Shown: one piece after another, positions 1 to 64,000 of the stretch
Numbering within the stretch: position 1 is the first letter of the stretch
Layout of the letters: every line of letters starts with the position of its first letter
Assembly (NCBI GenBank): GCA_004799545.1
Contig: SSMU01000023.1
Span: 248,001-312,000 of the forward strand
DNA: 64,000 nt
Direction of reading: 5' to 3'
Source: Phenylobacterium sp.
GTDB lineage: Bacteria; Pseudomonadota; Alphaproteobacteria; Caulobacterales; Caulobacteraceae
The notes under the pieces: generated by a model
Databases searched by the model: none
Told to the model about the DNA's origin: nothing
Seen by the model: only the letters and a program-made list of their open reading frames with translations
Position numbers and translations under genes: made by a program

Positions 1-80
1 ACCTGACCTGTATCAAATCGCGACAAGTCAGAGCCGCGAGCCCGCGAGCCGCGGCCGCTCCAGGTGGGTGAGAAAGCGTA

Positions 81-1577
<1,497 letters not shown>

Positions 1578-1583
1578 GGGCGG

Positions 1584-2036
1584 CTACCGACCGGGCCTCG
1601 CCAGGGCGTCGACGAAGCGCCGACTCAAGTCCGCGAACTGCGCGAGGTCGGCTTGATCCCAATCGCCCAGCGCCTTCGACAGCAGCCGCCGCCTCGCTGC
1701 GGCGATGGCCTGGGCGACCTCGTCGCCACGCGCGGTCAGGCTTGCGGTTCGCACACGCCGGTCGCCGGCGCCGTCCTGCCGGGCGATCAGGCCGAGGTGT
1801 TCCAGCTTCGCCAGTTGCCGACTGATGGTCGTGTGGTCCCGGCCCACCTGCTCGGCGAGCCCGGCGACGCTCAGCGGGCCGCGCATCGCGAGCCTGACGA
1901 GCAGGGGGAACAGCGCCCGGTCGAGCTCGACTCCGGCCTCGCGCAACAGGACCTCGTCACGCTGCGGACTGCTGAAGAAGCTCATCAGGTCGATTAGGGC
2001 GGCGGCGAGCCCATCGACATTCCGTGTATGATGCAC
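1584..2036 (-). CDS. MarR family transcriptional regulator
   Basis: A 150-residue winged-helix regulator. The recognition region GRDHTTISRQLAKLEHLGLI and the wing segment QDGAGDRRVR are typical of MarR, which bind palindromic operators as dimers and are usually released by small ligands. The GTG start is supported by AAGG eight bases upstream and lies inside one of two matching palindromes (2022-2038), so the protein probably represses itself. It is divergent from a flavin reductase gene whose promoter holds the second, perfect palindrome (2068-2084). Inference: it controls the reductase in response to a quinone, oxidant or aromatic compound. The inducer cannot be read from sequence. Confidence 0.85.
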   Translation of the reverse strand: MHHTRNVDGLAAALIDLMSFFSSPQRDEVLLREAGVELDRALFPLLVRLAMRGPLSVAGLAEQVGRDHTTISRQLAKLEHLGLIARQDGAGDRRVRTASLTARGDEVAQAIAAARRRLLSKALGDWDQADLAQFADLSRRFVDALARPGR

Positions 2037-2038
2037 TC
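2022..2038. promoter_or_regulatory. Probable MarR operator, proximal copy
   Basis: CCGTGTATGATGCACTC matches the perfect palindrome at 2068-2084 at 13 of 16 arm positions. It covers the GTG start codon of the MarR gene, a position suited to autorepression. Centre-to-centre distance to the other site is 46 bases. Confidence 0.6.
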
Positions 2039-2067
2039 TTTACGCCTTCGCGGTCCGGCCCCATAAA

Positions 2068-2084
2068 GAGTGTATAATACACTC
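2068..2084. promoter_or_regulatory. Perfect 17-bp palindromic operator with a TATAAT core
   Basis: GAGTGTAT-A-ATACACTC is a perfect palindrome with 8-base arms in the divergent MarR/FMN-reductase region. It contains a consensus TATAAT (2073-2078) on the + strand, so a bound repressor would block the reductase promoter. No good -35 box was found for it, which is common in regulated promoters. Confidence 0.7.
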
Positions 2085-2091
2085 ATCTCCC

Positions 2092-2640
2092 ATCCTGGTC
2101 ATCGCCGGAAGCCTGCGTCCCCGGCGGATCGCCCTGCAGGTCGCCGACTGGGTGGCCGAGGTCGGCGGGGAAACCACCCCCGACGCCTTCGAGGTGGTCG
2201 ATCTCAAGGACTGGCCGCTGCCGATGGACGACGAGCCCGGCGTGCCGGCCGCCGGCGAGTACGAATTCGAGCACACCCGGGCCTGGAGCCGGAAGATCGC
2301 GGCGGCCGAGGCCTTCGTGTTCGTCACGCCTCAGTACAACTGGGGCTATCCCGCTGCGCTGAAGAACGCGCTCGATCATCTCTACCGCGAATGGGCCGGC
2401 AAGCCGGCGCTGATCGTCACCTACGGCGGCCACGGCGGCGACCGGTGCGCCGAACAGCTCCGCCAGGTGTGCGAAGGCCTGCACATGACCCCGATCATCG
2501 CCGGTCCCGGCCTGAGGCTCCCCCGCACGCGGATCGAAGCCAATACCGGGGAGATCGACCCCGCGGGGGAATTCGCCGCCCACCGGGACGATCTCCGGCA
2601 ATCGCTCGGCGCCCTTGTCGCGGCGCGGCGCGGAACCTGA
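2092..2640 (+). CDS. NADPH-dependent FMN reductase family protein, start unresolved
   Basis: A flavodoxin-fold reductase that would use NAD(P)H to reduce FMN, quinones or related acceptors. The phosphate-binding loop is ILVIAGSLRP, followed by FVFVTPQYNWGYPAALKNAL, the family signature, and GGHGGDR. Family proteins begin a few residues before ILVIAGS, but this frame has no ATG, GTG or TTG there: it runs open from the promoter with no usual start until GTG at 2152, which would delete the flavin-binding loop. A GTG at 2070 is one base out of frame; removing one C of the CCC at 2089-2091 would give MYNTLIS joined to ILVIAGS. So either a frameshift (real or a sequencing error) or a non-standard start near 2092 is present. 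The coordinate given is the first codon of the conserved part. Confidence 0.7.
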   Translation: MLVIAGSLRPRRIALQVADWVAEVGGETTPDAFEVVDLKDWPLPMDDEPGVPAAGEYEFEHTRAWSRKIAAAEAFVFVTPQYNWGYPAALKNALDHLYREWAGKPALIVTYGGHGGDRCAEQLRQVCEGLHMTPIIAGPGLRLPRTRIEANTGEIDPAGEFAAHRDDLRQSLGALVAARRGT

Positions 2641-2674
2641 AGGCGCAGCCTCCGCTCGACCCCGCTCGCGGCCC

Positions 2675-3709
2675 GTGACACCCTCGCCGCCGCACGCCGT
2701 CCCGACGGCGGCGCAGAGCGGGGGCGTCATCATTCTTCGATCCGCGGCCATCGCCACGCTTGTCCTTGGCCTCGCCGCCGGCGGGACCTCCGCGGCCGCC
2801 GAGCACCCTGACCTCAGCGGCGTCTGGACCAACGCCTCGGTCACCAAGCTGACCCGCAGCGGCGGCGCCCTGGTGGTGAGCGAGGCCGAGGCCCGGCAGA
2901 TCGCGGCGGGCGCCAACCGTGGCCTCGACGCCGATTCGGCGCCGACGGCCCAGACCGACCGCCCGCCGCCGGAGGGCAATGTCGGCGGCTACAACGCCTT
3001 CTGGCTGGATCCGGGCCGGGCGCTCGGCATGGTGAAGGGCGAGCGCCGCACCTCCTGGCTCGTCGACCCGGCGGACGGCCGGCTGCCGCTGTCGGACGCG
3101 GGCCGAAAGCTGATCGCCGAGCACCGCGCGCTGCACGATTCCGACCGGCCGCCGGCCAACCCCGAGGGCCTGGAGCCCTGGGACCGCTGCCTGATCGGCT
3201 CCCGCGGCTCCGGCGGGCCCGGCATGCTCAACAACATCTACAACTCGAACTACCAGATCGTGCAGACCCCGAGCTCGGTGGTGATCGTCGTGGAGATGAT
3301 CCACGACGCCCGAACCGTCCCCCTGTTCCCCGACAAGGCGACGGCGGAGGCCCATCATGGTCCCGCCGCCCTGCGCCCCTGGTTCGGCGATAGCGTCGGC
3401 TGGTGGGAGGGGGATGCGCTGGTCGTCGAGACGGTGGACGTGAACCCGCAGCAGGGCGCCGCCGGGCCGATCTTCCTGTCGCCGCAGGCGCGGGTGACCG
3501 AGCGCCTCCGCCGCATCTCGCCCAGCCGGATCTCCTATGAATTCAAGGTCGAGGACCCGGCCTACTACAGCCAGGCCTGGCGCGCCGAGATGAGCCTCGA
3601 GGCGATCAAGGGCCCGGTCTACGAATACGCCTGCCACGAAGGCAACTACGCCCTGGTCGACATCCTGAAGGGCGCCCGGGCGAAGGAGCGCGAGGCGGGC
3701 GGCAAGTAA
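2675..3709 (+). CDS. Conserved exported protein of unknown function
   Basis: I do not recognise a characterised family. The mature part starts with HPDLSGVWTN, a motif I associate with a large group of uncharacterised exported proteins in Caulobacterales and Sphingomonadales. A hydrophobic signal segment (IATLVLGLAAGG...AAA) precedes it, so a periplasmic or outer-membrane location is likely. The mature domain has many Trp and acidic residues and the recurrent phrases GWWEGDALVVETV and AWRAEMSLEAIKGPVYEYACHEGN, suggesting a beta-rich fold. The start GTG 2675 is chosen because it leaves a signal peptide; the frame is open further upstream. The 35-base gap after the reductase suggests possible co-transcription. 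Confidence 0.7.
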   Translation: MTPSPPHAVPTAAQSGGVIILRSAAIATLVLGLAAGGTSAAAEHPDLSGVWTNASVTKLTRSGGALVVSEAEARQIAAGANRGLDADSAPTAQTDRPPPEGNVGGYNAFWLDPGRALGMVKGERRTSWLVDPADGRLPLSDAGRKLIAEHRALHDSDRPPANPEGLEPWDRCLIGSRGSGGPGMLNNIYNSNYQIVQTPSSVVIVVEMIHDARTVPLFPDKATAEAHHGPAALRPWFGDSVGWWEGDALVVETVDVNPQQGAAGPIFLSPQARVTERLRRISPSRISYEFKVEDPAYYSQAWRAEMSLEAIKGPVYEYACHEGNYALVDILKGARAKEREAGGK

Positions 3710-3725
3710 GCGGCCCTCCCCCTAC

Positions 3726-3758
3726 CCTCTCCCCTCTAGGCTTCGCCTGGGGGAGAGG
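3726..3758. terminator. Bidirectional hairpin between convergent genes
   Basis: CCTCTCCCC pairs with GGGGAGAGG, with an inner AGGC-TTC-GCCT stem. It lies between convergent genes and also encodes the last residues (PPGEA) and stop of the minus-strand gene. The sequence resembles dispersed intergenic palindromes of Caulobacterales. Confidence 0.5.
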
Positions 3759-4056
3759 ACTTTCGGCGCTTGAATCCTCGCCGCGCCAGCCCCTTCTTCT
3801 CGCCCTTCGCCTTGGCGGCGATCTCCTTGAGCTTGATGGTCTGCAGGGCCGAGAGCGCCTCGCCCGGCGCGCCCTTCTCAGGGTCGCCGAAGGCGCGGCC
3901 GAAGGTCTTCACCCGGTCCTCCACGGACCCCAGGAACTCGCCCTCCCAGTCGGAGAGCTTGACGCCGGCCCGCTCGGCCAGGCGGCGGGCGCGTTTCAGG
4001 GCGTTCAGCGCGGCCCGCTTGGCCTGCGCCTTCCGGTCTGGGACCGTCCGCTTCAA
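3736..4056 (-). CDS. Small basic protein translationally coupled to GapR
   Basis: A 106-residue Lys/Arg-rich protein of unknown function. Its TTG start overlaps the TGA stop of the GapR-type gene in a TTGA junction, so it should be translated by coupling from the same mRNA. The N-terminal third is a basic helix (KAQAKRAALNALKRARRLAERAG), the middle is LSDWEGEFLGSVEDRVKTFG with conserved-looking aromatics, and the tail is again basic (KAKGEKKGLARRGFKRRK). Charge and context suggest a nucleic-acid-associated role, but this is inference. The last codons sit in an intergenic palindrome. Confidence 0.7.
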   Translation of the reverse strand: MKRTVPDRKAQAKRAALNALKRARRLAERAGVKLSDWEGEFLGSVEDRVKTFGRAFGDPEKGAPGEALSALQTIKLKEIAAKAKGEKKGLARRGFKRRKSSPPGEA

Positions 4057-4322
4057 ATCTCGCCGATGGCGGAGAGGTAGAGGTCGAGGATCGCCTCCTC
4101 TTCCTGCCGCTTGGCGCGGTCCTGCTTGCGGATGCGGACCACCTTGCGCAGGGTCTTGACGTCGTAGCCGTTGCCCTTGGCCTCGGCGAAGACCTCCTTG
4201 ATCTGCTCGACGACCTCGGCCTTCTCGGTCTCGAGGTTCTCGATGCGCTCGACGATCGACTTCAGCTGCGCCTGGGCGGTGGCGTTGAGCACGTCGGGAT
4301 GGGCGGAAGCGTCGTCGGCCAT
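4053..4322 (-). CDS. gapR: DUF2312 nucleoid-associated protein, GapR-type
   Basis: An 89-residue coiled-coil protein matching GapR of Caulobacter, which binds over-twisted AT-rich DNA ahead of replication forks and RNA polymerase and stimulates topoisomerases. Diagnostic segments are the N-terminal helix AQLKSIVERIENLETEK, the block IKEVFAEAKGNGYDVKTLR and the basic stretch RIRKQDRAKRQEE that follows it. Length agrees with GapR. Gene order near a TacA-like gene agrees with my memory of Caulobacter. A downstream basic protein is coupled by a 4-base overlap. Several alphaproteobacteria carry more than one DUF2312 copy, so this could be a paralogue. Confidence 0.85.
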   Translation of the reverse strand: MADDASAHPDVLNATAQAQLKSIVERIENLETEKAEVVEQIKEVFAEAKGNGYDVKTLRKVVRIRKQDRAKRQEEEAILDLYLSAIGEI

Positions 4323-4454
4323 GGAGATCAGGCGCCTTCTGGCTTTATAGAAACCGGGGAACGCGGGACCCTAGCGGCGCGTCCGACGGCTGTCATGGCC
4401 CCAGCGAACTATCCCTGTGGACAGTCGTTGAGATGAATCGACGCGGAGCGACCG

Positions 4455-5045
4455 ATGCCTGATTCAGCGAAGACCCGGCCGACCCAGGCCGACGCGGAAG
4501 CCGCTGTCCGCACGCTCATCGAATGGGCCGGCGACGACCCCGATCGCGAGGGGTTGCTGGAGACGCCCAAGCGGGTCGCCAAGGCCTATCGCGAGCTGTT
4601 CGCCGGCTACGAGACCGATCCGCGCGACTACCTGGAGCGGACCTTCGAGGAGGTGGGCGGCTACGACGAGCTGGTGCTGCTGCGCGACATCCCGGTGGTC
4701 AGCTTCTGCGAGCACCACATGCTGCCGTTCCTGGGCCGCGCCCACGTGGGCTACCTGCCGTCCAATCGGGTGGTCGGCATCTCCAAGCTGGCCCGGGTGG
4801 TGCAGGGCTTCGCCCGCCGGCTGCAGATCCAGGAGAAGCTCACCGCCCAGGTGGCCGAAGCGATCTGCGACATCCTCAAGCCCAAGGGCGTCGGCGTGGT
4901 GATCGTCTCCGAGCACAGCTGCATGACCATGCGGGGCGTGAACACCCCCGGCGTGCGGCTCACCACCAGCCACCTGCTGGGCGAGGTGCGCGACGACCCC
5001 CGCACGCGGCAGGAATTCTTCGACCTGGTGAAGGGCGGGATCTAG
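4455..5045 (+). CDS. folE: GTP cyclohydrolase I
   Basis: Converts GTP to 7,8-dihydroneopterin triphosphate, the first step of tetrahydrofolate (and queuosine precursor) synthesis, in the cytosol. At 196 residues it has the usual length. Zinc ligands are visible in [10 protein letters not shown] and [11 protein letters not shown]; the GTP-binding region includes [15 protein letters not shown]. The ATG has GGAG six bases upstream. It is divergent from the GapR gene across a 132-base gap and followed by a separate transporter gene. Confidence 0.96.
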
Positions 5046-5120
5046 TCCCACCCGAGGTCGCCGGCAGGTGACCTGACCGCCGAACGCCGCTATCGGGTGG
5101 GCCCCGTTCGAGGAGGGCCC

Positions 5121-5954
5121 ATGTCGCTGCTGGTCATCGCGCTCGTGCTCGGCTCGGCGGTGATGCACGCAGCCTGGAACGCCCTGCTGCGCAGCAACGC
5201 CGACCGGCTGTGGGCCATGGCGGTGATGTGCTTCCTGTGCGCGGTCCTCGCCCTGCCGGTGGCGCTGATCGTCCCGGCCCCGGCGGCGGCCAGCTGGCCC
5301 TATATGGCGGCCTCCGCCGCCGTGCAGATCGGCTACGCCCTGTTCCTGGTCAGGGCCTACCGCGAGGGCCTGCTGGCCCAGGTCTATCCCATCGCCCGCG
5401 GCACGGCGCCCCTCTTGGTGACCCTGGGCGCGGCGTTGTTCGTCGGCGAGCATCTGGCCCTGCTCAGCCTCGTGGGTGTGGTGCTGGTCTCCGGCGGCAT
5501 CGTCGCCATCGCGTTTGGCCAAGGCCGGCCGGACGCGGGATCGACCCTGGCGGCGGTCGCCACCGGCGCCTGCATCGCCGCCTACATGGTGATCGACGGG
5601 GTCGGCGTGCGCCATTCCGGCCACCCCATCGGCTACGCCGCCTGGCAGGCGATCCTGGAGGGCGCGCCCATGCCGCTGGTCTTCCTGGCGATTCGGCGGC
5701 GCCTGCCGGTCCTCGGCTGGAACCGCGAGCTCGCCAAGATGACGGTGGGCGCGGCCATCTCCGTCACCGCCTACGGGGTGGTGATCTGGGCCATGAGCCT
5801 CAGCCCGATGGGCCAGGTGTCGGCGCTCCGCGAGACCTCGATCCTGTTCGCCGCAGTGATCGGCGCGGTCTTCCTGCGCGAGCGGTTGACCGCCCGACGG
5901 CTCCTCGGCGCGGCGATGATCGCCGGCGGGGCGATCGCCCTGTCGCTCGGCTAG
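5121..5954 (+). CDS. EamA/DMT superfamily transporter
   Basis: A drug/metabolite exporter-type inner-membrane protein with about ten hydrophobic segments arranged as two five-helix halves. The EamA-type end of each half is visible (LLVTLGAALFVGEHLALLSLVGVVLVSGG and ILFAAVIGAVFLRERLTARRLLGAAMIAGG, here only partly quoted as family marks GEHL and RERL). The start ATG 5121 is chosen over an upstream in-frame start because GAGGAGGG lies just before it. The gene overlaps the convergent HAD gene by 4 bases. Substrate unknown. Confidence 0.85.
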   Translation: MSLLVIALVLGSAVMHAAWNALLRSNADRLWAMAVMCFLCAVLALPVALIVPAPAAASWPYMAASAAVQIGYALFLVRAYREGLLAQVYPIARGTAPLLVTLGAALFVGEHLALLSLVGVVLVSGGIVAIAFGQGRPDAGSTLAAVATGACIAAYMVIDGVGVRHSGHPIGYAAWQAILEGAPMPLVFLAIRRRLPVLGWNRELAKMTVGAAISVTAYGVVIWAMSLSPMGQVSALRETSILFAAVIGAVFLRERLTARRLLGAAMIAGGAIALSLG

Positions 5955-6553
5955 AGCAGGCCGCGGGCTTCCAGCGCGGGACGCAGCGCCGCGGGGTCGA
6001 TGAAGTGGTGGGTGTCGAAGCCCAGCACGCGGGCGGCCTCGATGTTACGGGCGCTGTCGTCGACGAACAGGGCCTCTTGCGGCGCCAGGCTATAGCGGTC
6101 GCAGACCAGGCGGAAGATCGCCGCATCGGGCTTCATCACGCCTTCGACGCCCGAGGCGATCACCCCATCGAGCCGGGCGAACGCCGGGCTCATGGCCAGC
6201 GTCGCCTCCAGGGTCTCATGGCTGATGTTGGAGAGGCCGTACTGGGCGACGCCCTTCGCCTGCAGGGCCGCGATCGCCGCCTCAGTCTCGGGGATCGCCC
6301 CGGAGAACATCTCGTCCCAGCGGTCGCGCCAGGCCCAGATGGCGGCGTCGTGCTCGGGATGCCTGGCGGCGAGCGCCGCGCAGTTGTCGGTGAAGCTGAC
6401 GCCGCCGTCGGTCGGCCCATGCCAGGCCATGGTGCAGACCTCGTCCAGGAAGCGGTCGCGCTCCGCGGGGTCGGGGAAGATCTTGGAATAGAGGGTGCGC
6501 GGGTCCCAGCGCACGATGACGTTGCCGAAGTCCCAGATGACCGTCTTGATCAT
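5951..6553 (-). CDS. HAD family phosphatase
   Basis: A 200-residue haloacid dehalogenase-type hydrolase. Motif I is IWDFGNVIV (nucleophile Asp with Gly-Asn-Val after it, as in the YihX-type sugar phosphatases), motif II is YGLSNISH, motif III KPDAAIF, and motif IV FVDDSARN. An alpha-helical cap lies between motifs I and II (about 15-80). Likely a small-molecule phosphatase; substrate unknown. It converges on the EamA gene with a 4-base overlap and lies downstream of rpmJ on the same strand. Confidence 0.85.
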   Translation of the reverse strand: MIKTVIWDFGNVIVRWDPRTLYSKIFPDPAERDRFLDEVCTMAWHGPTDGGVSFTDNCAALAARHPEHDAAIWAWRDRWDEMFSGAIPETEAAIAALQAKGVAQYGLSNISHETLEATLAMSPAFARLDGVIASGVEGVMKPDAAIFRLVCDRYSLAPQEALFVDDSARNIEAARVLGFDTHHFIDPAALRPALEARGLL

Positions 6554-6574
6554 CTAAGGGACGCGCGCGCCGTC

Positions 6575-6700
6575 CTAGCCCTGCTTGGCCTTATAGCGCG
6601 GGTCGGTCTTGTTGATGATGTAGACCACGCCCTTGCGCCGCACGAGCTTGCAGTCGCGGTGGCGGGTCTTCAGCGACTTGAGCGAGCTTCTGACTTTCAT
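6575..6700 (-). CDS. rpmJ: 50S ribosomal protein L36
   Basis: A 41-residue protein read on the minus strand, from ATG (6698-6700) to TAG (6575-6577). It begins [18 protein letters not shown] and ends [16 protein letters not shown], the alphaproteobacterial L36 pattern, with the conserved basic core around [12 protein letters not shown]. It has the single Cys of the variant that lacks the full zinc site. A strong promoter lies 60 bases upstream. It is a stand-alone ribosomal gene here rather than part of an r-protein operon, as usual in this group. Confidence 0.95.
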
Positions 6701-6760
6701 GGTCCGTGCTTCGTCTGGTTACGGGCTAACGGGCCCGACCGGGGGCCAACAGAGCGCGCG

Positions 6761-6789
6761 GATATAAGGGTCGGTCGCGCGCAAGTCAA
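6761..6789 (-). promoter_or_regulatory. Promoter of rpmJ
   Basis: On the minus strand TTGACT (6789-6784) and TATATC (6766-6761) are separated by 17 bases. Predicted start of transcription is near 6754, giving a leader of about 54 bases before the rpmJ ATG. Confidence 0.65.
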
Positions 6790-6809
6790 CGCGGGAGCGG
6801 CTTACGCGA

Positions 6810-6838
6810 TTGAGGCGGGACTCGACGCTCGCTAGACT
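6810..6838 (+). promoter_or_regulatory. Promoter of the lytic transglycosylase, apparently leaderless
   Basis: TTGAGG (6810-6815) and TAGACT (6833-6838) are separated by 17 bases. The expected transcription start, about seven bases after the -10, falls on or next to the A of the ATG at 6846. No ribosome binding site is present, so the mRNA is probably leaderless. Confidence 0.5.
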
Positions 6839-6845
6839 CCTGCGG

Positions 6846-8255
6846 ATGCGTCGCCGCCACCTCCTCCTGTTCCTGCTTCTGGCCAGCTGCGCCAGCCCGC
6901 ACGTCAAATATCCGCCGGCGCCGCAGCCTGCGCCCGCACCGCGCCCGGCCCCGACGCCGCGGCCGACGCCTGGCCCCGTGACGCCGGTGACGCCGCCGAC
7001 CGCCTCGGGCGACATCGCCTTCGACACCTGGGCGGCCGACTTCTATCCCCGCGCGGTGGCCGCCGGCATCGCCCCCGCCACCCTGGACCGCGAATTCGCC
7101 GGCCTGACGCCCGACCCGCGGGTCGGCAACCTCGACAACCACCAGCCCGAGTTCTCCAAGCCGCTCAGCGACTACATCAAGGGCGTGGTCACCCCGGGCC
7201 GCGACGCCATCGGGGTGCGCAAGCGCGCCGACGTCCCGCAGTTCGACTTCATCGAGATGAGCTACGGCGTGCCGCGCGAGATCCTGCTGGGCATCTGGGC
7301 CATGGAGAGCGGCTTCGGGGCGATCCAGGGCGATTTCGACGTCGTCCGCTCCATGGCGACGCTGGCCGCGCAAGGCCGCCGCCGCGCCTTCGCCGAGCAC
7401 GAGCTGATCGCGGCCTTGAAGATCATCCAGTCGGGCGAGTTCTCCCGCGCCCAGCTGCACGGCTCGTGGGCGGGGGCGATGGGCCAGACCCAGCTGATCC
7501 CCTCCAGCTTCCTCTCGACCGCCGTGGACGGCGACCTCGACGGCAAGCGCGACATCTGGAACTCCCCGGCCGACGCCTTGGCCTCGGCGGCGAACCTTCT
7601 CTACAAGGGCGGCTGGAAGGCGGGGCAGAGCTGGGCGCGCGAGGTGAGCACGCCGGCCGGCTTCGACTGGAGCCTGTCGGAAGGCCCCAAGCTGACGCCC
7701 CTCGAATGGGCCGCAAAGGGCGTGGTCCGCGCTGACGGCCTGCCGTGGACCGACATCGACCAGCCGGTTCCCGCTCAGCTCGTGGCGCCCACCGGGGCCC
7801 GCGGCCCGGTCTTCCTGCTGTTCCCCAACCACTTCGCGATCCGCAAGTACAACAACAGCCTGGCCTATGCCCTGGCGGTGGGGCTGCTGGCCGACCGGTA
7901 CTCAGGGATGGGGCCACTGGTGAAGCCCTGGCCGCAGGAGACGCCGCTGTCGCTCGCCGACCGGATGACCGCCCAGCGGGCGCTCGCCGCCCTCGGCTAC
8001 GACGTCGGCGCGCCGGACGGGGTGGTGGGGCTGAAGACCCGGGCGGCGCTCCGCACCTGGCAGCAGGCCCGCGGCCTCACCGCCGACGGCTACCTGTCGC
8101 TGGCCATGGTCCAGAAGCTCACGGCGGAGACCCAGCCACCCGCGGCGCCGACCGCGGCCCCGGCTACCGGTCCGGCTTCGGCTCCGGCGGACGCGGTTCC
8201 ACCGGCGCCCTCGGCGGCCGGACCTGAAACGGCGCCTTCACCTCCACCCCGCTGA
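6846..8255 (+). CDS. Lytic murein transglycosylase (MltB-like) lipoprotein with peptidoglycan-binding domain
   Basis: Cleaves the MurNAc-GlcNAc bond of peptidoglycan to give 1,6-anhydro ends. The N-terminus MRRRHLLLFLLLASCAS is a lipoprotein signal with lipobox LASC, followed by a Pro/Ala-rich linker. The SLT-2/MltB domain spans about residues 60-340, with the catalytic Glu in GIWAMESGFGAIQGD and the typical phrases GAMGQTQLIPSSF and YNNSLAYALAVGLLADR. A PG_binding_1 domain (about 370-430, RALAALGYDVGAPDGVVG) and a Pro/Ala-rich tail close the protein. ATG 6846 is preferred because the promoter leaves no room for a leader and the lipobox position fits. The 3' end overlaps a convergent gene by 92 bases. 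Confidence 0.9.
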   Translation: MRRRHLLLFLLLASCASPHVKYPPAPQPAPAPRPAPTPRPTPGPVTPVTPPTASGDIAFDTWAADFYPRAVAAGIAPATLDREFAGLTPDPRVGNLDNHQPEFSKPLSDYIKGVVTPGRDAIGVRKRADVPQFDFIEMSYGVPREILLGIWAMESGFGAIQGDFDVVRSMATLAAQGRRRAFAEHELIAALKIIQSGEFSRAQLHGSWAGAMGQTQLIPSSFLSTAVDGDLDGKRDIWNSPADALASAANLLYKGGWKAGQSWAREVSTPAGFDWSLSEGPKLTPLEWAAKGVVRADGLPWTDIDQPVPAQLVAPTGARGPVFLLFPNHFAIRKYNNSLAYALAVGLLADRYSGMGPLVKPWPQETPLSLADRMTAQRALAALGYDVGAPDGVVGLKTRAALRTWQQARGLTADGYLSLAMVQKLTAETQPPAAPTAAPATGPASAPADAVPPAPSAAGPETAPSPPPR

Positions 8256-8571
8256 CCGGGACGCCGGACGCGTCGGTGACGCGGATCCGGAACAGCTTGG
8301 CGGCGCAGAGCGCAGCCTTCTCGTAGCGGTCGTCCAGCGCCCGACTGTTTTCGATCACGGTGCAGTCGCTCACATGGTCGCCGGGAGCCGAGCGGCAGCT
8401 CAGGACGAGGTAGGTGGGTTCCGGCCGTTGCACGAACTTCCGGACGCAATATTCGATGTCCAGGGCGTTGGGCTTCAGCACCCAGTCCTTGCGGTAACCG
8501 TCGGGCCCGACGGGGCTCGGCCCCCACGGTGGGACGGTGACGGCGAACATCGTCATGGCCAGCAACAGCAT
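8164..8571 (-). CDS. Exported protein with a TonB C-terminal-like fold
   Basis: A 135-residue protein with a short hydrophobic leader (MLLLAMTMFAVTV). The region YLVLSCRSAP, SDCTVIENSRALDDRYEKAAL and AKLFRIRVTDASGVPVSGVEVKAPF follows the spacing of stand-alone TonB C-terminal-like domains common in Caulobacterales (a Cys-containing strand, a helix, then a G-x-P-V-x-G strand). The tail is Pro-rich. Its 3' end overlaps the transglycosylase gene by 92 bases on the opposite strand, an unusually long convergent overlap. Function unknown; it has no long periplasmic linker, so it is not a full TonB energiser. Confidence 0.6.
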   Translation of the reverse strand: MLLLAMTMFAVTVPPWGPSPVGPDGYRKDWVLKPNALDIEYCVRKFVQRPEPTYLVLSCRSAPGDHVSDCTVIENSRALDDRYEKAALCAAKLFRIRVTDASGVPVSGVEVKAPFQVRPPRAPVEPRPPEPKPDR

Positions 8572-8583
8572 CCGGACCCTCCG

Positions 8584-9948
8584 CTAGCCCGCCTCGTCCG
8601 ACTTCTCCAGCCCCGCAATAGTCGAGGCGCCGGCATCGGTGGCCGGCTGCGGGTCGGCGCGGCGCAGCGGGCCGTTGGCGAAGGCGTAGATCAAGAGGCC
8701 CAGCAGCAGGACCATGTTCACCGCGAACGGCGCGGCGTGGTTGGCCTCGTAGAGCCGCACGAAGGCCGGGGCGAGCACGGCGTTGATGCCGTTCACCGCG
8801 GCGATCCCGCCGGCCACCCGGGCCTGGTCGCGGGCGTTCACCGCCAGCGAGGCGCCGGCGGTGAAGCCCGGCCGGGCGAAGCCGAAGCCCAGGCTCGCCA
8901 AGGCGTAGCCCGCCACCACCGTCGAATAGTCGGTGGAGAGCGCCACCAGCAGGTTGCCGGCCGCCGCCGTCGCCGCGCCCCAGCGCAGCAGCTGCCGCGG
9001 GGTCATCTCGAACATCCGGATGATCCCCCACTGGGCGAGCAGCCCGGCCACCGCGCCGAACGCCATGGCCACCGCGATCGGCCGCTGCGCCGCGATCGGC
9101 GACAGGCCCACCCGGTCGATGATCAGGAAGCCCAGGGTCTGCTGCTGGCCGGTCTGGCAGCTCGCCACCACGAAGCCGAAAACCAGGAAGGGGATCACCC
9201 GGCTGTCGCGCCACATGGGCTTCGGCTTGGCCTCGCCCGCCTGCAGCGCCTCGGCGGCCGCCGCGTCGCCGGCCGGGCGGCTCTCGGGCAGGTAACGCCA
9301 GACCACGAACAGCATGGCCGCGGCGATCACCGAGAAGCTGAACAGCGGTCCCGCCAGGCCCAGCACCGGGAAGATGAACAGCGGCGCGAGGAAGGGGCCG
9401 ATCACCGTGCCGAGGCCGAAGGCGCCGGCCAGGCCGGCCATCGACTGGGTCCGCTGGTCGGGGCCCGTGTGGTCGGCCACATAGGCCTGGGTCGCCGGGT
9501 TGGAGGCCGAGCCGAACAGGCCGAACAGCGCCCGGGCCAGCAGGAAGAAGCCGAAGATCACCAGGGGGGCCGCGAGGTGCCGTAGCCCGGCGCTCACCAC
9601 CACGCCGCAGAGCGCCATGGAGACCATGAAGCCGCCGAGGCCCAGCATCATCAGCGGCTTGCGGCCATAGCGGTCCGAGGCCTTGGCCCAGAACGGCGAG
9701 GCCACCGCCCACAGCACGGCGGACAATGAGAACACAGCCACCACCAAGAAGTCCGGGATGCCGATCGAGCGGCCGATCGCCGGCAGCACCGAGATCAGGC
9801 CGGTGTTGCCAAGCGCCGTGGCGATCGAGACGCCGAAGATGATCGCGAGCGCGCGCTTGGGCAGGCCGTCGATGGTCCCGGCGGAATTGGCCATGGAATC
9901 GGGGCTTAAGGCGCTCGCGCCCGGGGTGCAAATCCGAACCGCGCTCAT
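8584..9948 (-). CDS. Major facilitator superfamily transporter
   Basis: A 454-residue inner-membrane permease with twelve predicted helices. The loop 2-3 signature is visible as FWAKASDRYGRKPLMMLG, and the central loop is a hydrophilic stretch rich in Ala, Asp and Glu. Family resemblance is to drug:H+ antiporters (TetA/multidrug type) but the substrate is unknown. It is divergent from motA with only 51 bases between the starts. The start ATG at 9948 gives a short hydrophilic head; ATG at 9892 (MANSAGTIDG) is a good alternative. Confidence 0.85.
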   Translation of the reverse strand: MSAVRICTPGASALSPDSMANSAGTIDGLPKRALAIIFGVSIATALGNTGLISVLPAIGRSIGIPDFLVVAVFSLSAVLWAVASPFWAKASDRYGRKPLMMLGLGGFMVSMALCGVVVSAGLRHLAAPLVIFGFFLLARALFGLFGSASNPATQAYVADHTGPDQRTQSMAGLAGAFGLGTVIGPFLAPLFIFPVLGLAGPLFSFSVIAAAMLFVVWRYLPESRPAGDAAAAEALQAGEAKPKPMWRDSRVIPFLVFGFVVASCQTGQQQTLGFLIIDRVGLSPIAAQRPIAVAMAFGAVAGLLAQWGIIRMFEMTPRQLLRWGAATAAAGNLLVALSTDYSTVVAGYALASLGFGFARPGFTAGASLAVNARDQARVAGGIAAVNGINAVLAPAFVRLYEANHAAPFAVNMVLLLGLLIYAFANGPLRRADPQPATDAGASTIAGLEKSDEAG

Positions 9949-9999
9949 CGGCCATTAAGCATTAACCCCGATGCTTCCGTCCATCTTTCGGGGAAGTTC

Positions 10000-10869
10000 A
10001 TGTTCCAGATTATCGGCATCGTGCTGCTGTTCGGCCTGGTGTTCGGCAGCTTCATCATCTCAGGCGGCAATATGGGCGTGATCCTTCACGCCGCGCCGAC
10101 CGAGCTGATGGCCATCGGGGGGGCCGGCGCGGCCAGCTTCCTGATCAGCAACTCGATGACCGTGATCAAGGGCACCGGCGGCGGCCTGGGCAAGGTGTTC
10201 AAGGGGCCGAAGTGGAAGCCCCAGGACTACCGCGACCTGCTCTCCCTGCTCTTCCTGCTCACCAAGACCATGAAGTCCAAGGGCGTGATCGCCCTGGAGA
10301 GCCACATCGAGAACCCCACCGAGAGCACCATCTTCTCGCGCTTCCCCAATGTGATGAAGGACCACTTCGCGGTCGACTTCATCTGCGACACGCTGCGCAT
10401 GATGACCATGAACCTGGAGGATCCGCACCAGGTCGAGGACGCCATGGAGAAGCAGCTGGAGAAGCACCACCACGAGGCGCTGTCTCCCAGCCACGCCCTG
10501 CAGAGCCTGGCCGACGCCCTTCCGGCGCTCGGCATCGTGGCCGCCGTGCTCGGCGTCATCAAGACCATGGGCGCGATCACCGAACCGCCGGAGATCCTCG
10601 GCGAGATGATCGGCGGGGCCCTGGTCGGCACCTTCCTCGGCGTGTTCCTGGCCTATGGCATGGTCGGCCCGATGGCTACGCGGATGAAGGAAGTGACCGA
10701 GGAGGAAGGCTCCTTCTACAAGATCATCCAGTCGGTGCTGGTCGCCCACCTGCACGGCAACGCCGCCCAGATCTCGGTCGAGATCGGCCGCGGCAACGTG
10801 CCCTCCGGCGCCCAACCCAGCTTCCTGGAGCTGGAAGAGGCGCTCTCGGCGATCCCCAACGAGGGCTGA
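10000..10869 (+). CDS. motA: Flagellar motor stator protein MotA
   Basis: Inner-membrane stator subunit that with MotB conducts protons and drives the flagellar rotor. At 289 residues it has the normal length; four transmembrane segments are at about 1-20, 30-50, 170-190 and 200-225. The proton-channel helices contain the MotA signatures LPALGIVAAVLGVIKTMG and GALVGTFLGVFLAYGMVGP, and the cytoplasmic loop carries the charged region that contacts FliG. motB is not adjacent, which is also the case in Caulobacter as I recall. A clear ribosome site is not obvious; GGGGAAG lies a few bases upstream. Confidence 0.93.
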   Translation: MFQIIGIVLLFGLVFGSFIISGGNMGVILHAAPTELMAIGGAGAASFLISNSMTVIKGTGGGLGKVFKGPKWKPQDYRDLLSLLFLLTKTMKSKGVIALESHIENPTESTIFSRFPNVMKDHFAVDFICDTLRMMTMNLEDPHQVEDAMEKQLEKHHHEALSPSHALQSLADALPALGIVAAVLGVIKTMGAITEPPEILGEMIGGALVGTFLGVFLAYGMVGPMATRMKEVTEEEGSFYKIIQSVLVAHLHGNAAQISVEIGRGNVPSGAQPSFLELEEALSAIPNEG

Positions 10870-10935
10870 ACCTGACTTGCAGGGCGGCGGGCGGCGGTCA
10901 TACTGCCGGCCTGCGCCATCCAAGGATCCAGGGAC

Positions 10936-11247
10936 ATGACCGCCAACCACTTCCGTCAGCTGATCGTCGCCAGCGCCGCCATCGCGGCCCTCGCCGTCGC
11001 CGGCTGCGCCAAGAAGACTGACGACAGCGCCTCCGCCGCCAGCGCCGCGGCCGGCAACACCGCCGCCGCCGCCCAGTCGGCCCAGGACGCCGCCGCCGCG
11101 GCCGCCTCCGACGCCGCCAAGGCCGCGGGCGACACCTCGACCGCCGCCGCGCCCGCCGAGGCGCCGGCGCCTGGCACGTCGACCACGACCACCACCTCGA
11201 CGACGGCGACCGCCAAACAGTCGTCGTCCAGCGACGCGAAGAAGTAG
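10936..11247 (+). CDS. Small alanine-rich lipoprotein
   Basis: A 103-residue exported protein with lipobox AVAGC at about residues 21-25 after a hydrophobic segment. The mature part is very low in complexity: Ala with Ser, Asp, Lys, then a Thr/Ser run, predicted largely disordered or helical. No enzymatic motif is present. Such short Ala-rich lipoproteins can tether or space the envelope, but the function here is unknown. It is followed by a strong hairpin terminator, so transcription likely ends before mnmC. Confidence 0.75.
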   Translation: MTANHFRQLIVASAAIAALAVAGCAKKTDDSASAASAAAGNTAAAAQSAQDAAAAAASDAAKAAGDTSTAAAPAEAPAPGTSTTTTTSTTATAKQSSSSDAKK

Positions 11248-11270
11248 GCGCCAGGCCAGCTTCGTGACGG

Positions 11271-11294
11271 GAAGGCCGCCCGCGGGCGGCCTTC
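11271..11294 (+). terminator. Intrinsic terminator after the lipoprotein gene
   Basis: A perfect 24-base palindrome (arm GAAGGCCGCCCG) folds into a GC-rich hairpin and is followed by TTCGTTTC. It lies 24 bases after the lipoprotein stop and 20 before the mnmC start. Confidence 0.7.
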
Positions 11295-11313
11295 TTCGTT
11301 TCGACCGTTCGAG

Positions 11314-13110
11314 ATGACCGATCCCGCCCCGCCCCCTGAGACCGGCCCGCTGGACTGGACCGACGACGGCCAGCCGCGCTCCCGGCTTTATGGCGACGTC
11401 TATTTCTCCAAGGAGGACGGGCTGGCGGAGAGCCGGGCGGTGTTCCTGGCCGGGTGCGGCCTGCCGCAGGCCTGGGCCGGCCGGCGGCGGTTCGTGGTCG
11501 GCGAGCTGGGCTTTGGGACCGGGCTCAACGTCGCCGCCTTGCTTAACCTCTGGCTGCAGGCCCGGCCACCGGACGGCCGGCTGCACGTCTTCTCCATCGA
11601 GGCCCATCCGATCGGCGCCGACGAGGCGGCCCGCGCGCTCGGCCGCTGGCCGGAGCTGGCGCAGGTCGCAGGCCCGCTCCTCGACCGCTGGCCGGGCCGC
11701 GCGCGGGGCTTCCATCGCCTCGAATTGCCTGACGGCGTGATCCTCGACCTGGCCGTGCTGGACGCCGCCGAGGCGCTGGGCCGCTGGTCCGGCCGCGCCG
11801 ACGCCTGGTTCCTGGACGGCTTCTCCCCGGCCCTCAACCCCGCCATGTGGACCGACGAGGTGCTGGCCCTCGTCGCCGCCCGCTCGTCGCCGGGCGCGCG
11901 GGCCGCCACCTTCACCGTCGCAGGCCAGGTCCGGCGCGGCCTGGCGGCGGCGGGCTTCGCCGTGGAGAAACAGCCCGGCTTCGGCCGCAAGCGCCAACGG
12001 CTGGAGGCCAGGCTCGCGGGCGAAGCGTCCCCCGAGGCCGGTCCCATACGGGTGGCCATCGTCGGGGCCGGGATCGCCGGCGCGGCGGCCGCCCGGGCGG
12101 TCCGCAGCCTGGGCGGCGAGGCCCTGGTCCTCGAGGCCGAAGCGCCGGGCGCCGGCGGCTCCGGCAATCCCGCGGCCCTGGTGACGCCCCGGCTCGACGC
12201 CGGCCTCGGCCCGCCCGCCGAACTGTTCGGCCAGGCCTTCCGCCGCGCGGTCGCGCTCTGCGCGGAAGCGCCGGAGGCGATCATCGCCCGTGGCGTCCTG
12301 CAGCTGGAGCAGGGCCCACGCGACGCCGACCGCTTCGCCCGGATCGCCGCCTCGGACCTGTTCGAGCCGGGCGGGCTGGCGCCCGTCGACGCCGCCCAGG
12401 CTGCCGCCCGCCTTGGCGAGGCCGCGCCCGCCGCCCTCGACCAGACGGCCGCCCTGGTCGTCGAGCCCGTGCCGCTGCTCTCAGCATGGACCGGCGACTT
12501 GCGGATCGCGACGGTCGCCTCGATGCGGCGTGAGGGCGGCGTCTGGATCCTGGCCGACGCCGCCGGCGCCGAGCTCGCCCGCGCCGAGGCGGTGATCCTG
12601 GCGGCCGGCATGGCGAGCGCCGACCTCGTCCCCGACCTGCCACTCAAGCCCGTGCGCGGCCAGGCCAGTTGGACGACGGGGGAGCGGCCGCCCGCCGCCG
12701 CCTGGGGCGGCTATGTCCTGCCGACCCGCGACGGCGCCCTGTTCGGCGCCACCCACGACCGCGACGACACCGACCTGGCGGTGCGCGAGGCGGACCACGC
12801 GCGCAACCGGGCGACCCTCGCCGAGGCCCTGCCCCAGCTCGCCGCGCGGCTCGCGGGCCGGCCGCTCGCCGGCCGCGCCGCCCTCCGCGCCACGACGCCG
12901 GACCGGTTGCCGATCGCCGGCCGAGCGGACGCGGACGGCCTCTTCCTGCTCACCGGCTTCGGCTCGCGCGGCTTCTCGCTGGCGCCCCTGCTCGCCGAGC
13001 AGGTGGCGGCCCTGGCGCTCTCCGCCCCCCCGCCCCTGCCCTCCGACCTCGCGGACCTCGTCGCCCCCGACCGTTTCCGAAGGCGCGCCGCTCGGCGCGG
13101 CCGTTCCTAA
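11314..13110 (+). CDS. mnmC: Bifunctional tRNA 5-methylaminomethyl-2-thiouridine biosynthesis protein MnmC
   Basis: Completes mnm5s2U at the wobble position of tRNAs by removing the carboxymethyl group (FAD domain) and adding a methyl group from SAM. Residues 1-235 are the DUF752 methyltransferase, with GELGFGTGLNVAAL as the SAM loop and WFLDGFSPALNPAMW as the active-site block. Residues 245-590 are a DAO-type FAD oxidoreductase starting with VAIVGAGIAGAAAARAV and ending with LTGFGSRGFSLAPLLAEQ. Both halves are present in one chain, as in Escherichia coli. Length (598) is slightly below the E. coli protein. Confidence 0.94.
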   Translation: MTDPAPPPETGPLDWTDDGQPRSRLYGDVYFSKEDGLAESRAVFLAGCGLPQAWAGRRRFVVGELGFGTGLNVAALLNLWLQARPPDGRLHVFSIEAHPIGADEAARALGRWPELAQVAGPLLDRWPGRARGFHRLELPDGVILDLAVLDAAEALGRWSGRADAWFLDGFSPALNPAMWTDEVLALVAARSSPGARAATFTVAGQVRRGLAAAGFAVEKQPGFGRKRQRLEARLAGEASPEAGPIRVAIVGAGIAGAAAARAVRSLGGEALVLEAEAPGAGGSGNPAALVTPRLDAGLGPPAELFGQAFRRAVALCAEAPEAIIARGVLQLEQGPRDADRFARIAASDLFEPGGLAPVDAAQAAARLGEAAPAALDQTAALVVEPVPLLSAWTGDLRIATVASMRREGGVWILADAAGAELARAEAVILAAGMASADLVPDLPLKPVRGQASWTTGERPPAAAWGGYVLPTRDGALFGATHDRDDTDLAVREADHARNRATLAEALPQLAARLAGRPLAGRAALRATTPDRLPIAGRADADGLFLLTGFGSRGFSLAPLLAEQVAALALSAPPPLPSDLADLVAPDRFRRRAARRGRS

Positions 13111-13174
13111 GCCGACCTTGCGGCGCTATAGGGGACGGGCTTCGGGGGACACCCTGGGTTCAAGGACCGAAGAG

Positions 13175-13573
13175 ATGAGAGTGAAAGTCGGACTGGCGGC
13201 GCTCGCCGCCCTCCTGGCCTGCGGGTCCGCCTCGCAGATGGCGCTCGCCGCGTCGCCCGCGAAGTACGACGCCCACCAGTGCTTCTACACCAAGAACGTC
13301 ACCAGTTTCGCCGCCCCGGACGACAAGACCCTCTACGTGCGCGTGGGCGTCCGCGACGTCTACAAGTTCGACATGTTCGGCCCTTGCCCGGACATCGACT
13401 GGAACCAGCGCGTGGCGCTTGTCTCGCGCGGCTCGTCCTGGATCTGCGACAGCATGGACGCCGAGGTGATCACCCACGCCGTCGGCCTCGGCCCGCAGCG
13501 CTGTCCGGTCAGCCACATGCACAAGCTGACGCCCGAGGAAGTGGCCGCCCTGCCCAGGCGCGCCCGCCCCTGA
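13175..13573 (+). CDS. DUF6491-type exported protein
   Basis: A 132-residue protein with a clear signal peptide (VGLAALAALLACGSA to about residue 26). The mature part has four Cys residues (QCFYT, GPCPDI, WICDSM, QRCPVSH), which could form two disulfides in the periplasm, and the phrases LYVRVGVRDVYKF and KLTPEEVAALP that I associate with the DUF6491 family of small proteobacterial exported proteins. Function unknown. ATG 13175 is chosen because it directly starts a signal peptide; the frame is open upstream inside mnmC but has no other signal. Confidence 0.75.
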   Translation: MRVKVGLAALAALLACGSASQMALAASPAKYDAHQCFYTKNVTSFAAPDDKTLYVRVGVRDVYKFDMFGPCPDIDWNQRVALVSRGSSWICDSMDAEVITHAVGLGPQRCPVSHMHKLTPEEVAALPRRARP

Positions 13574-13661
13574 TCGGAACGGCGGGACGACGTCCAGCGG
13601 GGCCTTGACTCGACGCCAACCCTGACGTGCTATTTCCGGACGCGCGATCAAGGGTTGCGTC

Positions 13662-13862
13662 TTGCGCAGCTTCGTCCTCTACGGCCTCGACCTCGCCGAC
13701 CAGGTGCTGGCGACGGAGACCCTCCGCGCCGAGGGCCTGGAGGCCGCGCGGCTGCTCGCCCGCACGCGGTTGCTGGACTTCCCAAAGGTCGAGCTGTGGT
13801 CGGAGGCGGTCTGCGTCTATCGCAACCGCCGCCCGCCGGCGCCGCCAAGCGCCAACGCCTAG
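13662..13862 (+). CDS. Small conserved protein of unknown function
   Basis: A 66-residue protein from TTG 13662. It reads as a compact soluble domain: YGLDLADQVLATETLRAEG, a helix, then KVELWSEAVCVYRNRR. The pattern of a strand, an acidic helix and a final V-E-x-W strand resembles small uncharacterised proteins found in many Caulobacterales and Sphingomonadales genomes, so I judge it real despite its size. No functional inference is possible. It stands alone between two separate transcription units. Confidence 0.5.
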   Translation: MRSFVLYGLDLADQVLATETLRAEGLEAARLLARTRLLDFPKVELWSEAVCVYRNRRPPAPPSANA

Positions 13863-13902
13863 GCCGGCCGCTGCGGCGTGGGCGCGCGGCCCGATTTAGC
13901 GC

Positions 13903-13949
13903 TTGACCGCCAAGTCACCCCAAGGTTACATGTCACCCGTGGGTTACTT
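13903..13949 (+). promoter_or_regulatory. Promoter with two tandem 18-bp operators
   Basis: TTGACC (13903-13908) and TTACAT (13926-13931) are 17 bases apart. Two adjacent copies of an 18-base unit, GTCACCCCAAGGTTACAT (13914-13931) and GTCACCCGTGGGTTACTT (13932-13949), agree at 14 of 18 positions and each is itself a rough GTnACCC/GGGTnAC palindrome. The first overlaps the -10, the second the expected start of transcription. They are best read as operators for the XRE repressor encoded at 14396. Confidence 0.65.
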
Positions 13950-13962
13950 TTGAGGTTCGAAC

Positions 13963-14406
13963 ATGGCTTCCGGAACGACGTTGGATCCCGCCGAGCGCGT
14001 GGATTCCTGTTCGCGCCAGCGCACCGTCCTGCTCTGGCTGGAGCTGGCCGCCTTCGCCATCTGGCAGGTGCTGTTCGTCTTCGCCCATCCGACCGACTGG
14101 TCGCAGCGGGTGATGACCCTGATCTGGGTGGCGGTGATGCTGCTGTTCATCGGCACCGGCGGCGGCCTGATGATGCGCCGCGACCTGCGTCGGGTGATGA
14201 ACGACGAACTGGCCGTGGCGCACCGGCACGAGGCCCAGCGCTGGGGCTTCTGGGCCGCTATGCTCGCCGGCGCCGGCCTCTACGGCCTCGACGTGTTCCG
14301 GCCGGTGAGCCTGCCCATCGCCCTGCACGTGGTGCTGTCGGCCGGGCTCGGCCTGGCGCTGATCCGCTACGTCTGGCTGGAGACCCGGGCCGAACGTGGC
14401 GGGTGA
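13963..14406 (+). CDS. Small multi-pass membrane protein co-transcribed with an XRE repressor
   Basis: A 147-residue protein with four predicted transmembrane helices (about 24-42, 50-70, 98-112, 120-138) and a short cytosolic loop rich in Arg and His (MMRRDLRRVMNDELAVAHRHEAQR). No enzymatic motif is seen. Its 3' end overlaps the XRE regulator gene by 11 bases, and both lie behind a promoter with tandem operators. Paired membrane protein/XRE genes of this layout occur in many bacteria; the membrane partner's function is not established. Confidence 0.75.
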   Translation: MASGTTLDPAERVDSCSRQRTVLLWLELAAFAIWQVLFVFAHPTDWSQRVMTLIWVAVMLLFIGTGGGLMMRRDLRRVMNDELAVAHRHEAQRWGFWAAMLAGAGLYGLDVFRPVSLPIALHVVLSAGLGLALIRYVWLETRAERGG

Positions 14407-14608
14407 GGCGAAGCTCGGCGTCCGCCTCAAGGATGTGCGCACCAAGGCGGGCCTGACCCAAGCGGAGCTGGCCAACCTCGCCCGGGTGTCGCGCAAGACC
14501 ATCAACACCGTCGAGAACGGCGTCTTCATCCCCTCGACCGTGCTGGCGCTGCGGCTGGCGAGCGCGCTCGGGACCACGGTCGAAGCGCTGTTCTTCCTGA
14601 CCGACTAG
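14396..14608 (+). CDS. XRE/Cro-type helix-turn-helix repressor
   Basis: A 70-residue single-domain regulator from GTG 14396. The helix-turn-helix is LTQAELANLARVSRKTINTVENG, followed by PSTVLALRLASALGTTVEALFFL, the standard ending of the short Cro/CI group. It overlaps the end of the upstream membrane-protein gene, so both are translated from one mRNA. The tandem operators at 13914-13949 make negative autoregulation very likely. The signal that relieves repression is unknown. Confidence 0.85.
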   Translation: MAGEAKLGVRLKDVRTKAGLTQAELANLARVSRKTINTVENGVFIPSTVLALRLASALGTTVEALFFLTD

Positions 14609-14688
14609 CCGACCGACCGAAATCTGAACGACCGCAACCCGCCGCCCGGCGGGCCGGGACCCCTGTTGCCGAAACCCTGGAGGAACGA

Positions 14689-15567
14689 ATGCGCCTGTCC
14701 ACCCAACTCGCGACCACCGTCGCGGCCCTCACGCTTTGCCTCGGGTCCGCCGCGATGGCCGCCCCGCCCACCCGGATCACCGCCCAGGTCATCGGCTATG
14801 GCCCGGATGTGATCCTGGTCACCGGCCTCTCCTCGGCCGAGCTCACCTGGGGTGCCGAGGCCGCCCGGCTCAAGGACCACTACCGCCTGCACCTGATCCA
14901 GATCGCAGGCTTCGGCGGCGCGGCCGTGGGCGCCAACGACGCAGGCCCCGTCCTGGCCCCCGTGGCCGCCGAGATCGACGCCTACATCAGGGACAATCGC
15001 CTGCAGCGCCCGGCGGTGATCGGCCATTCCCTGGGGGGCTTGGTGGCCCTGGAACTGGCCGCCGCCCATCCGAAGGACGTCAGCCGGCTGATGATCCTCG
15101 ACAGCCTGCCCTTCGTGGGGCTGCAGGCCGGCGCCACCAGCGCCGCCCAGCTAGAGCCCCAGGCCGCAGCCGTCCGCGCCCAGCTCACCGCCGCGCCGCA
15201 GGCCGCCTACGCCGCGACCACGCCGGCCACCGCCGCCCAGATGGCTGCTTCGCCCGCCGACCAGGCGAAGGTCGCCGCCGCCATGGCCGCCTCCGACCAC
15301 CGCACCGTGGCGGACGCCCTCTACGACGCTATGACCAGCGACCTGCGCCCAGCGCTGGCCGGCCTGCCGATGCCGGTCACGGTGCTCTATGCGGCGAAAT
15401 CCTCCGCGGGCCTGCCGCAGGCGGCCAGCGACGCCCTCTACGCCAAGGCCTACGCCGACGTGCCGCACCATAGCGTCCAGCGCGTCGACGGCGCGGCGCA
15501 TTTCCTGATGCTGGATCAGCCCGCCGCCTTCGACGCGGCGGTGCAGGCCTTCCTGGCGGCGAAGTGA
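14689..15567 (+). CDS. Exported alpha/beta hydrolase
   Basis: A 292-residue serine hydrolase with a signal peptide (LATTVAALTLCLGSAAMA, cleavage near AMA-AP). The nucleophile elbow is GHSLGG at about residue 113, the catalytic Asp is probably in the VTVLYAAKSSAGLP region and the His in DGAAHFLMLDQP near residue 270. The segment around 140-220 is Ala/Gln-rich and forms the lid. A good ribosome site (GGAGG) precedes ATG 14689. Substrate unknown; an esterase or lactonase acting in the periplasm is the simplest reading. Confidence 0.85.
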   Translation: MRLSTQLATTVAALTLCLGSAAMAAPPTRITAQVIGYGPDVILVTGLSSAELTWGAEAARLKDHYRLHLIQIAGFGGAAVGANDAGPVLAPVAAEIDAYIRDNRLQRPAVIGHSLGGLVALELAAAHPKDVSRLMILDSLPFVGLQAGATSAAQLEPQAAAVRAQLTAAPQAAYAATTPATAAQMAASPADQAKVAAAMAASDHRTVADALYDAMTSDLRPALAGLPMPVTVLYAAKSSAGLPQAASDALYAKAYADVPHHSVQRVDGAAHFLMLDQPAAFDAAVQAFLAAK

Positions 15568-15575
15568 AGGAGGGA

Positions 15576-15650
15576 TGGTGGACGCGACAGGGATCGAACC
15601 TGTGACCCCCTCGATGTCAACGAGGTGCTCTCCCGCTGAGCTACGCGTCC
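15576..15650 (-). tRNA. tRNA-Val (anticodon GAC)
   Basis: On the minus strand the sequence folds into a full cloverleaf: acceptor GGACGCG/CGCGTCC, D-arm GCTC-AGCGGGA-GAGC, anticodon stem CCTCG/CGAGG around loop TTGACAT (anticodon GAC, reading GUC and GUU valine codons), T-arm ACAGG-TTCGATC-CCTGT. Discriminator base is A and CCA is encoded (15576-15578). Total 75 bases with CCA. Confidence 0.97.
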
Positions 15651-15693
15651 GAACCAAGGTCTCCCGAGCAGGGCCGGGAGCGGGAAGGCGGGG

Positions 15694-15721
15694 ATATAAC
15701 GGGCGCCTGCCGAGGGCGCAA
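15694..15721 (-). promoter_or_regulatory. Promoter of tRNA-Val
   Basis: On the minus strand TTGCGC (15721-15716) and TTATAT (15699-15694) are 16 bases apart. Predicted start near 15687, 37 bases before the mature tRNA end. The same TTATATCC core occurs at the rpmJ promoter. Confidence 0.55.
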
Positions 15722-15733
15722 GCGAGCGAGCGA

Positions 15734-15771
15734 CAGCCGGCAAAAGTGCGAAGCGCTTTTGCGTCCGGCTG
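15734..15771 (-). terminator. Hairpin downstream of cpdR
   Basis: Nested inverted repeats: CAGCCG/CGGCTG outside and GCAAAAGTGC/GCGCTTTTGC inside around a GAA loop. It lies 16 bases after the cpdR stop and before the tRNA promoter, so it probably ends cpdR transcription. Confidence 0.5.
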
Positions 15772-15786
15772 GGCGAAGACCAAGCC

Positions 15787-16143
15787 TTAAGCGGCGATCA
15801 TCCGCTCCACCTCGGAGACGATCTCGCGCAGGTGGATGGGCTTGGACAGCACCTTGGCCCCGGGCGGGGCGGCGTCGGCGGCGGCCAGGGCCACGGCCGC
15901 GAAGCCGGTGATGAACATGATCCGCAGGCCCGGATGCCGGGCGGCGGCCTGGCGGGCCACCTCGATGCCGTCGAGCCCGGGCATGACGATGTCGGTGAGC
16001 AGCAGGTCCCAACTCTCGTCGAGACGCAGGACCGCCTCGTCGCCATCGGCGCAGGCGCAGACCTCGTAGCCGGCCCGTTCCAGGGCCCGGGCCAGGAAGC
16101 CGCGGAGCGAATCGTCGTCTTCGGCCAGGAGGATGCGGGGCAT
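15787..16143 (-). CDS. cpdR: Single-domain response regulator CpdR
   Basis: A receiver-only protein of 118 residues. In Caulobacter unphosphorylated CpdR brings ClpXP to the stalked pole and primes it to degrade cell-cycle substrates; CckA-ChpT phosphorylation switches it off. Visible marks are RILLAEDDDSLR (acidic pocket), phospho-acceptor Asp51 in LLLTDIVMPGLDGIEV, the switch region MFITGFAAVAL and the conserved Lys in AKVLSKPIHLREIV. Length and Asp51 match Caulobacter CpdR. It is divergent from an N-formylglutamate amidohydrolase and downstream-adjacent to tRNA-Val. Confidence 0.9.
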   Translation of the reverse strand: MPRILLAEDDDSLRGFLARALERAGYEVCACADGDEAVLRLDESWDLLLTDIVMPGLDGIEVARQAAARHPGLRIMFITGFAAVALAAADAAPPGAKVLSKPIHLREIVSEVERMIAA

Positions 16144-16210
16144 GTACCGGGGGCGCTTGGAAAATAAGGAAACGAAGCAGGCAACTTAGCCGCTCAAGCG
16201 TAAAGGCGCG

Positions 16211-17179
16211 ATGAACCCTTTGACCCATGCGGGCGCTGAGCGTTCAATGGAGGGGATGAACGCCTGGGAGCCGATCGCCGCCCCCGAGGTCGCCGATTGT
16301 GACGTCGCCGACCGGACGGACGCCTTCGAGGTGCGCCGCGCTGCGGCCGTTGGCGCGGCGCCGCCGACCCCCCTGGTGTTCGCCTCGCCGCATTCGGGCC
16401 GCTTCTATCCCGACGACATGATGGCCGCCGCGGCCCTCGACGCCCAGTCCATCCGCCGCTCCGAGGACGCCTTTGTCGACGACCTGATCGCCGGCGCCCC
16501 GGCGCTGGGGGTGGCGACGATCAGCGCCCGCTTCGCCCGCGCCTACATCGACCTCAACCGCGAGGCCTTCGAGCTCGACCCCGGCATGTTCGCCGACGAG
16601 CTGCCGGAGTTCGCCCGCGCCCGCACCGCGCGGGTGGCGGCGGGCCTGGGCGCCATCGCCCGGGTGGTCTCCGAAGGCCAGGAGATCTACGCCCGCAAAC
16701 TGACCTTCGCCGAGGCGCGGGGGCGGATCGACGGGGCGCACCGGCCCTACCACGAGACGCTGAAGACCCTGATCGACGCGGCGCAGGCGGCGCACGGCTT
16801 CGCGGTGCTGGTGGACTGGCACTCCATGCCGGCCGCCGCGGCGCGCACCGGCGGCCGCGACCGGCCCTGCGACATGGTGCTGGGCGACCGGTTCGGCGCG
16901 GCCTGCGCCGGCATCCTGCCCAGCCGCGTGGAGCGGGAGCTGGAGGGGCTGGGCTATCGGGTGGCGCGCAACACCCCCTATGCCGGCGGCTATACGACCG
17001 AGCACTACGGCCGGCCGGCGCGGCGGGTCCACGCCCTGCAGATCGAGATCAACCGCGCCCTCTATCTCGACGAGGCGACGCTCGCCCCCACCGCCGGCTT
17101 CGCGACCCTGAAGGCGCACCTCGACGCGCTGACCCGCACCCTGGCGCTCGCCGACTGGTCGAGCCTCGGCGGCGCCTAG
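16211..17179 (+). CDS. N-formylglutamate amidohydrolase family protein
   Basis: Hydrolyses N-formylglutamate or a related N-acyl amino acid to glutamate and formate, a last step of one histidine degradation route. The family opening is VFASPHSGRFYPDDMM, followed by RFARAYIDLNRE, the zinc-site region AVLVDWHSMPA and GGYTTEHYGRP with LQIEINRALYLDE at the end. No other hut genes are adjacent, so a role in histidine use is not certain. The start is uncertain: ATG 16211 follows AAAGG, but ATG 16247 and 16256 are in frame and would also precede the conserved part. Confidence 0.85.
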   Translation: MNPLTHAGAERSMEGMNAWEPIAAPEVADCDVADRTDAFEVRRAAAVGAAPPTPLVFASPHSGRFYPDDMMAAAALDAQSIRRSEDAFVDDLIAGAPALGVATISARFARAYIDLNREAFELDPGMFADELPEFARARTARVAAGLGAIARVVSEGQEIYARKLTFAEARGRIDGAHRPYHETLKTLIDAAQAAHGFAVLVDWHSMPAAAARTGGRDRPCDMVLGDRFGAACAGILPSRVERELEGLGYRVARNTPYAGGYTTEHYGRPARRVHALQIEINRALYLDEATLAPTAGFATLKAHLDALTRTLALADWSSLGGA

Positions 17180-17220
17180 AGCGCCCGCCGCAAGGCCAAG
17201 GTCGGCTATAGTTTTCCCCG

Positions 17221-19656
17221 ATGGACGCGAATCGGACGCCCCGGTCGAGGCGCGGCGCCGGCCTGTGGGCCGGTCCGGCGCCGCTCGCGCTGGCCTGCGT
17301 CCTGACCGTGGCCGCGCCCGGTGTCGCCGCGGCGGCCGCGGCGCACATCTTCCGCCTCCCGTCCGAGCCGGTGGAGCGCGCCCTGCTGCGGTTCGGGGTG
17401 CAGGGCGGGGTCTCGGTGGGCGGCCTGCCAACCGCGGGCTGCGCCGGCCAGACCCAGCCGGTGCTCGGCCTGATGACCCCGGCCCATGCCCTCGCCCGCC
17501 TGCTGCCGGCCGGCTGCGGGTTCGAGCAGCTGGACGCCCACACCTTCCGGGTGTTCGGCCGCCGGGACCGCGCCGCCCGGCCCGCGCCCGCGACCGAGCC
17601 CTCGCCGCCCAGCCCACTCGACGAACTGATCGTCACCGCCGAGAAACGCGCCGAACCGCTGCTCGGCAGCCCCTTCCCGGTGAGCGCCCTGCCGGCCTCG
17701 GAGATCGCGCGCCTGGGCGGCCGGACGTTCGGCGACCTGGCCGGGCAGATGGTCGGCGTCACGGTCACCGACCTGGGTCCCGGGCGCGACAAGATCTTCC
17801 TGCGCGGCCTCTCCGACGGCTCGTTCACCGGCCGCACCCAGTCGACGGTCGGGCTCTACCTGGACGACGTGCCGATCACCTACAACGCCCCCGACCCCGA
17901 CCTGCGGCTGGTGGACGTCAACCGCGTCGAGGTGCTGCGCGGGCCGCAGGGCACCCTCTACGGCTCCGGCTCGATCGGCGGCGTGGTCCACATCGTCACC
18001 GCCAGCCCCGAGCCCGGGACCTTCGGCGGCTCGGTGACCGCCGGGGCGGAGGCCACCGATCGCGGCGCGCCGTCGTCGGACCTCGAGGCCGTGCTGAATG
18101 TGCCGCTCGTCGAGGGCGCGGCGCTGCGGGGCGCGGCCTACAGCGACACCACCGGCGGCTATCTGGACGATCCGGCGCTCGGCCTCAGCAACGTCAACCA
18201 GAGCCGTCGCTGGGGCGCACGCCTCGGCCTGCTCGCCGCCCTGCCGGACGGCTGGCGGCTGCGGGCCAGCCTGGTCCACCAGTCGATCGACACCAGCGAC
18301 GCGCACTACACCGAGGGCGGGACCCGCTCGCTGACCCGCGACGTCCAGGTGCGCGAACCCTCCGACAACGACTTCACCGAAGCCGGCGTCTCCCTGGCGC
18401 ACAGCGGCGGGGGCGCCGACCTGAAGATCTCCGCCGCCTTTGTGGACCACGTGCTGGACAGCCAGTACGACGCCACCGGGGCGCTGCCGACCGCCGCGCC
18501 GTTCACCGCGCCCACGGCCTTCGGCGACCGCCAGATGGTGGGCCTGGGGGTGGTCGAGGCGGTGGCCACCTCGACCGGCGGCGGCCGCTTCCGCTGGCTG
18601 GCCGGCGCCTTCGGCTCGGAGGCCAGCGAGCTGGACACCGGCCGGCTGACCGTCCTGGGCTCCGGCCACACCGCCTCGGTCTATCGCCGCCGCGATCACC
18701 TGCAGGAACAGGCGGTCTATGGGGAGGCGTCCTACGACCTCTCCTCCCGCTTGACCGTGACCGCCGGCCTGCGCTGGTTCTCCACCCACCGCTCGTCGCA
18801 CGCCGACGAGTTCGACCTGGCCAGCCCGGCCTTGCCGGCCATGGACGGCGAGCTGACCGACCGCGGCCTCGCGCCGAAAATCCGGTTCAGCTACGCCTTC
18901 GCGCCGGACGTGGTGGTCTACGCCGAGGCTCAGAAGGGCTTCCGCGCCGGCGGGTTCAACATCCCCGCCGCGGCGGCCGGGACCGGGGCGGCGCCAAGCG
19001 GGACCGACCTCCCGCGGTTCGGCAGCGACCGGCTGTGGAACTATGAGGTGGGCGGGGCGGCCCCGCTGTTCGACCATCGCCTGTCGCTGCGCGTGGCGCT
19101 GTTCCACACCGACTGGACCCACCTGCAGACCGACCAGTTCCTCACCTCCGGCCTGCCGATGACGGTCAACATCGGCGACGGCGAGAACAACGGCGTGGAG
19201 GCCGAGGCCCTGTGGCTCAGCGGCCGCCACTGGCAGGTGCGGCTGAACGTGCTGCTGGACGACCCGCAGATCGTCAGCCCGTCCAGCGCCTTCCCCGCCC
19301 AGGCCGACGCCGGCCTGCCCGACGTGCCCAACCAGCTGGAGTCCCTCGACGTCCTCTACCGCTGGACGCCGCGCAGCGGCCTGGAGGCTGACGTCTCCGC
19401 CCAGGCCGGCTATGTCGGCCGCTCCCATGTCACCTTCGAGACCAACCCCTCGGCCCTGATGGGCGGCTATGCCACAGCCCGCCTCGCCGCCGAGCTGATG
19501 GCCGACCATTGGCGGCTACGGGCCTATATCGACAACCTCACCGGCGAGACCGGCGACACCTTCGCCTTCGGCAATCCGTTCAGCCGAGCCCGCGGCGCCC
19601 AGGTCACCCCGCTCAGGCCGCGCACGGTTGGCGCGAGCCTCGGCTGGGATTTTTGA
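17221..19656 (+). CDS. TonB-dependent receptor with N-terminal STN signalling domain
   Basis: An outer-membrane active transporter of the FecA signalling type, 811 residues. After an unusual Arg-rich leader and signal segment (ALACVLTVAAPGVAAAAAA) comes an STN domain (about 40-110, FRLPSEPVERALLRFGVQ) that would contact a FecR protein. The plug follows, with DELIVTAEKR as TonB-box region, VNRVEVLRGPQGTLYGSGSIGG as its hallmark, and then a beta-barrel ending in an aromatic (SLGWDF). Downstream lie FecI-like and FecR-like genes, so ligand binding should switch on transcription. The ligand (siderophore, haem, sugar) cannot be told from sequence. Confidence 0.92.
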   Translation: MDANRTPRSRRGAGLWAGPAPLALACVLTVAAPGVAAAAAAHIFRLPSEPVERALLRFGVQGGVSVGGLPTAGCAGQTQPVLGLMTPAHALARLLPAGCGFEQLDAHTFRVFGRRDRAARPAPATEPSPPSPLDELIVTAEKRAEPLLGSPFPVSALPASEIARLGGRTFGDLAGQMVGVTVTDLGPGRDKIFLRGLSDGSFTGRTQSTVGLYLDDVPITYNAPDPDLRLVDVNRVEVLRGPQGTLYGSGSIGGVVHIVTASPEPGTFGGSVTAGAEATDRGAPSSDLEAVLNVPLVEGAALRGAAYSDTTGGYLDDPALGLSNVNQSRRWGARLGLLAALPDGWRLRASLVHQSIDTSDAHYTEGGTRSLTRDVQVREPSDNDFTEAGVSLAHSGGGADLKISAAFVDHVLDSQYDATGALPTAAPFTAPTAFGDRQMVGLGVVEAVATSTGGGRFRWLAGAFGSEASELDTGRLTVLGSGHTASVYRRRDHLQEQAVYGEASYDLSSRLTVTAGLRWFSTHRSSHADEFDLASPALPAMDGELTDRGLAPKIRFSYAFAPDVVVYAEAQKGFRAGGFNIPAAAAGTGAAPSGTDLPRFGSDRLWNYEVGGAAPLFDHRLSLRVALFHTDWTHLQTDQFLTSGLPMTVNIGDGENNGVEAEALWLSGRHWQVRLNVLLDDPQIVSPSSAFPAQADAGLPDVPNQLESLDVLYRWTPRSGLEADVSAQAGYVGRSHVTFETNPSALMGGYATARLAAELMADHWRLRAYIDNLTGETGDTFAFGNPFSRARGAQVTPLRPRTVGASLGWDF

Positions 19657-19764
19657 CCTTGCGCGGCGCGGCCAGGGCGTCCAATCGGCATTGGGGACGG
19701 GCCGCGGGGGCGGCGCCGCGCCTGTGCGGCGGGGGCGACGCGCGGGGCCAACAAGGACCACTGG

Positions 19765-20286
19765 GTGGAACGACAGGGCCGATCCACGCTCGTCGACCTC
19801 TATTTCGAGCGCCGCGCCGAGCTGGTGAGGTTCTTCACCCTGCGCCTCAGGTCGGCCGCAGCGGCGGAGGATCTGGTGCAGGACATCTATGTCCGGCTGG
19901 CTTCGGCCGAGGTCGACGCCGAGGTCCGCAATCCGGTGAGCTACCTCTACCGCCTGGGCTCCAACCTGATGCTGGACCGGCTGCGCGGCGAGCGCCGGTC
20001 CGCCGCCCGCGACGCCGCCTGGCGGCAGACCCATCGCACCGAGCTGGGCGGCGCCGAGGTGGCCGAGGAGCCCGACGCGGTCCAGGCGATGGCGGCGCGG
20101 CAGCGGCTGGCGGCGGTGGTGACGGCGATCGCCGCGCTCAGCCCGCAGACCCAGCGGGTGTTCCGGATGCACAAGTTCGAGGGCCTCAGCCATTCCGAGG
20201 TCGCCGCCGCCCTGGGCATTTCGCGCAGCGCCGTCGAGAAGCACATGATCGCCGCGCTCCGGCATCTGTCGGAGACCCTGCCATGA
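19765..20286 (+). CDS. ECF RNA polymerase sigma factor, FecI-like
   Basis: A 173-residue group IV sigma factor. Region 2 is RRAELVRFFTLRLRSAAAAEDLVQDIYVRL with the -10-reading helix NPVSYLYRLGSNLMLDRLR; region 4 is LSPQTQRVFRMHKFEGLSHSEVAAALGISRSAVEKHM, the FecI-type helix-turn-helix. GTG 19765 is supported by AAGGA ten bases upstream. Activity is expected to be held by the FecR-like protein encoded next and released by the upstream TonB receptor. The gene order receptor-sigma-anti-sigma differs from the usual sigma-anti-sigma-receptor. Confidence 0.92.
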   Translation: MERQGRSTLVDLYFERRAELVRFFTLRLRSAAAAEDLVQDIYVRLASAEVDAEVRNPVSYLYRLGSNLMLDRLRGERRSAARDAAWRQTHRTELGGAEVAEEPDAVQAMAARQRLAAVVTAIAALSPQTQRVFRMHKFEGLSHSEVAAALGISRSAVEKHMIAALRHLSETLP

Positions 20287-20374
20287 GCCGGCCCGGCCTG
20301 CGGCCTGGAGGTGCGGCGGCGCGCGCGGCGTCTTGTTCAGTACGGGCGCCCCTCGCGCCCTGGAGATGGCGTCC

Positions 20375-21382
20375 ATGACCGGCAGGGGCCCGGGGCAGGG
20401 CCAAGGCGGGGCCGCCGAGCAGGCGGCCGCCTGGTTCGTCCGTTTGCAGGGGGAGACGGCGACCGGCGAGGACTGGCTGGCGTTCGAACGCTGGCTGGCC
20501 GCCGCGCCGGCGCACGCCCTGGCCTATGAGCGCCTGGAATCCCTGTGGGTCGAGATGGACTCCGACGCCCCACGGCTGGTCGCGGCGCTGGACGCCGCCC
20601 AGCGCCCGGCAGCGCGCGCCGCGCACCCGCCCGCCCGCCCGCCCCGCTGGCTCTGGCCGGCGATCGGCGCGCCGCTGGCGGCGGGGCTCGCCGCGGCGGT
20701 CTGGCTGGGCGTCCAGCCCCACCCGCAGCCGCCGGCGATCTACCAGACCGCGCCCGGCGAGGTCCGCCAGCTCGCCCTGGCTGACGGCACCGCGGTGCGC
20801 CTGAACGTGGCCTCGCGGCTGGCGGTCACCCTGAGCGCCGACGCGCGCCGGGTGCAGATGGCCGACGGCGAGGCGGCGTTCGACGTCGCCCACGACGCCG
20901 CCCGCCCCTTCCTGATCCAGGTCGGCGACCGCCAGGTGCGGGTGGTGGGCACTGAGTTCGACCTGCGCCACCGGGACGGCGAGCTGCGCCTGACCGTGCG
21001 CCGCGGGGTGGTGGAGCTCCGGCCGGCCGATGCGCCGGACGCGGCGCCGGCCCGGGTCACCCTGGGCCAGCAACTGACACATCGCGACGGCGAGACCGGC
21101 GTGCAGCTGGCGGCGGTCGAGGCCGACGACGCCTTCGGCTGGACCACGGGCCAACTGGTCTACCGCGACCGGCCGCTGTCCGAGGTCGCCGCCGACCTCA
21201 GCCGCCGGTTCGCCAGCCCGATCCGCACGGCGGACGCCGAGACCGGCCGGATCCGCTTCACCGGCGTGCTGGTCACCGACAACGAGGCGGCGGTGCTGCG
21301 CCGGCTCGAGGCGTTTTCCGGCGTCAGGGCCGAGCACGTCGCCGACGGGGTGGTGCTGCGGCGCGCCCGGGCGGCGCGATGA
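20375..21382 (+). CDS. FecR-like anti-sigma/signal transducer
   Basis: Inner-membrane protein passing the signal from the TonB receptor to the ECF sigma factor. The cytosolic DUF4880-type part has AAAWFVRLQGETATGEDWLAFERWLAAAPAHALAYERLE (sigma binding), followed by one membrane helix (about 90-108), then the periplasmic FecR domain with PGEVRQLALADGTAVRLN and a C-terminal STN-like part (PLSEVAADLSRRF). ATG 20375 is chosen because GGAG lies about nine bases upstream; ATG 20366 is an alternative. The stop overlaps the next start in ATGA, so the phosphatase gene belongs to the same operon. Confidence 0.9.
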   Translation: MTGRGPGQGQGGAAEQAAAWFVRLQGETATGEDWLAFERWLAAAPAHALAYERLESLWVEMDSDAPRLVAALDAAQRPAARAAHPPARPPRWLWPAIGAPLAAGLAAAVWLGVQPHPQPPAIYQTAPGEVRQLALADGTAVRLNVASRLAVTLSADARRVQMADGEAAFDVAHDAARPFLIQVGDRQVRVVGTEFDLRHRDGELRLTVRRGVVELRPADAPDAAPARVTLGQQLTHRDGETGVQLAAVEADDAFGWTTGQLVYRDRPLSEVAADLSRRFASPIRTADAETGRIRFTGVLVTDNEAAVLRRLEAFSGVRAEHVADGVVLRRARAAR

Positions 21383-22038
21383 GGGATACCACCGCCCAGG
21401 GGGCCACCGGCGGCTTCGACCTGACCACCGCGGCCGGCCGCCGCCAGGCCTATGCCGACTTCCTGTGGAACGACCACGCCTACCTGCGGCTGGCGTTCAG
21501 GAACGCCCACTGGATCTCCGACGAGCTGGTGCGCACCAACCAGCCCTGGCCGCACCAGCTGGCGGCCTGGAAGGCGCGCGGCGTAGCCACGGTGATCAGC
21601 CTGCGCGGCGGGCCGGGCGGCAGCTCCCAGGCGATCGAGCAGGCGGCCTGCGAACGCCTTGGCCTCGCCCTGGTCACCTTCCGGATGAGCTCGCGCGAGC
21701 CGCCGAGCCGCGAGCAGGTGCTGGGGGCCCGGCAGCTGTTCGACACCATCGCCTATCCCGCCCTCTTGCACTGCAAGTCCGGCGCCGACCGCTCGGGGGT
21801 GATGAGCGCCCTCTACCTGCACCTGCGCAAAGGGGTCCCGATCCGCGAGGCCATGGGCCAGCTGCATCCCCGCTACCTGCACTGGCCGCGCGGCCAGGCC
21901 GGCGTGCTGGACCACACCTTCGAGACCTATCTGCGCGAGGCCGAGCCCCAGGGGATGAGCTTCCTCGACTGGGTGCAGAGCCCGCTCTACGACCCGGCCC
22001 GGCTGAAAGCCGACTACCGCGGGCGCCGGCGTCCATGA
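21379..22038 (+). CDS. Cys-based (dual-specificity-like) protein phosphatase
   Basis: A 219-residue protein with the protein tyrosine phosphatase signature HCKSGADRSG, nucleophile Cys132 and Arg138. Upstream, KARGVATVISLRGGPGGS is the strand-loop typical of the DSP/Siw14-like fold that recognises phosphotyrosine, phosphoinositides or inositol pyrophosphates. No signal peptide, so it acts in the cytosol. It overlaps fecR and the next reading frame by ATGA on both sides, a tight coupling that links a phosphatase to a FecIR cluster. Substrate unknown; it could also be an inactive scaffold, but the catalytic residues are intact. Confidence 0.85.
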   Translation: MRDTTAQGATGGFDLTTAAGRRQAYADFLWNDHAYLRLAFRNAHWISDELVRTNQPWPHQLAAWKARGVATVISLRGGPGGSSQAIEQAACERLGLALVTFRMSSREPPSREQVLGARQLFDTIAYPALLHCKSGADRSGVMSALYLHLRKGVPIREAMGQLHPRYLHWPRGQAGVLDHTFETYLREAEPQGMSFLDWVQSPLYDPARLKADYRGRRRP

Positions 22039-22139
22039 GCCATCTCCCCCGCGCTACGAATGAGGCTGAGGCGCCGCGCGCCTCGCGCCGTCTTACGAGC
22101 AACCGCCCGACCGGCGGGCTCGACGAGAAGGCGCATCTT

Positions 22140-22760
22140 ATGGCCGGCCTGGACTGGGACGCCCTGGAAGCCGCCCCGCTGCGGATAGACCCCTTCGACC
22201 ATCTGCATGTCGATCAGGCGCTCGACCGCAAGGCCGTGGCCGCCATCCCGGGCGAGTTCCCGACGATCGCCGGAGCCGGATCCTTCTCGCTCGCCGATGC
22301 GCCGCCCGGGCCCTGCCTCGCCGAGGTCGTCGCCGATCTGCAGTCGGACCGCTTCCGCGACCTGATGGGCCGGAAGTTCGGCCTGGACCTCAGCCGGCGG
22401 GCCACCACGGTCACGCTAAGGGGCCGCTCGGGGGTCCGCGACGGCTTCATCCACACGGATTCGAAGTCGAAGGTGCTGTCCCTGCTGCTCTACCTCAACG
22501 ACGACTGGAGCGGCCGCGAGGGCCAGCTCCGCCTGCTGCGCAGCGAGCATGACCTGCATGACGTGGGCGCCGAGATCCCGGCCGGCATGGGCTCGCTGGT
22601 GGTGTTCCGGCGCACCGAACACTCCTGGCACGGTCACACCCCCTACATCGGCCCGCGGCGCGTGCTGCAGTTCAACTATGTGCGGGCCGACTACACCACC
22701 CTGGTCAGCGCCCTGCGCCATCGCCTCTCGGCCCTGATGAAGTCGCGGCAGGCCGCTTAG
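22140..22760 (+). CDS. 2-oxoglutarate/Fe(II)-dependent oxygenase
   Basis: A 206-residue jelly-roll dioxygenase. Iron ligands are visible as His105-x-Asp107 (FIHTDSKSK) and a distal His in HSWHGHTPYIGPRRVLQF (161-166), with the Arg pair after it suited to bind 2-oxoglutarate. The fold resembles the prolyl-hydroxylase-like SM-20 group rather than the PiuC group that usually accompanies TonB receptors. ATG 22140 is preferred because GAGAAGG lies nine bases upstream; an in-frame ATG at 22035 overlaps the phosphatase stop (ATGA) and would add 35 poorly structured residues. Possible role: iron-dependent hydroxylation of a peptide or metabolite linked to the FecIR regulon. Confidence 0.8.
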   Translation: MAGLDWDALEAAPLRIDPFDHLHVDQALDRKAVAAIPGEFPTIAGAGSFSLADAPPGPCLAEVVADLQSDRFRDLMGRKFGLDLSRRATTVTLRGRSGVRDGFIHTDSKSKVLSLLLYLNDDWSGREGQLRLLRSEHDLHDVGAEIPAGMGSLVVFRRTEHSWHGHTPYIGPRRVLQFNYVRADYTTLVSALRHRLSALMKSRQAA

Positions 22761-22767
22761 GGGCCCC

Positions 22768-23130
22768 GTGCGGCCCCCGCCCAAGGTATGGATCGGCGTC
22801 GGCGGCTCCGTCGCCTACTGGCTGGCGGTCGCCGGGCTGGCGGCCTTCAACTACCAGCTGGCGTTCGACAAGATCCTCGGGCGCGGCGGCGCCATCCACG
22901 GGCCCAGCCAGCCGGGCTCGGCGGGACGGCCCCTGACGCTGGACCTCGCCCACGCCGCCGGGATGAACCGCGCGGGGCTGACGGTGGCCGCGGCGGCGCC
23001 GATCTTCCTGTGCCTGGTGCTGATGGCCTTCCTCGTGCGGCCGGCCCGGCCGTCCGACGACGACCCGGAGGCGGCGAGCGAGCCGGCGCCGGGCGACAAT
23101 CCGGACCCGCGCCGGCAGCACCCCCGCTGA
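22768..23130 (+). CDS. Small membrane protein
   Basis: A 120-residue protein from GTG 22768 with two predicted membrane helices (about 8-28 and 72-90) joined by a Gly/Pro-rich periplasmic loop (ILGRGGAIHGPSQPGSAGRP) and a charged, disordered C-terminal tail (DDDPEAASEPAPGDNPDPRR). It starts seven bases after the oxygenase stop, so it is probably the last gene of the FecIR operon. I recognise no family. A strong minus-strand terminator lies 40 bases beyond. Confidence 0.6.
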   Translation: MRPPPKVWIGVGGSVAYWLAVAGLAAFNYQLAFDKILGRGGAIHGPSQPGSAGRPLTLDLAHAAGMNRAGLTVAAAAPIFLCLVLMAFLVRPARPSDDDPEAASEPAPGDNPDPRRQHPR

Positions 23131-23161
23131 CTGCGCCAAGGATCGCGCTGGGGCATAGCCC

Positions 23162-23191
23162 AAAAAAAAGCCGCGCCTGGAAAGGCGCGGC
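23162..23191 (-). terminator. Strong Rho-independent terminator of the small RNA
   Basis: On the minus strand GCCGCGCCT pairs with AGGCGCGGC around TTCC (23191-23170), followed by eight T residues (23169-23162). It faces no annotated minus-strand gene, which is what drew attention to the small RNA. Confidence 0.9.
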
Positions 23192-23248
23192 AGTTCATTA
23201 GGGAGGAAACGCCCAGGAAGGGCAGAGACGTCAGAGACGCCTCACAAC
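23162..23248 (-). ncRNA. Candidate small RNA with anti-Shine-Dalgarno motifs (alpha-r8/MmgR-like)
   Basis: On the minus strand a sigma-70 promoter is followed by about 87 bases that fold into three hairpins and end in a textbook intrinsic terminator. Hairpin 1 (23243-23225) is GAGGCGTC/GACGTCTC with a three-base loop. Hairpin 2 (23223-23211) is GCCC-TTCCT-GGGC. A single-stranded linker (23209-23192) holds TTTCCTCCCT. Hairpin 3 is the terminator with loop TTCC. All three loops or linkers are CU-rich and could pair with Shine-Dalgarno sequences. I recall UUUCCUCCCU as the conserved motif of the alphaproteobacterial alpha-r8 family, whose Sinorhizobium member MmgR limits polyhydroxybutyrate. No coding frame of note lies inside. 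The 5' end is inferred. Confidence 0.65.
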
Positions 23249-23520
23249 TCCAATGTACGGTGCACCGCACAAATTGCAAGTCCCGGGACGGCGAAAAAAG
23301 CCCGTGCCGAGTGGTGTCATGGAAAAGTCGCACCTTTTCCATAGCTTGCCTTGGGCGAAATCCGCCCCATATTGCTGCATCGCACAATGTTCTGGGAAAA
23401 ACTCAGGGCGCGAAGCGTCGCGGCCTGCAACTCGCGCTGGCCCTCCGGCGTCGCATCGCCTAATAGCCCGCCTTCGCCGGCGCCAGACGCCCAACCCGCG
23501 CCGAGACCCGAATCCAATCC
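23249..23520. other. Gene-free stretch upstream of typA
   Basis: Together with the small RNA this is the longest region without a protein gene (23131-23520). It holds the small RNA promoter, a hairpin GGAAAAG/CTTTTCC (23321-23340), and the imperfect inverted repeat ATTGTGC...GCAAT (minus 23388-23371). Base composition is clearly lower in GC than the flanks. The typA promoter must lie here but I could not fix it. An 87-codon minus-strand frame across it lacks codon bias and is not accepted. Confidence 0.5.
23252..23279 (-). promoter_or_regulatory. Promoter and possible operator of the small RNA
   Basis: On the minus strand TTGCAA (23279-23274) and TACATT (23257-23252) are 16 bases apart. The spacer contains TTGTGCGGTGCA, which recurs as TTGTGCGATGCA at 23387-23376. 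Such TGC-rich sites resemble what I recall of PhaR-type operators at phasin and polyhydroxybutyrate genes; the identity of the regulator is inference. Confidence 0.5.
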
Positions 23521-25349
<1,829 letters not shown>

Positions 25350-25353
<4 letters not shown>

Positions 25354-25883
25354 GACCCCGCCGTCGCGGGAACCACGTCGCCGCTGATCTCGCCATCCGG
25401 GAAGCGGTTGGTGTGGATGTTGAGCACCACCTTGCCGCTCTGCATCGAGCTGACGAACTCGTCGAAGCCGGCGCTGGTGTTCACCACCGCCGCGCCGGTG
25501 GCGTAGGGATAGGCCTTCATCCGCACCTGGAAGCCCGAGGCGGTGGCGCTATAGGCCTGGCCGTAGGGCACCGGCAGCACCAGCGAGGCGCTGCTGTTCG
25601 GGCCGTGGTCGGTCGAGCCGTAGAGGTGCAGGTGGATCGGGCCCAGCGGGGCCTTCACCAGGCTGGCGCGCAGGTCCTCGGGCTTCAGCCCCACCACGTT
25701 CAGGTTGACGTCGACCGTCTTGGCGTCGGTGTCGACCACGATCCGCGCCGCGCCCGAGGCCTTGGAGCCAGTGGTCGTGGACGGCGTGTCGCCGCGCAGG
25801 GTGGCCCGGAACACCAGCTCCTTGGCCAGCGCCGGGCTCGCCGTCAGCAGGGCGGCCACCGCCAGGATCACGCGCATCATCAT
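25350..25883 (-). CDS. Exported CHRD domain protein
   Basis: A 177-residue protein with a signal peptide (MMMRVILAVAALLTASPALA). The mature chain is a single CHRD domain, with FRATLRGDTPSTT at the start, the HLHLYGSTDHGPN block in the middle and VVLNIHTNRFPDGEISGDV at the end, the signature of this beta-sandwich named after chordin. Bacterial CHRD proteins are exported and of unknown function. ATG 25883 is chosen over an upstream start because GGGGAGA precedes it and it opens the signal peptide. Confidence 0.85.
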
Positions 25884-25936
25884 GGAAATCTCCCCACAGC
25901 CGGCGTCCACCATAGCCGCAACGGGAGGTTGTTCCA

Positions 25937-26392
25937 CTAGGTCGATCGCCGTTCCATGAAGACGTCGGCGCGGGCGTAAGCGGTCGCGGCCGGCGCGAGG
26001 TCGCGGAAACCCATGGACCGGTAGAGGCCCAGCGCCGGGGCCAGCGAGGAGTTGGTCTCCAGGTAGAGCCGGGGCGCGCCCTCGGCCTCGGCGGCGTCGA
26101 TGCAGGCCTGCATCAGCTTCTTGCCGAGGCCCGAGCCGCGCAGGGTTTCGACAACGGTCATCTTGGCGACCTCATACCCACCATCCGACATAGCGATCAT
26201 GGCCACGCAGCCCACCGCTTCGCCGCCGTCCAGCGCCATGAAGATCTTGCCGCCACGGCTAAGGATCTTCCCCTGCGGGTCGTCCAGCACCTCACGGTCC
26301 TTGGCCTCGAGGGTGAAGTATTTCGAGATCCAGGCCTCGTTCAGCGCCTTGAAGGCCGCCGCGTGCTCGGGCCGGTAGTCGACGATCTCCAT
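25937..26392 (-). CDS. GNAT family N-acetyltransferase
   Basis: A 151-residue acyltransferase using acetyl-CoA. The acetyl-CoA loop is VVETLRGSGLGKKLMQACIDAAEAEG, matching the R/Q-x-x-G-x-G/A motif A; VGCVAMIAM is the preceding strand and LGLYRSMGFRDL the terminal motif B. ATG 26392 is chosen because GGGAGC lies eight bases upstream and family members start with the EIVDYRPEHA strand. The substrate could be a small amine, an amino acid or a protein N-terminus. Confidence 0.88.
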   Translation of the reverse strand: MEIVDYRPEHAAAFKALNEAWISKYFTLEAKDREVLDDPQGKILSRGGKIFMALDGGEAVGCVAMIAMSDGGYEVAKMTVVETLRGSGLGKKLMQACIDAAEAEGAPRLYLETNSSLAPALGLYRSMGFRDLAPAATAYARADVFMERRST

Positions 26393-26449
26393 GGGCGGCG
26401 CTCCCGAAAGGCTGGTCAACGCCCGTAAGTGAAGCGAAAACGGAGGCGC

Positions 26450-27628
26450 ATGGCCAACCCGATTTTCTCAACCCTGCCCACCACGATCTTCGAGGAGATG
26501 TCGGGCCTGGCGCGCGAGACGGGCGCGGTGAACCTCGGCCAGGGTTTTCCGGACGATCCGGGGCCCGAGGCCATCCGGGCCAAGGCGGCCGACGCCGTGC
26601 TCAACGGCTACAACCAGTATCCGCCGATGGCCGGGCTGGTGGAGCTGCGCCAGGCGGTGGCCACTCACTATGCGGCGACCCAGGGCCTCGACTTCGAGCC
26701 GCTCAGCGAAATCACCGTCACCTCCGGCGCCACCGAGGCCCTGGCCGCGGCCTTCCTTGGGCTCATCGAGCCGGGCGACGAGGTGGTGGTCTTCCAGCCG
26801 TTCTACGATTCCTACCTACCGATCATCCGGCTGGCGGGGGGCGTGCCGAAGCTGGTGAGCCTGCAGCCGCCGGCCTGGCGCTTCACCCGGCCGATGCTGG
26901 AGGCGGCGTTCAGCGAACGCACCCGCTTCGTGGTGCTGAACAACCCGACCAACCCGACCGGCGTGGTGCTGCCGGAGGAGGACCTGGCCCTGTTGGCGGA
27001 ATTCTGCGTCGCCCACGACGCGATCGCCATCTGCGACGAGGTCTGGGAGCAGGTGGTGTTCGGGAACGCCCGCCACCGGCCGCTGATCGCCCAGCCCGGC
27101 ATGCGCGAGCGGACCGTCAAGATCGGCTCGGCCGGCAAGATGTTCGGCCTGACCGGCTGGAAGGTAGGCTTCCTCTGCGCGGCGCCCGAGCTGACCCACA
27201 GCCTGGCGCGGGCCCATCAGTTCCTGACCTTCACCACACCGCCGAATCTCCAGTCGGCCGTGGCCTGGGGATTGCAGAACAGCGACGACTGGTTCCGCGA
27301 CATGCCGCGCGGGCTGGAGCGGTCCCGCGACCGGCTGACCGACGGCCTGCGCCGCGAGGGCTTCGCCGTGCTGGCCAGCCAAGGCACCTATTTCCTGAAC
27401 GTCGACCTCGCCGCCTCGGGCATCGGGATGGGCGACCGCGACTTCTGCCTGCACGCGGTGCGCAACGCTGGCGTGGCGGCGATCCCGGTCTCGGCCTTCT
27501 ACGAGGCGGACCCGGTCACCCACGTGATGCGCCTATGCTTCTCCAAGCGCGACGCGACGCTCGACGCCGGGATCGCGCGGCTGGCCAAGGCCCGCGACCT
27601 CGCGGTTCAGGCGGCGCGCGCCCGGTAG
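26450..27628 (+). CDS. PLP-dependent aminotransferase class I/II
   Basis: A fold-type I aminotransferase of 392 residues. The PLP lysine is in SAGKMFGLTGWKVGF, the cofactor ring is stacked in the VTSGATEALAAA region, and NNPTNPTGVV plus DEVWEQVVF are the family's conserved turns. Closest familiar group is the methionine/kynurenine aminotransferase (YbdL/KAT) type, which also opens with NLGQGFPDDPGP. ATG 26450 follows GGAGG, so the seven preceding in-frame codons are excluded. The 3' end overlaps the convergent AraC gene by 22 bases. Confidence 0.9.
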   Translation: MANPIFSTLPTTIFEEMSGLARETGAVNLGQGFPDDPGPEAIRAKAADAVLNGYNQYPPMAGLVELRQAVATHYAATQGLDFEPLSEITVTSGATEALAAAFLGLIEPGDEVVVFQPFYDSYLPIIRLAGGVPKLVSLQPPAWRFTRPMLEAAFSERTRFVVLNNPTNPTGVVLPEEDLALLAEFCVAHDAIAICDEVWEQVVFGNARHRPLIAQPGMRERTVKIGSAGKMFGLTGWKVGFLCAAPELTHSLARAHQFLTFTTPPNLQSAVAWGLQNSDDWFRDMPRGLERSRDRLTDGLRREGFAVLASQGTYFLNVDLAASGIGMGDRDFCLHAVRNAGVAAIPVSAFYEADPVTHVMRLCFSKRDATLDAGIARLAKARDLAVQAARAR

Positions 27629-28380
27629 CGCGCCGGGGTGACGCCGAAGGCCCGACGGAAGGCGGCGATGAAGGCCGAGGGGCTCTGGTAGCCGGCGTCG
27701 AGCGCCGCCTGGGTCACCGAGGTGTTGGCCGACAGGGAGACCACCGCCTGCTGCATGCGCAGCCGGGCCCGCCAGGCCTCCAGCGGCAGGCCGCTCTCCT
27801 TCAGGAACAGCCGCTGCAGGGTGCGAAGGCTGGCGCCCGACCCCCGCGCCAGCTCGGCCAGCGGGGCCAGGCTCGACGGTTCGGCCAGCAGCCGCTCGGC
27901 GACGCCGCGGGCCCGCGGATCGTCGGGCATGGGGAGCGAGAGCGGCGTGGTCTCGCCCTGCGCCAAGAGGTCCAGCAGCAGGCCCGCCATCCGTTCGTGG
28001 TCGGGCTTTTCCAGGTCGAGCAGGCCGATGCGCACGATGTGCAGGATCAGCTCGCGCAGCAGCGGCGCCACCTCCAGGGCCCGGCAGGCCACCAGCCGCG
28101 CGTCCGGATCGACCGGCGACAGGTAGAGGGTGCGCATGGCGACGGCGCCGCGCATGCGGATGGCGTGCGGCGTGCCGCCCGGCACCCAGATCGCCCGGGT
28201 GGGCGGCACCAGCCAGGTGGCGGCGGGCGTCTCCACCTGCATCACCCCGCTCGCCGCATAGACCAGCTGCGCCCAGGGATGGGTGTGCCGGTTCAGCCAA
28301 TGGCCGTCGGGATAGGTCACCGCCAGGCCGCGGACCGGATAGCCGTCGGGATCGGGCAGGAATTGGCGCGTGGGCGACAT
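27607..28380 (-). CDS. AraC family transcriptional regulator
   Basis: A 257-residue regulator with an N-terminal cupin sensor (about 20-100, LNRHTHPWAQLVYAASGVM and WVPGGTPHAIRMRG) and a C-terminal pair of helix-turn-helices (GSGASLRTLQRLFLKESGLP and VTQAALDAGYQSPSAFIAAFRRAFG, then TPARYR). The His residues in the cupin may hold a metal or ligand. It is divergent from the VOC/O-methyltransferase pair across 68 bases, so it may regulate them, and it overlaps the aminotransferase gene by 22 bases. Confidence 0.9.
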   Translation of the reverse strand: MSPTRQFLPDPDGYPVRGLAVTYPDGHWLNRHTHPWAQLVYAASGVMQVETPAATWLVPPTRAIWVPGGTPHAIRMRGAVAMRTLYLSPVDPDARLVACRALEVAPLLRELILHIVRIGLLDLEKPDHERMAGLLLDLLAQGETTPLSLPMPDDPRARGVAERLLAEPSSLAPLAELARGSGASLRTLQRLFLKESGLPLEAWRARLRMQQAVVSLSANTSVTQAALDAGYQSPSAFIAAFRRAFGVTPARYRARAA

Positions 28381-28448
28381 TGTTCGTCAGATTAGCGCAA
28401 GCACGCCGCCGGCGCACGGCCTAGCTTCATGCGCTGAGGGAGGCCGCC

Positions 28449-28829
28449 ATGCCCGCCAGACTGCGCCATTTCGCGATCAACGCCGACGACGTGCCCCGCG
28501 CGCGGGCCTTCTACGAGAAGGTGTTCGGCTGGACCTTCACCCCCTGGGGACCGCCGGGCTTCTACCAGACCCGCACCGCCGGCGAGGGCGTCATGGGCGC
28601 CCTGCAGGGCCGCCGCGCCATCGAGGCCCAGAAGATGCCGGACGTGGAGCTGTCGTTCGGCGTCGACGACCTGGACGCAACCATCGCCGCCATCGAGGCC
28701 AACGGCGGCGCCCTGGTCATGCCGCCCTACCTGATCGAGGGCGTCGGCCGGCTGATCTTCTTCAAGGACAGCGAGGGCAATATCGCCGGCGCCATGCAGT
28801 ACGAAGGCGAGACGGAGATGTTCGCGTGA
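28449..28829 (+). CDS. VOC family (glyoxalase-fold) protein
   Basis: A 126-residue vicinal-oxygen-chelate protein made of paired beta-alpha-beta-beta-beta units. It opens LRHFAINADDVPRARAFYEKVFGWTF, the typical VOC start, and closes GRLIFFKDSEGNIAGAMQYE, the second half signature. Metal-ligand His and Glu are present at the expected ends. These proteins include dioxygenases, isomerases and resistance proteins; the role here is unknown. Its stop overlaps the methyltransferase start in GTGA, so both are one operon. Confidence 0.88.
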   Translation: MPARLRHFAINADDVPRARAFYEKVFGWTFTPWGPPGFYQTRTAGEGVMGALQGRRAIEAQKMPDVELSFGVDDLDATIAAIEANGGALVMPPYLIEGVGRLIFFKDSEGNIAGAMQYEGETEMFA

Positions 28830-29494
28830 GCGTCCTGGGCGATCCCGCGCTGCAGGCGCGCATCGACGCCCTGCAGGCGCAGAGCGTGGCGCAGGAGGCG
28901 GAGACCGGCCGCTGGTTCGGCGAGCGGATCCGCAAGGGCGAGCTCTCCTGGGAGGGCTTCGACGACGCCTCCCACCGCTTCATGGCCGACAAGTTCGTGG
29001 CCCTGGAGCCGATCAAGGCGGAGTTCTGCTACCTCACCTGCCGGGCGCTTCGGGCCACCCGCGTGGTCGAGGTTGGCACGTCTTATGGCGTCTCGACCCA
29101 CTACCTCGCCGCCGCGGTGCGCGACAACGGCGGAGGCCGGGTCATCGCCACCGAATACGAGCCCGCCAAGGCCGCCGCCGCCCGCGCCAACTTCCAGGCC
29201 GCCGGGATCTCTGACCTCATCGACCTGCGCGAAGGCGACCTGCGCGAGACGCTGCAGGTCATCGACGGCCCCGTCGACTTCGTCCTGATGGACATCTGGA
29301 CCGAGATGGTGGTCCCGGCCCTGACGCTGATCGGCCCGCACCTGCGCCCGGGCGCGGTGATCGTCGCCGACAACACCACGGCCTCGCGGCCCGGCTACCG
29401 CGCCTTCTTCGACTACCTCGCCGATCCCGCGAACGGGCTGAGGTCGATGACGCTGCCCTTCGAGGGCGGCCTGGAGTTCTGCGTCAAGCTCTAG
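28826..29494 (+). CDS. Class I SAM-dependent O-methyltransferase
   Basis: A 222-residue methyltransferase of the catechol O-methyltransferase-like (methyltransferase family 3) type. The SAM loop is VVEVGTSYGVSTHYLA, with the acidic ribose-binding residue in VIATEYEP, then LREGDLRETL, VDFVLMDIW and AVIVADNTTA, where the Asp-Asn pair would bind metal and substrate. GTG 28826 overlaps the VOC stop by GTGA. Substrate unknown; a phenolic or isoprenoid-type hydroxyl is possible. Confidence 0.85.
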   Translation: MSVLGDPALQARIDALQAQSVAQEAETGRWFGERIRKGELSWEGFDDASHRFMADKFVALEPIKAEFCYLTCRALRATRVVEVGTSYGVSTHYLAAAVRDNGGGRVIATEYEPAKAAAARANFQAAGISDLIDLREGDLRETLQVIDGPVDFVLMDIWTEMVVPALTLIGPHLRPGAVIVADNTTASRPGYRAFFDYLADPANGLRSMTLPFEGGLEFCVKL

Positions 29495-29538
29495 GGCCGG
29501 GGCTTGTCTCACCGGGCGCCGCGCGGCACAGACCGGGA

Positions 29539-30501
29539 ATGACCCGGATCGTCTACCTCGGCTTCCCGACCGCTGCGATCGCCGGCGGCCAGAAGATGAT
29601 CCTGCGCCACGTGGAGACCCTGCGCGACCTGGGCTTCGAGGCGGTGATGCGGCGCACCTCGCAGAGCGTCATGCCCACCTGGCTGGAGCATCGCGCGCCG
29701 GTCGAGATCGACACCGACCCTCAGGCCGACGACATCCTGGTGGTGCCCAGCGACGCACCCAACGCCATCGCCCGCCTGGCGACCCTGCCGCAGCGCGCCC
29801 TGATCTTCTGCCAGAACCAGTTCAGCCTGGCGGTGGTGGGGGCGCCGGCCATCGACGCCCTGCCCCCCGGCCGGCTGCCGGGCTTCATCTCGCCGGGCCG
29901 AGTCTGCGCCGAGTCCATCGTGGGCCTCTACCCTGAGGCCCAGGTGGAGGTGATCCCCTGCTTCGCCGACGAGCGGATCTTCCGTGCCGCCGGGCCGCGC
30001 CAGGACGCCGTCGTCGCCGTCCCCCGCAAGCGGCCCACCGAGGACCAGGCGATCCGCGGCTTCCTCGCCAGGCGCCATCCGCAGCATGCGGACCTGCCCT
30101 GGCGGGTCGTGGCCAACGCCGCCGAGCAGGAGCTGGCCGCGACCTTGGCCGCCTCCACCCTGTTCCTCAGCCTCAGCCGCTTCGAGGCGGTGGGCATGAC
30201 GCCGCTGGAGGCCATGGCCTCGGGCTGCGTCTGCGCGGGCTTCTTAGGCGTCGGCGGCCGCGAGTTCGCCACGCCGGCCAACGGCTTCTGGGCCCCGGAC
30301 GACGACCTGGAAGCCGCCGCCGACGCCCTGGCCCAGGCCGCCGACCTCGCAGCCTCGGGCGGCCCGCGGCTCGCCGCCTACCACGCGGCCGCGGCCGAGA
30401 CCGCGCGCGCCTGGTCCTACGCCGCCTTCCGCGTCGCCCTGGAGGAGGTCTGGATGCGGCTGGCGCCGGAGGCGCGGCGCCAATCCGGGCCGCTGGACTA
30501 G
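29539..30501 (+). CDS. Glycosyltransferase of GT-B fold (GT4-like), truncated type
   Basis: A 320-residue protein. The N-terminal half starts RIVYLGFPTAAIAGGQKMILRHVETL, a Rossmann-like acceptor domain; the C-terminal half has FLSLSRFEAVGMTPLEAMASGCVCAGF, the E-x7-E donor-binding signature of GT4 glycosyltransferases. It is shorter than usual (about 370) and the linker RKRPTEDQAIRGFLARRHPQ replaces part of the standard donor domain. It likely adds a sugar to a surface polysaccharide or lipid, but no other polysaccharide genes are adjacent. Confidence 0.75.
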   Translation: MTRIVYLGFPTAAIAGGQKMILRHVETLRDLGFEAVMRRTSQSVMPTWLEHRAPVEIDTDPQADDILVVPSDAPNAIARLATLPQRALIFCQNQFSLAVVGAPAIDALPPGRLPGFISPGRVCAESIVGLYPEAQVEVIPCFADERIFRAAGPRQDAVVAVPRKRPTEDQAIRGFLARRHPQHADLPWRVVANAAEQELAATLAASTLFLSLSRFEAVGMTPLEAMASGCVCAGFLGVGGREFATPANGFWAPDDDLEAAADALAQAADLAASGGPRLAAYHAAAAETARAWSYAAFRVALEEVWMRLAPEARRQSGPLD

Positions 30502-30502
30502 G

Positions 30503-31300
30503 TCAGCAGGTCGAGCCGCCGTCGATGACGATGGTCTGGCCGGTCAGCCAGGAGCCGGCCTTGGAGCCCAGGAACACCGCCGCGCCGGCGATGTCGTCCG
30601 GCTCGCCAAGCCGGCGGAGCGGCGTGCCGGAGCTGGCCCGCTTCTCGCCCTCCGGCGTGTCCCAGAGCGCGCGGGCGAAGTCGGTCTTCACCAGGCCCGG
30701 CGCGATGCAGTTCACCCGGATGCCGGACGGGCCGAGCTCCTGGGCGAGGTTGCGGGCCAGCTGCATGTCGGCCGCCTTGGAGATGCAGTAGGCGCCGATC
30801 ACCGTCGAGCCGCGCAGGCCGCCGATCGAGGAGACCACGATCACCGCCCCGTCGTGGCGCTCCTTCATCTCCGGCGCGACCATCGAGACCAGCCAGTTGT
30901 TGGCCACGATATTGTTCGACAGGATCTTGTTGAAGGCGTCGTCGGTGATGTCGAGCTGGGAGCCGTAGTAGGGGTTCGAGGCGGCGTTGCAGACCAGGAT
31001 GTCGACCTTGCCGAAGGCGCTGCGGGTCTCGTCGACCAGCCGCTGCAGGTCCGCCTTCGAGGAGATGTTGGCCGGCACCGCGATGGCGTGGCCGGGGCTC
31101 TTGGCGTTGATCTCGGCGGCCACCTCTTCGCAAGGCCCGGCCTTGCGCGAGGAGATCACCACCTTGGCGCCGTGCTCGGCCATGCGTTCGGCGATGGCCT
31201 TGCCGATGCCGCGCGAGGAGCCGGTGATGATCGCCACCTTGCCGGTCAGGTCGAACAGCTCGCCCATCTTCAGGCCGGGTTTGTCGAGCACCTCGCTCAT
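30503..31300 (-). CDS. Short-chain dehydrogenase/reductase
   Basis: A classical SDR of 265 residues. Cofactor loop TGSSRGIGKAIAERM, NAG-type motif CNAASNPYYG, catalytic Ser in VVSSIGGL, Tyr-x3-Lys in GAYCISKAADMQLARNLA, and PGLVKTDFARALW after the active site. The basic residue after the cofactor loop (SSRKAG) favours NADP(H). ATG 31300 gives 10 extra residues before the fold; ATG 31267 (MGELFDLTGK) is an alternative. Substrate unknown. It is divergent from the M20 peptidase. Confidence 0.9.
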   Translation of the reverse strand: MSEVLDKPGLKMGELFDLTGKVAIITGSSRGIGKAIAERMAEHGAKVVISSRKAGPCEEVAAEINAKSPGHAIAVPANISSKADLQRLVDETRSAFGKVDILVCNAASNPYYGSQLDITDDAFNKILSNNIVANNWLVSMVAPEMKERHDGAVIVVSSIGGLRGSTVIGAYCISKAADMQLARNLAQELGPSGIRVNCIAPGLVKTDFARALWDTPEGEKRASSGTPLRRLGEPDDIAGAAVFLGSKAGSWLTGQTIVIDGGSTC

Positions 31301-31436
31301 GGCGCGCTCCCTCTAAAACGGTTGTTTGATCTTGAGCGCCATTTGCGTCGCGGCCCGACGCGAGGTCAAGCACCGAGCCGCTTCCCCCGCCGGTGGAACC
31401 GCCTAGAGTGCCGGCCTTGAGTTGGGGGACTTCGGC

Positions 31437-32912
31437 ATGCGTATCTTCGGACGGCTGGCGCTCGGGCTGATCCTGCTCCTGGCGGTGCTGGTGGCCGTGG
31501 TCCTGGTCAGGACCTACACCTACCAGCCGCCGGGCCTGGCCGACCTCAGCGGCGTCAAGGTCGCCCCGGCCATCCCGGTCGACGTGGCCCAGGCCGCCCA
31601 GCACCTCTCCCAGGCGGTGCAGATCCAGACCGTCAGCCACCAGGACCCGGCGGACGACCAGCCGGCGGAGTGGGAGAAGCTGCACGCCTTCCTGCAGGTC
31701 ACCTATCCGGCCGCCCACGCCGCCATGAGCCGGGTGATCGTCGGCCGGAACACCCTGGTCTACACTTGGCCGGGCTCCGACCCCGCCCTGCCGCCGGTGA
31801 TCCTGATGGCCCACCAGGACGTGGTGCCGGTGACCCCGGGCACCGAGAAGGACTGGAAGCATCCGCCGTTCTCCGGCGAGATCGCCGAGGGCGCCGTCTG
31901 GGGCCGTGGCTCGATCGACGACAAGGGCTCGCTGATCACCCTGTTCGAAGGGCTCGAGGCCCTGGCCAAGCAGGGGTTCAAGCCGCGCCGCACGGTGATC
32001 GTGGTCTCCGGCGAGGACGAGGAGGTGCGCGGGTCAGGCGCCAAGGCCGCGGCCGCCTACCTGAAAGCCAAGGGCGTCCGGGCCGAGTTCGTCATCGACG
32101 AGGGCCAGGCGGTGATCGCCGACAATCCGGTGACCGGCGGCCGCATGGCGCTGATCGGCACGGCGGAGAAGGGCTACGCCACCCTGCGCGTCACCGCCAA
32201 GGCGCCCGGCGGCCACTCCTCCGCCCCGCCCGCCGACGGCGGCGGGGTGGTGACCTTGTCGAAGGCGGTGGTCGCCATCGCCGGCCACAGCTTCCCCATG
32301 GACCTGCGCGGACCAGGCGCCGACATGCTGCGCACGCTGGCGCCCAAGGCCGCCTTCCCCATCCGCATGGCGATCGCCAACACCTGGCTGTTCAAGCCGC
32401 TGATCCTCAAGCAGATCGGCGCCACGCCGAGCGGGGCGGCCCTGCTGCACACCACCATCGCGCCGACCCTGCTGAAGGGCTCGCCGAAGGAGAACGTCCT
32501 GCCGCAGGACGCCACGGCCTGGATCAACTACCGCATCGCGCCCGGCGACAGCTCGGCCATGGTGAGCGCCCGCGCCCGCGCCGCGGTGGGCGCCCTGCCG
32601 GTGAGCTTCGCCTGGGCGGCCCCGCCGAGCGAGCCCTCGCCGGTCTCCTCGACGACGTCGCAGGGCTGGAAGGTGGTGGCCGCGGTCACCCAGGCCGTGA
32701 CCGGCGCCGCCGTGGCGCCCAACCTGGTCACCGCCGGCACCGACTCGAAGAGCCTGCAGGTCGTCTCCGCCGACGTCTACCGCTTCCAGCCGATGGACTT
32801 CAGCCTGCACGACATCGAGATGATCCACGGCACCAACGAGCATATGACCCTGAAGAACCTCGCCCAGGCCGTGCAGTTCTACGCCCGCCTGACCGCCACG
32901 GCGGCGCAATAG
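31437..32912 (+). CDS. M20 family metallopeptidase with N-terminal membrane anchor
   Basis: A 491-residue zinc-dependent exopeptidase/deacylase. One N-terminal hydrophobic helix (LALGLILLLAVLVAVVLV) places the catalytic part in the periplasm. Metal-site motifs are LMAHQDVVPV, GRGSIDDKGSLITLFE (Asp bridging two zinc ions), VSGEDEEVRGSGAK (catalytic Glu) and the late His in IHGTNEHMT. The dimerisation domain sits between about 220 and 370. Length and architecture match carboxypeptidase S-like proteins. ATG 31437 is preferred because GGGGGA precedes it. Confidence 0.9.
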   Translation: MRIFGRLALGLILLLAVLVAVVLVRTYTYQPPGLADLSGVKVAPAIPVDVAQAAQHLSQAVQIQTVSHQDPADDQPAEWEKLHAFLQVTYPAAHAAMSRVIVGRNTLVYTWPGSDPALPPVILMAHQDVVPVTPGTEKDWKHPPFSGEIAEGAVWGRGSIDDKGSLITLFEGLEALAKQGFKPRRTVIVVSGEDEEVRGSGAKAAAAYLKAKGVRAEFVIDEGQAVIADNPVTGGRMALIGTAEKGYATLRVTAKAPGGHSSAPPADGGGVVTLSKAVVAIAGHSFPMDLRGPGADMLRTLAPKAAFPIRMAIANTWLFKPLILKQIGATPSGAALLHTTIAPTLLKGSPKENVLPQDATAWINYRIAPGDSSAMVSARARAAVGALPVSFAWAAPPSEPSPVSSTTSQGWKVVAAVTQAVTGAAVAPNLVTAGTDSKSLQVVSADVYRFQPMDFSLHDIEMIHGTNEHMTLKNLAQAVQFYARLTATAAQ

Positions 32913-33031
32913 CTCGCTGCGCCCTTGCGGGAACCCGCGCGGGCAAATAACTGCAGGGGACAAATCTCAGCCGCAGGGCTGCGGCGCCTGGACGGGCGCG
33001 CACCCGCGGCCTGCCCTGCAAGGAGCCTTCT

Positions 33032-33655
33032 ATGACGCAATGGCGAGTTCGGCTGGACGACGACGAGCCGGATGACGAAGACGAAAAGGGCCGCCTGCCC
33101 GACATGCCGATGACCGCGGGGCCGGTGCAGAACGCGCTCTACAAGTCGCGCACCGTGCTGATCTTCGGCGAGATCGACATGCGCCTAGCCGAGCGGGTCA
33201 CCGCCCAGATCACTGCGCTGGCCTCGGAGAGCGACAAGCCGATCCGCATCATCATCAACTCGCCCGGCGGCCACGTGGAGAGCGGCGACACGGTCCATGA
33301 CATGATCGCCTTCTGCGGCGTGCCGGTGAAGGTGATCGGCACCGGCTGGGTGGCCAGCTCTGGGGCCCACATCTACCTGGGGGCGGCGAAGGAAAACCGC
33401 CTCTGCCTGCCCAACACCCGCTTCCTGCTGCACCAGCCCACCGGCGGGGTGCGCGGCCAGGCCTCGGACATCGAGATCGAGGCCGAGGAGATCATCAAGA
33501 TGCGCGAACGGGTGAACCGGATCATCGCCCGCGAGACCGGCCAGACCCTCGAGCGGATCGACAAGGACACGACGCGGAACTTCTGGATGAGCGCCGAGCA
33601 GGCCGTCGACTACGGCATCGTCTCCAAGATCATCCGCACCATCGGAGAGGCGTAG
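33032..33655 (+). CDS. ClpP-like serine peptidase with an Asn in place of the catalytic Asp
   Basis: A 207-residue ClpP/crotonase-fold protein, a second ClpP-type subunit rather than the main ClpP. The catalytic Ser109 is in GWVASSGAHI (Met after Ser in ClpP is replaced by Ser) and His134 in LLHQPTGG. The position of the catalytic Asp of ClpP (sequence D-T-E-R-D-R-F in E. coli) aligns here with D-T-T-R-N-F-W, giving Asn183. An unusual acidic head (DDDEPDDEDEKG) precedes the domain. No clpX or clpA gene is adjacent. It may form mixed rings with the main ClpP or be a weak peptidase. The GH13 gene follows after seven bases. Confidence 0.85.
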   Translation: MTQWRVRLDDDEPDDEDEKGRLPDMPMTAGPVQNALYKSRTVLIFGEIDMRLAERVTAQITALASESDKPIRIIINSPGGHVESGDTVHDMIAFCGVPVKVIGTGWVASSGAHIYLGAAKENRLCLPNTRFLLHQPTGGVRGQASDIEIEAEEIIKMRERVNRIIARETGQTLERIDKDTTRNFWMSAEQAVDYGIVSKIIRTIGEA

Positions 33656-33662
33656 GACCGCG

Positions 33663-35282
33663 ATGGCCGAGCCGTGGTGGAAGGGCGCGCTCCTCTACCA
33701 CGTCTATGTGCGCTCGTTCTTCGACGCCAACGGCGACGGCCAGGGCGACCTGGCCGGCGTCGAGGCCAAGTTGGACTACATCAAGGACCTCGGCGTCGAC
33801 GGCGTCTGGCTGTCGCCGATCCATCCCTCGCCCGACCGCGACTGGGGCTATGACGTCGCCGACTTCGAGGGCGTCCACCCCGACTACGGCTCGCTCGCCG
33901 ACCTGCAGCGGCTGCTCGACGCCGCCCACGCCAAGGGGCTGAAGGTGGTCCTCGACGAGGTGCTGTCGCACACCTCCGACGAACATCCCTGGTTTGTGGA
34001 GAGCCTGACCGGCGGCAAGGACGGGCCCAAGGCCGACTGGTACGTCTGGGCCGACCCGGCTGAAGACGGCACCGCGCCCAACAACTGGCTCTCGGTGTTC
34101 GGCGGCCCGGCCTGGGCCTACCAGCCGGCCCGGCGCCAGCACTACCACCACAAGTTCCTCCGCCAGCAGCCGAAGCTGAACTGGCGCAACGCCGAGGCCC
34201 GCGAGGCGGCGCTCAAGGTGCTCGACGTCTGGCTGGCCCGGGGCGTCGACGGCTTCCGGCTCGACGTCGCCGGCACCTACCTCCACGACGAGAGCCTGGC
34301 CGACAATCCGCCGGTCCCCGTCACGGAGCGCACCAGCCACGACTGGAGCCACGCCGGCAACCTGCAGCGCCACTTCCACGACTCCAACCTGCCGGAGAAC
34401 GAGGAGATGCTGGAGGTGATCCGCCGGCGGGTGGAGAGCTACAACAGCCAGGACGGGGGCGACCGCTTCGTGTTCGGCGAGTTCTCGGAGGAGGAGGACC
34501 GCTGCGGCGGCTACCTCTCGCCCGACGCCGGCCTGCATTCCGGCTACACCTTCGTCATGCTGCTGGCGCGCAAGCTGACGCCGGACTTCGTACGCGGCCA
34601 CTACGAGACCCTGGCCGCCTATCCGACCCACTGGCCGACCATCTCCTTCTCCAACCACGACGTGCCGCGCACGGTCAGCCGGTTCGGCGGCGAGGACGCC
34701 TCGCCGGAGCTGGCCAAGCTGATGTTCGCCCTCCTGATCGCGCTCAAGGGTACGACCCTGATCTACCAGGGCGAGGAGCTGGGCCTGCCGCAGGCCAAGC
34801 TCACGCGGAGCCAGCTGCGCGATCCGGTGGGCGACCTCTACTGGCCCTACGCCGGCGGCCGCGACGGCTGCCGCACGCCCATGCCGTGGCGCGAGGCCGA
34901 CCCCAACCTGGGCTTCACCACCGGCAAGCCGTGGCTGCCCATGGCCCGCGAGCATGAGGGCCTGACCGTCGAGGCGCAGGAGGCCGACCCGGAGTCCACC
35001 CTCAGCTTCGCCAAGGCGGTGATCGCGCTCCGCAAGGCCTCGCCGGCCATGAGCCTCGGCGAGCTGGAGTTCCTCGACGCCCCGGACCCGGTCCTGGCCT
35101 TCGTGCGCGAAAAGGGCGACGAGCGGATCGCCTGCGTGTTCAACCTCTCCGCCGAACCCAAGGCGCCCACCATCGCGGCCCTCGAGGGCGCCGAGCTGCT
35201 CGCCGTCCGCAGCGGCGAGGCCGAACTGCGCGGCGGCTCCCTGGGCATGAGTCCCTATGCGGCGGTGTTCCTGAAGCTCTAG
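33663..35282 (+). CDS. GH13 alpha-glucosidase
   Basis: A 539-residue alpha-amylase-family enzyme hydrolysing alpha-glucosidic bonds, of the oligo-1,6-glucosidase/maltase type. The barrel opens YHVYVRSFFDANGDGQGDL. Region I is DEVLSHTSDEH, where the usual Asn before His is Ser. Region II is GVDGFRLDVA with nucleophile Asp201, region III FVFGEFSEE with acid/base Glu273, region IV FSNHDVP with Asp333. No signal peptide is seen, so the enzyme is probably cytosolic and needs imported maltooligosaccharides. It starts seven bases after the ClpP-like gene. The TAG stop is part of the repeat that follows. Confidence 0.92.
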   Translation: MAEPWWKGALLYHVYVRSFFDANGDGQGDLAGVEAKLDYIKDLGVDGVWLSPIHPSPDRDWGYDVADFEGVHPDYGSLADLQRLLDAAHAKGLKVVLDEVLSHTSDEHPWFVESLTGGKDGPKADWYVWADPAEDGTAPNNWLSVFGGPAWAYQPARRQHYHHKFLRQQPKLNWRNAEAREAALKVLDVWLARGVDGFRLDVAGTYLHDESLADNPPVPVTERTSHDWSHAGNLQRHFHDSNLPENEEMLEVIRRRVESYNSQDGGDRFVFGEFSEEEDRCGGYLSPDAGLHSGYTFVMLLARKLTPDFVRGHYETLAAYPTHWPTISFSNHDVPRTVSRFGGEDASPELAKLMFALLIALKGTTLIYQGEELGLPQAKLTRSQLRDPVGDLYWPYAGGRDGCRTPMPWREADPNLGFTTGKPWLPMAREHEGLTVEAQEADPESTLSFAKAVIALRKASPAMSLGELEFLDAPDPVLAFVREKGDERIACVFNLSAEPKAPTIAALEGAELLAVRSGEAELRGGSLGMSPYAAVFLKL

Positions 35283-35396
35283 AGCGCGTCAGGCGAAAGT
35301 GGATACCGGTTTCGCCGCCCGACGCGCTCTAAACTCTTGAAGATAGACCCTTCTTGTCTGGTTCAGGTGAGTCCACCAGAACCAGGAAGGGTCTAG
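35279..35396. repeat. 118-bp CTAG-bounded double-hairpin repeat, copy 1
   Basis: The element begins and ends with CTAG and contains two hairpins: AGAGCGCGTC/GACGCGCTCT (10 bp) and AGACCCTTC/GAAGGGTCT with inner CTGGTTC/GAACCAG. A second copy of exactly the same length is at 46071-46188; I count 13 differences and no gaps. Here it sits between convergent genes and its terminal CTAGs supply the TAG stops of both (35280-35282 and minus 35393-35395). It may act as a bidirectional terminator. Confidence 0.85.
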
Positions 35397-35791
35397 CGGC
35401 CGGGCGTCAGCGCGAAGAAGATGGCGTTTCCGGTCACCGGATCGCGGTCCTGCCACTTGTCGCCCAGCTGGTGGCCGGGGCCGAGGTTGCAATAGCGCGG
35501 CGCGCGGTCGGGGGGCGGCGCCGGCTTGTCCTGCACGGTGCAGAGCTTGCCGCCCTCGACGGCCCAGGTCCCGCTCGTCGGCCCGTCAGAGCCGGTCTGG
35601 CGATAGGTGTGGTCGGGGGCCAGGACGCGGTCGGCGTGCCAGCCCTCCAGGTTGTCGATCTCCAGGGTGGCGCCGAAGAACGGCTGCATGACCGCCTCGG
35701 CCGCCGGCGCGGCGGCGGCGGGGCGCGGCGCCAGCAGGACGGCGCCGGCGAGCGCCGCGGCGAGGCGGCTCATTGGCCCGAGCCGCCTCAT
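35393..35791 (-). CDS. Small exported protein of unknown function
   Basis: A 132-residue protein with an N-terminal signal segment (MSRLAAALAGAVLLAPRPAAA from residue 7). The mature part has LEIDNLEGWHADRVLAPDHTYRQ, GTWAVEGGKLCTVQ and RYCNLGPGHQLGDKW, two Cys residues that may pair. The pattern of a G-T-W-x-V-x-x-G-x-L-C strand resembles small beta-barrel exported proteins found near oxidoreductases. The start overlaps the stop of the upstream oxidoreductase in ATGA, so both are one operon. The stop lies inside the repeat. Confidence 0.65.
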   Translation of the reverse strand: MRRLGPMSRLAAALAGAVLLAPRPAAAAPAAEAVMQPFFGATLEIDNLEGWHADRVLAPDHTYRQTGSDGPTSGTWAVEGGKLCTVQDKPAPPPDRAPRYCNLGPGHQLGDKWQDRDPVTGNAIFFALTPGR

Positions 35792-36783
35792 TCCGCGGAC
35801 AGCCTGACCAGCATCTTGCCGATGTTCTCCCCCTGCATCAGCCCGACCATGGCGTGCGGGGCCTCGGCGATGCCGTCAAGGACGGTCTCGCGCCACTTGA
35901 TCTTGCCGGCCTTCAGCCAGCCGCGCATGTCCGTTTCGAACTGCGGCCGCAGATGCATGAAGTCGGTGGCCACGAAGCCGCGGATGTTGATCCGGGCATA
36001 GATGATGTTCGAGAGATTGTGCACCGCCGTGCGCGAGCCCGGCTGGTTGTAGCCGGAGATCATGCCGCAGACGGCGACCCGGCCGAGGGTGTTCATGCTG
36101 GCCAGCGCCGCGTCCAGGTGGTCGCCGCCGACATTGTCGAAATAGACGTCGAGGCCGTTCGGCGCGGCGGCCTTCACCCCCTGGCGGATCGGGGTGGTCT
36201 TGTAGTTGATCACCGCGTCCAGCCCGGCCTCGTCACGCAGCCAGGCGGCCTTCTCGTCCGAGCCGGTCGAGCCCACAACGTAGCAGCCCTTGAGCTTGGC
36301 GATCTGGGCGGCGATCGAGCCGACCGCGCCGGCGGCGGTCGAGACAAAGACCTGCTCGCCGTCCTTGAGCTTGCCGATCTCCAGCAGGCCGCCATAGGCG
36401 GTGAAGCCGGTGCCGCCGAGCACCGACATGTAGGCGGTGAGCGGCAGGTCCGGCTCGGGCGCCAGCTTGGCCAGACCCCGGCCGTCGGCGATGGCGTACT
36501 CGCGGAAGCCCAGGGGGTTGCGGACCAGGTCGCCCTCGGCGAAGTCGCCGTTCCGCGACTGCACGATCCGCCCGAGCGCGCCCCCGGCCATCACATGGTC
36601 CAGCTCGTAGCCGGCGGTGAGCCTGGGCCGCATGGCCGGATCGACCGACATGTAGAGCTGGCGGATCAGCACCTGGCCGTCTTCGATGTCCGGAACCGGA
36701 CACTCCACCAGGCGGAAATCCTCCACCGCGGGCAGGCCCTCGGGCCGTCGCGCCAGGTGGATCTCACGGTTCTTCAGGGCCAT
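35788..36783 (-). CDS. NADP-dependent oxidoreductase, MDR (CurA-like) family
   Basis: A 331-residue zinc-free medium-chain reductase of the leukotriene B4 12-hydroxydehydrogenase/curcumin reductase group, reducing alpha,beta-unsaturated carbonyls with NADPH. The nucleotide loop is STAAGAVGSIAAQIAKLKG followed by VGSTGSDEK (2'-phosphate binding), and the family marks VYFDNVGGDHLDAAL and GMISGYNQPG are present. Early motif YMSVDPAMRPRL is also typical. It is divergent from the Rieske gene across 98 bases and coupled to the downstream exported protein. Confidence 0.92.
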   Translation of the reverse strand: MALKNREIHLARRPEGLPAVEDFRLVECPVPDIEDGQVLIRQLYMSVDPAMRPRLTAGYELDHVMAGGALGRIVQSRNGDFAEGDLVRNPLGFREYAIADGRGLAKLAPEPDLPLTAYMSVLGGTGFTAYGGLLEIGKLKDGEQVFVSTAAGAVGSIAAQIAKLKGCYVVGSTGSDEKAAWLRDEAGLDAVINYKTTPIRQGVKAAAPNGLDVYFDNVGGDHLDAALASMNTLGRVAVCGMISGYNQPGSRTAVHNLSNIIYARINIRGFVATDFMHLRPQFETDMRGWLKAGKIKWRETVLDGIAEAPHAMVGLMQGENIGKMLVRLSAE

Positions 36784-36881
36784 CGCCGCCTCCGTCTGTT
36801 CGCATCAGTCTGACGCGTGCGCCCGGGGCGAGGCAAGCTGGCGGCTTCCGCCGGCCCGCCGGTGCGGCTAAAGCGGGGCGG

Positions 36882-37979
36882 ATGGCCGAAGGCGACACCA
36901 AGACCGCGCGATCCGAGAGCAAGTTCGGCCAGGGGTTCCTGACCGACATCTGGTACTTCGCGGCCCTGTCCTCGGACCTGAAGCCGGGGAAGATGGCGCG
37001 CTACGAGCTGCTGGGCGAGCCGGTGCTGCTCGGCCGCTCGAACGGCGAGGCGCTATTCGCGCTCCGGGACATCTGCCCGCACCGCGCCGCGCCCCTCTCG
37101 GCCGGCCACTTCCACAAGGAAGCCTCGGGCGCCGAGACCGTCGAGTGCCCCTACCACGGCTGGCGGTTCCGGGCGGACGGCGCCTGCGCGGCCATCCCCT
37201 CCCTGGTCGACGATCAGGCCATGGATGTCTCCCGCATCCGCGTGCGCCGCTATCCGATCGCCGAGAGCCAGGGGCTGATCTTCGTCTGGGTCGGTTCGGA
37301 CCCGCGCGGCCAGGGTGAACCCACCGAGCCGCCGCCGACCTTCCCCGGCGTGGTGGGCGGCCGGCCCAAGCTGGTCGACCGCATGGAGTTCGACGCCCAC
37401 ATCGACCACGCGGTGGTGGGGCTGATGGACCCGGCGCACGGGCCCTACGTCCACCAGCAGTGGTGGTGGCGCTCGCAGGCCAGTCAGCACGAGAAGGCCA
37501 AGCGCTTCGAGCCGCGCGAGCAGGGCTTCGCCATGGCCCGTCACGAGCCGTCGAAGAACTCCCGCGCCTACGCCATCCTGGGCGGCGAGCCCCTGACCGA
37601 GATCACCTTCCGCATCCCCGGCCTGCGCTGGGAGCATGTGACGGTGGGCAAGCGCCAGGTGCTGTCGCTCACGTGCCTGACGCCGATCTCCGAGACCCGG
37701 ACCCGGATCACCCAGATCGTCTGGTCCGACCACCCGGCCTTCCTGTTCCTCAGGCCGTTCATCGCCGCCGGCGCCCGCACCTTCCTGCGCCAGGACGGCG
37801 ACATGGTGAACCTGCAGAACCAGGGCCTGAAGTACGACCCGCCGCTGATGTGGATCGACGACGCCGACAAGCAGGCCAAATGGTACCACCAGCTGAAGCG
37901 CGAATGGACCCAGAGCCGGCGCGAGGGCCGGCCCTTCGTCAACCCGGTCGAGCCGATCACCCTACGCTGGCGGAGTTAG
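36882..37979 (+). CDS. Rieske aromatic ring-hydroxylating oxygenase, alpha subunit
   Basis: A 365-residue non-heme iron oxygenase of the VanA/KshA-like class. The Rieske [2Fe-2S] site is CPHRAAPLSAGHF and CPYHGWRF. The mononuclear iron triad includes H-x4-H in LMDPAHGPYVHQQ. A partner reductase is not adjacent. Substrates of this group are methoxylated or polycyclic aromatics, steroids or lipids; C-terminal features such as PPLMWIDDADKQAKWYHQLKR suggest an uncharacterised subgroup. The stop overlaps the convergent transpeptidase by four bases. Confidence 0.9.
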   Translation: MAEGDTKTARSESKFGQGFLTDIWYFAALSSDLKPGKMARYELLGEPVLLGRSNGEALFALRDICPHRAAPLSAGHFHKEASGAETVECPYHGWRFRADGACAAIPSLVDDQAMDVSRIRVRRYPIAESQGLIFVWVGSDPRGQGEPTEPPPTFPGVVGGRPKLVDRMEFDAHIDHAVVGLMDPAHGPYVHQQWWWRSQASQHEKAKRFEPREQGFAMARHEPSKNSRAYAILGGEPLTEITFRIPGLRWEHVTVGKRQVLSLTCLTPISETRTRITQIVWSDHPAFLFLRPFIAAGARTFLRQDGDMVNLQNQGLKYDPPLMWIDDADKQAKWYHQLKREWTQSRREGRPFVNPVEPITLRWRS

Positions 37980-39142
37980 GCGGGGCTCTTCGGCCCGGCC
38001 GGTTCGACGCCCACGAAATTCACCTTGGTCCCCGGCTTCACCGCTGAGGCCAGCTGGACCGCGTCCCAGTTGGTCAGGCGCACGCAGCCGTGGCTGGCGG
38101 TCTTGCCCACCAGCCGGGGGTCCGGCGTGCCGTGGATGCCGAAGGTGGGGATGGAGAGGTCGATCCAGACGGCGCCCACCGGATTGTTCGGCCCCGGCTT
38201 GATGGTCAGCTTGCCCATCGACTTGTCGCCGAAGGTCAGGCGCGACGGGTCGTAGGTGTAGGTCGGGTTCTTGGCCACGCCCTTCACCGTGAAGCTGCCG
38301 CTGGGCGCCGGCCGCTCGGTTGAGCCGATGGTCGCCGGATAGACCGCCAGCACCGCGCCGGACGCATCCATCGCCCGCACCTGGCGGTGGGTCTTGTCCA
38401 CCTCGATGGTGGTCACCCGGCTGGGCAGGGCGTCGGGGCCGACGCCGGCCACCAGGATGGTCGTCCCGGCCTGGCTGAAGTCGACGCCGGCGTTCAGCGC
38501 CTGCAGCAGCTTCTCGTCCATGTGGAACTTCTCGGCCAGGGCCTCGAGCGGGCTGGTGTAGCCGAGGTGGTCGAGCTTGGCCTGGTCCTCGAACTTGGCG
38601 GGGATCGAGGGCTGGAAGGGGCCAGCCACGTCGGCGGGCGTGATCGTATGGGCGACCACCGCCGGGGCGGCGTCGGCGGCCAGGGCCGACCACACCGCCT
38701 CGCTCAGCTTGCCGTCCACCGGCAGGTTGTGGGCCGTCTCGAAGGCCGAAAGGGCGCCCTTCAGGTTGCCGCCGTCCTGGCCATCGATGACGCCGGGCGA
38801 GAAGCGGGCGCGGGCCAGCAGCACCTCGGCGCGCAGCAGGGCATCGCGATTGGCCTCGGCCCCCGTCGCCGGCCAGCTCGCCTGGTTGATCGCCTGGGCG
38901 AGCGGCGAGGCGGGCGCAGCCTGCAGCGGCCCGGCCGGAGCCTCGGCGGGCGCCGCCGCATTGACCACCGGGACCAGGCCCGACGTGTCTGAAGGGGCCA
39001 GCGTCGGCGTCGGCGGGGTAGTGTTGGCGGCGGCCTGAGGGGCCGGCTGGGCGGGTTGCGCCTTGTCTTGTGCGGGCGGGGAGCAGGCGGTGACGGCGAG
39101 CGCGCCGCCGATCAGGAGAAGCTCACGCAGGGGGCGCATCAT
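37976..39142 (-). CDS. L,D-transpeptidase (YkuD) lipoprotein
   Basis: Forms 3-3 crosslinks in peptidoglycan or attaches proteins to it, in the periplasm. The N-terminus carries lipobox VTAC near residue 20 followed by a long Ala/Pro-rich linker. A peptidoglycan-binding segment (about 115-160, FSPGVIDGQDGGNLKGALSAF) precedes the YkuD domain (about 255-370) with the active site HGTPDPRLVGKTASHGCVRL, in which the Cys is nucleophile. It is divergent from a VanY-type carboxypeptidase, a sensible pair in wall remodelling. Confidence 0.92.
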   Translation of the reverse strand: MMRPLRELLLIGGALAVTACSPPAQDKAQPAQPAPQAAANTTPPTPTLAPSDTSGLVPVVNAAAPAEAPAGPLQAAPASPLAQAINQASWPATGAEANRDALLRAEVLLARARFSPGVIDGQDGGNLKGALSAFETAHNLPVDGKLSEAVWSALAADAAPAVVAHTITPADVAGPFQPSIPAKFEDQAKLDHLGYTSPLEALAEKFHMDEKLLQALNAGVDFSQAGTTILVAGVGPDALPSRVTTIEVDKTHRQVRAMDASGAVLAVYPATIGSTERPAPSGSFTVKGVAKNPTYTYDPSRLTFGDKSMGKLTIKPGPNNPVGAVWIDLSIPTFGIHGTPDPRLVGKTASHGCVRLTNWDAVQLASAVKPGTKVNFVGVEPAGPKSPA

Positions 39143-39177
39143 GGACCTTAGCCGTACGACGCGCGTTGCTACGCGAC

Positions 39178-40101
39178 ATGGGTCTCAAGGCTTCAGACAT
39201 GCTGCGGTTCCTCGGGGGACTCGCAATCGTGGCGCTTGTCGTCGTCATCGTGGCCCTGCGGGTCACGACGCACGCGCCCTCGCGGCCGACCTCCGCCGCG
39301 GCCCCCGCCATCCACGCCGCGACGCTTCCACCGCCGCCGCCGATCTCGGAGGACTGCCGCGCCGACGCCTGGCGCGCCGCCGCGGCCGCCAACCGGCAAT
39401 CGCTCGTAGCCCTCGCCTGGGCGCCGTTCGGCCGTAACGAGACCGGCTGGGCGACCTATGCGCCGCTGATCGGCCGGGAGATCGCCACCGCCTGCGGTCC
39501 CGACACCCCGGGCTTCGCGGCCGCCTACGCCCGCTGGCAATCGGCCCACAAGCTTTCCGCCGACGGCGTCGTGAAGGCCGCCGACTTTCCCGCCATGCGC
39601 ACCGAGATCGAGCTGCGCCGCCCCTTCGTCCAACTGACCTCCAAGGGGATCTGCCCGCCGCCGCCGGCCGACGCCGCGCTGCAGACCGCCCGGCCCGACG
39701 AGGCCTATGGCGGCAAGCCCGTCCAGTTGCGCGCCGGGGCGCTGGCCGCCTACCGCGCCCTGGTCGCCGCCGCCCAGGCCGAGGGCGTGGCCCGCGAGCC
39801 CAACATCCTGAAGCTGGTCTCCGGCTTCCGCGGGCCGGCCGAGGAGAGCGCCCGCTGCGCCGACGGCAGCTGCAACACCCTGACCCGCGCCAGCTGTTCA
39901 GCGCACCGCACGGGCCTGGCCATGGACCTCTACCTCGGCCACGCCCCCGGCATGGACCCGACCTCCACCGACGACGCCAACCGGGCGGCCATGGCCGCCA
40001 CGCCGGAATACCGCTGGCTGGTGGCCAACGCCGGCCGCTTCGGCTTCCTGCCCTACCCCTTCGAGCCCTGGCACTGGGAATGGACCGGCGAGGCGCCCTA
40101 A
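39178..40101 (+). CDS. VanY-like D-alanyl-D-alanine carboxypeptidase (M15)
   Basis: A zinc peptidase trimming D-Ala from peptidoglycan stem peptides. One N-terminal membrane helix (LGGLAIVALVVVIVALRV) anchors it with the domain outside. Zinc and catalytic motifs are SAHRTGLAMDLYLG (S-x-H-x3-G-x-A-x-D) and PFEPWHWEW, whose Glu and His complete the site. Disulfides are likely (CADGSC, CSAHR, DCRADAW). The start is uncertain: ATG 39178 is taken, but ATG 39199 has AAGG at good distance. It is divergent from the L,D-transpeptidase. Confidence 0.88.
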   Translation: MGLKASDMLRFLGGLAIVALVVVIVALRVTTHAPSRPTSAAAPAIHAATLPPPPPISEDCRADAWRAAAAANRQSLVALAWAPFGRNETGWATYAPLIGREIATACGPDTPGFAAAYARWQSAHKLSADGVVKAADFPAMRTEIELRRPFVQLTSKGICPPPPADAALQTARPDEAYGGKPVQLRAGALAAYRALVAAAQAEGVAREPNILKLVSGFRGPAEESARCADGSCNTLTRASCSAHRTGLAMDLYLGHAPGMDPTSTDDANRAAMAATPEYRWLVANAGRFGFLPYPFEPWHWEWTGEAP

Positions 40102-40117
40102 CCTAGGCTCCGCGCCC

Positions 40118-40915
40118 ATGGCCAGCTTCATCACGCCGGACGGCGTCACCCTCGCCTATGACGACATCAGCCCGGCCGGCGGGCCGGAGCGGACCATCGT
40201 CCTCGCCCACGGCTTCACCTCGAACCGGGGCGAGGGTTGGCGGCGCACCGGCTGGTACGGCGCCTTCGAGCGCCGCCGCATGCGGGTGATCGCCCTGGAC
40301 CAGCGCGGCCACGGCGAGAGCGCCAAGCTCTATGAGGCCGAGGCCTACACGCGCGACAAGCTCGCCGCCGACCTGCTGGCGCTGATGGACCATCTCGACG
40401 TCGGCCGCGCCGACCTGTTCGGCTATTCCATGGGCGTGCGCACTGCCCTGCAGGCGGCGATCATGGCGCCCGAGCGGGTCTCGAACCTGATCCTGGGCGG
40501 GGTCGGCGGCAAGCTGCTGGCGCCGTCGCCCTCCGTCCTCGGCAACCCCATGGCTGAGGCCCTGCTGGCCGAGGACCCCGAGACCATCACCCAGCCGATG
40601 CTGAAGAGCTTCCGCCAGTTCGCCGACGAGCAGGGGGAGGACCGCCGGGCGCTCGCCGCCTTCGTCCAGGCCAAGAACCCGCCGCTCAACGTCGACGCCA
40701 TGCGCAGCCTGCCGATGCCGGTGCTGGTGGTGGCCGGCCAGCGCGACGAGGGGGCCGGCGATCCGCAGGACCTGGCCGCCGTCTTCCCGCAGGGCCACGC
40801 CGTCACCCTGCCGGGCTGCGACCACTTCTCGGCCATCCCCCACGCCCTCACCAAGGCCGCCGTCTTCGATTTCCTCGACGGCCTGATGGACGAGGGCTTC
40901 CCCGAGGGCTTCTAG
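40118..40915 (+). CDS. Alpha/beta hydrolase
   Basis: A 265-residue cytosolic serine hydrolase. The oxyanion strand is ERTIVLAHGFTSNR, nucleophile elbow GYSMGVRTAL (G-x-S-x-G, about residue 108), catalytic Asp in VVAGQRDEGAGD and His in GCDHFSAI. The DQRGHGES motif after the second strand is classical. The gene begins 16 bases after the carboxypeptidase stop, so co-transcription is possible, and overlaps the convergent GST gene by 4 bases. Substrate unknown. Confidence 0.88.
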   Translation: MASFITPDGVTLAYDDISPAGGPERTIVLAHGFTSNRGEGWRRTGWYGAFERRRMRVIALDQRGHGESAKLYEAEAYTRDKLAADLLALMDHLDVGRADLFGYSMGVRTALQAAIMAPERVSNLILGGVGGKLLAPSPSVLGNPMAEALLAEDPETITQPMLKSFRQFADEQGEDRRALAAFVQAKNPPLNVDAMRSLPMPVLVVAGQRDEGAGDPQDLAAVFPQGHAVTLPGCDHFSAIPHALTKAAVFDFLDGLMDEGFPEGF

Positions 40916-41538
40916 GCGCGGGCGAAGGAGTAGGCGCCGCCCTTCTCGAGGGCCGCCTTGTAGGCCGGCCGCGCCTGGAAGCGCGCCACCCAGGCCTTGA
41001 TGTTCGGATAGGAGTCGAGCCGGCCGAAGGGGGCCAGGATCTCGCCGACGAAGCTCATCTCCACGTCGGCGGCGGAGAACTCGCCCAGCAGCCAGTCGCG
41101 GCCTTCCAGGGAAGAATTCAGATAACCCATGTGGTTGGCGATCTCGCTGTCGATGCGCGCGTGCAGCGGCTTGCCGGCCTCGCCCAGCCGGCTGACGTAC
41201 ATGAACATCAAGAGCGGCAGCATGGCCGAGCCCTCGGAATAGTGCAGCCATTGCTGGTAGGTTTCGTAGGCGTCGGAGCCCAGCGACGGCGCCAGCCGGC
41301 CGCCGCCGTACCGGCGGATGATGTAGTCGATGATCGCGCCGGATTCGTGCACCACGCGGTCGCCGTCGGTGATCACCGGGCTCTTGCCCAGCGGATGCAC
41401 CGCGGTCAGCTCCGGCGGCGCCAGCCGGGTGGTCGCGTCGCGTTGGTAGTGCTTGATCTCGTAGGGGACGCCCAGTTCCTCCAGCAGCCACAGGATGCGC
41501 TGGGAGCGCGAGTCGTTGAGATGGTGGACGACGATCAT
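40912..41538 (-). CDS. Glutathione S-transferase family protein
   Basis: A 208-residue protein with an N-terminal thioredoxin fold (MIVVHHLNDSRSQRILWLLEELGVPYEI; Ser near residue 11 as catalytic candidate) and GKSPVITDGDRVVHESGAIIDYII, the cis-Pro/Glu-Ser glutathione-binding segment. The all-helical C-terminal domain includes DWLLGEFSAADVEMSF, the capping box. The start ATG 41538 is chosen because AAAGG lies upstream; the 12-codon extension has no family match. It probably acts in detoxification or aromatic breakdown. Confidence 0.9.
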   Translation of the reverse strand: MIVVHHLNDSRSQRILWLLEELGVPYEIKHYQRDATTRLAPPELTAVHPLGKSPVITDGDRVVHESGAIIDYIIRRYGGGRLAPSLGSDAYETYQQWLHYSEGSAMLPLLMFMYVSRLGEAGKPLHARIDSEIANHMGYLNSSLEGRDWLLGEFSAADVEMSFVGEILAPFGRLDSYPNIKAWVARFQARPAYKAALEKGGAYSFARA

Positions 41539-41622
41539 GGCGGGCGCCTTTTTTCGGTAGGGTCGCGGCAGCAAAACCCCCTGACGCGGCGCAAAGCAAG
41601 CGCGGCCCTATAGTGACGCCCC

Positions 41623-43278
41623 ATGGTGACCATGAACCTGATCCTGCCGGACCTGACCGAGCGCCTGGACCGCGCCGCCGACGCGGCCGAGGCCCTGGTC
41701 GCCGATCTGAAGGCCGCCGTCGCCGCCCTGGTGGCGCCGGGCGGACGGCTGGACCGCGCGGCCCTCGACCGCGAGCAGCACGCCGCCCACGGCCTCGCCT
41801 GGTCGGCCGCCTACGCCGAGACCCTGCGCCAGACGGCGGCCTGGGCGCGGGCGCTTTCCGTCGACGGCGCGTTCGGCGAGGCCGAGGCCCTGCCGGCCCA
41901 GCTCTTGGCCTTCGAATATCTGAGCCAGCTCATGGGCGGCGCGCCCATGAACCAGGGCGAGGTCTTCCGCCCCGCCGACCTGGGGGTCGCCACCGGGCGG
42001 CTGGAGCCGGTGATCGCGGCCCTGCGGCCCGGCGCCGGCCAGGCGGTGAAGCATCGCATCGTGGCCTTGCTCGACCAGGCCCGCGGCCGCCCGTCGCTGG
42101 AAGCTTCCGGCCTCGACGAAACCTTGGAGGCGGTGCGCGAGCAGTTCACGGGCTTCGCCGCCGAGAAGATCACCCCCTTCGCCCACGGCTGGCACCTGGC
42201 CAACGCCCTGATCCCGCTGGAGCTCATCGAGGAGCTGGGGGCGCTGGGCGTGTTCGGCCTGACCGCGCCTGAGGCCTGGGGCGGCTCGGGGCTCGGAAAG
42301 GTCGCCATGTGCGTGGTCTCCGAAGCCCTGTCGCGCGGCTGGATCGGGACCGGCTCGCTGGGCACCCGCTCGGAGATCGCCGCGGAGCTGATCCTGGCGC
42401 ACGGGACGGACGACCAGAAGGCCCGCTTCCTGCCCGGCATCGCCTCGGGCGCCATCATCCCCACCGCCGTGTTCACAGAGCCGGAGGCGGGCTCGGACCT
42501 GGCGTCGCTGCGCACCCGCGCGGTGCGCGACGGCGAGGTCTGGCGCGTCTCGGGCGCCAAGACCTGGATCACCCACGCCGCCCGCGCCGACCTGATGACG
42601 CTCTTGGTGCGCACCGATCCGACCTCCAAGGACCACCGCGGCCTCTCCATGTTCCTGGCCGAGAAGCCGCGCGGCAGCGACGCGGAGCCCTTCCCGGCCC
42701 CCGGCATGAGCGGCGGCGAGATCCCGGTGATCGGCTACCGGGGCATGCGCGAGTACGAGCTGGCCTTCGATGGCTTCGAGGTGGCCGACGCCAACCTCTT
42801 GGGCGGCCAGCCGGGCCAGGGCTTCACCCAGCTGATGGCGACCTTCGAATCAGCCCGCATCCAGACCGCCGCCCGGGCCATCGGCGTGGCGCAGAACGCG
42901 CTCGACCTGGCGCTCGGCTACGCCCTGGCCCGGCGCCAGTTCGGCGGCCCGATCGCCGAGTTCCCGCGGGTCGCCAACAAGCTGGCCATGATGGCCGCCG
43001 AGATCGCCGGCGCCCGGCGGCTGGCCTGGTTCGCGGCCCGCGCCAAGGACGAGGGTCGCCGCTGCGACCTGGAGGCCGGCATGGCCAAGCTCACAGCCGC
43101 CCGCATCGCCTGGGCCGCGGCCGACAACGCCGTGCAGATCCACGGCGGCACGGGGTTTGCGGTGGAGCAACCGGTCAGCCGCCTCTTGGCCGACGCCCGC
43201 ATCCTCAACATCTTCGAAGGCGCCGGCGAGATCCAGGCGCAGGTGATCGCGCGGCGCCTGCTCGAAGGCGCGAACTAG
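41623..43278 (+). CDS. Acyl-CoA dehydrogenase, resembling (2S)-methylsuccinyl-CoA dehydrogenase
   Basis: A flavoprotein of 551 residues, with the catalytic domain from about residue 170 preceded by a 170-residue extension. The domain shows TEPEAGSDLASLRTRA, SGAKTWITHA, GFTQLMATFESARIQTAARA (flavin contacts), and the catalytic Glu region IHGGTGFAVEQPVSRLLADARI with NIFEGAGEIQ. The extension with REQHAAHGLAW and GGAPMNQGEV is, from memory, the mark of Mcd of the ethylmalonyl-CoA pathway, which has this length. Electrons would go to the EtfBA encoded nearby. Crotonyl-CoA carboxylase/reductase is not in this window, so the assignment stays provisional. It overlaps the convergent TetR gene by four bases. 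Confidence 0.85.
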   Translation: MVTMNLILPDLTERLDRAADAAEALVADLKAAVAALVAPGGRLDRAALDREQHAAHGLAWSAAYAETLRQTAAWARALSVDGAFGEAEALPAQLLAFEYLSQLMGGAPMNQGEVFRPADLGVATGRLEPVIAALRPGAGQAVKHRIVALLDQARGRPSLEASGLDETLEAVREQFTGFAAEKITPFAHGWHLANALIPLELIEELGALGVFGLTAPEAWGGSGLGKVAMCVVSEALSRGWIGTGSLGTRSEIAAELILAHGTDDQKARFLPGIASGAIIPTAVFTEPEAGSDLASLRTRAVRDGEVWRVSGAKTWITHAARADLMTLLVRTDPTSKDHRGLSMFLAEKPRGSDAEPFPAPGMSGGEIPVIGYRGMREYELAFDGFEVADANLLGGQPGQGFTQLMATFESARIQTAARAIGVAQNALDLALGYALARRQFGGPIAEFPRVANKLAMMAAEIAGARRLAWFAARAKDEGRRCDLEAGMAKLTAARIAWAAADNAVQIHGGTGFAVEQPVSRLLADARILNIFEGAGEIQAQVIARRLLEGAN

Positions 43279-43949
43279 CTCGCGCGCGGCCTAAAGCCGT
43301 CGGCGATCAGGCCGATCTGGCGGTCCATGGTCTCGGACATGGTCTTGGCGTCGGCGCCGTCGGTGACCACCATCTGGTAGGTCCAGGCGTAGGCGGCGAT
43401 CAGCAGCTCCACGAACCCCTCAAGGTCCGCGTTCGGGTCCACGTCGCCGGCCGCGATCCCCTTGGCGATGGTCTCGGCCAGCAACTCGCGGATCCGCTCG
43501 TTGCGGCCATAGGGCTTGGCGCCGGGCGGCAGGGTCCAGTCGTAGGCGGCGGCGATGTGCGACAGGAACAGCTTGGTCCCCGGCTCCTCGACCGCGAAGA
43601 AGATCGCATAGATCGAGCGCAGCCGGTCCGCCGTCGAGCCGCGCAGGTGCGGCACCACCCGGTCCAACTCCGCGTAGAAGCCGGCCAGCCGCCCCTCCAT
43701 CACCTCGCTCAGGATCTCGCCCTTGGAGGCGTAGCAGGTGAACACGCTGCCCACCGAAACGCCGGCGTGGCGGGCGATCTCGCGGATCGTGGTGCCCTGG
43801 TAGCCCTGGGTGTCGAACAGCTCGCGGGCGGCGTCCACCACCCGGGTGCGGGTCGCCTCCTTCTGCGCATGCCGACCGCCCGCCGCCTCCGCCGGGCGGC
43901 GGGGGCTGCGGGCGAGGATGCGACGAGGTTCGGCGGCGTCCACAGGCAT
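43275..43949 (-). CDS. TetR family regulator, first of two
   Basis: A 224-residue one-component repressor. The helix-turn-helix is TTIREIARHAGVSVGSVFTCYASK, preceded by RTRVVDAARELFDTQGYQG. The ligand-binding part (about 80-224) is all-helical and has no recognisable ligand signature. The start codon gives a 27-residue Arg/Ala-rich head that is probably not all needed. It lies convergent with the acyl-CoA dehydrogenase and directly downstream of a second TetR gene on the same strand, 14 bases apart, suggesting a two-gene operon of regulators. Confidence 0.88.
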   Translation of the reverse strand: MPVDAAEPRRILARSPRRPAEAAGGRHAQKEATRTRVVDAARELFDTQGYQGTTIREIARHAGVSVGSVFTCYASKGEILSEVMEGRLAGFYAELDRVVPHLRGSTADRLRSIYAIFFAVEEPGTKLFLSHIAAAYDWTLPPGAKPYGRNERIRELLAETIAKGIAAGDVDPNADLEGFVELLIAAYAWTYQMVVTDGADAKTMSETMDRQIGLIADGFRPRAS

Positions 43950-43963
43950 GCTCGGCGCGCGGC

Positions 43964-44614
43964 TTACCCGCGCCGCGCGCCGGCCAGCAGGATGCGGATC
44001 TGGTCGCGCGACCGGGCCTGCAGGGCGTCGAGGCTCCAGCCTTCGAAGATCGCCTGCGGATAGTTCGACAGATAGGCTTCGAACAGCATCTGGGTGCGCA
44101 GCTTGATCTCGGCCTCCTGGCCGAGTTCGCCGCGCTGCACGCCGAGGGTCAGCTGTTCGGCGATCAGGTCGTGCAGGATCTGCACCTGCGGCGCGCTGCG
44201 CAGCACCGGCCCGTCCTGCGGCGCCCAGGAGACGCTGAAGGCCGCCCGCGCCAGCGGCAGCTGGCTCTTGTAGAAGGCGTAGCCAGCCGCGAACATCTTC
44301 TGCAGGCAGTCCTCGACGCCGCGCCCACGGCCGGCGGCCTCGCGCATGGTGTCGGCCAGCGAGCTCATGTCGCTCGCCATGATCTCGCGGAACAGGTCGG
44401 ACTTGTCGCTGAAGTTGGCGAACACCGCGCCGGTGGACATGCCCGCCGCGGCGGCGATGTCGCGGATGGTGGCGCCTTCATAACCGAATTCGCTGAACAG
44501 GCGCCGGGCGGCGGCCAGCACCTTGGCGCGGGTCTGCTGCTTGGCGAGCGCCCGGCGGGTCGGCATCTTCACCGGCGTTTCGCCGGCGACTTGGATCGGT
44601 GAGATGTGCTTCAT
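43964..44614 (-). CDS. TetR family regulator, second of two
   Basis: A regulator with helix-turn-helix ATIRDIAAAAGMSTGAVFANFSDK after RAKVLAAARRLFSEFGYEG. The ligand domain starts with EIMASDMSSLADTMREAAG. Its helix-turn-helix is close to that of the neighbouring TetR. The start is uncertain: the frame is open up to 44812, with ATG at 44686, 44680, 44614 and 44566; the DNA-binding fold needs only the last, and 44614 is taken as a compromise. The gene faces the HIG1-type protein across a non-coding stretch. Confidence 0.82.
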   Translation of the reverse strand: MKHISPIQVAGETPVKMPTRRALAKQQTRAKVLAAARRLFSEFGYEGATIRDIAAAAGMSTGAVFANFSDKSDLFREIMASDMSSLADTMREAAGRGRGVEDCLQKMFAAGYAFYKSQLPLARAAFSVSWAPQDGPVLRSAPQVQILHDLIAEQLTLGVQRGELGQEAEIKLRTQMLFEAYLSNYPQAIFEGWSLDALQARSRDQIRILLAGARRG

Positions 44615-44916
44615 TCCATCGACGGACGGGCCGTCCTTCTCGTCCCCCGCGCGCGCGACCGAGCGGGGTTGGGTGAACATGTTCATATACCCCGTTACGC
44701 GATTCCGGGGCGGCCTGCCAATCACACGATCCCGAGGGAAGAAGTCCCGGAAACGGCGGCATTGACGGAGGTGAAGGTCATATGGAGAGCGAGTGCGGCC
44801 GAAATTCGACACGACTCGCCGAATGCCGGTGGTTGAACATGATCACCCAGCCTGCGGTCAAGCTGAAATCCGCCGTCACAGTGGCGGCGACCGCCCCGGC
44901 GGCCTAAGTTCTGGGC
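44615..44916. other. Divergent intergenic region between TetR and the HIG1-type gene
   Basis: If the TetR starts at 44614, this is about 300 bases without a gene. It holds a 10-base palindrome GAACATGTTC (44675-44684) and a GGAGG-bearing stretch near 44768, with lower GC than neighbouring genes. No small RNA or convincing promoter pair was found. Part of it may be coding if the TetR begins at 44686. Confidence 0.35.
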
Positions 44917-45114
44917 ATGGACGTGTTTTCCTACCTGATCCCGATCAGCCTCGTCGTGGTCGCCACGGTGTTGGGGTTCGGCATCTACGCCCTGTTCCGC
45001 GGCGGCGACTTCGGACGCTCCTATTCCAACAAGCTGATGCGCCTGCGGGTGGTCGCCCAGGCGATCGCCATCGCCGTCCTGATGGCCGCCGTCTGGTGGC
45101 GCACGCGGCACTGA
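44917..45114 (+). CDS. Twin-transmembrane HIG1-type protein
   Basis: A 65-residue protein with two membrane helices (about 5-26 and 45-60) and the loop GGDFGRSYSNKLMRLRVVAQ between them, the pattern of bacterial HIG1-domain proteins often annotated as twin transmembrane proteins. In mitochondria HIG1 proteins assist respiratory complexes; the bacterial role is unclear. It precedes the cobalamin adenosyltransferase gene by seven bases, an arrangement I recall as common in alphaproteobacteria. Confidence 0.8.
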   Translation: MDVFSYLIPISLVVVATVLGFGIYALFRGGDFGRSYSNKLMRLRVVAQAIAIAVLMAAVWWRTRH

Positions 45115-45121
45115 CGGGCCC

Positions 45122-45697
45122 ATGGTCACCCTGAACCGCATCTACACCCGCACCGGCGACGCCGGCCGCACGCGGCTCGCCACCGGCCAGACGGTCAGCA
45201 AGGCGGACCTCAGGGTCGAGGCCTATGGCGGCGTCGACGAGACCAACGCCTGCCTGGGCCTGGCCCGGCTGCACACCACAGGCGCCGGCGACCTCGATGC
45301 GACGCTGGCCCGCATCCAGAACGAGCTGTTCGACCTGGGCGCTGATCTTTCCACCCCGCCCAAGCCGGACGAGGCCGAGGGCCAGGTGCTGCGGATGAGC
45401 GAGGCCCAGGTCACCCGGCTGGAGCAGGAGATCGACGTCCTCAACGCCGCCCTGCCGCCGCTGGCCTCCTTCGTCCTGCCGGGCGGCACGCCGGCGGCCG
45501 CGGCCCTGCACCTGGCGCGCACCGTCTGCCGGCGGGCCGAGCGGGCGGCGGTCCGCCTGGCGGAGGCCGGCGAGCCGGTCAGCGGTCCGGCCATGAAGTA
45601 CCTGAACCGGCTCTCCGACTATCTGTTCGTGGCCGCCCGCTTCGCCAACGACCGCGGCGCCGCCGAGGTGTTCTGGAGTTCGGGCGCGACGCGCTAG
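45122..45697 (+). CDS. Cob(I)alamin adenosyltransferase, PduO type
   Basis: Transfers the 5'-deoxyadenosyl group of ATP to cob(I)alamin, making adenosylcobalamin for mutases. A 191-residue trimeric helical-bundle protein. ATP-site marks are YTRTGDAGRTRLATG at the N-terminus and EAYGGVDETNACLGLAR; the later ARTVCRRAERAAV and MKYLNRLSDYLFVAARFAN are the conserved active-site helices. The presence suits a methylmalonyl-CoA or ethylmalonyl-CoA mutase elsewhere in the genome. No cobalamin riboswitch was seen upstream. Confidence 0.93.
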   Translation: MVTLNRIYTRTGDAGRTRLATGQTVSKADLRVEAYGGVDETNACLGLARLHTTGAGDLDATLARIQNELFDLGADLSTPPKPDEAEGQVLRMSEAQVTRLEQEIDVLNAALPPLASFVLPGGTPAAAALHLARTVCRRAERAAVRLAEAGEPVSGPAMKYLNRLSDYLFVAARFANDRGAAEVFWSSGATR

Positions 45698-45718
45698 CGC
45701 CCGCGTAGGCTCAGCCGA

Positions 45719-46036
45719 TCAGTGAGATTTGGCCGCGGCGGGAGCCGGCGCTTTCGGCGGTGCGGCGGCCGCGACGCCCAGCGAGGCCGGCGGCGTGCGG
45801 CCCACGGCGCGGAACGCATCGGCCCGGGCCTGGGCGTTGTCGATCACCCGTCCGGTGACGTCGGAGACCAGGATCGGCGTGCCGCAGACCCGCTGGGCGT
45901 TGTCCCACCACTTGTGCGCCTTCTCGCAATTCTCGCGCGGGATCTCCCAACCGAACTCCCAGACGGCGAGCCCGATATTGATGACGAGGAAGATGCCGAC
46001 GAAGATCACCTTCAGGCGGTCGATGACCGGATTCAT
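45719..46036 (-). CDS. Small membrane-anchored protein
   Basis: A 105-residue protein with one N-terminal membrane helix (LKVIFVGIFLVINIGLAV) and a periplasmic part with two Cys residues (NCEKAHKWWDNAQRVCG), probably a disulfide loop, then an Ala/Pro-rich tail. I recognise no family. It is convergent with the adenosyltransferase and its upstream region carries the second copy of the 118-bp repeat. Confidence 0.65.
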   Translation of the reverse strand: MNPVIDRLKVIFVGIFLVINIGLAVWEFGWEIPRENCEKAHKWWDNAQRVCGTPILVSDVTGRVIDNAQARADAFRAVGRTPPASLGVAAAAPPKAPAPAAAKSH

Positions 46037-46070
46037 GGGACTTTCTTTAGCGGATGGAGCGGCCGGAGGG

Positions 46071-46188
46071 CTAGAGCGCGTCAGGCGAAAGTGGCTGCCA
46101 GTTCCGCCGCCCGACGCGCTCTAAACGATGGAAGATAGACCCTTCTTATCTGGTTCATGTGGAACCACCTGAACCAGGAAGGGTCTAG
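46071..46188. repeat. 118-bp CTAG-bounded double-hairpin repeat, copy 2
   Basis: Same length and same CTAG ends as 35279-35396, with the 10-base outer stem of hairpin 1 identical and hairpin 2 retained (AGACCCTTC/GAAGGGTCT). Differences cluster in loops, and the inner stem of hairpin 2 has changed to TGGTTCA/TGAACCA, which keeps pairing. Here it sits between divergent genes upstream of etfB, so a terminator role is less obvious than for copy 1. Confidence 0.85.
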
Positions 46189-46232
46189 CCACCCGGTCTA
46201 CCCAAATTGCGGCGCCTGCGAAACCGGGCGGC

Positions 46233-46260
46233 TTGCAATGCGCGACGGAACCGCTATTGC
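46233..46260 (+). promoter_or_regulatory. Possible etfB promoter
   Basis: TTGCAA (46233-46238) and TATTGC (46255-46260) are 16 bases apart, about 48 bases before the etfB ATG. The match is moderate. Confidence 0.35.
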
Positions 46261-46308
46261 CCCTTCGACCCCATTTCCAGCCATGCAAATTCGAGGCGCT
46301 AGCGACCC

Positions 46309-47058
46309 ATGAAGGTCTTGGTCCCGGTCAAGCGGGTGATCGACTACAACGTCAAGGCGCGGGTGAAGTCCGACCAGACGGGCGTCGACCTCGCCAATGT
46401 GAAGATGTCGATGAATCCCTTCGACGAGATCGCCGTCGAAGAGGCGGTCCGCATGCGGGAGAAGGGAGTCGCGACCGAAGTCGTGGCGGTCTCGATCGGC
46501 CCGGTCCAGGCACAGGAGACCTTGCGCACGGCCCTGGCCATGGGCGCCGACCGCGCCATCCTGGTGCAGACCACCGACGACCTGGAACCGCTGGCCGTCG
46601 CCAAGGTGCTGAAGGCCATCGTGGCTGAGGAAAGCCCCGACCTGGTGGTCATGGGCAAGCAGGCCATCGACGGCGACAACGCCGCCACCGGCCAGATGCT
46701 GGCTGCCATCCTCGACTGGCCGCAGGCGACCTTCGCCTCGGCGATCGAGGTCTCCGGGAACAAGGCCAAGGTGACCCGCGAGGTCGACGGCGGCCTGCAG
46801 ACCCTCGAGCTCGACCTGCCGGCGGTGATCACCGCGGACCTCCGCCTCAACGAGCCGCGCTACGCCAGCCTGCCCAACATCATGAAGGCCAAGAAGAAGC
46901 CGCTCGACGTGAAGGAGCTGGCCTCGCTCGGCGTCGACACCGCGCCGCGGCTGAAGGTGGTCAAGGTCACCGAGCCGCCGAAGCGCGCCGGCGGCATCAA
47001 GGTGGAGACCGCCGCCGATCTGGTCTCGAAACTCAAGAACGAAGCGGGGGTCCTCTAG
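46309..47058 (+). CDS. etfB: Electron transfer flavoprotein beta subunit
   Basis: With EtfA forms the soluble electron carrier between acyl-CoA dehydrogenases and the quinone pool (ETF-QO). A 249-residue protein with the opening [20 protein letters not shown], the ETF-beta signature around [22 protein letters not shown] (AMP-binding), and the recognition loop with [16 protein letters not shown], the segment that docks dehydrogenases. etfA begins at the next base after the stop, so translation is coupled. Confidence 0.96.
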
Positions 47059-47991
47059 ATGGCCGTTCTCGTCATCGCCGATCACGACAACGCGGCGCTC
47101 AAGGAAGACACCGCCAAGACCGTGACCGCCGCCCAGAAGCTGTCGGGGGACATCGACATCCTGGTGGCCGGCCAGGGCGCCAAGGCGGTGGCCGACGCCG
47201 CCGCCAAGATCACAGGCGTCCGCAAGGTGCTGCTGGCCGAGAGCGCCGAGCTGGGCCACGGCGAGGCCGAGGCCTTCGAGGCCCTCGTCGTCCCGCTCGC
47301 CGGAAGTTACGACGCCATCCTGATCCCCTCCACCTCGCAGGGCCGCAACATCAGCCCGCGGATCGCCGCCAAGCTGGACGTGGCGCAGATCTCCGACGTG
47401 ATCGAGGTGGTCGACGCCTCGACCTTCGTGCGGCCGATCTATGCCGGCAACGCGCTGGAGACCGTGCAGTCGTCCGACGCCAAGAAGGTGATCACCGTGC
47501 GCCCGACCGCCTTCAAGGCGGCGGCGGACGGCGGCTCGGCCAAGGTCGAGACCATCCCGGCCCCGGCGGCGCCGGCCAAGGTCCGCTTCGTCGACCAGAA
47601 GCTGGTGAAGAGCGCCCGGCCCGAGCTGACCGCGGCCAAGATCGTGGTCTCCGGCGGCCGCGCCATGGGCTCGGCCGAGGAATTCCAGCGGGTGATCGAG
47701 CCCCTGGCCGACAAGCTGGGCGCCGCGGTGGGGGCCAGTCGGGCCGCCGTGGACGCGGGCTACGCCCCCAACGACTACCAGGTGGGCCAGACCGGCAAGG
47801 TCGTGGCGCCGGATCTCTACATCGCCATCGGCATCTCGGGCGCCATCCAGCACCTGGCCGGCATGAAGGATTCCAAGACCATCGTGGCGATCAACAAGGA
47901 CCCGGACGCGCCGATCTTCCAGGTCGCCGACTACGGTCTGGTCGCCGACTACAAGACCGCCGTGCCGGAGCTGATGGCCGCCCTCGGCTAG
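47059..47991 (+). CDS. etfA: Electron transfer flavoprotein alpha subunit
   Basis: A 310-residue FAD-binding partner of EtfB. The C-terminal FAD domain shows [61 protein letters not shown] and [21 protein letters not shown], the standard family signatures (each stated in part). The N-terminal domain starts [17 protein letters not shown] hairpin terminator follows within 30 bases, so the operon ends here and hbd is transcribed separately. Confidence 0.96.
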
Positions 47992-48019
47992 CTGTCCACG
48001 CAGGAAAATCGAGACGAAA

Positions 48020-48052
48020 AAAGGGGCGGCTCCGAGGTGGGGCCGCCCCTTT
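48020..48052. terminator. Intrinsic terminator after etfA
   Basis: AAAGGGGCGGC (48020-48030) pairs with GCCGCCCCTTT (48042-48052) around an 11-base loop. A/T-rich stem ends make it usable in both directions, serving etfA and the convergent TonB-like gene. Confidence 0.7.
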
Positions 48053-48091
48053 CACTTGAGGGCCGCGCGGTTGGGGTTCGCGCGGAGCCTC

Positions 48092-48457
48092 TCAACGGGT
48101 CGCGGTCTGGGTCAGCCGGGCGCCGGTCAGCACCAGGTTGACGTTGGCGCCGATCAGCTGGTCCGGCGTCGGGGTCACGCGCAGGCTGTTCAGCGCCCGG
48201 GCGATCCGGTCGTCGGCGTCCGGCGATCCGCTCGAGCGGGTCACCTGTACCCCCCAAAGCCGACCATCCGGGTCGACCGAGGCGCGGACGTTCACCGTGC
48301 GGTCGCCGAGCTTGACGCCGGTGTCGGCGAGACGGTCGTCGGCCTGGCTCTGCACCCGGTCGATGAAGGCCTGGACCTGGGTGTCCGGGCGGGCGTGGGC
48401 GAGGGTGGCGGACATCGCCAAGGCTGCCGCGCTCAGCAGTAGGAATTGCGTCTTCAT
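48092..48457 (-). CDS. Exported TonB C-terminal-like domain protein
   Basis: A 121-residue protein with a signal peptide (LLLSAAALAMSATLAHA). The mature part is a single short domain: VNVRASVDPDGRLWGVQVTRSSGSPDADDRIARALNSLRVTPTP, the strand-turn-strand-helix pattern of TonB C-terminal domains, ending in a beta strand (ANVNLVLTGARL). It has no membrane anchor like true TonB. Such orphan domains are common in Caulobacterales; their role is unknown. It converges on etfA. Confidence 0.7.
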   Translation of the reverse strand: MKTQFLLLSAAALAMSATLAHARPDTQVQAFIDRVQSQADDRLADTGVKLGDRTVNVRASVDPDGRLWGVQVTRSSGSPDADDRIARALNSLRVTPTPDQLIGANVNLVLTGARLTQTATR

Positions 48458-48584
48458 GGTCGTAGTCCTTTGTTTTCTCTGCTCAAGTTCAGCGGCGCCG
48501 TTGACCCTGATGTAGGACCCGCCGAACGCGGTTACGAACGATAGTTTTTGCGCGAGGTTGTTATTCCGGCTAACAACCGTAGCC

Positions 48585-49493
48585 GTGAGACGCCTGCCGC
48601 CGTTCTTCGCCCTGCGCGCCCTGGAGGCCGCCGCCCGGCACCGCAGCTACAGCCGCGCCGCCGCGGAGCTTGCGGTCACCCACGGGGCAGTGAGCCAGCA
48701 GATCCGCAAGCTGGAGGCTGAGCTGGGCGCGCGCCTGTTCGAGCGGGTCGGCAACGCCATGGCGCCGACGCCCGAGGCCGCCCGGCTGGCCGCCGAGGTC
48801 GCCCGCGGGCTTGGCGTGCTGCAGAACGCCGTCGCCGAATTCGCCGCCGCCGCCGAGCGCGACCCGCTGGTGGTCTCCGTCGAGCCGCAGTTCGCCACCC
48901 GCTGGTTGCCGTCCCGTCTCTCGCGCCTGCTCTCCGGTCCGGCCGGCGCCAACCTCGAGCTGCGCGCCGAGGAGCACCGCGCCGACTTCGTCACCGACGG
49001 GGTGGACGTGGCGATCCGCTACGGCGGCGGGCAGTGGCCGGGGCTGGAGACGGCGCACCTGTTCACCGAGACCCTGATCCCGGTCTGCAGCCCGGAGGTG
49101 GCCGCGCGGCATCCGATCGCGGGCCCGCAGGACCTGCTGGCCGCCCCCCTGGTCCACCACCGCCACCGCCCCTGGAGCCTGTGGTTCGAAGCGTTCGACC
49201 TGGCCGCCCCGCCGATGAAGGGCCAGGTGTTCGAAGACTCCCTGATGCTGGTGGAGGCCGCCGCCGCCGGGCTCGGCGTCGCGCTCGCCCGCTCCGGCCT
49301 GATCGAGGGCGACCTCGCCAGCGGCCGGCTGGTGCGGCCGCTGGAAGCCGTCGTCCCCTCCGAGCTGGGCTACTTCGTGGTCTGGCGCGGGGACAACCGC
49401 AAGCTGGCGCGCATCGAGGCCCTGCGCGACTGGCTGACCGCCGAGGCGCAGGCGAGCGGCGGCAGCGCCGGCTGCGCCGACGAACCGACCTGA
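48585..49493 (+). CDS. LysR family (GcvA-like) regulator, copy A
   Basis: A 302-residue LysR regulator. The helix-turn-helix is RHRSYSRAAAELAVTHGAVSQQIRKLEAELG, and the effector domain follows from about 90. It is a close paralogue of the gene at 50945: the first 35 residues from RLPPFF are identical and long stretches of the effector domain agree (RPW-LWFEAFDLAAPP, FEDSLML-EAAA-GLGVALARSGL). GTG 48585 is chosen over an upstream TTG because the paralogue starts at the equivalent codon. The likely target is a divergent or downstream gene; the DUF4242 gene follows. Confidence 0.88.
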   Translation: MRRLPPFFALRALEAAARHRSYSRAAAELAVTHGAVSQQIRKLEAELGARLFERVGNAMAPTPEAARLAAEVARGLGVLQNAVAEFAAAAERDPLVVSVEPQFATRWLPSRLSRLLSGPAGANLELRAEEHRADFVTDGVDVAIRYGGGQWPGLETAHLFTETLIPVCSPEVAARHPIAGPQDLLAAPLVHHRHRPWSLWFEAFDLAAPPMKGQVFEDSLMLVEAAAAGLGVALARSGLIEGDLASGRLVRPLEAVVPSELGYFVVWRGDNRKLARIEALRDWLTAEAQASGGSAGCADEPT

Positions 49494-49619
49494 GTCACAG
49501 GCCCGGCCAGCCGCGCTCACAAAGCTGCGCAATCGCCCCGTGTGGTTGTCTGGATCGCCACCTTTCGCACTTGCGTAACGCCGGTCAATTTCGCCGCCCC
49601 TGAAACGGAGGCCTCGGCC

Positions 49620-49895
49620 ATGAAGACCTACATCATCGAACGCAACATCCCCGGCGTGGACCAGCTCAACGGCGAACAGCTGAAAGGCGCGGCGGCCACG
49701 TCCAACGCCGCCCTGGCGAAACTCGAGCCCCGCGTGAAGTGGGTCGAATCCTTCGTCACCAAGGACAAGACCTTCTGCGTCTACCAGGCCGAGGACGAGG
49801 CGGTGATCCACGAGCACGCCCGGCTGAGCGGCTTCCCGGCCAGCAAGGTCAGCGAGGTCGGCGGCAAGATCGGCCCGTCGACGGCTGGCGCCTGA
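49620..49895 (+). CDS. DUF4242 (SCO4226-like) protein
   Basis: A 91-residue ferredoxin-like-fold protein. It shows YIIERNIPGVDQLNGEQLKGAA, VKWVESFVTKDKTFCVYQAEDEAVI and HEHARLSGFPASKVSEVG, matching what I recall of the DUF4242 group that includes the nickel-binding SCO4226 of Streptomyces. His and Cys residues in the middle could bind metal. ATG 49620 has ACGGAGG nine bases upstream. Three regulators surround it, so it may be the regulated product of the block. Confidence 0.75.
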   Translation: MKTYIIERNIPGVDQLNGEQLKGAAATSNAALAKLEPRVKWVESFVTKDKTFCVYQAEDEAVIHEHARLSGFPASKVSEVGGKIGPSTAGA

Positions 49896-49931
49896 CGCGC
49901 CGCGGCATCATCTTTGGATAGGGAGGCGGTC

Positions 49932-50942
49932 ATGCTGGACGTCACTGTAGTGCTGCTGGACGACGGGATGTCGTCCACGGCGATCATGCCCGTGGAGATC
50001 TTCCACTCGGCGGGCACGCTCTGGAACGACCTGCATGACCGCCCCACCCAGCGCGCCTTCCGCGTGCGCACCGTCTCCATCGACGGCGAGGCGGTCCGCA
50101 GCCCCTATGGCATCGGGCTGAAGCCCGAAGCCGCCATCGCCGACGTCACCCGCACCGACGTGGTGATCGTCTCGACCTCGGGCCTGGAGCTCGACCTCAA
50201 CCTGGTGAAGCACAGCGCGCTCTTGCCCTGGCTGCGGCGCCACCACGAGCGCGGCGCCTACGTCGCCGGGGTCTGCATGGGCGCGGCCTACCTGGCCGAA
50301 GCCGGCCTGCTGGACGGCCGGATCGCCACCACCCACTGGGCGGTGGCCGGGCGGATGGCCGAGCGCTGGCCGAACGTCCATTGGCGGCCGGACCTGTTCG
50401 TCACCGAGGACAGCCGGCTGCTGTGCTCGGGCGGCCTCTACGCCTCCATCGACATCAGCCTCTTCCTCGTCGAGAAGCTGTGCGGCCACCAGGTCGCGCT
50501 GCAGTGCGCCAAGGCGCTGCTCCTGCCCATGCCCCGGGCGCACCAGTCGGGCTACGCCATGCTGTCGGTCTCGCGGCCGCACGGCGACGAGCGGATCCGC
50601 TCGGTGGAGAGCTTCCTGCAAGCCAACTTCTGCCAGAACCTCTCGACCCAGGCCCTGGCCGACGTGGCGGGCCTGGGCGCGCGCACCTTCGTGCGTCACT
50701 TCAAGGCCGCCACCGGCAAGCTGCCGGCCGCCTACATGCAGGCGCTGCGCATCGAGGCCGCCAAGGCCATGTTGGAGAGCGGGCCCAAGCCCGTCCAGTC
50801 GATCAGCTCCGACGTGGGCTACGACGACGTCGCCTTCTTCCGCGGCCTCTTCAAGCGCGCCACCGGCATGACCCCGATCGAATACCGCGCCCGCTTCGCT
50901 CCCTGGAGCGTCCGCGGCCAGGCCGTGCTGGGGGCCTCCTGA
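49932..50942 (+). CDS. GlxA-type AraC regulator with DJ-1/PfpI-like domain
   Basis: A 336-residue transcriptional regulator. The N-terminal DJ-1/PfpI (GATase-like) domain has the nucleophile-elbow region AYVAGVCMGAAYLAEAGLLDG, where the elbow Cys is present, and DVVIVSTSG. The C-terminal AraC helix-turn-helix pair is LSTQALADVAGLGARTFVRHFKAATG and QSISSDVGYDDVAFFRGLFKRATGMTPIEYR. GlxA-type proteins act on amine, arginine or choline-like compounds, or as regulators of stress. ATG 49932 follows GGGAGG. The second LysR gene starts two bases after its stop. Confidence 0.9.
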   Translation: MLDVTVVLLDDGMSSTAIMPVEIFHSAGTLWNDLHDRPTQRAFRVRTVSIDGEAVRSPYGIGLKPEAAIADVTRTDVVIVSTSGLELDLNLVKHSALLPWLRRHHERGAYVAGVCMGAAYLAEAGLLDGRIATTHWAVAGRMAERWPNVHWRPDLFVTEDSRLLCSGGLYASIDISLFLVEKLCGHQVALQCAKALLLPMPRAHQSGYAMLSVSRPHGDERIRSVESFLQANFCQNLSTQALADVAGLGARTFVRHFKAATGKLPAAYMQALRIEAAKAMLESGPKPVQSISSDVGYDDVAFFRGLFKRATGMTPIEYRARFAPWSVRGQAVLGAS

Positions 50943-50944
50943 GC

Positions 50945-51847
50945 ATGAGCCGCCTGCCCCCGTTCTTCGCCCTGCGGGCCCTGGAGGCGGCCGCCCGGCA
51001 TCGCAGCTACAGCCGCGCGGCGGCCGAGCTTGCGGTGACCCACGGCGCGGTCAGCCACCACATGCGCCGGCTGGAGGCCGAGCTGGGCGCCCGGTTGTTC
51101 GAGCGGCGCGGCAACCTGATGCTGCCGACCCCGGAGGCCGAGCGGCTGGCCGGCGAGGTGCGCCGCGGCCTCGACGTCCTGCGCGAGGGCGTGGCGGCGT
51201 TCGGCGAGGCCGCCGAGCGCGACCCGCTGGTGGTCAGCCTCTGCGTCCAGTTCGCCAGCCGCTGGCTGCCGCCGCGGCTGCCCGGGCTGCTGGCCGATCC
51301 GGCCGGCGCCAACCTGGAGATGCGGGTCGAGGACCGGGTCGCCGACTTCCTCACCGACGGGGTCGACGTGGCGGTGCGCTACGGCGCGGGCGGCTGGAGC
51401 GGCGTGGAATCCGAACAGCTGCTGGGCGAGGTGCTGTTCCCGGTCTGCAGCCCGACGGTGGCGGCCCGCCACCCGGTGCGGCGGTCGCAGGACCTGCTCG
51501 GCGCGCCGCTGCTGCACCATGCCCATCGCCCCTGGGCCCTGTGGTTCGAGGCCTTCGACCTGGCCGCGCCGCCGCAGACCGGCATGCTGTTCGAAGACTC
51601 GCTGATGCTCTACGAGGCCGCCGCCCAGGGCCTGGGCGTGGCCCTGGCCCGCTCCGGCCTGGTGGAGGGCGACCTGGAGTCCGGCCGGCTGGTGCGGCCG
51701 CTGAGTTCCGAGGTGGCTACCGACCAGGGCTTCCACCTCGTCTGGCGCGCGGACAGCCGCAAGCTCGCGCGCATCGAGGCCCTGCGCGACTGGCTGGCGG
51801 CTGAGGCCGCGCCCGGGGTCGCCGAGCGGGCCACGCGCGCGGCCTGA
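50945..51847 (+). CDS. LysR family (GcvA-like) regulator, copy B
   Basis: A 300-residue paralogue of the regulator at 48585, with identical helix-turn-helix RSYSRAAAELAVTHGAVS and highly similar effector domain, differing most in the region after residue 40. It begins two bases after the GlxA-type gene, so the two are co-transcribed. Retention of both copies on either side of DUF4242 and GlxA genes suggests a duplication that has kept DNA-binding specificity, so both may read the same operator with different ligands. Confidence 0.9.
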   Translation: MSRLPPFFALRALEAAARHRSYSRAAAELAVTHGAVSHHMRRLEAELGARLFERRGNLMLPTPEAERLAGEVRRGLDVLREGVAAFGEAAERDPLVVSLCVQFASRWLPPRLPGLLADPAGANLEMRVEDRVADFLTDGVDVAVRYGAGGWSGVESEQLLGEVLFPVCSPTVAARHPVRRSQDLLGAPLLHHAHRPWALWFEAFDLAAPPQTGMLFEDSLMLYEAAAQGLGVALARSGLVEGDLESGRLVRPLSSEVATDQGFHLVWRADSRKLARIEALRDWLAAEAAPGVAERATRAA

Positions 51848-51967
51848 ACCAGGTTCACGCTGCGGCGCAGCAAAAGGATTGCCGCAGGGCGCTAAACGCG
51901 TGTTAGAAAGCCCACCCCTGCGGAGGGCGCGAGGTCGCGGCCGCTCCGCGCAGCGAGGCTTCGCCGG

Positions 51968-52846
51968 ATGGTTCAGATCAAGCAGGTCGGCGTCATTGGC
52001 GCGGGCCAGATGGGCACGGGCATCGCCCATGTCTGCGCCCTGGGCGGCTATGACGTCCTGCTGCATGACGTCAGCCGCGAGCGGCTGGACGCCGGCATGG
52101 AGACCATCAAGCGCAACCTCAGCCGCCAGGTGGTGCGCGGCATCATCGACCAGGCCGCCATGGACGCCGCGCTGGGCCACATCAAGCCGGCCGCCGAACT
52201 GCAGAGCATCGGCAAGACCGACCTGGCCATCGAGGCCGCCACCGAGGACGAGGAGGTCAAGAAGACCATCTTCAAAGCGCTGCAGCCGCACCTCGCCGAC
52301 AAGACGCTGCTGGCCTCCAACACCTCCTCCATCTCGATCACCCGCCTGGCCTCGGTCACCGACCGGCCGGAGCGGTTCATCGGCCTGCATTTCATGAACC
52401 CGGCGCCGCTGATGAAGCTCGTGGAGATCATCCGCGGCATCGCCACCGACGCGCCGACCTACGAGACCGCCGTCGAGTTCACCAAGTCGCTCGGCAAGAC
52501 CACCGCCAACGCCGAGGATTTCCCCGCCTTCATCGTCAACCGCATCCTGGTGCCGATGATCAACGAGGCGATCTACACCCTCTATGAAGGCGTCGGCACG
52601 GTGGAGGCGATCGACACCGCCATGCGCCTGGGCGCCAACCACCCGATGGGCCCGCTGGAGCTCGGCGACTTCATCGGCCTCGACACCGTGCTGTCGATCA
52701 TGAACGTGCTCTACGACGGCCTGTCGGATTCCAAGTACCGGCCCTGTCCGCTCTTGGTGAAGTACGTCGAGGCCGGCTGGCTGGGCCGCAAGGCCGGCCG
52801 CGGCTTCTACGACTACCGCGGCGAGACGCCGGTGCCGACGCGCTAG
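51968..52846 (+). CDS. hbd: 3-hydroxybutyryl-CoA dehydrogenase
   Basis: Reversibly oxidises 3-hydroxybutyryl-CoA to acetoacetyl-CoA with NAD(P) in C4 acyl-CoA and butyrate metabolism. A 292-residue protein with Rossmann loop GVIGAGQMGTGIAHVCALGG, the catalytic His in GLHFMNPAPLMKLVEII, and FIVNRILVPMINEAIYTLYEGVG plus GANHPMGPLELGDFIGLDTVL, the C-terminal domain signature. It lies downstream of etfBA in many relatives (recalled) but here is separated by the regulator block. It is followed by a long inverted repeat. Confidence 0.94.
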   Translation: MVQIKQVGVIGAGQMGTGIAHVCALGGYDVLLHDVSRERLDAGMETIKRNLSRQVVRGIIDQAAMDAALGHIKPAAELQSIGKTDLAIEAATEDEEVKKTIFKALQPHLADKTLLASNTSSISITRLASVTDRPERFIGLHFMNPAPLMKLVEIIRGIATDAPTYETAVEFTKSLGKTTANAEDFPAFIVNRILVPMINEAIYTLYEGVGTVEAIDTAMRLGANHPMGPLELGDFIGLDTVLSIMNVLYDGLSDSKYRPCPLLVKYVEAGWLGRKAGRGFYDYRGETPVPTR

Positions 52847-52848
52847 GC

Positions 52849-52993
52849 TTTCCCTCCCCTTCATGGGGAGGGTGGCCCCGGCGAAGCCGGGCCGGGTGGG
52901 GAAGTCACGATCAAGCTGTGAGGCTGACGCCTAGCCCTCACTCCCTCACCCTGGCCGCTTTGCGGCCTATCCCTCCCCATTAAGGGAGGGAAA
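52849..52993. repeat. 145-bp inverted-repeat element between convergent genes
   Basis: Outer arms 52849-52872 and 52971-52993 are near-perfect reverse complements (TTTCCCTCCC...GGGGAGGG). Inner parts also pair loosely (CCGGCGAAGCCGGG against GGCCGCTTTGCGGCC-type). It resembles the CCCTCCCC/GGGGAGGG palindromes dispersed in Caulobacterales genomes. It fills the whole gap between hbd and the convergent monooxygenase gene, and CTAGGC flanks it on both sides, so it likely serves as a terminator. Confidence 0.65.
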
Positions 52994-54487
52994 CTAGGCC
53001 GCCTGTTTCGCCGGCACGCTGTTCCGCCGCGGGACGGGATTGGAGAACTCCAGCACCCCATCCTCCAGGCCAGAGAACCGCAGGGTCATCAGGTCGAGCG
53101 CGTAGTTCTGGTGCAGCTTCCAGGGCGCCTTGGAGCCCTGTTTCGGGAACTTGCCGATCGCCCGCTGCACATAGCCTGACGAGAAGTCGAGCCACGGCGC
53201 CGTCTCGACCGTCGGATCGGTGTTGCGCGGGGTGGCCTGGCGCTGGCCGGTCGCGGCCATGTGGTTCAGCAGGCGCGCGACATAGGCGCAGGTCAGGTCG
53301 CACTTCAGCGTCCAGGAGGCGTTGGTGTAGCCGAACGAGGAGGCGAGGTTCGGCACGCCCTCGTACATCATCCCCTTGTAGGAGAGCGTCTCGGCCGGAT
53401 CGACGCGGCGGCCATCGACGGTCAGCTCGACGCCGTTCAGCACCTTGAGGTTCAGCCCGGTGGCGGTGACGATGATGTCGGCGGGCAGCTCCGCGCCGGA
53501 CTTCAGCCTGACGCCCGTCTCGGTGAAGGTCTCGATGTGGTCTGTGACCACCGAGGCCCGGCCGGCCTTGATCGCCTCGAACAGGTCGGCGTCGGGCACC
53601 AGGCACAGCCGCTGGTCCCAGGGATTGTAGCTGGGCGTGAAGTGGGTCTCGACGTCGTAGTCGGGCCCCAGCTGGTCGCGGACCATCTTGATGATGCCGG
53701 CCTTCACCTGCGCCGGCTTGCGCCGCGCCATGCGGAAGAAATACATGCCGAACAGCACGTTGCGCCAGCGGACCAGCTGGTAGGCGAGCTGCGCCGGCAG
53801 GTATCCGCGCAGCCCGTTGGCCCACTTGTCCTCGGCCGGCCGGGAGACGACGTAGGTCGGCGAGCGCTGCAGCATGGTCACGTGGCCGGCGTGGCGCGCC
53901 ATCTCCGGGACCAGGGTCACCGCCGTCGCGCCGGAGCCGATCACCACCACCTGCTTGCCGGCGTAGTCGAGGGCTTCCGGCCAGTGCTGCGGGTGGACGA
54001 CCTGGCCCTTGAACCGGTCGCGGCCGGGGAACTCCGGCGTGTAGCCCTGCTCGTAGTCGTAGTAGCCCCCGCACAGGAACAGGAAGCCGCAGGTGAAGCG
54101 CACGCTGCCCCCGTCGGCGGTTCGGGCCTCGACGGTCCAGGTGGCGTCCTCGCTCGACCAGGACGCCGCGGTCACCCGGTGGCCGAAGCGGATGTGCGGC
54201 TCGATGCCGTTCTCCCGCGCCGTCTCGCGGACGTAGCCGAGGATCGAGGGCCCGTCGGCGATCGCCTTGGCCTGGGTCCAGGGTTTGAAGTTGTAGCCCA
54301 GGGTATACATGTCGCTGTCGGAGCGGATGCCCGGGTAGCGGAACAGGTCCCAGGTGCCGCCGATCGCCGCGCGGCCTTCCAGGATCACATAGGTGCGCCC
54401 AGGCGCCTCGGTCTGCAGGTGGTAGGCCGCGCCGACGCCCGACAGGCCCGCGCCGACGATCACCACGTCGAAGAATGGATCGGCCAT
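52994..54487 (-). CDS. FAD-dependent monooxygenase (Baeyer-Villiger type)
   Basis: A 497-residue flavin- and NADPH-dependent oxygenase. It has the FAD loop VVIVGAGLSGVGAAYHL, the type I Baeyer-Villiger fingerprint F-x-G-x3-H-x3-W-P (FKGQVVHPQHWP), the NADPH loop VVVIGSGATAVTLVPEMARH and the late ATGLNLKVLNG motif. The nearest familiar group is EthA/ MymA-like proteins. ATG 54487 is chosen: upstream in-frame codons lie in the non-coding leader. It would oxidise a ketone to an ester, substrate unknown. Its upstream region contains a palindrome that could be an operator. Confidence 0.9.
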   Translation of the reverse strand: MADPFFDVVIVGAGLSGVGAAYHLQTEAPGRTYVILEGRAAIGGTWDLFRYPGIRSDSDMYTLGYNFKPWTQAKAIADGPSILGYVRETARENGIEPHIRFGHRVTAASWSSEDATWTVEARTADGGSVRFTCGFLFLCGGYYDYEQGYTPEFPGRDRFKGQVVHPQHWPEALDYAGKQVVVIGSGATAVTLVPEMARHAGHVTMLQRSPTYVVSRPAEDKWANGLRGYLPAQLAYQLVRWRNVLFGMYFFRMARRKPAQVKAGIIKMVRDQLGPDYDVETHFTPSYNPWDQRLCLVPDADLFEAIKAGRASVVTDHIETFTETGVRLKSGAELPADIIVTATGLNLKVLNGVELTVDGRRVDPAETLSYKGMMYEGVPNLASSFGYTNASWTLKCDLTCAYVARLLNHMAATGQRQATPRNTDPTVETAPWLDFSSGYVQRAIGKFPKQGSKAPWKLHQNYALDLMTLRFSGLEDGVLEFSNPVPRRNSVPAKQAA

Positions 54488-54527
54488 CCGCTTCCTGAGC
54501 CCCCCTGAAGCTGCGCTGCAGCCCCTT

Positions 54528-54548
54528 ATATGATCGTTGATCACATAT
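54528..54548. promoter_or_regulatory. Possible operator upstream of the monooxygenase
   Basis: ATATGATC-GTT-GATCACATAT forms a short palindrome with a perfect core TGATC-GTT-GATCA. It lies 41 bases before the monooxygenase start and in a strikingly AT-rich patch for this genome. Confidence 0.3.
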
Positions 54549-54677
54549 CTCGCAGAACAGCGCCACCCCATTCCGGGGAATCCCCTCAACCCTGGGCGCC
54601 GGTTTCAGCGCCTTGCAGTTGTTGCGCGGCAGATCGTCGCGTTGTGCGGCGCAGCAAGCCCGCCAACTGCGTTAACC

Positions 54678-55379
54678 ATGCTCCTCGCCGCCCTGGCGCT
54701 CGCCGCCGCCCTCGACCTGGCCCCGCGGCCGACCGACCTGGTCCATAAGGGCGAGGAGGCGACCTACGCCCTGCAGCTCGACAGCGTGCTGGACAGCTGG
54801 ATGGAGGACGGCGCCAAGGGCTCCTGCCCGCCGGGCGCGACCACCACCGCCCTGGGGTCGGAGCCGCTCGGCCCGGCCTCGACGGTCCTGCACGTCACCC
54901 CCGACGCCGACATCGCTCCCGACGCCATCGTCTATCGGGAGCGCTTCCACATCGCCGGCTGCGGCCGCTCCGCCCGGCAGGACAACATCCTGGTGGTCCG
55001 CCAGAAGGCCGGCGGCTGGTACATGACCGCCTTCGTGCCGGGCGAGACCCAGGTCAGCCCCGTGCTGTTCCGCGAGCTCGCCCCGATGCTCATCCAGGCG
55101 GCGCGCAGCGACGAGCCGCCGACCGGCTGCGCCAACGGCGACAGCCGCCTCTACCAGCTGATGGACACCGAGCGGGTCGGGCCCCCGGCGGGGGCCCTGG
55201 AGTCCGGCCGCCGGGCGTGGCGCGAACGCTGGATCCAGCGCGGCTGCGGCGCGGATCGCAGCGTCCTCGTCGACTTCGCCACCGCCCCCGACGGCCACAT
55301 CCGCGTCGCCGTGACCCCGGATTGGTCGCCGTCCGCGGCGTCGGTCGCCAGCGCCAGCGGCGCGGGGCCGCACCCTTAA
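54678..55379 (+). CDS. Exported protein of unknown function
   Basis: A 233-residue protein with a short leader (MLLAALALAAALDLA) that looks like a signal peptide. The mature region contains several Cys residues (GSCPPGATT, IAGCGRSARQ, PPTGCANGDSR, QRGCGADRS) that suggest disulfides in the periplasm, and WYMTAFVPGETQVSPVLFREL. No family recognised. The frame is open upstream but ATG 54678 begins a plausible signal peptide. It lies divergent from the monooxygenase and precedes the TipF-like gene by 60 bases. Confidence 0.6.
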   Translation: MLLAALALAAALDLAPRPTDLVHKGEEATYALQLDSVLDSWMEDGAKGSCPPGATTTALGSEPLGPASTVLHVTPDADIAPDAIVYRERFHIAGCGRSARQDNILVVRQKAGGWYMTAFVPGETQVSPVLFRELAPMLIQAARSDEPPTGCANGDSRLYQLMDTERVGPPAGALESGRRAWRERWIQRGCGADRSVLVDFATAPDGHIRVAVTPDWSPSAASVASASGAGPHP

Positions 55380-55439
55380 TCCATTCGACACCGCCGGACC
55401 CGCCATCGGATACTGCTCGGTGATTCGAATGGCGGGACC

Positions 55440-56702
55440 ATGCGTCGGCTGACCCTCGCGCTGCTAGTTGCGACCTACTTCTGCCTCTCGTTGATCGTGG
55501 CCCTCACCCTGTGGCGCTACGGCGGCGGTTGGGGCGCGGGCGTGGCGGCGCTGGTGGGCGGCCTGGGCCTCTGCTTCGCCTTCCACGGCCTGATCGAGCG
55601 GGCGCTGGAGACCGGCGCCATCAAGGGCGAGATCGAATCCGTCCGCGACGCCCAGAAGATCATCATCGACCAGGTCGAGCGCCTCGACGAGCGGGTGACC
55701 GAGGTCGCCGAGACGGTGGCCGAAGCCGCCCTGCGCCGCTCCGAGGAGCTGGCCGACGAGGTGCACATCCTGGAAGGCCTGGTAGAGCGCATGCGCCACC
55801 AGCTCGACCAGCACGGCCAGGTCGCCGCCTTCGTCGAGCGCCCCGGCGCCGAGCGCCAGCAGACCAGCGCCCTCTTCGAGACGGTCCGCGAGGCCCTGGC
55901 CGAAAACCGCGTCGACCTCTACCTGCAGCCGATCGTCGGCCTGCCGCAGCGCAAGACCGTGTTCTACGAAAGCTTCTCAAGGCTGCGCGACGAGACCGGC
56001 CGGGTGATGATGCCGGCCGAATACCTCGCGGTGGCCGAGCCCGCCGGCCTGATGACCGCGATCGACAACCTGCTGCTGTTCCGCTGCGTGCAGATCGTCC
56101 GCCGGCTCGCCAAGCAGGACCGCAGGATCGGCATCTTCTGCAACGTCTCCATGGCCAGCCTCGGCGACGAGAGCTTCTTCCCGCAGTTCCTCGAGCTGCT
56201 CACCGCCAACCGCGATCTGGCCGGCGCCCTGATCTTCGAGGTCGGCCAGGCGGCGTTCGAGAGCCGCGGCTCGATCGAGGCCCGCAACATGGGCAAGCTC
56301 GCCGACCTCGGCTTCCGCTTCTCGCTCGACAAGGTGGTCGACCTCGACCTCGACCTGCAGGACCTCACCCGCTCCGACGTGAAGTTCATCAAGGTCGCCG
56401 CCCAGTTCTTGCTCGACGAGATGACCGAGGTGAACGGCCGGCTGATCCTGCGCTCGCTGCCCGACCTGGCGGCGGAGGACTTCGCCGCCCTGACCCGCCG
56501 CTACGGCGTCGAGGTGATCGCCGAGAAGGTCGAGGCCGAGCGCCAGGTGGTCGATGTCCTCGACCTCGGCATCACCTACGGCCAGGGCCACCTGTTCGGC
56601 GAACCCCGCGCCATCCGCGACGCCGTCCTCGCCGAGGCCGATCCGCCGTCGGCCTACCTCCGCCCCCACTTCCAGCGCCGCGCGGCCGGCGGCGGGCGGT
56701 AG
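55440..56702 (+). CDS. tipF: EAL domain protein, TipF-like, degenerate
   Basis: In Caulobacter TipF is a polar c-di-GMP receptor needed for flagellar assembly at the new pole. This 420-residue protein has two N-terminal membrane helices (about 5-26 and 34-52), a coiled coil (about 60-130, IESVRDAQKIIIDQVERLDERV and on) and a C-terminal EAL domain (about 145-405). The EAL triplet is Glu177-Ser-Phe (YESFSRL) and the DDFGTGYSS loop is reduced to Asp297-Lys-Val-Val-Asp, so hydrolysis of c-di-GMP is unlikely while binding may persist. Architecture, not just the EAL domain, supports TipF. Confidence 0.82.
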   Translation: MRRLTLALLVATYFCLSLIVALTLWRYGGGWGAGVAALVGGLGLCFAFHGLIERALETGAIKGEIESVRDAQKIIIDQVERLDERVTEVAETVAEAALRRSEELADEVHILEGLVERMRHQLDQHGQVAAFVERPGAERQQTSALFETVREALAENRVDLYLQPIVGLPQRKTVFYESFSRLRDETGRVMMPAEYLAVAEPAGLMTAIDNLLLFRCVQIVRRLAKQDRRIGIFCNVSMASLGDESFFPQFLELLTANRDLAGALIFEVGQAAFESRGSIEARNMGKLADLGFRFSLDKVVDLDLDLQDLTRSDVKFIKVAAQFLLDEMTEVNGRLILRSLPDLAAEDFAALTRRYGVEVIAEKVEAERQVVDVLDLGITYGQGHLFGEPRAIRDAVLAEADPPSAYLRPHFQRRAAGGGR

Positions 56703-56728
56703 GCGCACCTTCGCGCTGCTCAATACGA

Positions 56729-56834
56729 CCGTCATGGCCGGGCTTGTCCCGGGGACCCATAAGCACCGAACGCTCAGGCAAATCTCAGAACTCGGCGCGT
56801 TTGGGTGGCCGGGACAAGCCCGGCCATGACGGTT
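56729..56834. repeat. Inverted repeat with perfect 25-bp arms
   Basis: Arms 56729-56753 and 56810-56834 are perfect reverse complements of the form ACCGTCATGGCCGGGC... and enclose 56 bases. The arm sequence belongs to a palindrome family (CATGGCCGGGCTTGTCCCGG) that I recall as widespread in alphaproteobacterial intergenic regions. It lies between tipF and the HAD gene, 48 bases before the latter. Confidence 0.8.
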
Positions 56835-56881
56835 GAGTTTTAGGTTTGACCCGATCGCGGACGGCCTTTAGCCCCGCCCCC

Positions 56882-57745
56882 ATGACCTCCCCCAAGATCA
56901 TCTCCGGGCTCTCCGCCCTCACCGATCTCTACGGCGTGCTGCTCTGCGACGTCTGGGGGGTGATCCACAACGGCCGCGAGGCCTTCCCGGCGGCTTGCGC
57001 GGCGCTCGCCGGCTTCCGCGCCCAGGGCGGCGAGGTGGTGCTGATCTCCAACGCCCCACGTCCCAACGCCGGGGTCATCGAACAGCTCGACCGGCTGGGC
57101 GTGCCGCGTGAGTCCTGGTCGCTGGTGGTCACCTCGGGCGACGCGACCCGCAAGCTCTTGGCCGCCCGCGCGCCGGGTCCCGCCTGGAAGCTCGGCCCCG
57201 ACCGCGACGACCCGCTCTACGAGGGCCTCGGCCTCGACTTCGCCGAGTTGGACGAGTCGGCCTTCATCTCCTGCACCGGCCCGTTCGACGACGAGGCCGA
57301 GACGCCGGACGACTATCGCGAGCGCTTCAAGGGCGCCGTCGCCCGCGGCCTGCCGATGATCTGCGCCAACCCCGACATCGTCGTGCAGCGCGGCGCGAAG
57401 CTGATCTACTGCGGCGGGGCCCTGGCCCAGCTCTACGAGGCGCTGGACGGCCAGGTGCTGATGGCCGGCAAGCCGCACGCGGCCATCTACGACCTGGCGC
57501 TCGCCAAGGCCGCCGAGCGCGCGGGTCAAGCCATCGATCGCAGCCGCGTGCTCTGCGTCGGCGACGGGCCGCGCACCGACCTGCGCGGCGCCAACGCCCA
57601 AGGCCTCGACGCCCTGTTCGTCGCCAACGGCATCCACGGCCAGGAGATCCTGGCCTCCGGGACGCTCGATCCGGCGATGATCAACCACGTCTTCGAGACC
57701 GAGGGCGTCACCGCCGCCTGGGCGATCGCCGACCTGGTCTGGTGA
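56882..57745 (+). CDS. TIGR01459-type HAD hydrolase
   Basis: A 287-residue HAD superfamily protein of the NagD/PLP-phosphatase-like class. It begins ISGLSALTDLYGVLLCDVWGVIHNG, where the Asp of DVWGVI is the nucleophile; ISNAPRPNAGV carries motif II; AGKPHAAIYDLALAKA includes the motif III Lys; and VGDGPRTDLRGANAQGLDALFV motif IV. The cap domain lies between about 95 and 185. ATG 56882 gives this start; the upstream frame is in the repeat region. Substrate unknown, possibly a sugar or nucleotide phosphate. Confidence 0.9.
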   Translation: MTSPKIISGLSALTDLYGVLLCDVWGVIHNGREAFPAACAALAGFRAQGGEVVLISNAPRPNAGVIEQLDRLGVPRESWSLVVTSGDATRKLLAARAPGPAWKLGPDRDDPLYEGLGLDFAELDESAFISCTGPFDDEAETPDDYRERFKGAVARGLPMICANPDIVVQRGAKLIYCGGALAQLYEALDGQVLMAGKPHAAIYDLALAKAAERAGQAIDRSRVLCVGDGPRTDLRGANAQGLDALFVANGIHGQEILASGTLDPAMINHVFETEGVTAAWAIADLVW

Positions 57746-57790
57746 GCGCCGCCATTCGTCGCTAAGTGATCTGGGCCTGAGGGGACGTCC

Positions 57791-58213
57791 GTGCAGCAGG
57801 GTTTCTACTTCGACGAGCTGAGCCTGGGGCAGAGCGCCGAGCTGGTGCGCACCGTCGGCCCCCACGACCTGGAGGCCTTCGCCGAGGTCTCCGGCGACAG
57901 CAATCCCGTCCACCTGGACGAGGCCTACGCCAAGACCACCACCTTCGGCGGCCGCATCGCCCACGGCATGCTCTCGGCGGCCTATGTCTCGGCGGTGCTG
58001 GGGACCCGCCTGCCGGGCCCCGGCGCCATCTACCTCTCGCAGTCCCTGCGCTTCCGCCGCCCGGTCCGGATCGGCGACGAGGTGACGGCGCGCGCCACGG
58101 TCACGGCCCTGGACGAGAAGCGCGGCCAGGTCACCCTGGAGACCGTCTGCCTGGTGGCCGGCAAGACCGTCATGGACGGCGAGGCCCTGGTCATGGCGCC
58201 GAAACGCGGATGA
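57791..58213 (+). CDS. MaoC family (R)-enoyl-CoA hydratase
   Basis: A hot-dog-fold hydratase of 140 residues that would hydrate trans-2-enoyl-CoA to (R)-3-hydroxyacyl-CoA, the type called PhaJ when it feeds polyhydroxyalkanoate synthesis. The catalytic dyad is in FAEVSGDSNPVHLDEAYA (Asp and His), followed by FGGRIAHGMLSAAYVSAVLG, the typical strand-helix. Starts with GTG 57791. Its stop overlaps ribF by ATGA, so the two are co-transcribed. Confidence 0.9.
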   Translation: MQQGFYFDELSLGQSAELVRTVGPHDLEAFAEVSGDSNPVHLDEAYAKTTTFGGRIAHGMLSAAYVSAVLGTRLPGPGAIYLSQSLRFRRPVRIGDEVTARATVTALDEKRGQVTLETVCLVAGKTVMDGEALVMAPKRG

Positions 58214-59145
58214 GCAGGGTCCGGGTGATCCACGGCTGGACGCGCCTGCCGGCCAGCGACCGCGGCGCAGCCATCGCCATGGGCAACTTCGACGGCGTCC
58301 ACCGCGGCCACCAGAAGGTGATCGGACTGGCGGCGGAGGCGGCCAAGGCGCTGGGCGCGCCGCTGGGCGTCATCACCCTCGATCCGCATCCCCGCGTCTA
58401 CCACCGCCCGCACGAGCCCGCCTTCCAGCTGATGAAGCGCGATCAGCAGGCCCGCGCCCTGGAGTCCATGGGCGTCGAGATCCTCTACGTCCTGCCCTAC
58501 GCCGAGCTCGCCGATATCACCGACCGCGAGTTCGCCACCCAGGTGCTGCACGAGGGCCTGGGCGTGCGCCATGTGGCGCTCGGCTTCGACAATTCGTTCG
58601 GCAAGGACCGCACCGGCACGCCCGACACCATGCGCCAGTATGGCCAGGAGCTCGGCTTCGGCGTCTCGGTGGCCGAGGAGGTCACCGACCGCGACGGGGA
58701 GAAGTTCTCCTCCACCTCCATCCGCGAGGCGCTGCGCGACGGCCACCCGGAGGAGGCCGCACGGATCCTCGGCCGGCCGTTCGCCATCGAGGGCGTGGTG
58801 GTGCGTGGCCGCCAGCTGGGCCGCAAGCTGGGCTATCCCACCGCCAACGTCGGCCTCGCCGACTACGTGATCCCGAAGTTCGGCGTCTACGCCACCCGCA
58901 CCCGCCTGCCCGACGGCCGCAAGCTGCCCGGCGTCGCCAACATTGGGGTCAACCCGACCATCGAGGGGACTATCGAGCCGCGCCTCGAGGTCTGGCTGTT
59001 CGACTTCGACGAGGACATCTACGACCAGGTCATCGAGACCGACCTCGTCGCCTTCCTCCGCCCCGAACTGAAGTTCGCCGGCCTCGACGAGATGACCGTC
59101 CAGGTGCTCAAGGACGCGGAGCAGGCGCGGAAGATCCTCTCCTAG
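58210..59145 (+). CDS. ribF: Bifunctional riboflavin kinase/FAD synthetase
   Basis: Makes FMN from riboflavin and ATP, then FAD from FMN and ATP. A 311-residue protein. The N-terminal nucleotidyltransferase domain has AIAMGNFDGVHRGHQKVIG (GxFDGxHxGH) and the ISSTSIRE-type motif (FSSTSIREAL). The C-terminal kinase domain has VVVRGRQLGRKLGYPTANVG and VANIGVNPTIEG. The length and both signatures are standard. It overlaps maoC by ATGA at its start. Confidence 0.96.
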   Translation: MSRVRVIHGWTRLPASDRGAAIAMGNFDGVHRGHQKVIGLAAEAAKALGAPLGVITLDPHPRVYHRPHEPAFQLMKRDQQARALESMGVEILYVLPYAELADITDREFATQVLHEGLGVRHVALGFDNSFGKDRTGTPDTMRQYGQELGFGVSVAEEVTDRDGEKFSSTSIREALRDGHPEEAARILGRPFAIEGVVVRGRQLGRKLGYPTANVGLADYVIPKFGVYATRTRLPDGRKLPGVANIGVNPTIEGTIEPRLEVWLFDFDEDIYDQVIETDLVAFLRPELKFAGLDEMTVQVLKDAEQARKILS

Positions 59146-59314
59146 AAGCCCACGCTTGGGTTCCGGGCGCGCCTCTGTTAGAGCCTCGCCGATGACTTCG
59201 GTTCGGAAAACCCTGCGAATTATCCGCCCGGCGTGACGCCGCCGGACGGGATCGTTCCAGCGCGCGCCGGGTCCATCCCGCACCCCTGAATTCCGAGCCA
59301 AGCTGGAAAGTCCT

Positions 59315-62235
<2,921 letters not shown>

Positions 62236-62239
<4 letters not shown>

Positions 62240-62721
62240 ACCAAGTGAGCAAGTACGGCTGGAGCGCCTATGGCCTGGCCGCAGCGATCATCCTCCTCGA
62301 TCAGGTCACCAAATACTGGGTGGTCAGTGTCCTGCGGCTGGAGGAGGTGGGCACCGTGCCGGTGGCCGGTCCCCTGCACCTCACCTGGGTGATGAACCCC
62401 GGGGTCAGCTTCGGTTTCCTCAGGGCCAACCACGACATCGCCCGCTGGGGGCTGGTGGCCTTCTCGCTGATCGTGGCGGTGATGATCGTCTATTGGGCCA
62501 GGCGGTCGCACCGGCCGCTGCAGGCGCTGGGCTACGGCCTGATCGCCGGCGGCGCGGTGGGCAACGCCATCGACCGCGCCCGGCTGGGCTTCGTGGTCGA
62601 CTTCATCGACGTGCAGCGCCTGGGCTTCTTCCCCTGGGTGTTCAACGTGGCCGACAGCGCCATCACCGTGGGCGTCATCGCCCTGCTGCTCGACAGCCTG
62701 CGGCGAGAACACGCCGTCTAG
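62236..62721 (+). CDS. lspA: Lipoprotein signal peptidase (signal peptidase II)
   Basis: An inner-membrane aspartic protease that removes the signal peptide from prolipoproteins after diacylglyceryl addition. A 161-residue protein with four membrane helices. The signatures LDQVTKYWV, MNPGVSFGFL, GGAVGNAIDRARLGFVVDFID and FNVADSAITVG are present, with catalytic Asp residues in the last two. It overlaps ileS by ATGA, the usual gene pairing in Proteobacteria. Confidence 0.97.
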
Positions 62722-62797
62722 CCCCGTTGGCGTTGGAGACGGGATGGGTTATCCAACTATCCGCGGTCGGGGGCGGCCCTAGGAGTTCTTAAGGTTC

Positions 62798-63352
62798 ATG
62801 AGCGTCAGCAAAGTGATCGCGGCGTCCGCGTTGCTCGCGGGCATCGGCCTGGCGGGTTGCCAGTCGACCCAGCAAGCGCTCGGGATGACCAAGGTGACCC
62901 CCGACGAATTCCGCGTCGTCACCAAGGCGCCCCTGGTGGTGCCGCCCGACTACGCCCTGCGTCCGCCGGCGCCCGGCAAGCCGCGTCCGCAGGAGCTGCA
63001 GCCGGAAAGCGCCGCGCGCCTGGCCCTGCTGGGCCAGCGTGAGGGCGAGGCCCGCTCCGACGGCGAGAAGATGCTGGTCGCCAAGGCCGGCGGCGAGAAG
63101 GCCGATCCCTTGATCCGCTATGTGGTCGACGACGAGTTCGGCGACGTGGCGCACAAGGAGAAGAGCTTCGCCGACCGCGTGATGTTCTGGCGCGCCGCCA
63201 AGGCCCCCAATGACGCCGCCGCCAGCGGCGCCGACACCGCGGCCCCCGTCGACGCGGCCTCCGAGGCCGACCGCATCGCCAAGCTCACCGGCGGCAAGGA
63301 CATCATCATCTCCCGCGAAGGCCCGCGGAAGATCAAGCTGCCGGGGCTCTAG
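62798..63352 (+). CDS. BamF-type (DUF3035) lipoprotein
   Basis: An outer-membrane lipoprotein of 184 residues. Lipobox GLAGC at about residues 16-20 follows a hydrophobic signal. DUF3035 marks are MTKVTPDEFRVVTKAPLVVPPDYALRPPAPG at the N-terminus, then a long Ala-rich, disordered tail. DUF3035 is the family I recall as BamF, an alphaproteobacterial accessory subunit of the outer-membrane assembly complex. It lies after lspA, so lipoprotein processing and a lipoprotein are neighbours. The start ATG 62798 follows AAGG. Confidence 0.85.
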   Translation: MSVSKVIAASALLAGIGLAGCQSTQQALGMTKVTPDEFRVVTKAPLVVPPDYALRPPAPGKPRPQELQPESAARLALLGQREGEARSDGEKMLVAKAGGEKADPLIRYVVDDEFGDVAHKEKSFADRVMFWRAAKAPNDAAASGADTAAPVDAASEADRIAKLTGGKDIIISREGPRKIKLPGL

Positions 63353-63354
63353 GC

Positions 63355-64000
63355 CTACTCTTCCCCCGGCGTCTTCACCGTGAAGCCCTGGCTGCGCAGG
63401 CGGTCGAGGACGCCGCCCTGGCTGAGCAGGGGCCGCAGCTGCACCACGGCGATGGCGTGGCCCGGCCGCTTCAGGGCCTGTTCGATCTCCGCCACCTCGT
63501 CGGCCTTGGCGCGGCCGTCGAAGGCCGCCGCGCCGGGCACCAGGGCGATGCAGCGCTCGTAGGTGCGCTCGTTCTCCAGGGCCCCGGCCGTATCGCCGTC
63601 GGCCCAGGCCTTGGCGGCGGCCAGCGTCCCGCCGGGCCCCGCCCGCACCTGGCCCATCACCTCCTCCAGGCAGCCGCGCCCGGCCTCTGGCGGGGTGCGC
63701 AGCACCGCCCCCAGCTGCGGAGCGATGTCGTAGCTCTTCTGCCAGATCGGCACGTGCGCCTGCTGGGTCAGGCCCTTGATCAGCTTCATCGGGTCGGTGT
63801 TGGTGAGCCCGGTCCGGTCGCGATAGTCGGTGATCAGCAGCAGGGCCGCGGCCAGCGGGTTCTTCGTCCCATAGCGCCTGGCCGGCTGGCCCAGGCGTGT
63901 GCGGGCGTCGACAAAGCGGGCCTTGGCCGGTCCGTCCAGGGTCTCCTCGAACGGCGTCGAGGACTTCAGCCGCAGGTAGTTCCAGGCCGCGCCCAGGGAG
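63355..64000 (-). CDS. TraB/GumN family protein, partial at window edge
   Basis: The frame runs open through the right edge (upstream N-terminal part missing), so only the C-terminal about 215 residues are seen. Recognisable parts are FEETLDGPAKARFVDAR, TDYRDRTGLTNTDPMKLIKG and GHAIAVVQLRPLLSQGGVLDRLRSQGF; the final block is the conserved end of the TraB/GumN fold, a domain with metal-dependent protease-like ancestry. Many members are secreted or periplasmic with unknown role. It converges on the BamF gene with only two bases between the stops. Confidence 0.78.
   Translation of the reverse strand, partial: SLGAAWNYLRLKSSTPFEETLDGPAKARFVDARTRLGQPARRYGTKNPLAAALLLITDYRDRTGLTNTDPMKLIKGLTQQAHVPIWQKSYDIAPQLGAVLRTPPEAGRGCLEEVMGQVRAGPGGTLAAAKAWADGDTAGALENERTYERCIALVPGAAAFDGRAKADEVAEIEQALKRPGHAIAVVQLRPLLSQGGVLDRLRSQGFTVKTPGEE

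Follow-up and report, generated by a model that had tools for sequence, protein, structure and literature searches.

Identification of a predicted small RNA upstream of typA

The window, that is, the whole stretch of 64,000 nucleotides analysed from Phenylobacterium sp., carries a predicted gene for a small RNA of approximately 87 nt on the minus strand (23162..23248), which was assigned to the alpha-r8 family (suhB/mmgR, RF00519) by an Rfam match and by its fold. Its divergent neighbour on the plus strand is typA/bipA (23521..25353; TIGR01394, 929 bits against a cut-off of 757.3). The boundary of the RNA is approximate, and its unmapped 5' end at 23248 is the estimate of the initial annotation. 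RF00519 matched positions 23155-23230 of the minus strand with 59 bits against a cut-off of 41 (for the window as a whole, E = 1.3e-9), which bears out the alpha-r8 membership proposed from the sequence alone; the other match above cut-off in the window was a tRNA. GcvB, anti-hemB, SorX and other Rfam names returned for the same stretch all remained below their own cut-offs. The genome (4.03 Mb in 30 contigs) contains a second alpha-r8 copy at C16:321923, while 10 of its 12 suhB matches were below the cut-off.

Folding of the minus strand over 88 nt gave a minimum free energy of -38.8 kcal/mol with a z-score of -5.52, and none of 200 shuffled sequences was equally low. The predicted fold consists of three hairpins (23243-23225, 23224-23210, and 23191-23170) followed by a U-run (23169-23162). 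Hairpin 1 (23225..23243, minus strand) forms the 5' stem and lies largely outside the Rfam match, hairpin 2 (23210..23224, minus strand) exposes a UUCCU loop, and the third is the 9-bp stem of an intrinsic terminator with eight U (23162..23191, minus strand). This terminator was recovered both by the fold and by a terminator scan, for which 0.9 such sites per 701-bp stretch are expected by chance. Between hairpin 2 and the terminator, the 10-mer UUUCCUCCCU (23200..23209, minus strand) is unpaired in the predicted fold. The hairpins, the CU-rich loops (UUCCU, UUUCCUCCCU, and UUCC) and the terminator were thus all present where the initial annotation had placed them, and its reading of UUUCCUCCCU as an anti-Shine-Dalgarno 10-mer was supported. 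Its statement that the terminator faces no protein gene has to be corrected: it faces the end of a 120-amino-acid ORF (22768-23130, plus strand), for which no NCBIfam match was obtained.

The definition of alpha-r8 available in PMC12559287 includes a single-stranded 10-mer UUUCCUCCCU after a short hairpin, and this arrangement and a Rho-independent terminator could both be found in the window RNA. The linkage to an N-formylglutamate amidohydrolase gene, described in the same source for one alpha-r8 copy in most species, with three Caulobacter siblings located elsewhere, is absent here, where profile matching identified typA as the divergent neighbour; the linkage is not a strict one. Overall, the small RNA looks like a genuine regulatory RNA of a known family, a typA-linked copy of alpha-r8 (MmgR/Sis).

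A sigma-70 promoter had also been proposed for the RNA. The TTGCAA element (-35-like; 23274..23279, minus strand) and the TACATT element (-10-like; 23252..23257, minus strand) are separated by 16 bp (23279-23274 to 23257-23252), and a consensus scan demanding 9 of 12 matches reported no promoter at the small RNA. The match to the consensus is therefore weak. The promoter gains support from conservation, as CTTG before the operator and TA after it were conserved in 44 non-redundant promoters.

Conservation and covariation at typA loci

Conservation was assessed in TypA loci, of which the best 80 of 348 were used; most of these bear the label Phenylobacterium or Caulobacter. The exact UUUCCUCCCU 10-mer could be found upstream of typA on the opposite strand in 70 of these best 80 loci, including those of C. 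vibrioides, as anticipated if the RNA is retained in relatives. The exact seed was missing from the remaining ten (L044, L055, L061, L062, L064, L081, L097, L106, L107, and L108). Among them, L061 offered just 16 bases of upstream sequence, L064 had a changed seed yet matched Rfam above the cut-off (58.6 bits), and L044 kept a changed seed and did not reach the cut-off. In L055, L062, and L081, two box-like sites remain upstream of typA with neither a recognisable seed nor an Rfam match above the cut-off; loss of the RNA is possible at these loci.

A structure alignment of 34 sequences was composed of the window and 33 relatives, excluding near-identical rows and the loci L068 and L077, which have a short 5' part. 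In this alignment, 97.9% of the cells could pair, and changes on both sides were present in 9 of the 21 pairs. The covariation score was 0.250, compared to 0.114 for shuffled alignments (0/500) and 0.026-0.068 when the structure was slid along the alignment, in line with the compensatory stem changes across species that a conserved RNA should show. The signal is carried by hairpin 1, in which three of eight pairs had double-sided changes with 97.4% of cells paired, and by the terminator, with double-sided changes in six of eight pairs. Hairpin 2 says little on covariation because its pairs hardly vary (four of five invariant). At the level of the genus, 97 of 100 genomes drawn, the genome under study included, had an RF00519 match above the cut-off. 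One of the loci, L009, contains tandem alpha-r8 copies (G027:C3:1829692-1829768 and 1829851-1829927) in a genome with six matches.

Two predicted PhaR boxes between the small RNA and typA

Operators were sought with a 21-bp PhaR matrix built from 18 sites that the S. meliloti table of PMC12542648 lists as efficient binders confirmed by EMSA. Among the 63,980 positions of the window, the two top-scoring sites both lie between the small RNA and typA. The predicted box 1 (23255..23275; core 23261-23269) occupies the promoter spacer and is the second best of the window with 18.2 bits, so that the PhaR-type operator noticed earlier between the promoter elements is indeed present. The initial annotation had missed a second operator with a higher score, the predicted box 2 (23370..23390; core 23376-23384), which is the best of the window with 25.1 bits and is located on the typA side of box 1 at a distance of 115 bp. 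The published PhaR consensus is matched exactly by box 2; box 1 is absent from the list of exact-consensus sites. The third best site of the window (51855..51875; 16.0 bits) precedes a 3-hydroxybutyryl-CoA dehydrogenase gene (51968-52846, plus strand; NF005715, 539.6 bits, cut-off 420) and could be a further PhaR target.

Both boxes recur at related loci. In the best 80 of 348 TypA loci (950,752 bp), the 700 bp upstream of typA contained 86 sites of at least 15 bits, and the remaining sequence 3. With the window included, 71 loci carried the seed; the box 1 core was found at its place in 69 of them and a box 2 of at least 8 bits in 65. For the 64 loci with both boxes, the distance from the seed to the start of box 1 was 60-63 bp, and that from box 1 to box 2 was 110-134 bp (mean 119.7, sd 6.5), compared to 75 to 286 (sd 49) from box 2 to the start of typA. 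The tight spacing between the boxes against the loose spacing to typA points to the two boxes forming one unit. Column conservation was approximately 2 bits in the cores and 0.1-0.3 bits in most flanking columns, a difference that is partly built in since the rows were picked by the motif; the hit rate of the boxes and their spacing are the firmer evidence.

Eight TypA loci had usable upstream sequence and no Rfam match above the cut-off. Two sites of at least 8 bits were kept in L044, L055, L062, and L081, one site was found in L107, and none in L097, L106, or L108. When all eight are considered, the case for box 2 belonging to the RNA becomes weaker. Looping of the DNA at one helical phase was also considered and rejected, as box spacings of 103-134 bp share no phase; bridging of the two sites is possible.

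The PhaR system of the genome and other boxes

A PhaR regulon calls for a phaR gene in the genome and a PhaR box at the promoter. The box at the small-RNA promoter is supported by the matrix and by its conservation, and profile matches revealed that PhaR, a phasin, and PhaC are all encoded in the genome; the PhaR gene matched PF07879 with 107.3 bits and TIGR01848 with 159.9 (cut-off 109.45). PhaR was detected in 95 of the 100 genus genomes, the genome under study included.

The exact PhaR consensus occurs at eight places in the genome, namely box 2, a phasin promoter, a PhaZ gene, two sites at an ExbB/TolQ-like gene, and three others. A reversed control pattern likewise occurs at eight places, and because the two counts are equal, the argument for PhaR rests on the identity of the genes and not on the number of sites. 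In the phasin promoter, the matrix finds another box 28 bp from the consensus box, and the box of the PhaZ depolymerase gene starts 31 bp before the gene. The two consensus sites before the ExbB/TolQ-like gene (L119, 1501-1521 and 1567-1587; G000:C3:197303-197389) are 66 bp apart, and from these sites the PHB state may touch the energising of TonB or Tol.

A second class of alpha-r8 siblings could be recognised in the genus, comprising 12 loci (L010-L016, L019, L026, L027, L030, and L032) with the common promoter CTTGCGTGCRSTGCAGCAAA and a PhaR box adjoining the start. The promoter of the second copy of this genome (C16:321923) contained no PhaR box.

Distribution of the boxes across the order and the class

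Draws of 60 genomes across the order and 115 genomes across the class yielded 129 fetched alpha-r8 loci, including five from the same genus; these are a subset of the alpha-r8 matches listed, most of those below the cut-off having been left out. For the promoter count, the 116 loci with TTTCCTCC were used and the 13 without it were excluded. A PhaR box of at least 12 bits was present 40-115 nt upstream in 82 of these 116 promoters, compared to 367 of 5800 dinucleotide shuffles (6%) reaching 12 bits. In an earlier count, the box was present in 77 of 108 promoters and in 26 of 2554 background windows. Among the 93 genomes that have both PhaR and a fetched alpha-r8 locus, 72 had a box of at least 12 bits and 21 had none. 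A box was also present in two of the five genomes with a fetched locus in which PhaR was not detected. The unboxed PhaR-positive genomes and the boxed PhaR-negative ones count against control by PhaR.

A second box at 103-131 bp was observed in 16 of the 82 boxed loci, where approximately 0.2 would be expected at a background of 6.7e-5 per position. In the class draw, 47 families had a seed-bearing fetched locus; 33 of these families had the box, and in 12 it was accompanied by another one located 100-135 bp further upstream. The divergent neighbours in the wider draws vary, five being lytic transglycosylase-like and one ABC permease-like on inspection by eye. Another arrangement, box pairs 17-21 bp (approximately two helical turns) apart, was seen in 11 promoters of other families (L132, L140, L143, L149, L150, L157, L161, L163, L178, L191, and L206).

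Comparison with known alpha-r8 RNAs

The 2018 mmgR paper reportedly names a conserved heptamer between the -35 and -10 elements of mmgR. A dyad controlling mmgR is placed between -35 and -10 in the available text of a review (PMC8401924), and EMSA experiments in PMC12542648 showed binding of S. meliloti PhaR/AniA to the mmgR promoter. According to the available parts of reviews including PMC8401924, MmgR of S. meliloti keeps PHB in check and has an effect on two phasins, with AniA/PhaR as its repressor and NtrC as its inducer. As far as these sources describe MmgR, it shares with the window RNA the family, three predicted stem-loops, and a PhaR-type site between -35 and -10, of which the core TGCACCGCA is identical to that of the window read on the plus strand. 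In contrast, MmgR is the sole copy in S. meliloti (accessible text of PMC12559287), whereas the genome studied here has a second one, and one PhaR site is listed for MmgR in the table of PMC12542648, compared to two for the window RNA, which has typA as its neighbour. In relation to the PhaR/AniA regulon of phasin and PhaZ, the same type of box precedes both genes in this genome, while the window sites differ in flanking a small-RNA promoter at a long, constrained spacing.

The window RNA does not extend the family to Caulobacterales, as had been suggested, because an early description of the suhB element (PMC1273637, 2005) already gave four copies in C. crescentus and these were characterised in 2025 as the alpha-R8 RNAs SisA-D (PMC12559287). 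The suhB paper concerns the same RNA family as the window copy and proposes no regulator in the text available. The four Caulobacter copies are named alpha-r15 in the corresponding part of PMC6561178 and alpha-R8 in that of PMC12559287. The latter describes that SisA represses mRNAs together with Hfq via the same 10-mer and is sponged by CrfA, and its available text reports no shared motif among the SisA-D promoters. As far as the accessible sources go, co-immunoprecipitation with Hfq has been published for R0014, R0133, R0143, and R0157, which are the C. crescentus siblings. SisA-D and the window RNA belong to the same family, have the same 10-mer, and come from related bacteria, and the C. 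vibrioides loci L110 and L111 carry a typA-linked alpha-r8 copy like that of the window. The words PhaR and typA are absent from the main text of PMC12559287, whereas typA linkage and PhaR boxes are features of the window RNA. A PhaR link for Caulobacter alpha-r8 genes, or a second PhaR box, was not met in the accessible part of the open-access literature; the RNA is of a known kind, and the novelty within that literature lies in the paired PhaR sites.

Proposed control by PHB and PhaR

The sequence data establish the family of the RNA, its predicted structure and how it is conserved, as well as both boxes and the PhaR components of the genome. Its transcription, the binding of PhaR, repression, derepression by PHB, the use of Hfq, and the targets we infer by analogy to MmgR and SisA. 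Taken as a whole, we hold it probable that the typA-linked alpha-r8 RNA is repressed by PhaR, is derepressed by PHB, and blocks ribosome binding sites. Free PhaR would bind box 1 within the promoter spacer and keep the RNA off, perhaps assisted from box 2, 115 bp away. PHB granule formation would draw PhaR onto the granules and the RNA would then be made at the same time as phasin and PHB depolymerase, so that stored carbon probably switches the small RNA on. With Hfq, the UUUCCUCCCU seed would pair with Shine-Dalgarno regions and lower the translation of selected mRNAs, and the RNA may thus restrain storage or uptake. With two boxes, the phasin and PhaZ boxes, and wide recurrence, the role suggested for PhaR has a stronger basis than the initial annotation could know.

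A genome search for the complement of the seed 3-10 bases before ATG returned 15 places, compared to none for the reversed control. Nine of the 15 open an ORF of at least 144 amino acids; two of these nine encode enoyl-CoA hydratases and one a TonB-dependent receptor. Since the pattern resembles a strong Shine-Dalgarno sequence, these sites are only leads, including the two that bear on the acyl-CoA targets suggested by the initial annotation. Phasin and PhaZ were also considered as targets by duplex energy; such energies ignore accessibility, and no inference was drawn.

The reading that competes most directly assigns box 2 to typA, with PhaR separately repressing the translation GTPase and box 1 alone serving the RNA. 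This could be the case, and we are inclined to doubt it. Box 2 does sit between the RNA promoter and typA, several of the 12 inspected loci with a far second box have a divergent ORF beyond it, and the two sites kept in L044, L055, L062, and L081 indicate that boxes can outlast a good RNA. Against this stand the 64 loci in which box 2 follows box 1 tightly and typA loosely, as well as four of the Rfam-negative loci, L097, L106, and L108 being siteless (L106 and L108 look like close kin) and L107 having one site. Further, no conserved promoter adjoining box 2 was seen in the column conservation, and 12 of the 47 class-draw families likewise have another box at 100-135 bp, with other neighbours where inspected.

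It is less probable, and in our view unlikely, that the TGC boxes of the same RNA are bound by a different regulator with a similar site and that another signal controls it. PhaR was undetected in five genomes with a fetched alpha-r8 locus, of which two carry the box; G068, a genome with no detected PhaR, keeps both boxes; and many Caulobacteraceae sites score low, 53 of 71 promoters reaching 12 bits with the Sinorhizobium matrix. However, the phasin and PhaZ promoters of this genome are likewise picked up by both the published consensus and the matrix, and PhaR binds mmgR in S. meliloti. We give very little credence to a constitutive SisA sibling without a PHB link whose boxes are inherited and inert. 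According to the available text of PMC12559287, SisA is nearly constitutive and the sibling promoters are unrelated, which would suit such an RNA, but inert sequence would drift, and this disfavours it: the narrow distances of box 1 from the seed and of box 2 from box 1 hold in 64 loci amid mostly low-information flanking columns.

Beyond this locus, control of alpha-r8 RNAs by PHB and PhaR is extended here only as a tentative proposal, which we consider rather doubtful in its full breadth. Many alpha-r8 genes across the Alphaproteobacteria would have a PhaR switch made of two sites, the first located in or close to the promoter and the second approximately 100-135 bp away, working as one unit, perhaps through a bridging PhaR multimer. 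The RNA would then be a readout of PHB granules, and the switch may tie in the divergent gene, typA in this case. In Caulobacteraceae, the PHB input would fall on the typA-linked copy and one further sibling class, excluding the second copy of this genome. The PhaR boxes mark, with exact bases, which alpha-r8 siblings should respond to PHB, and if the box pair acts jointly, it would represent a long-range and widespread mode of control that a storage polymer exerts on a bacterial small RNA.
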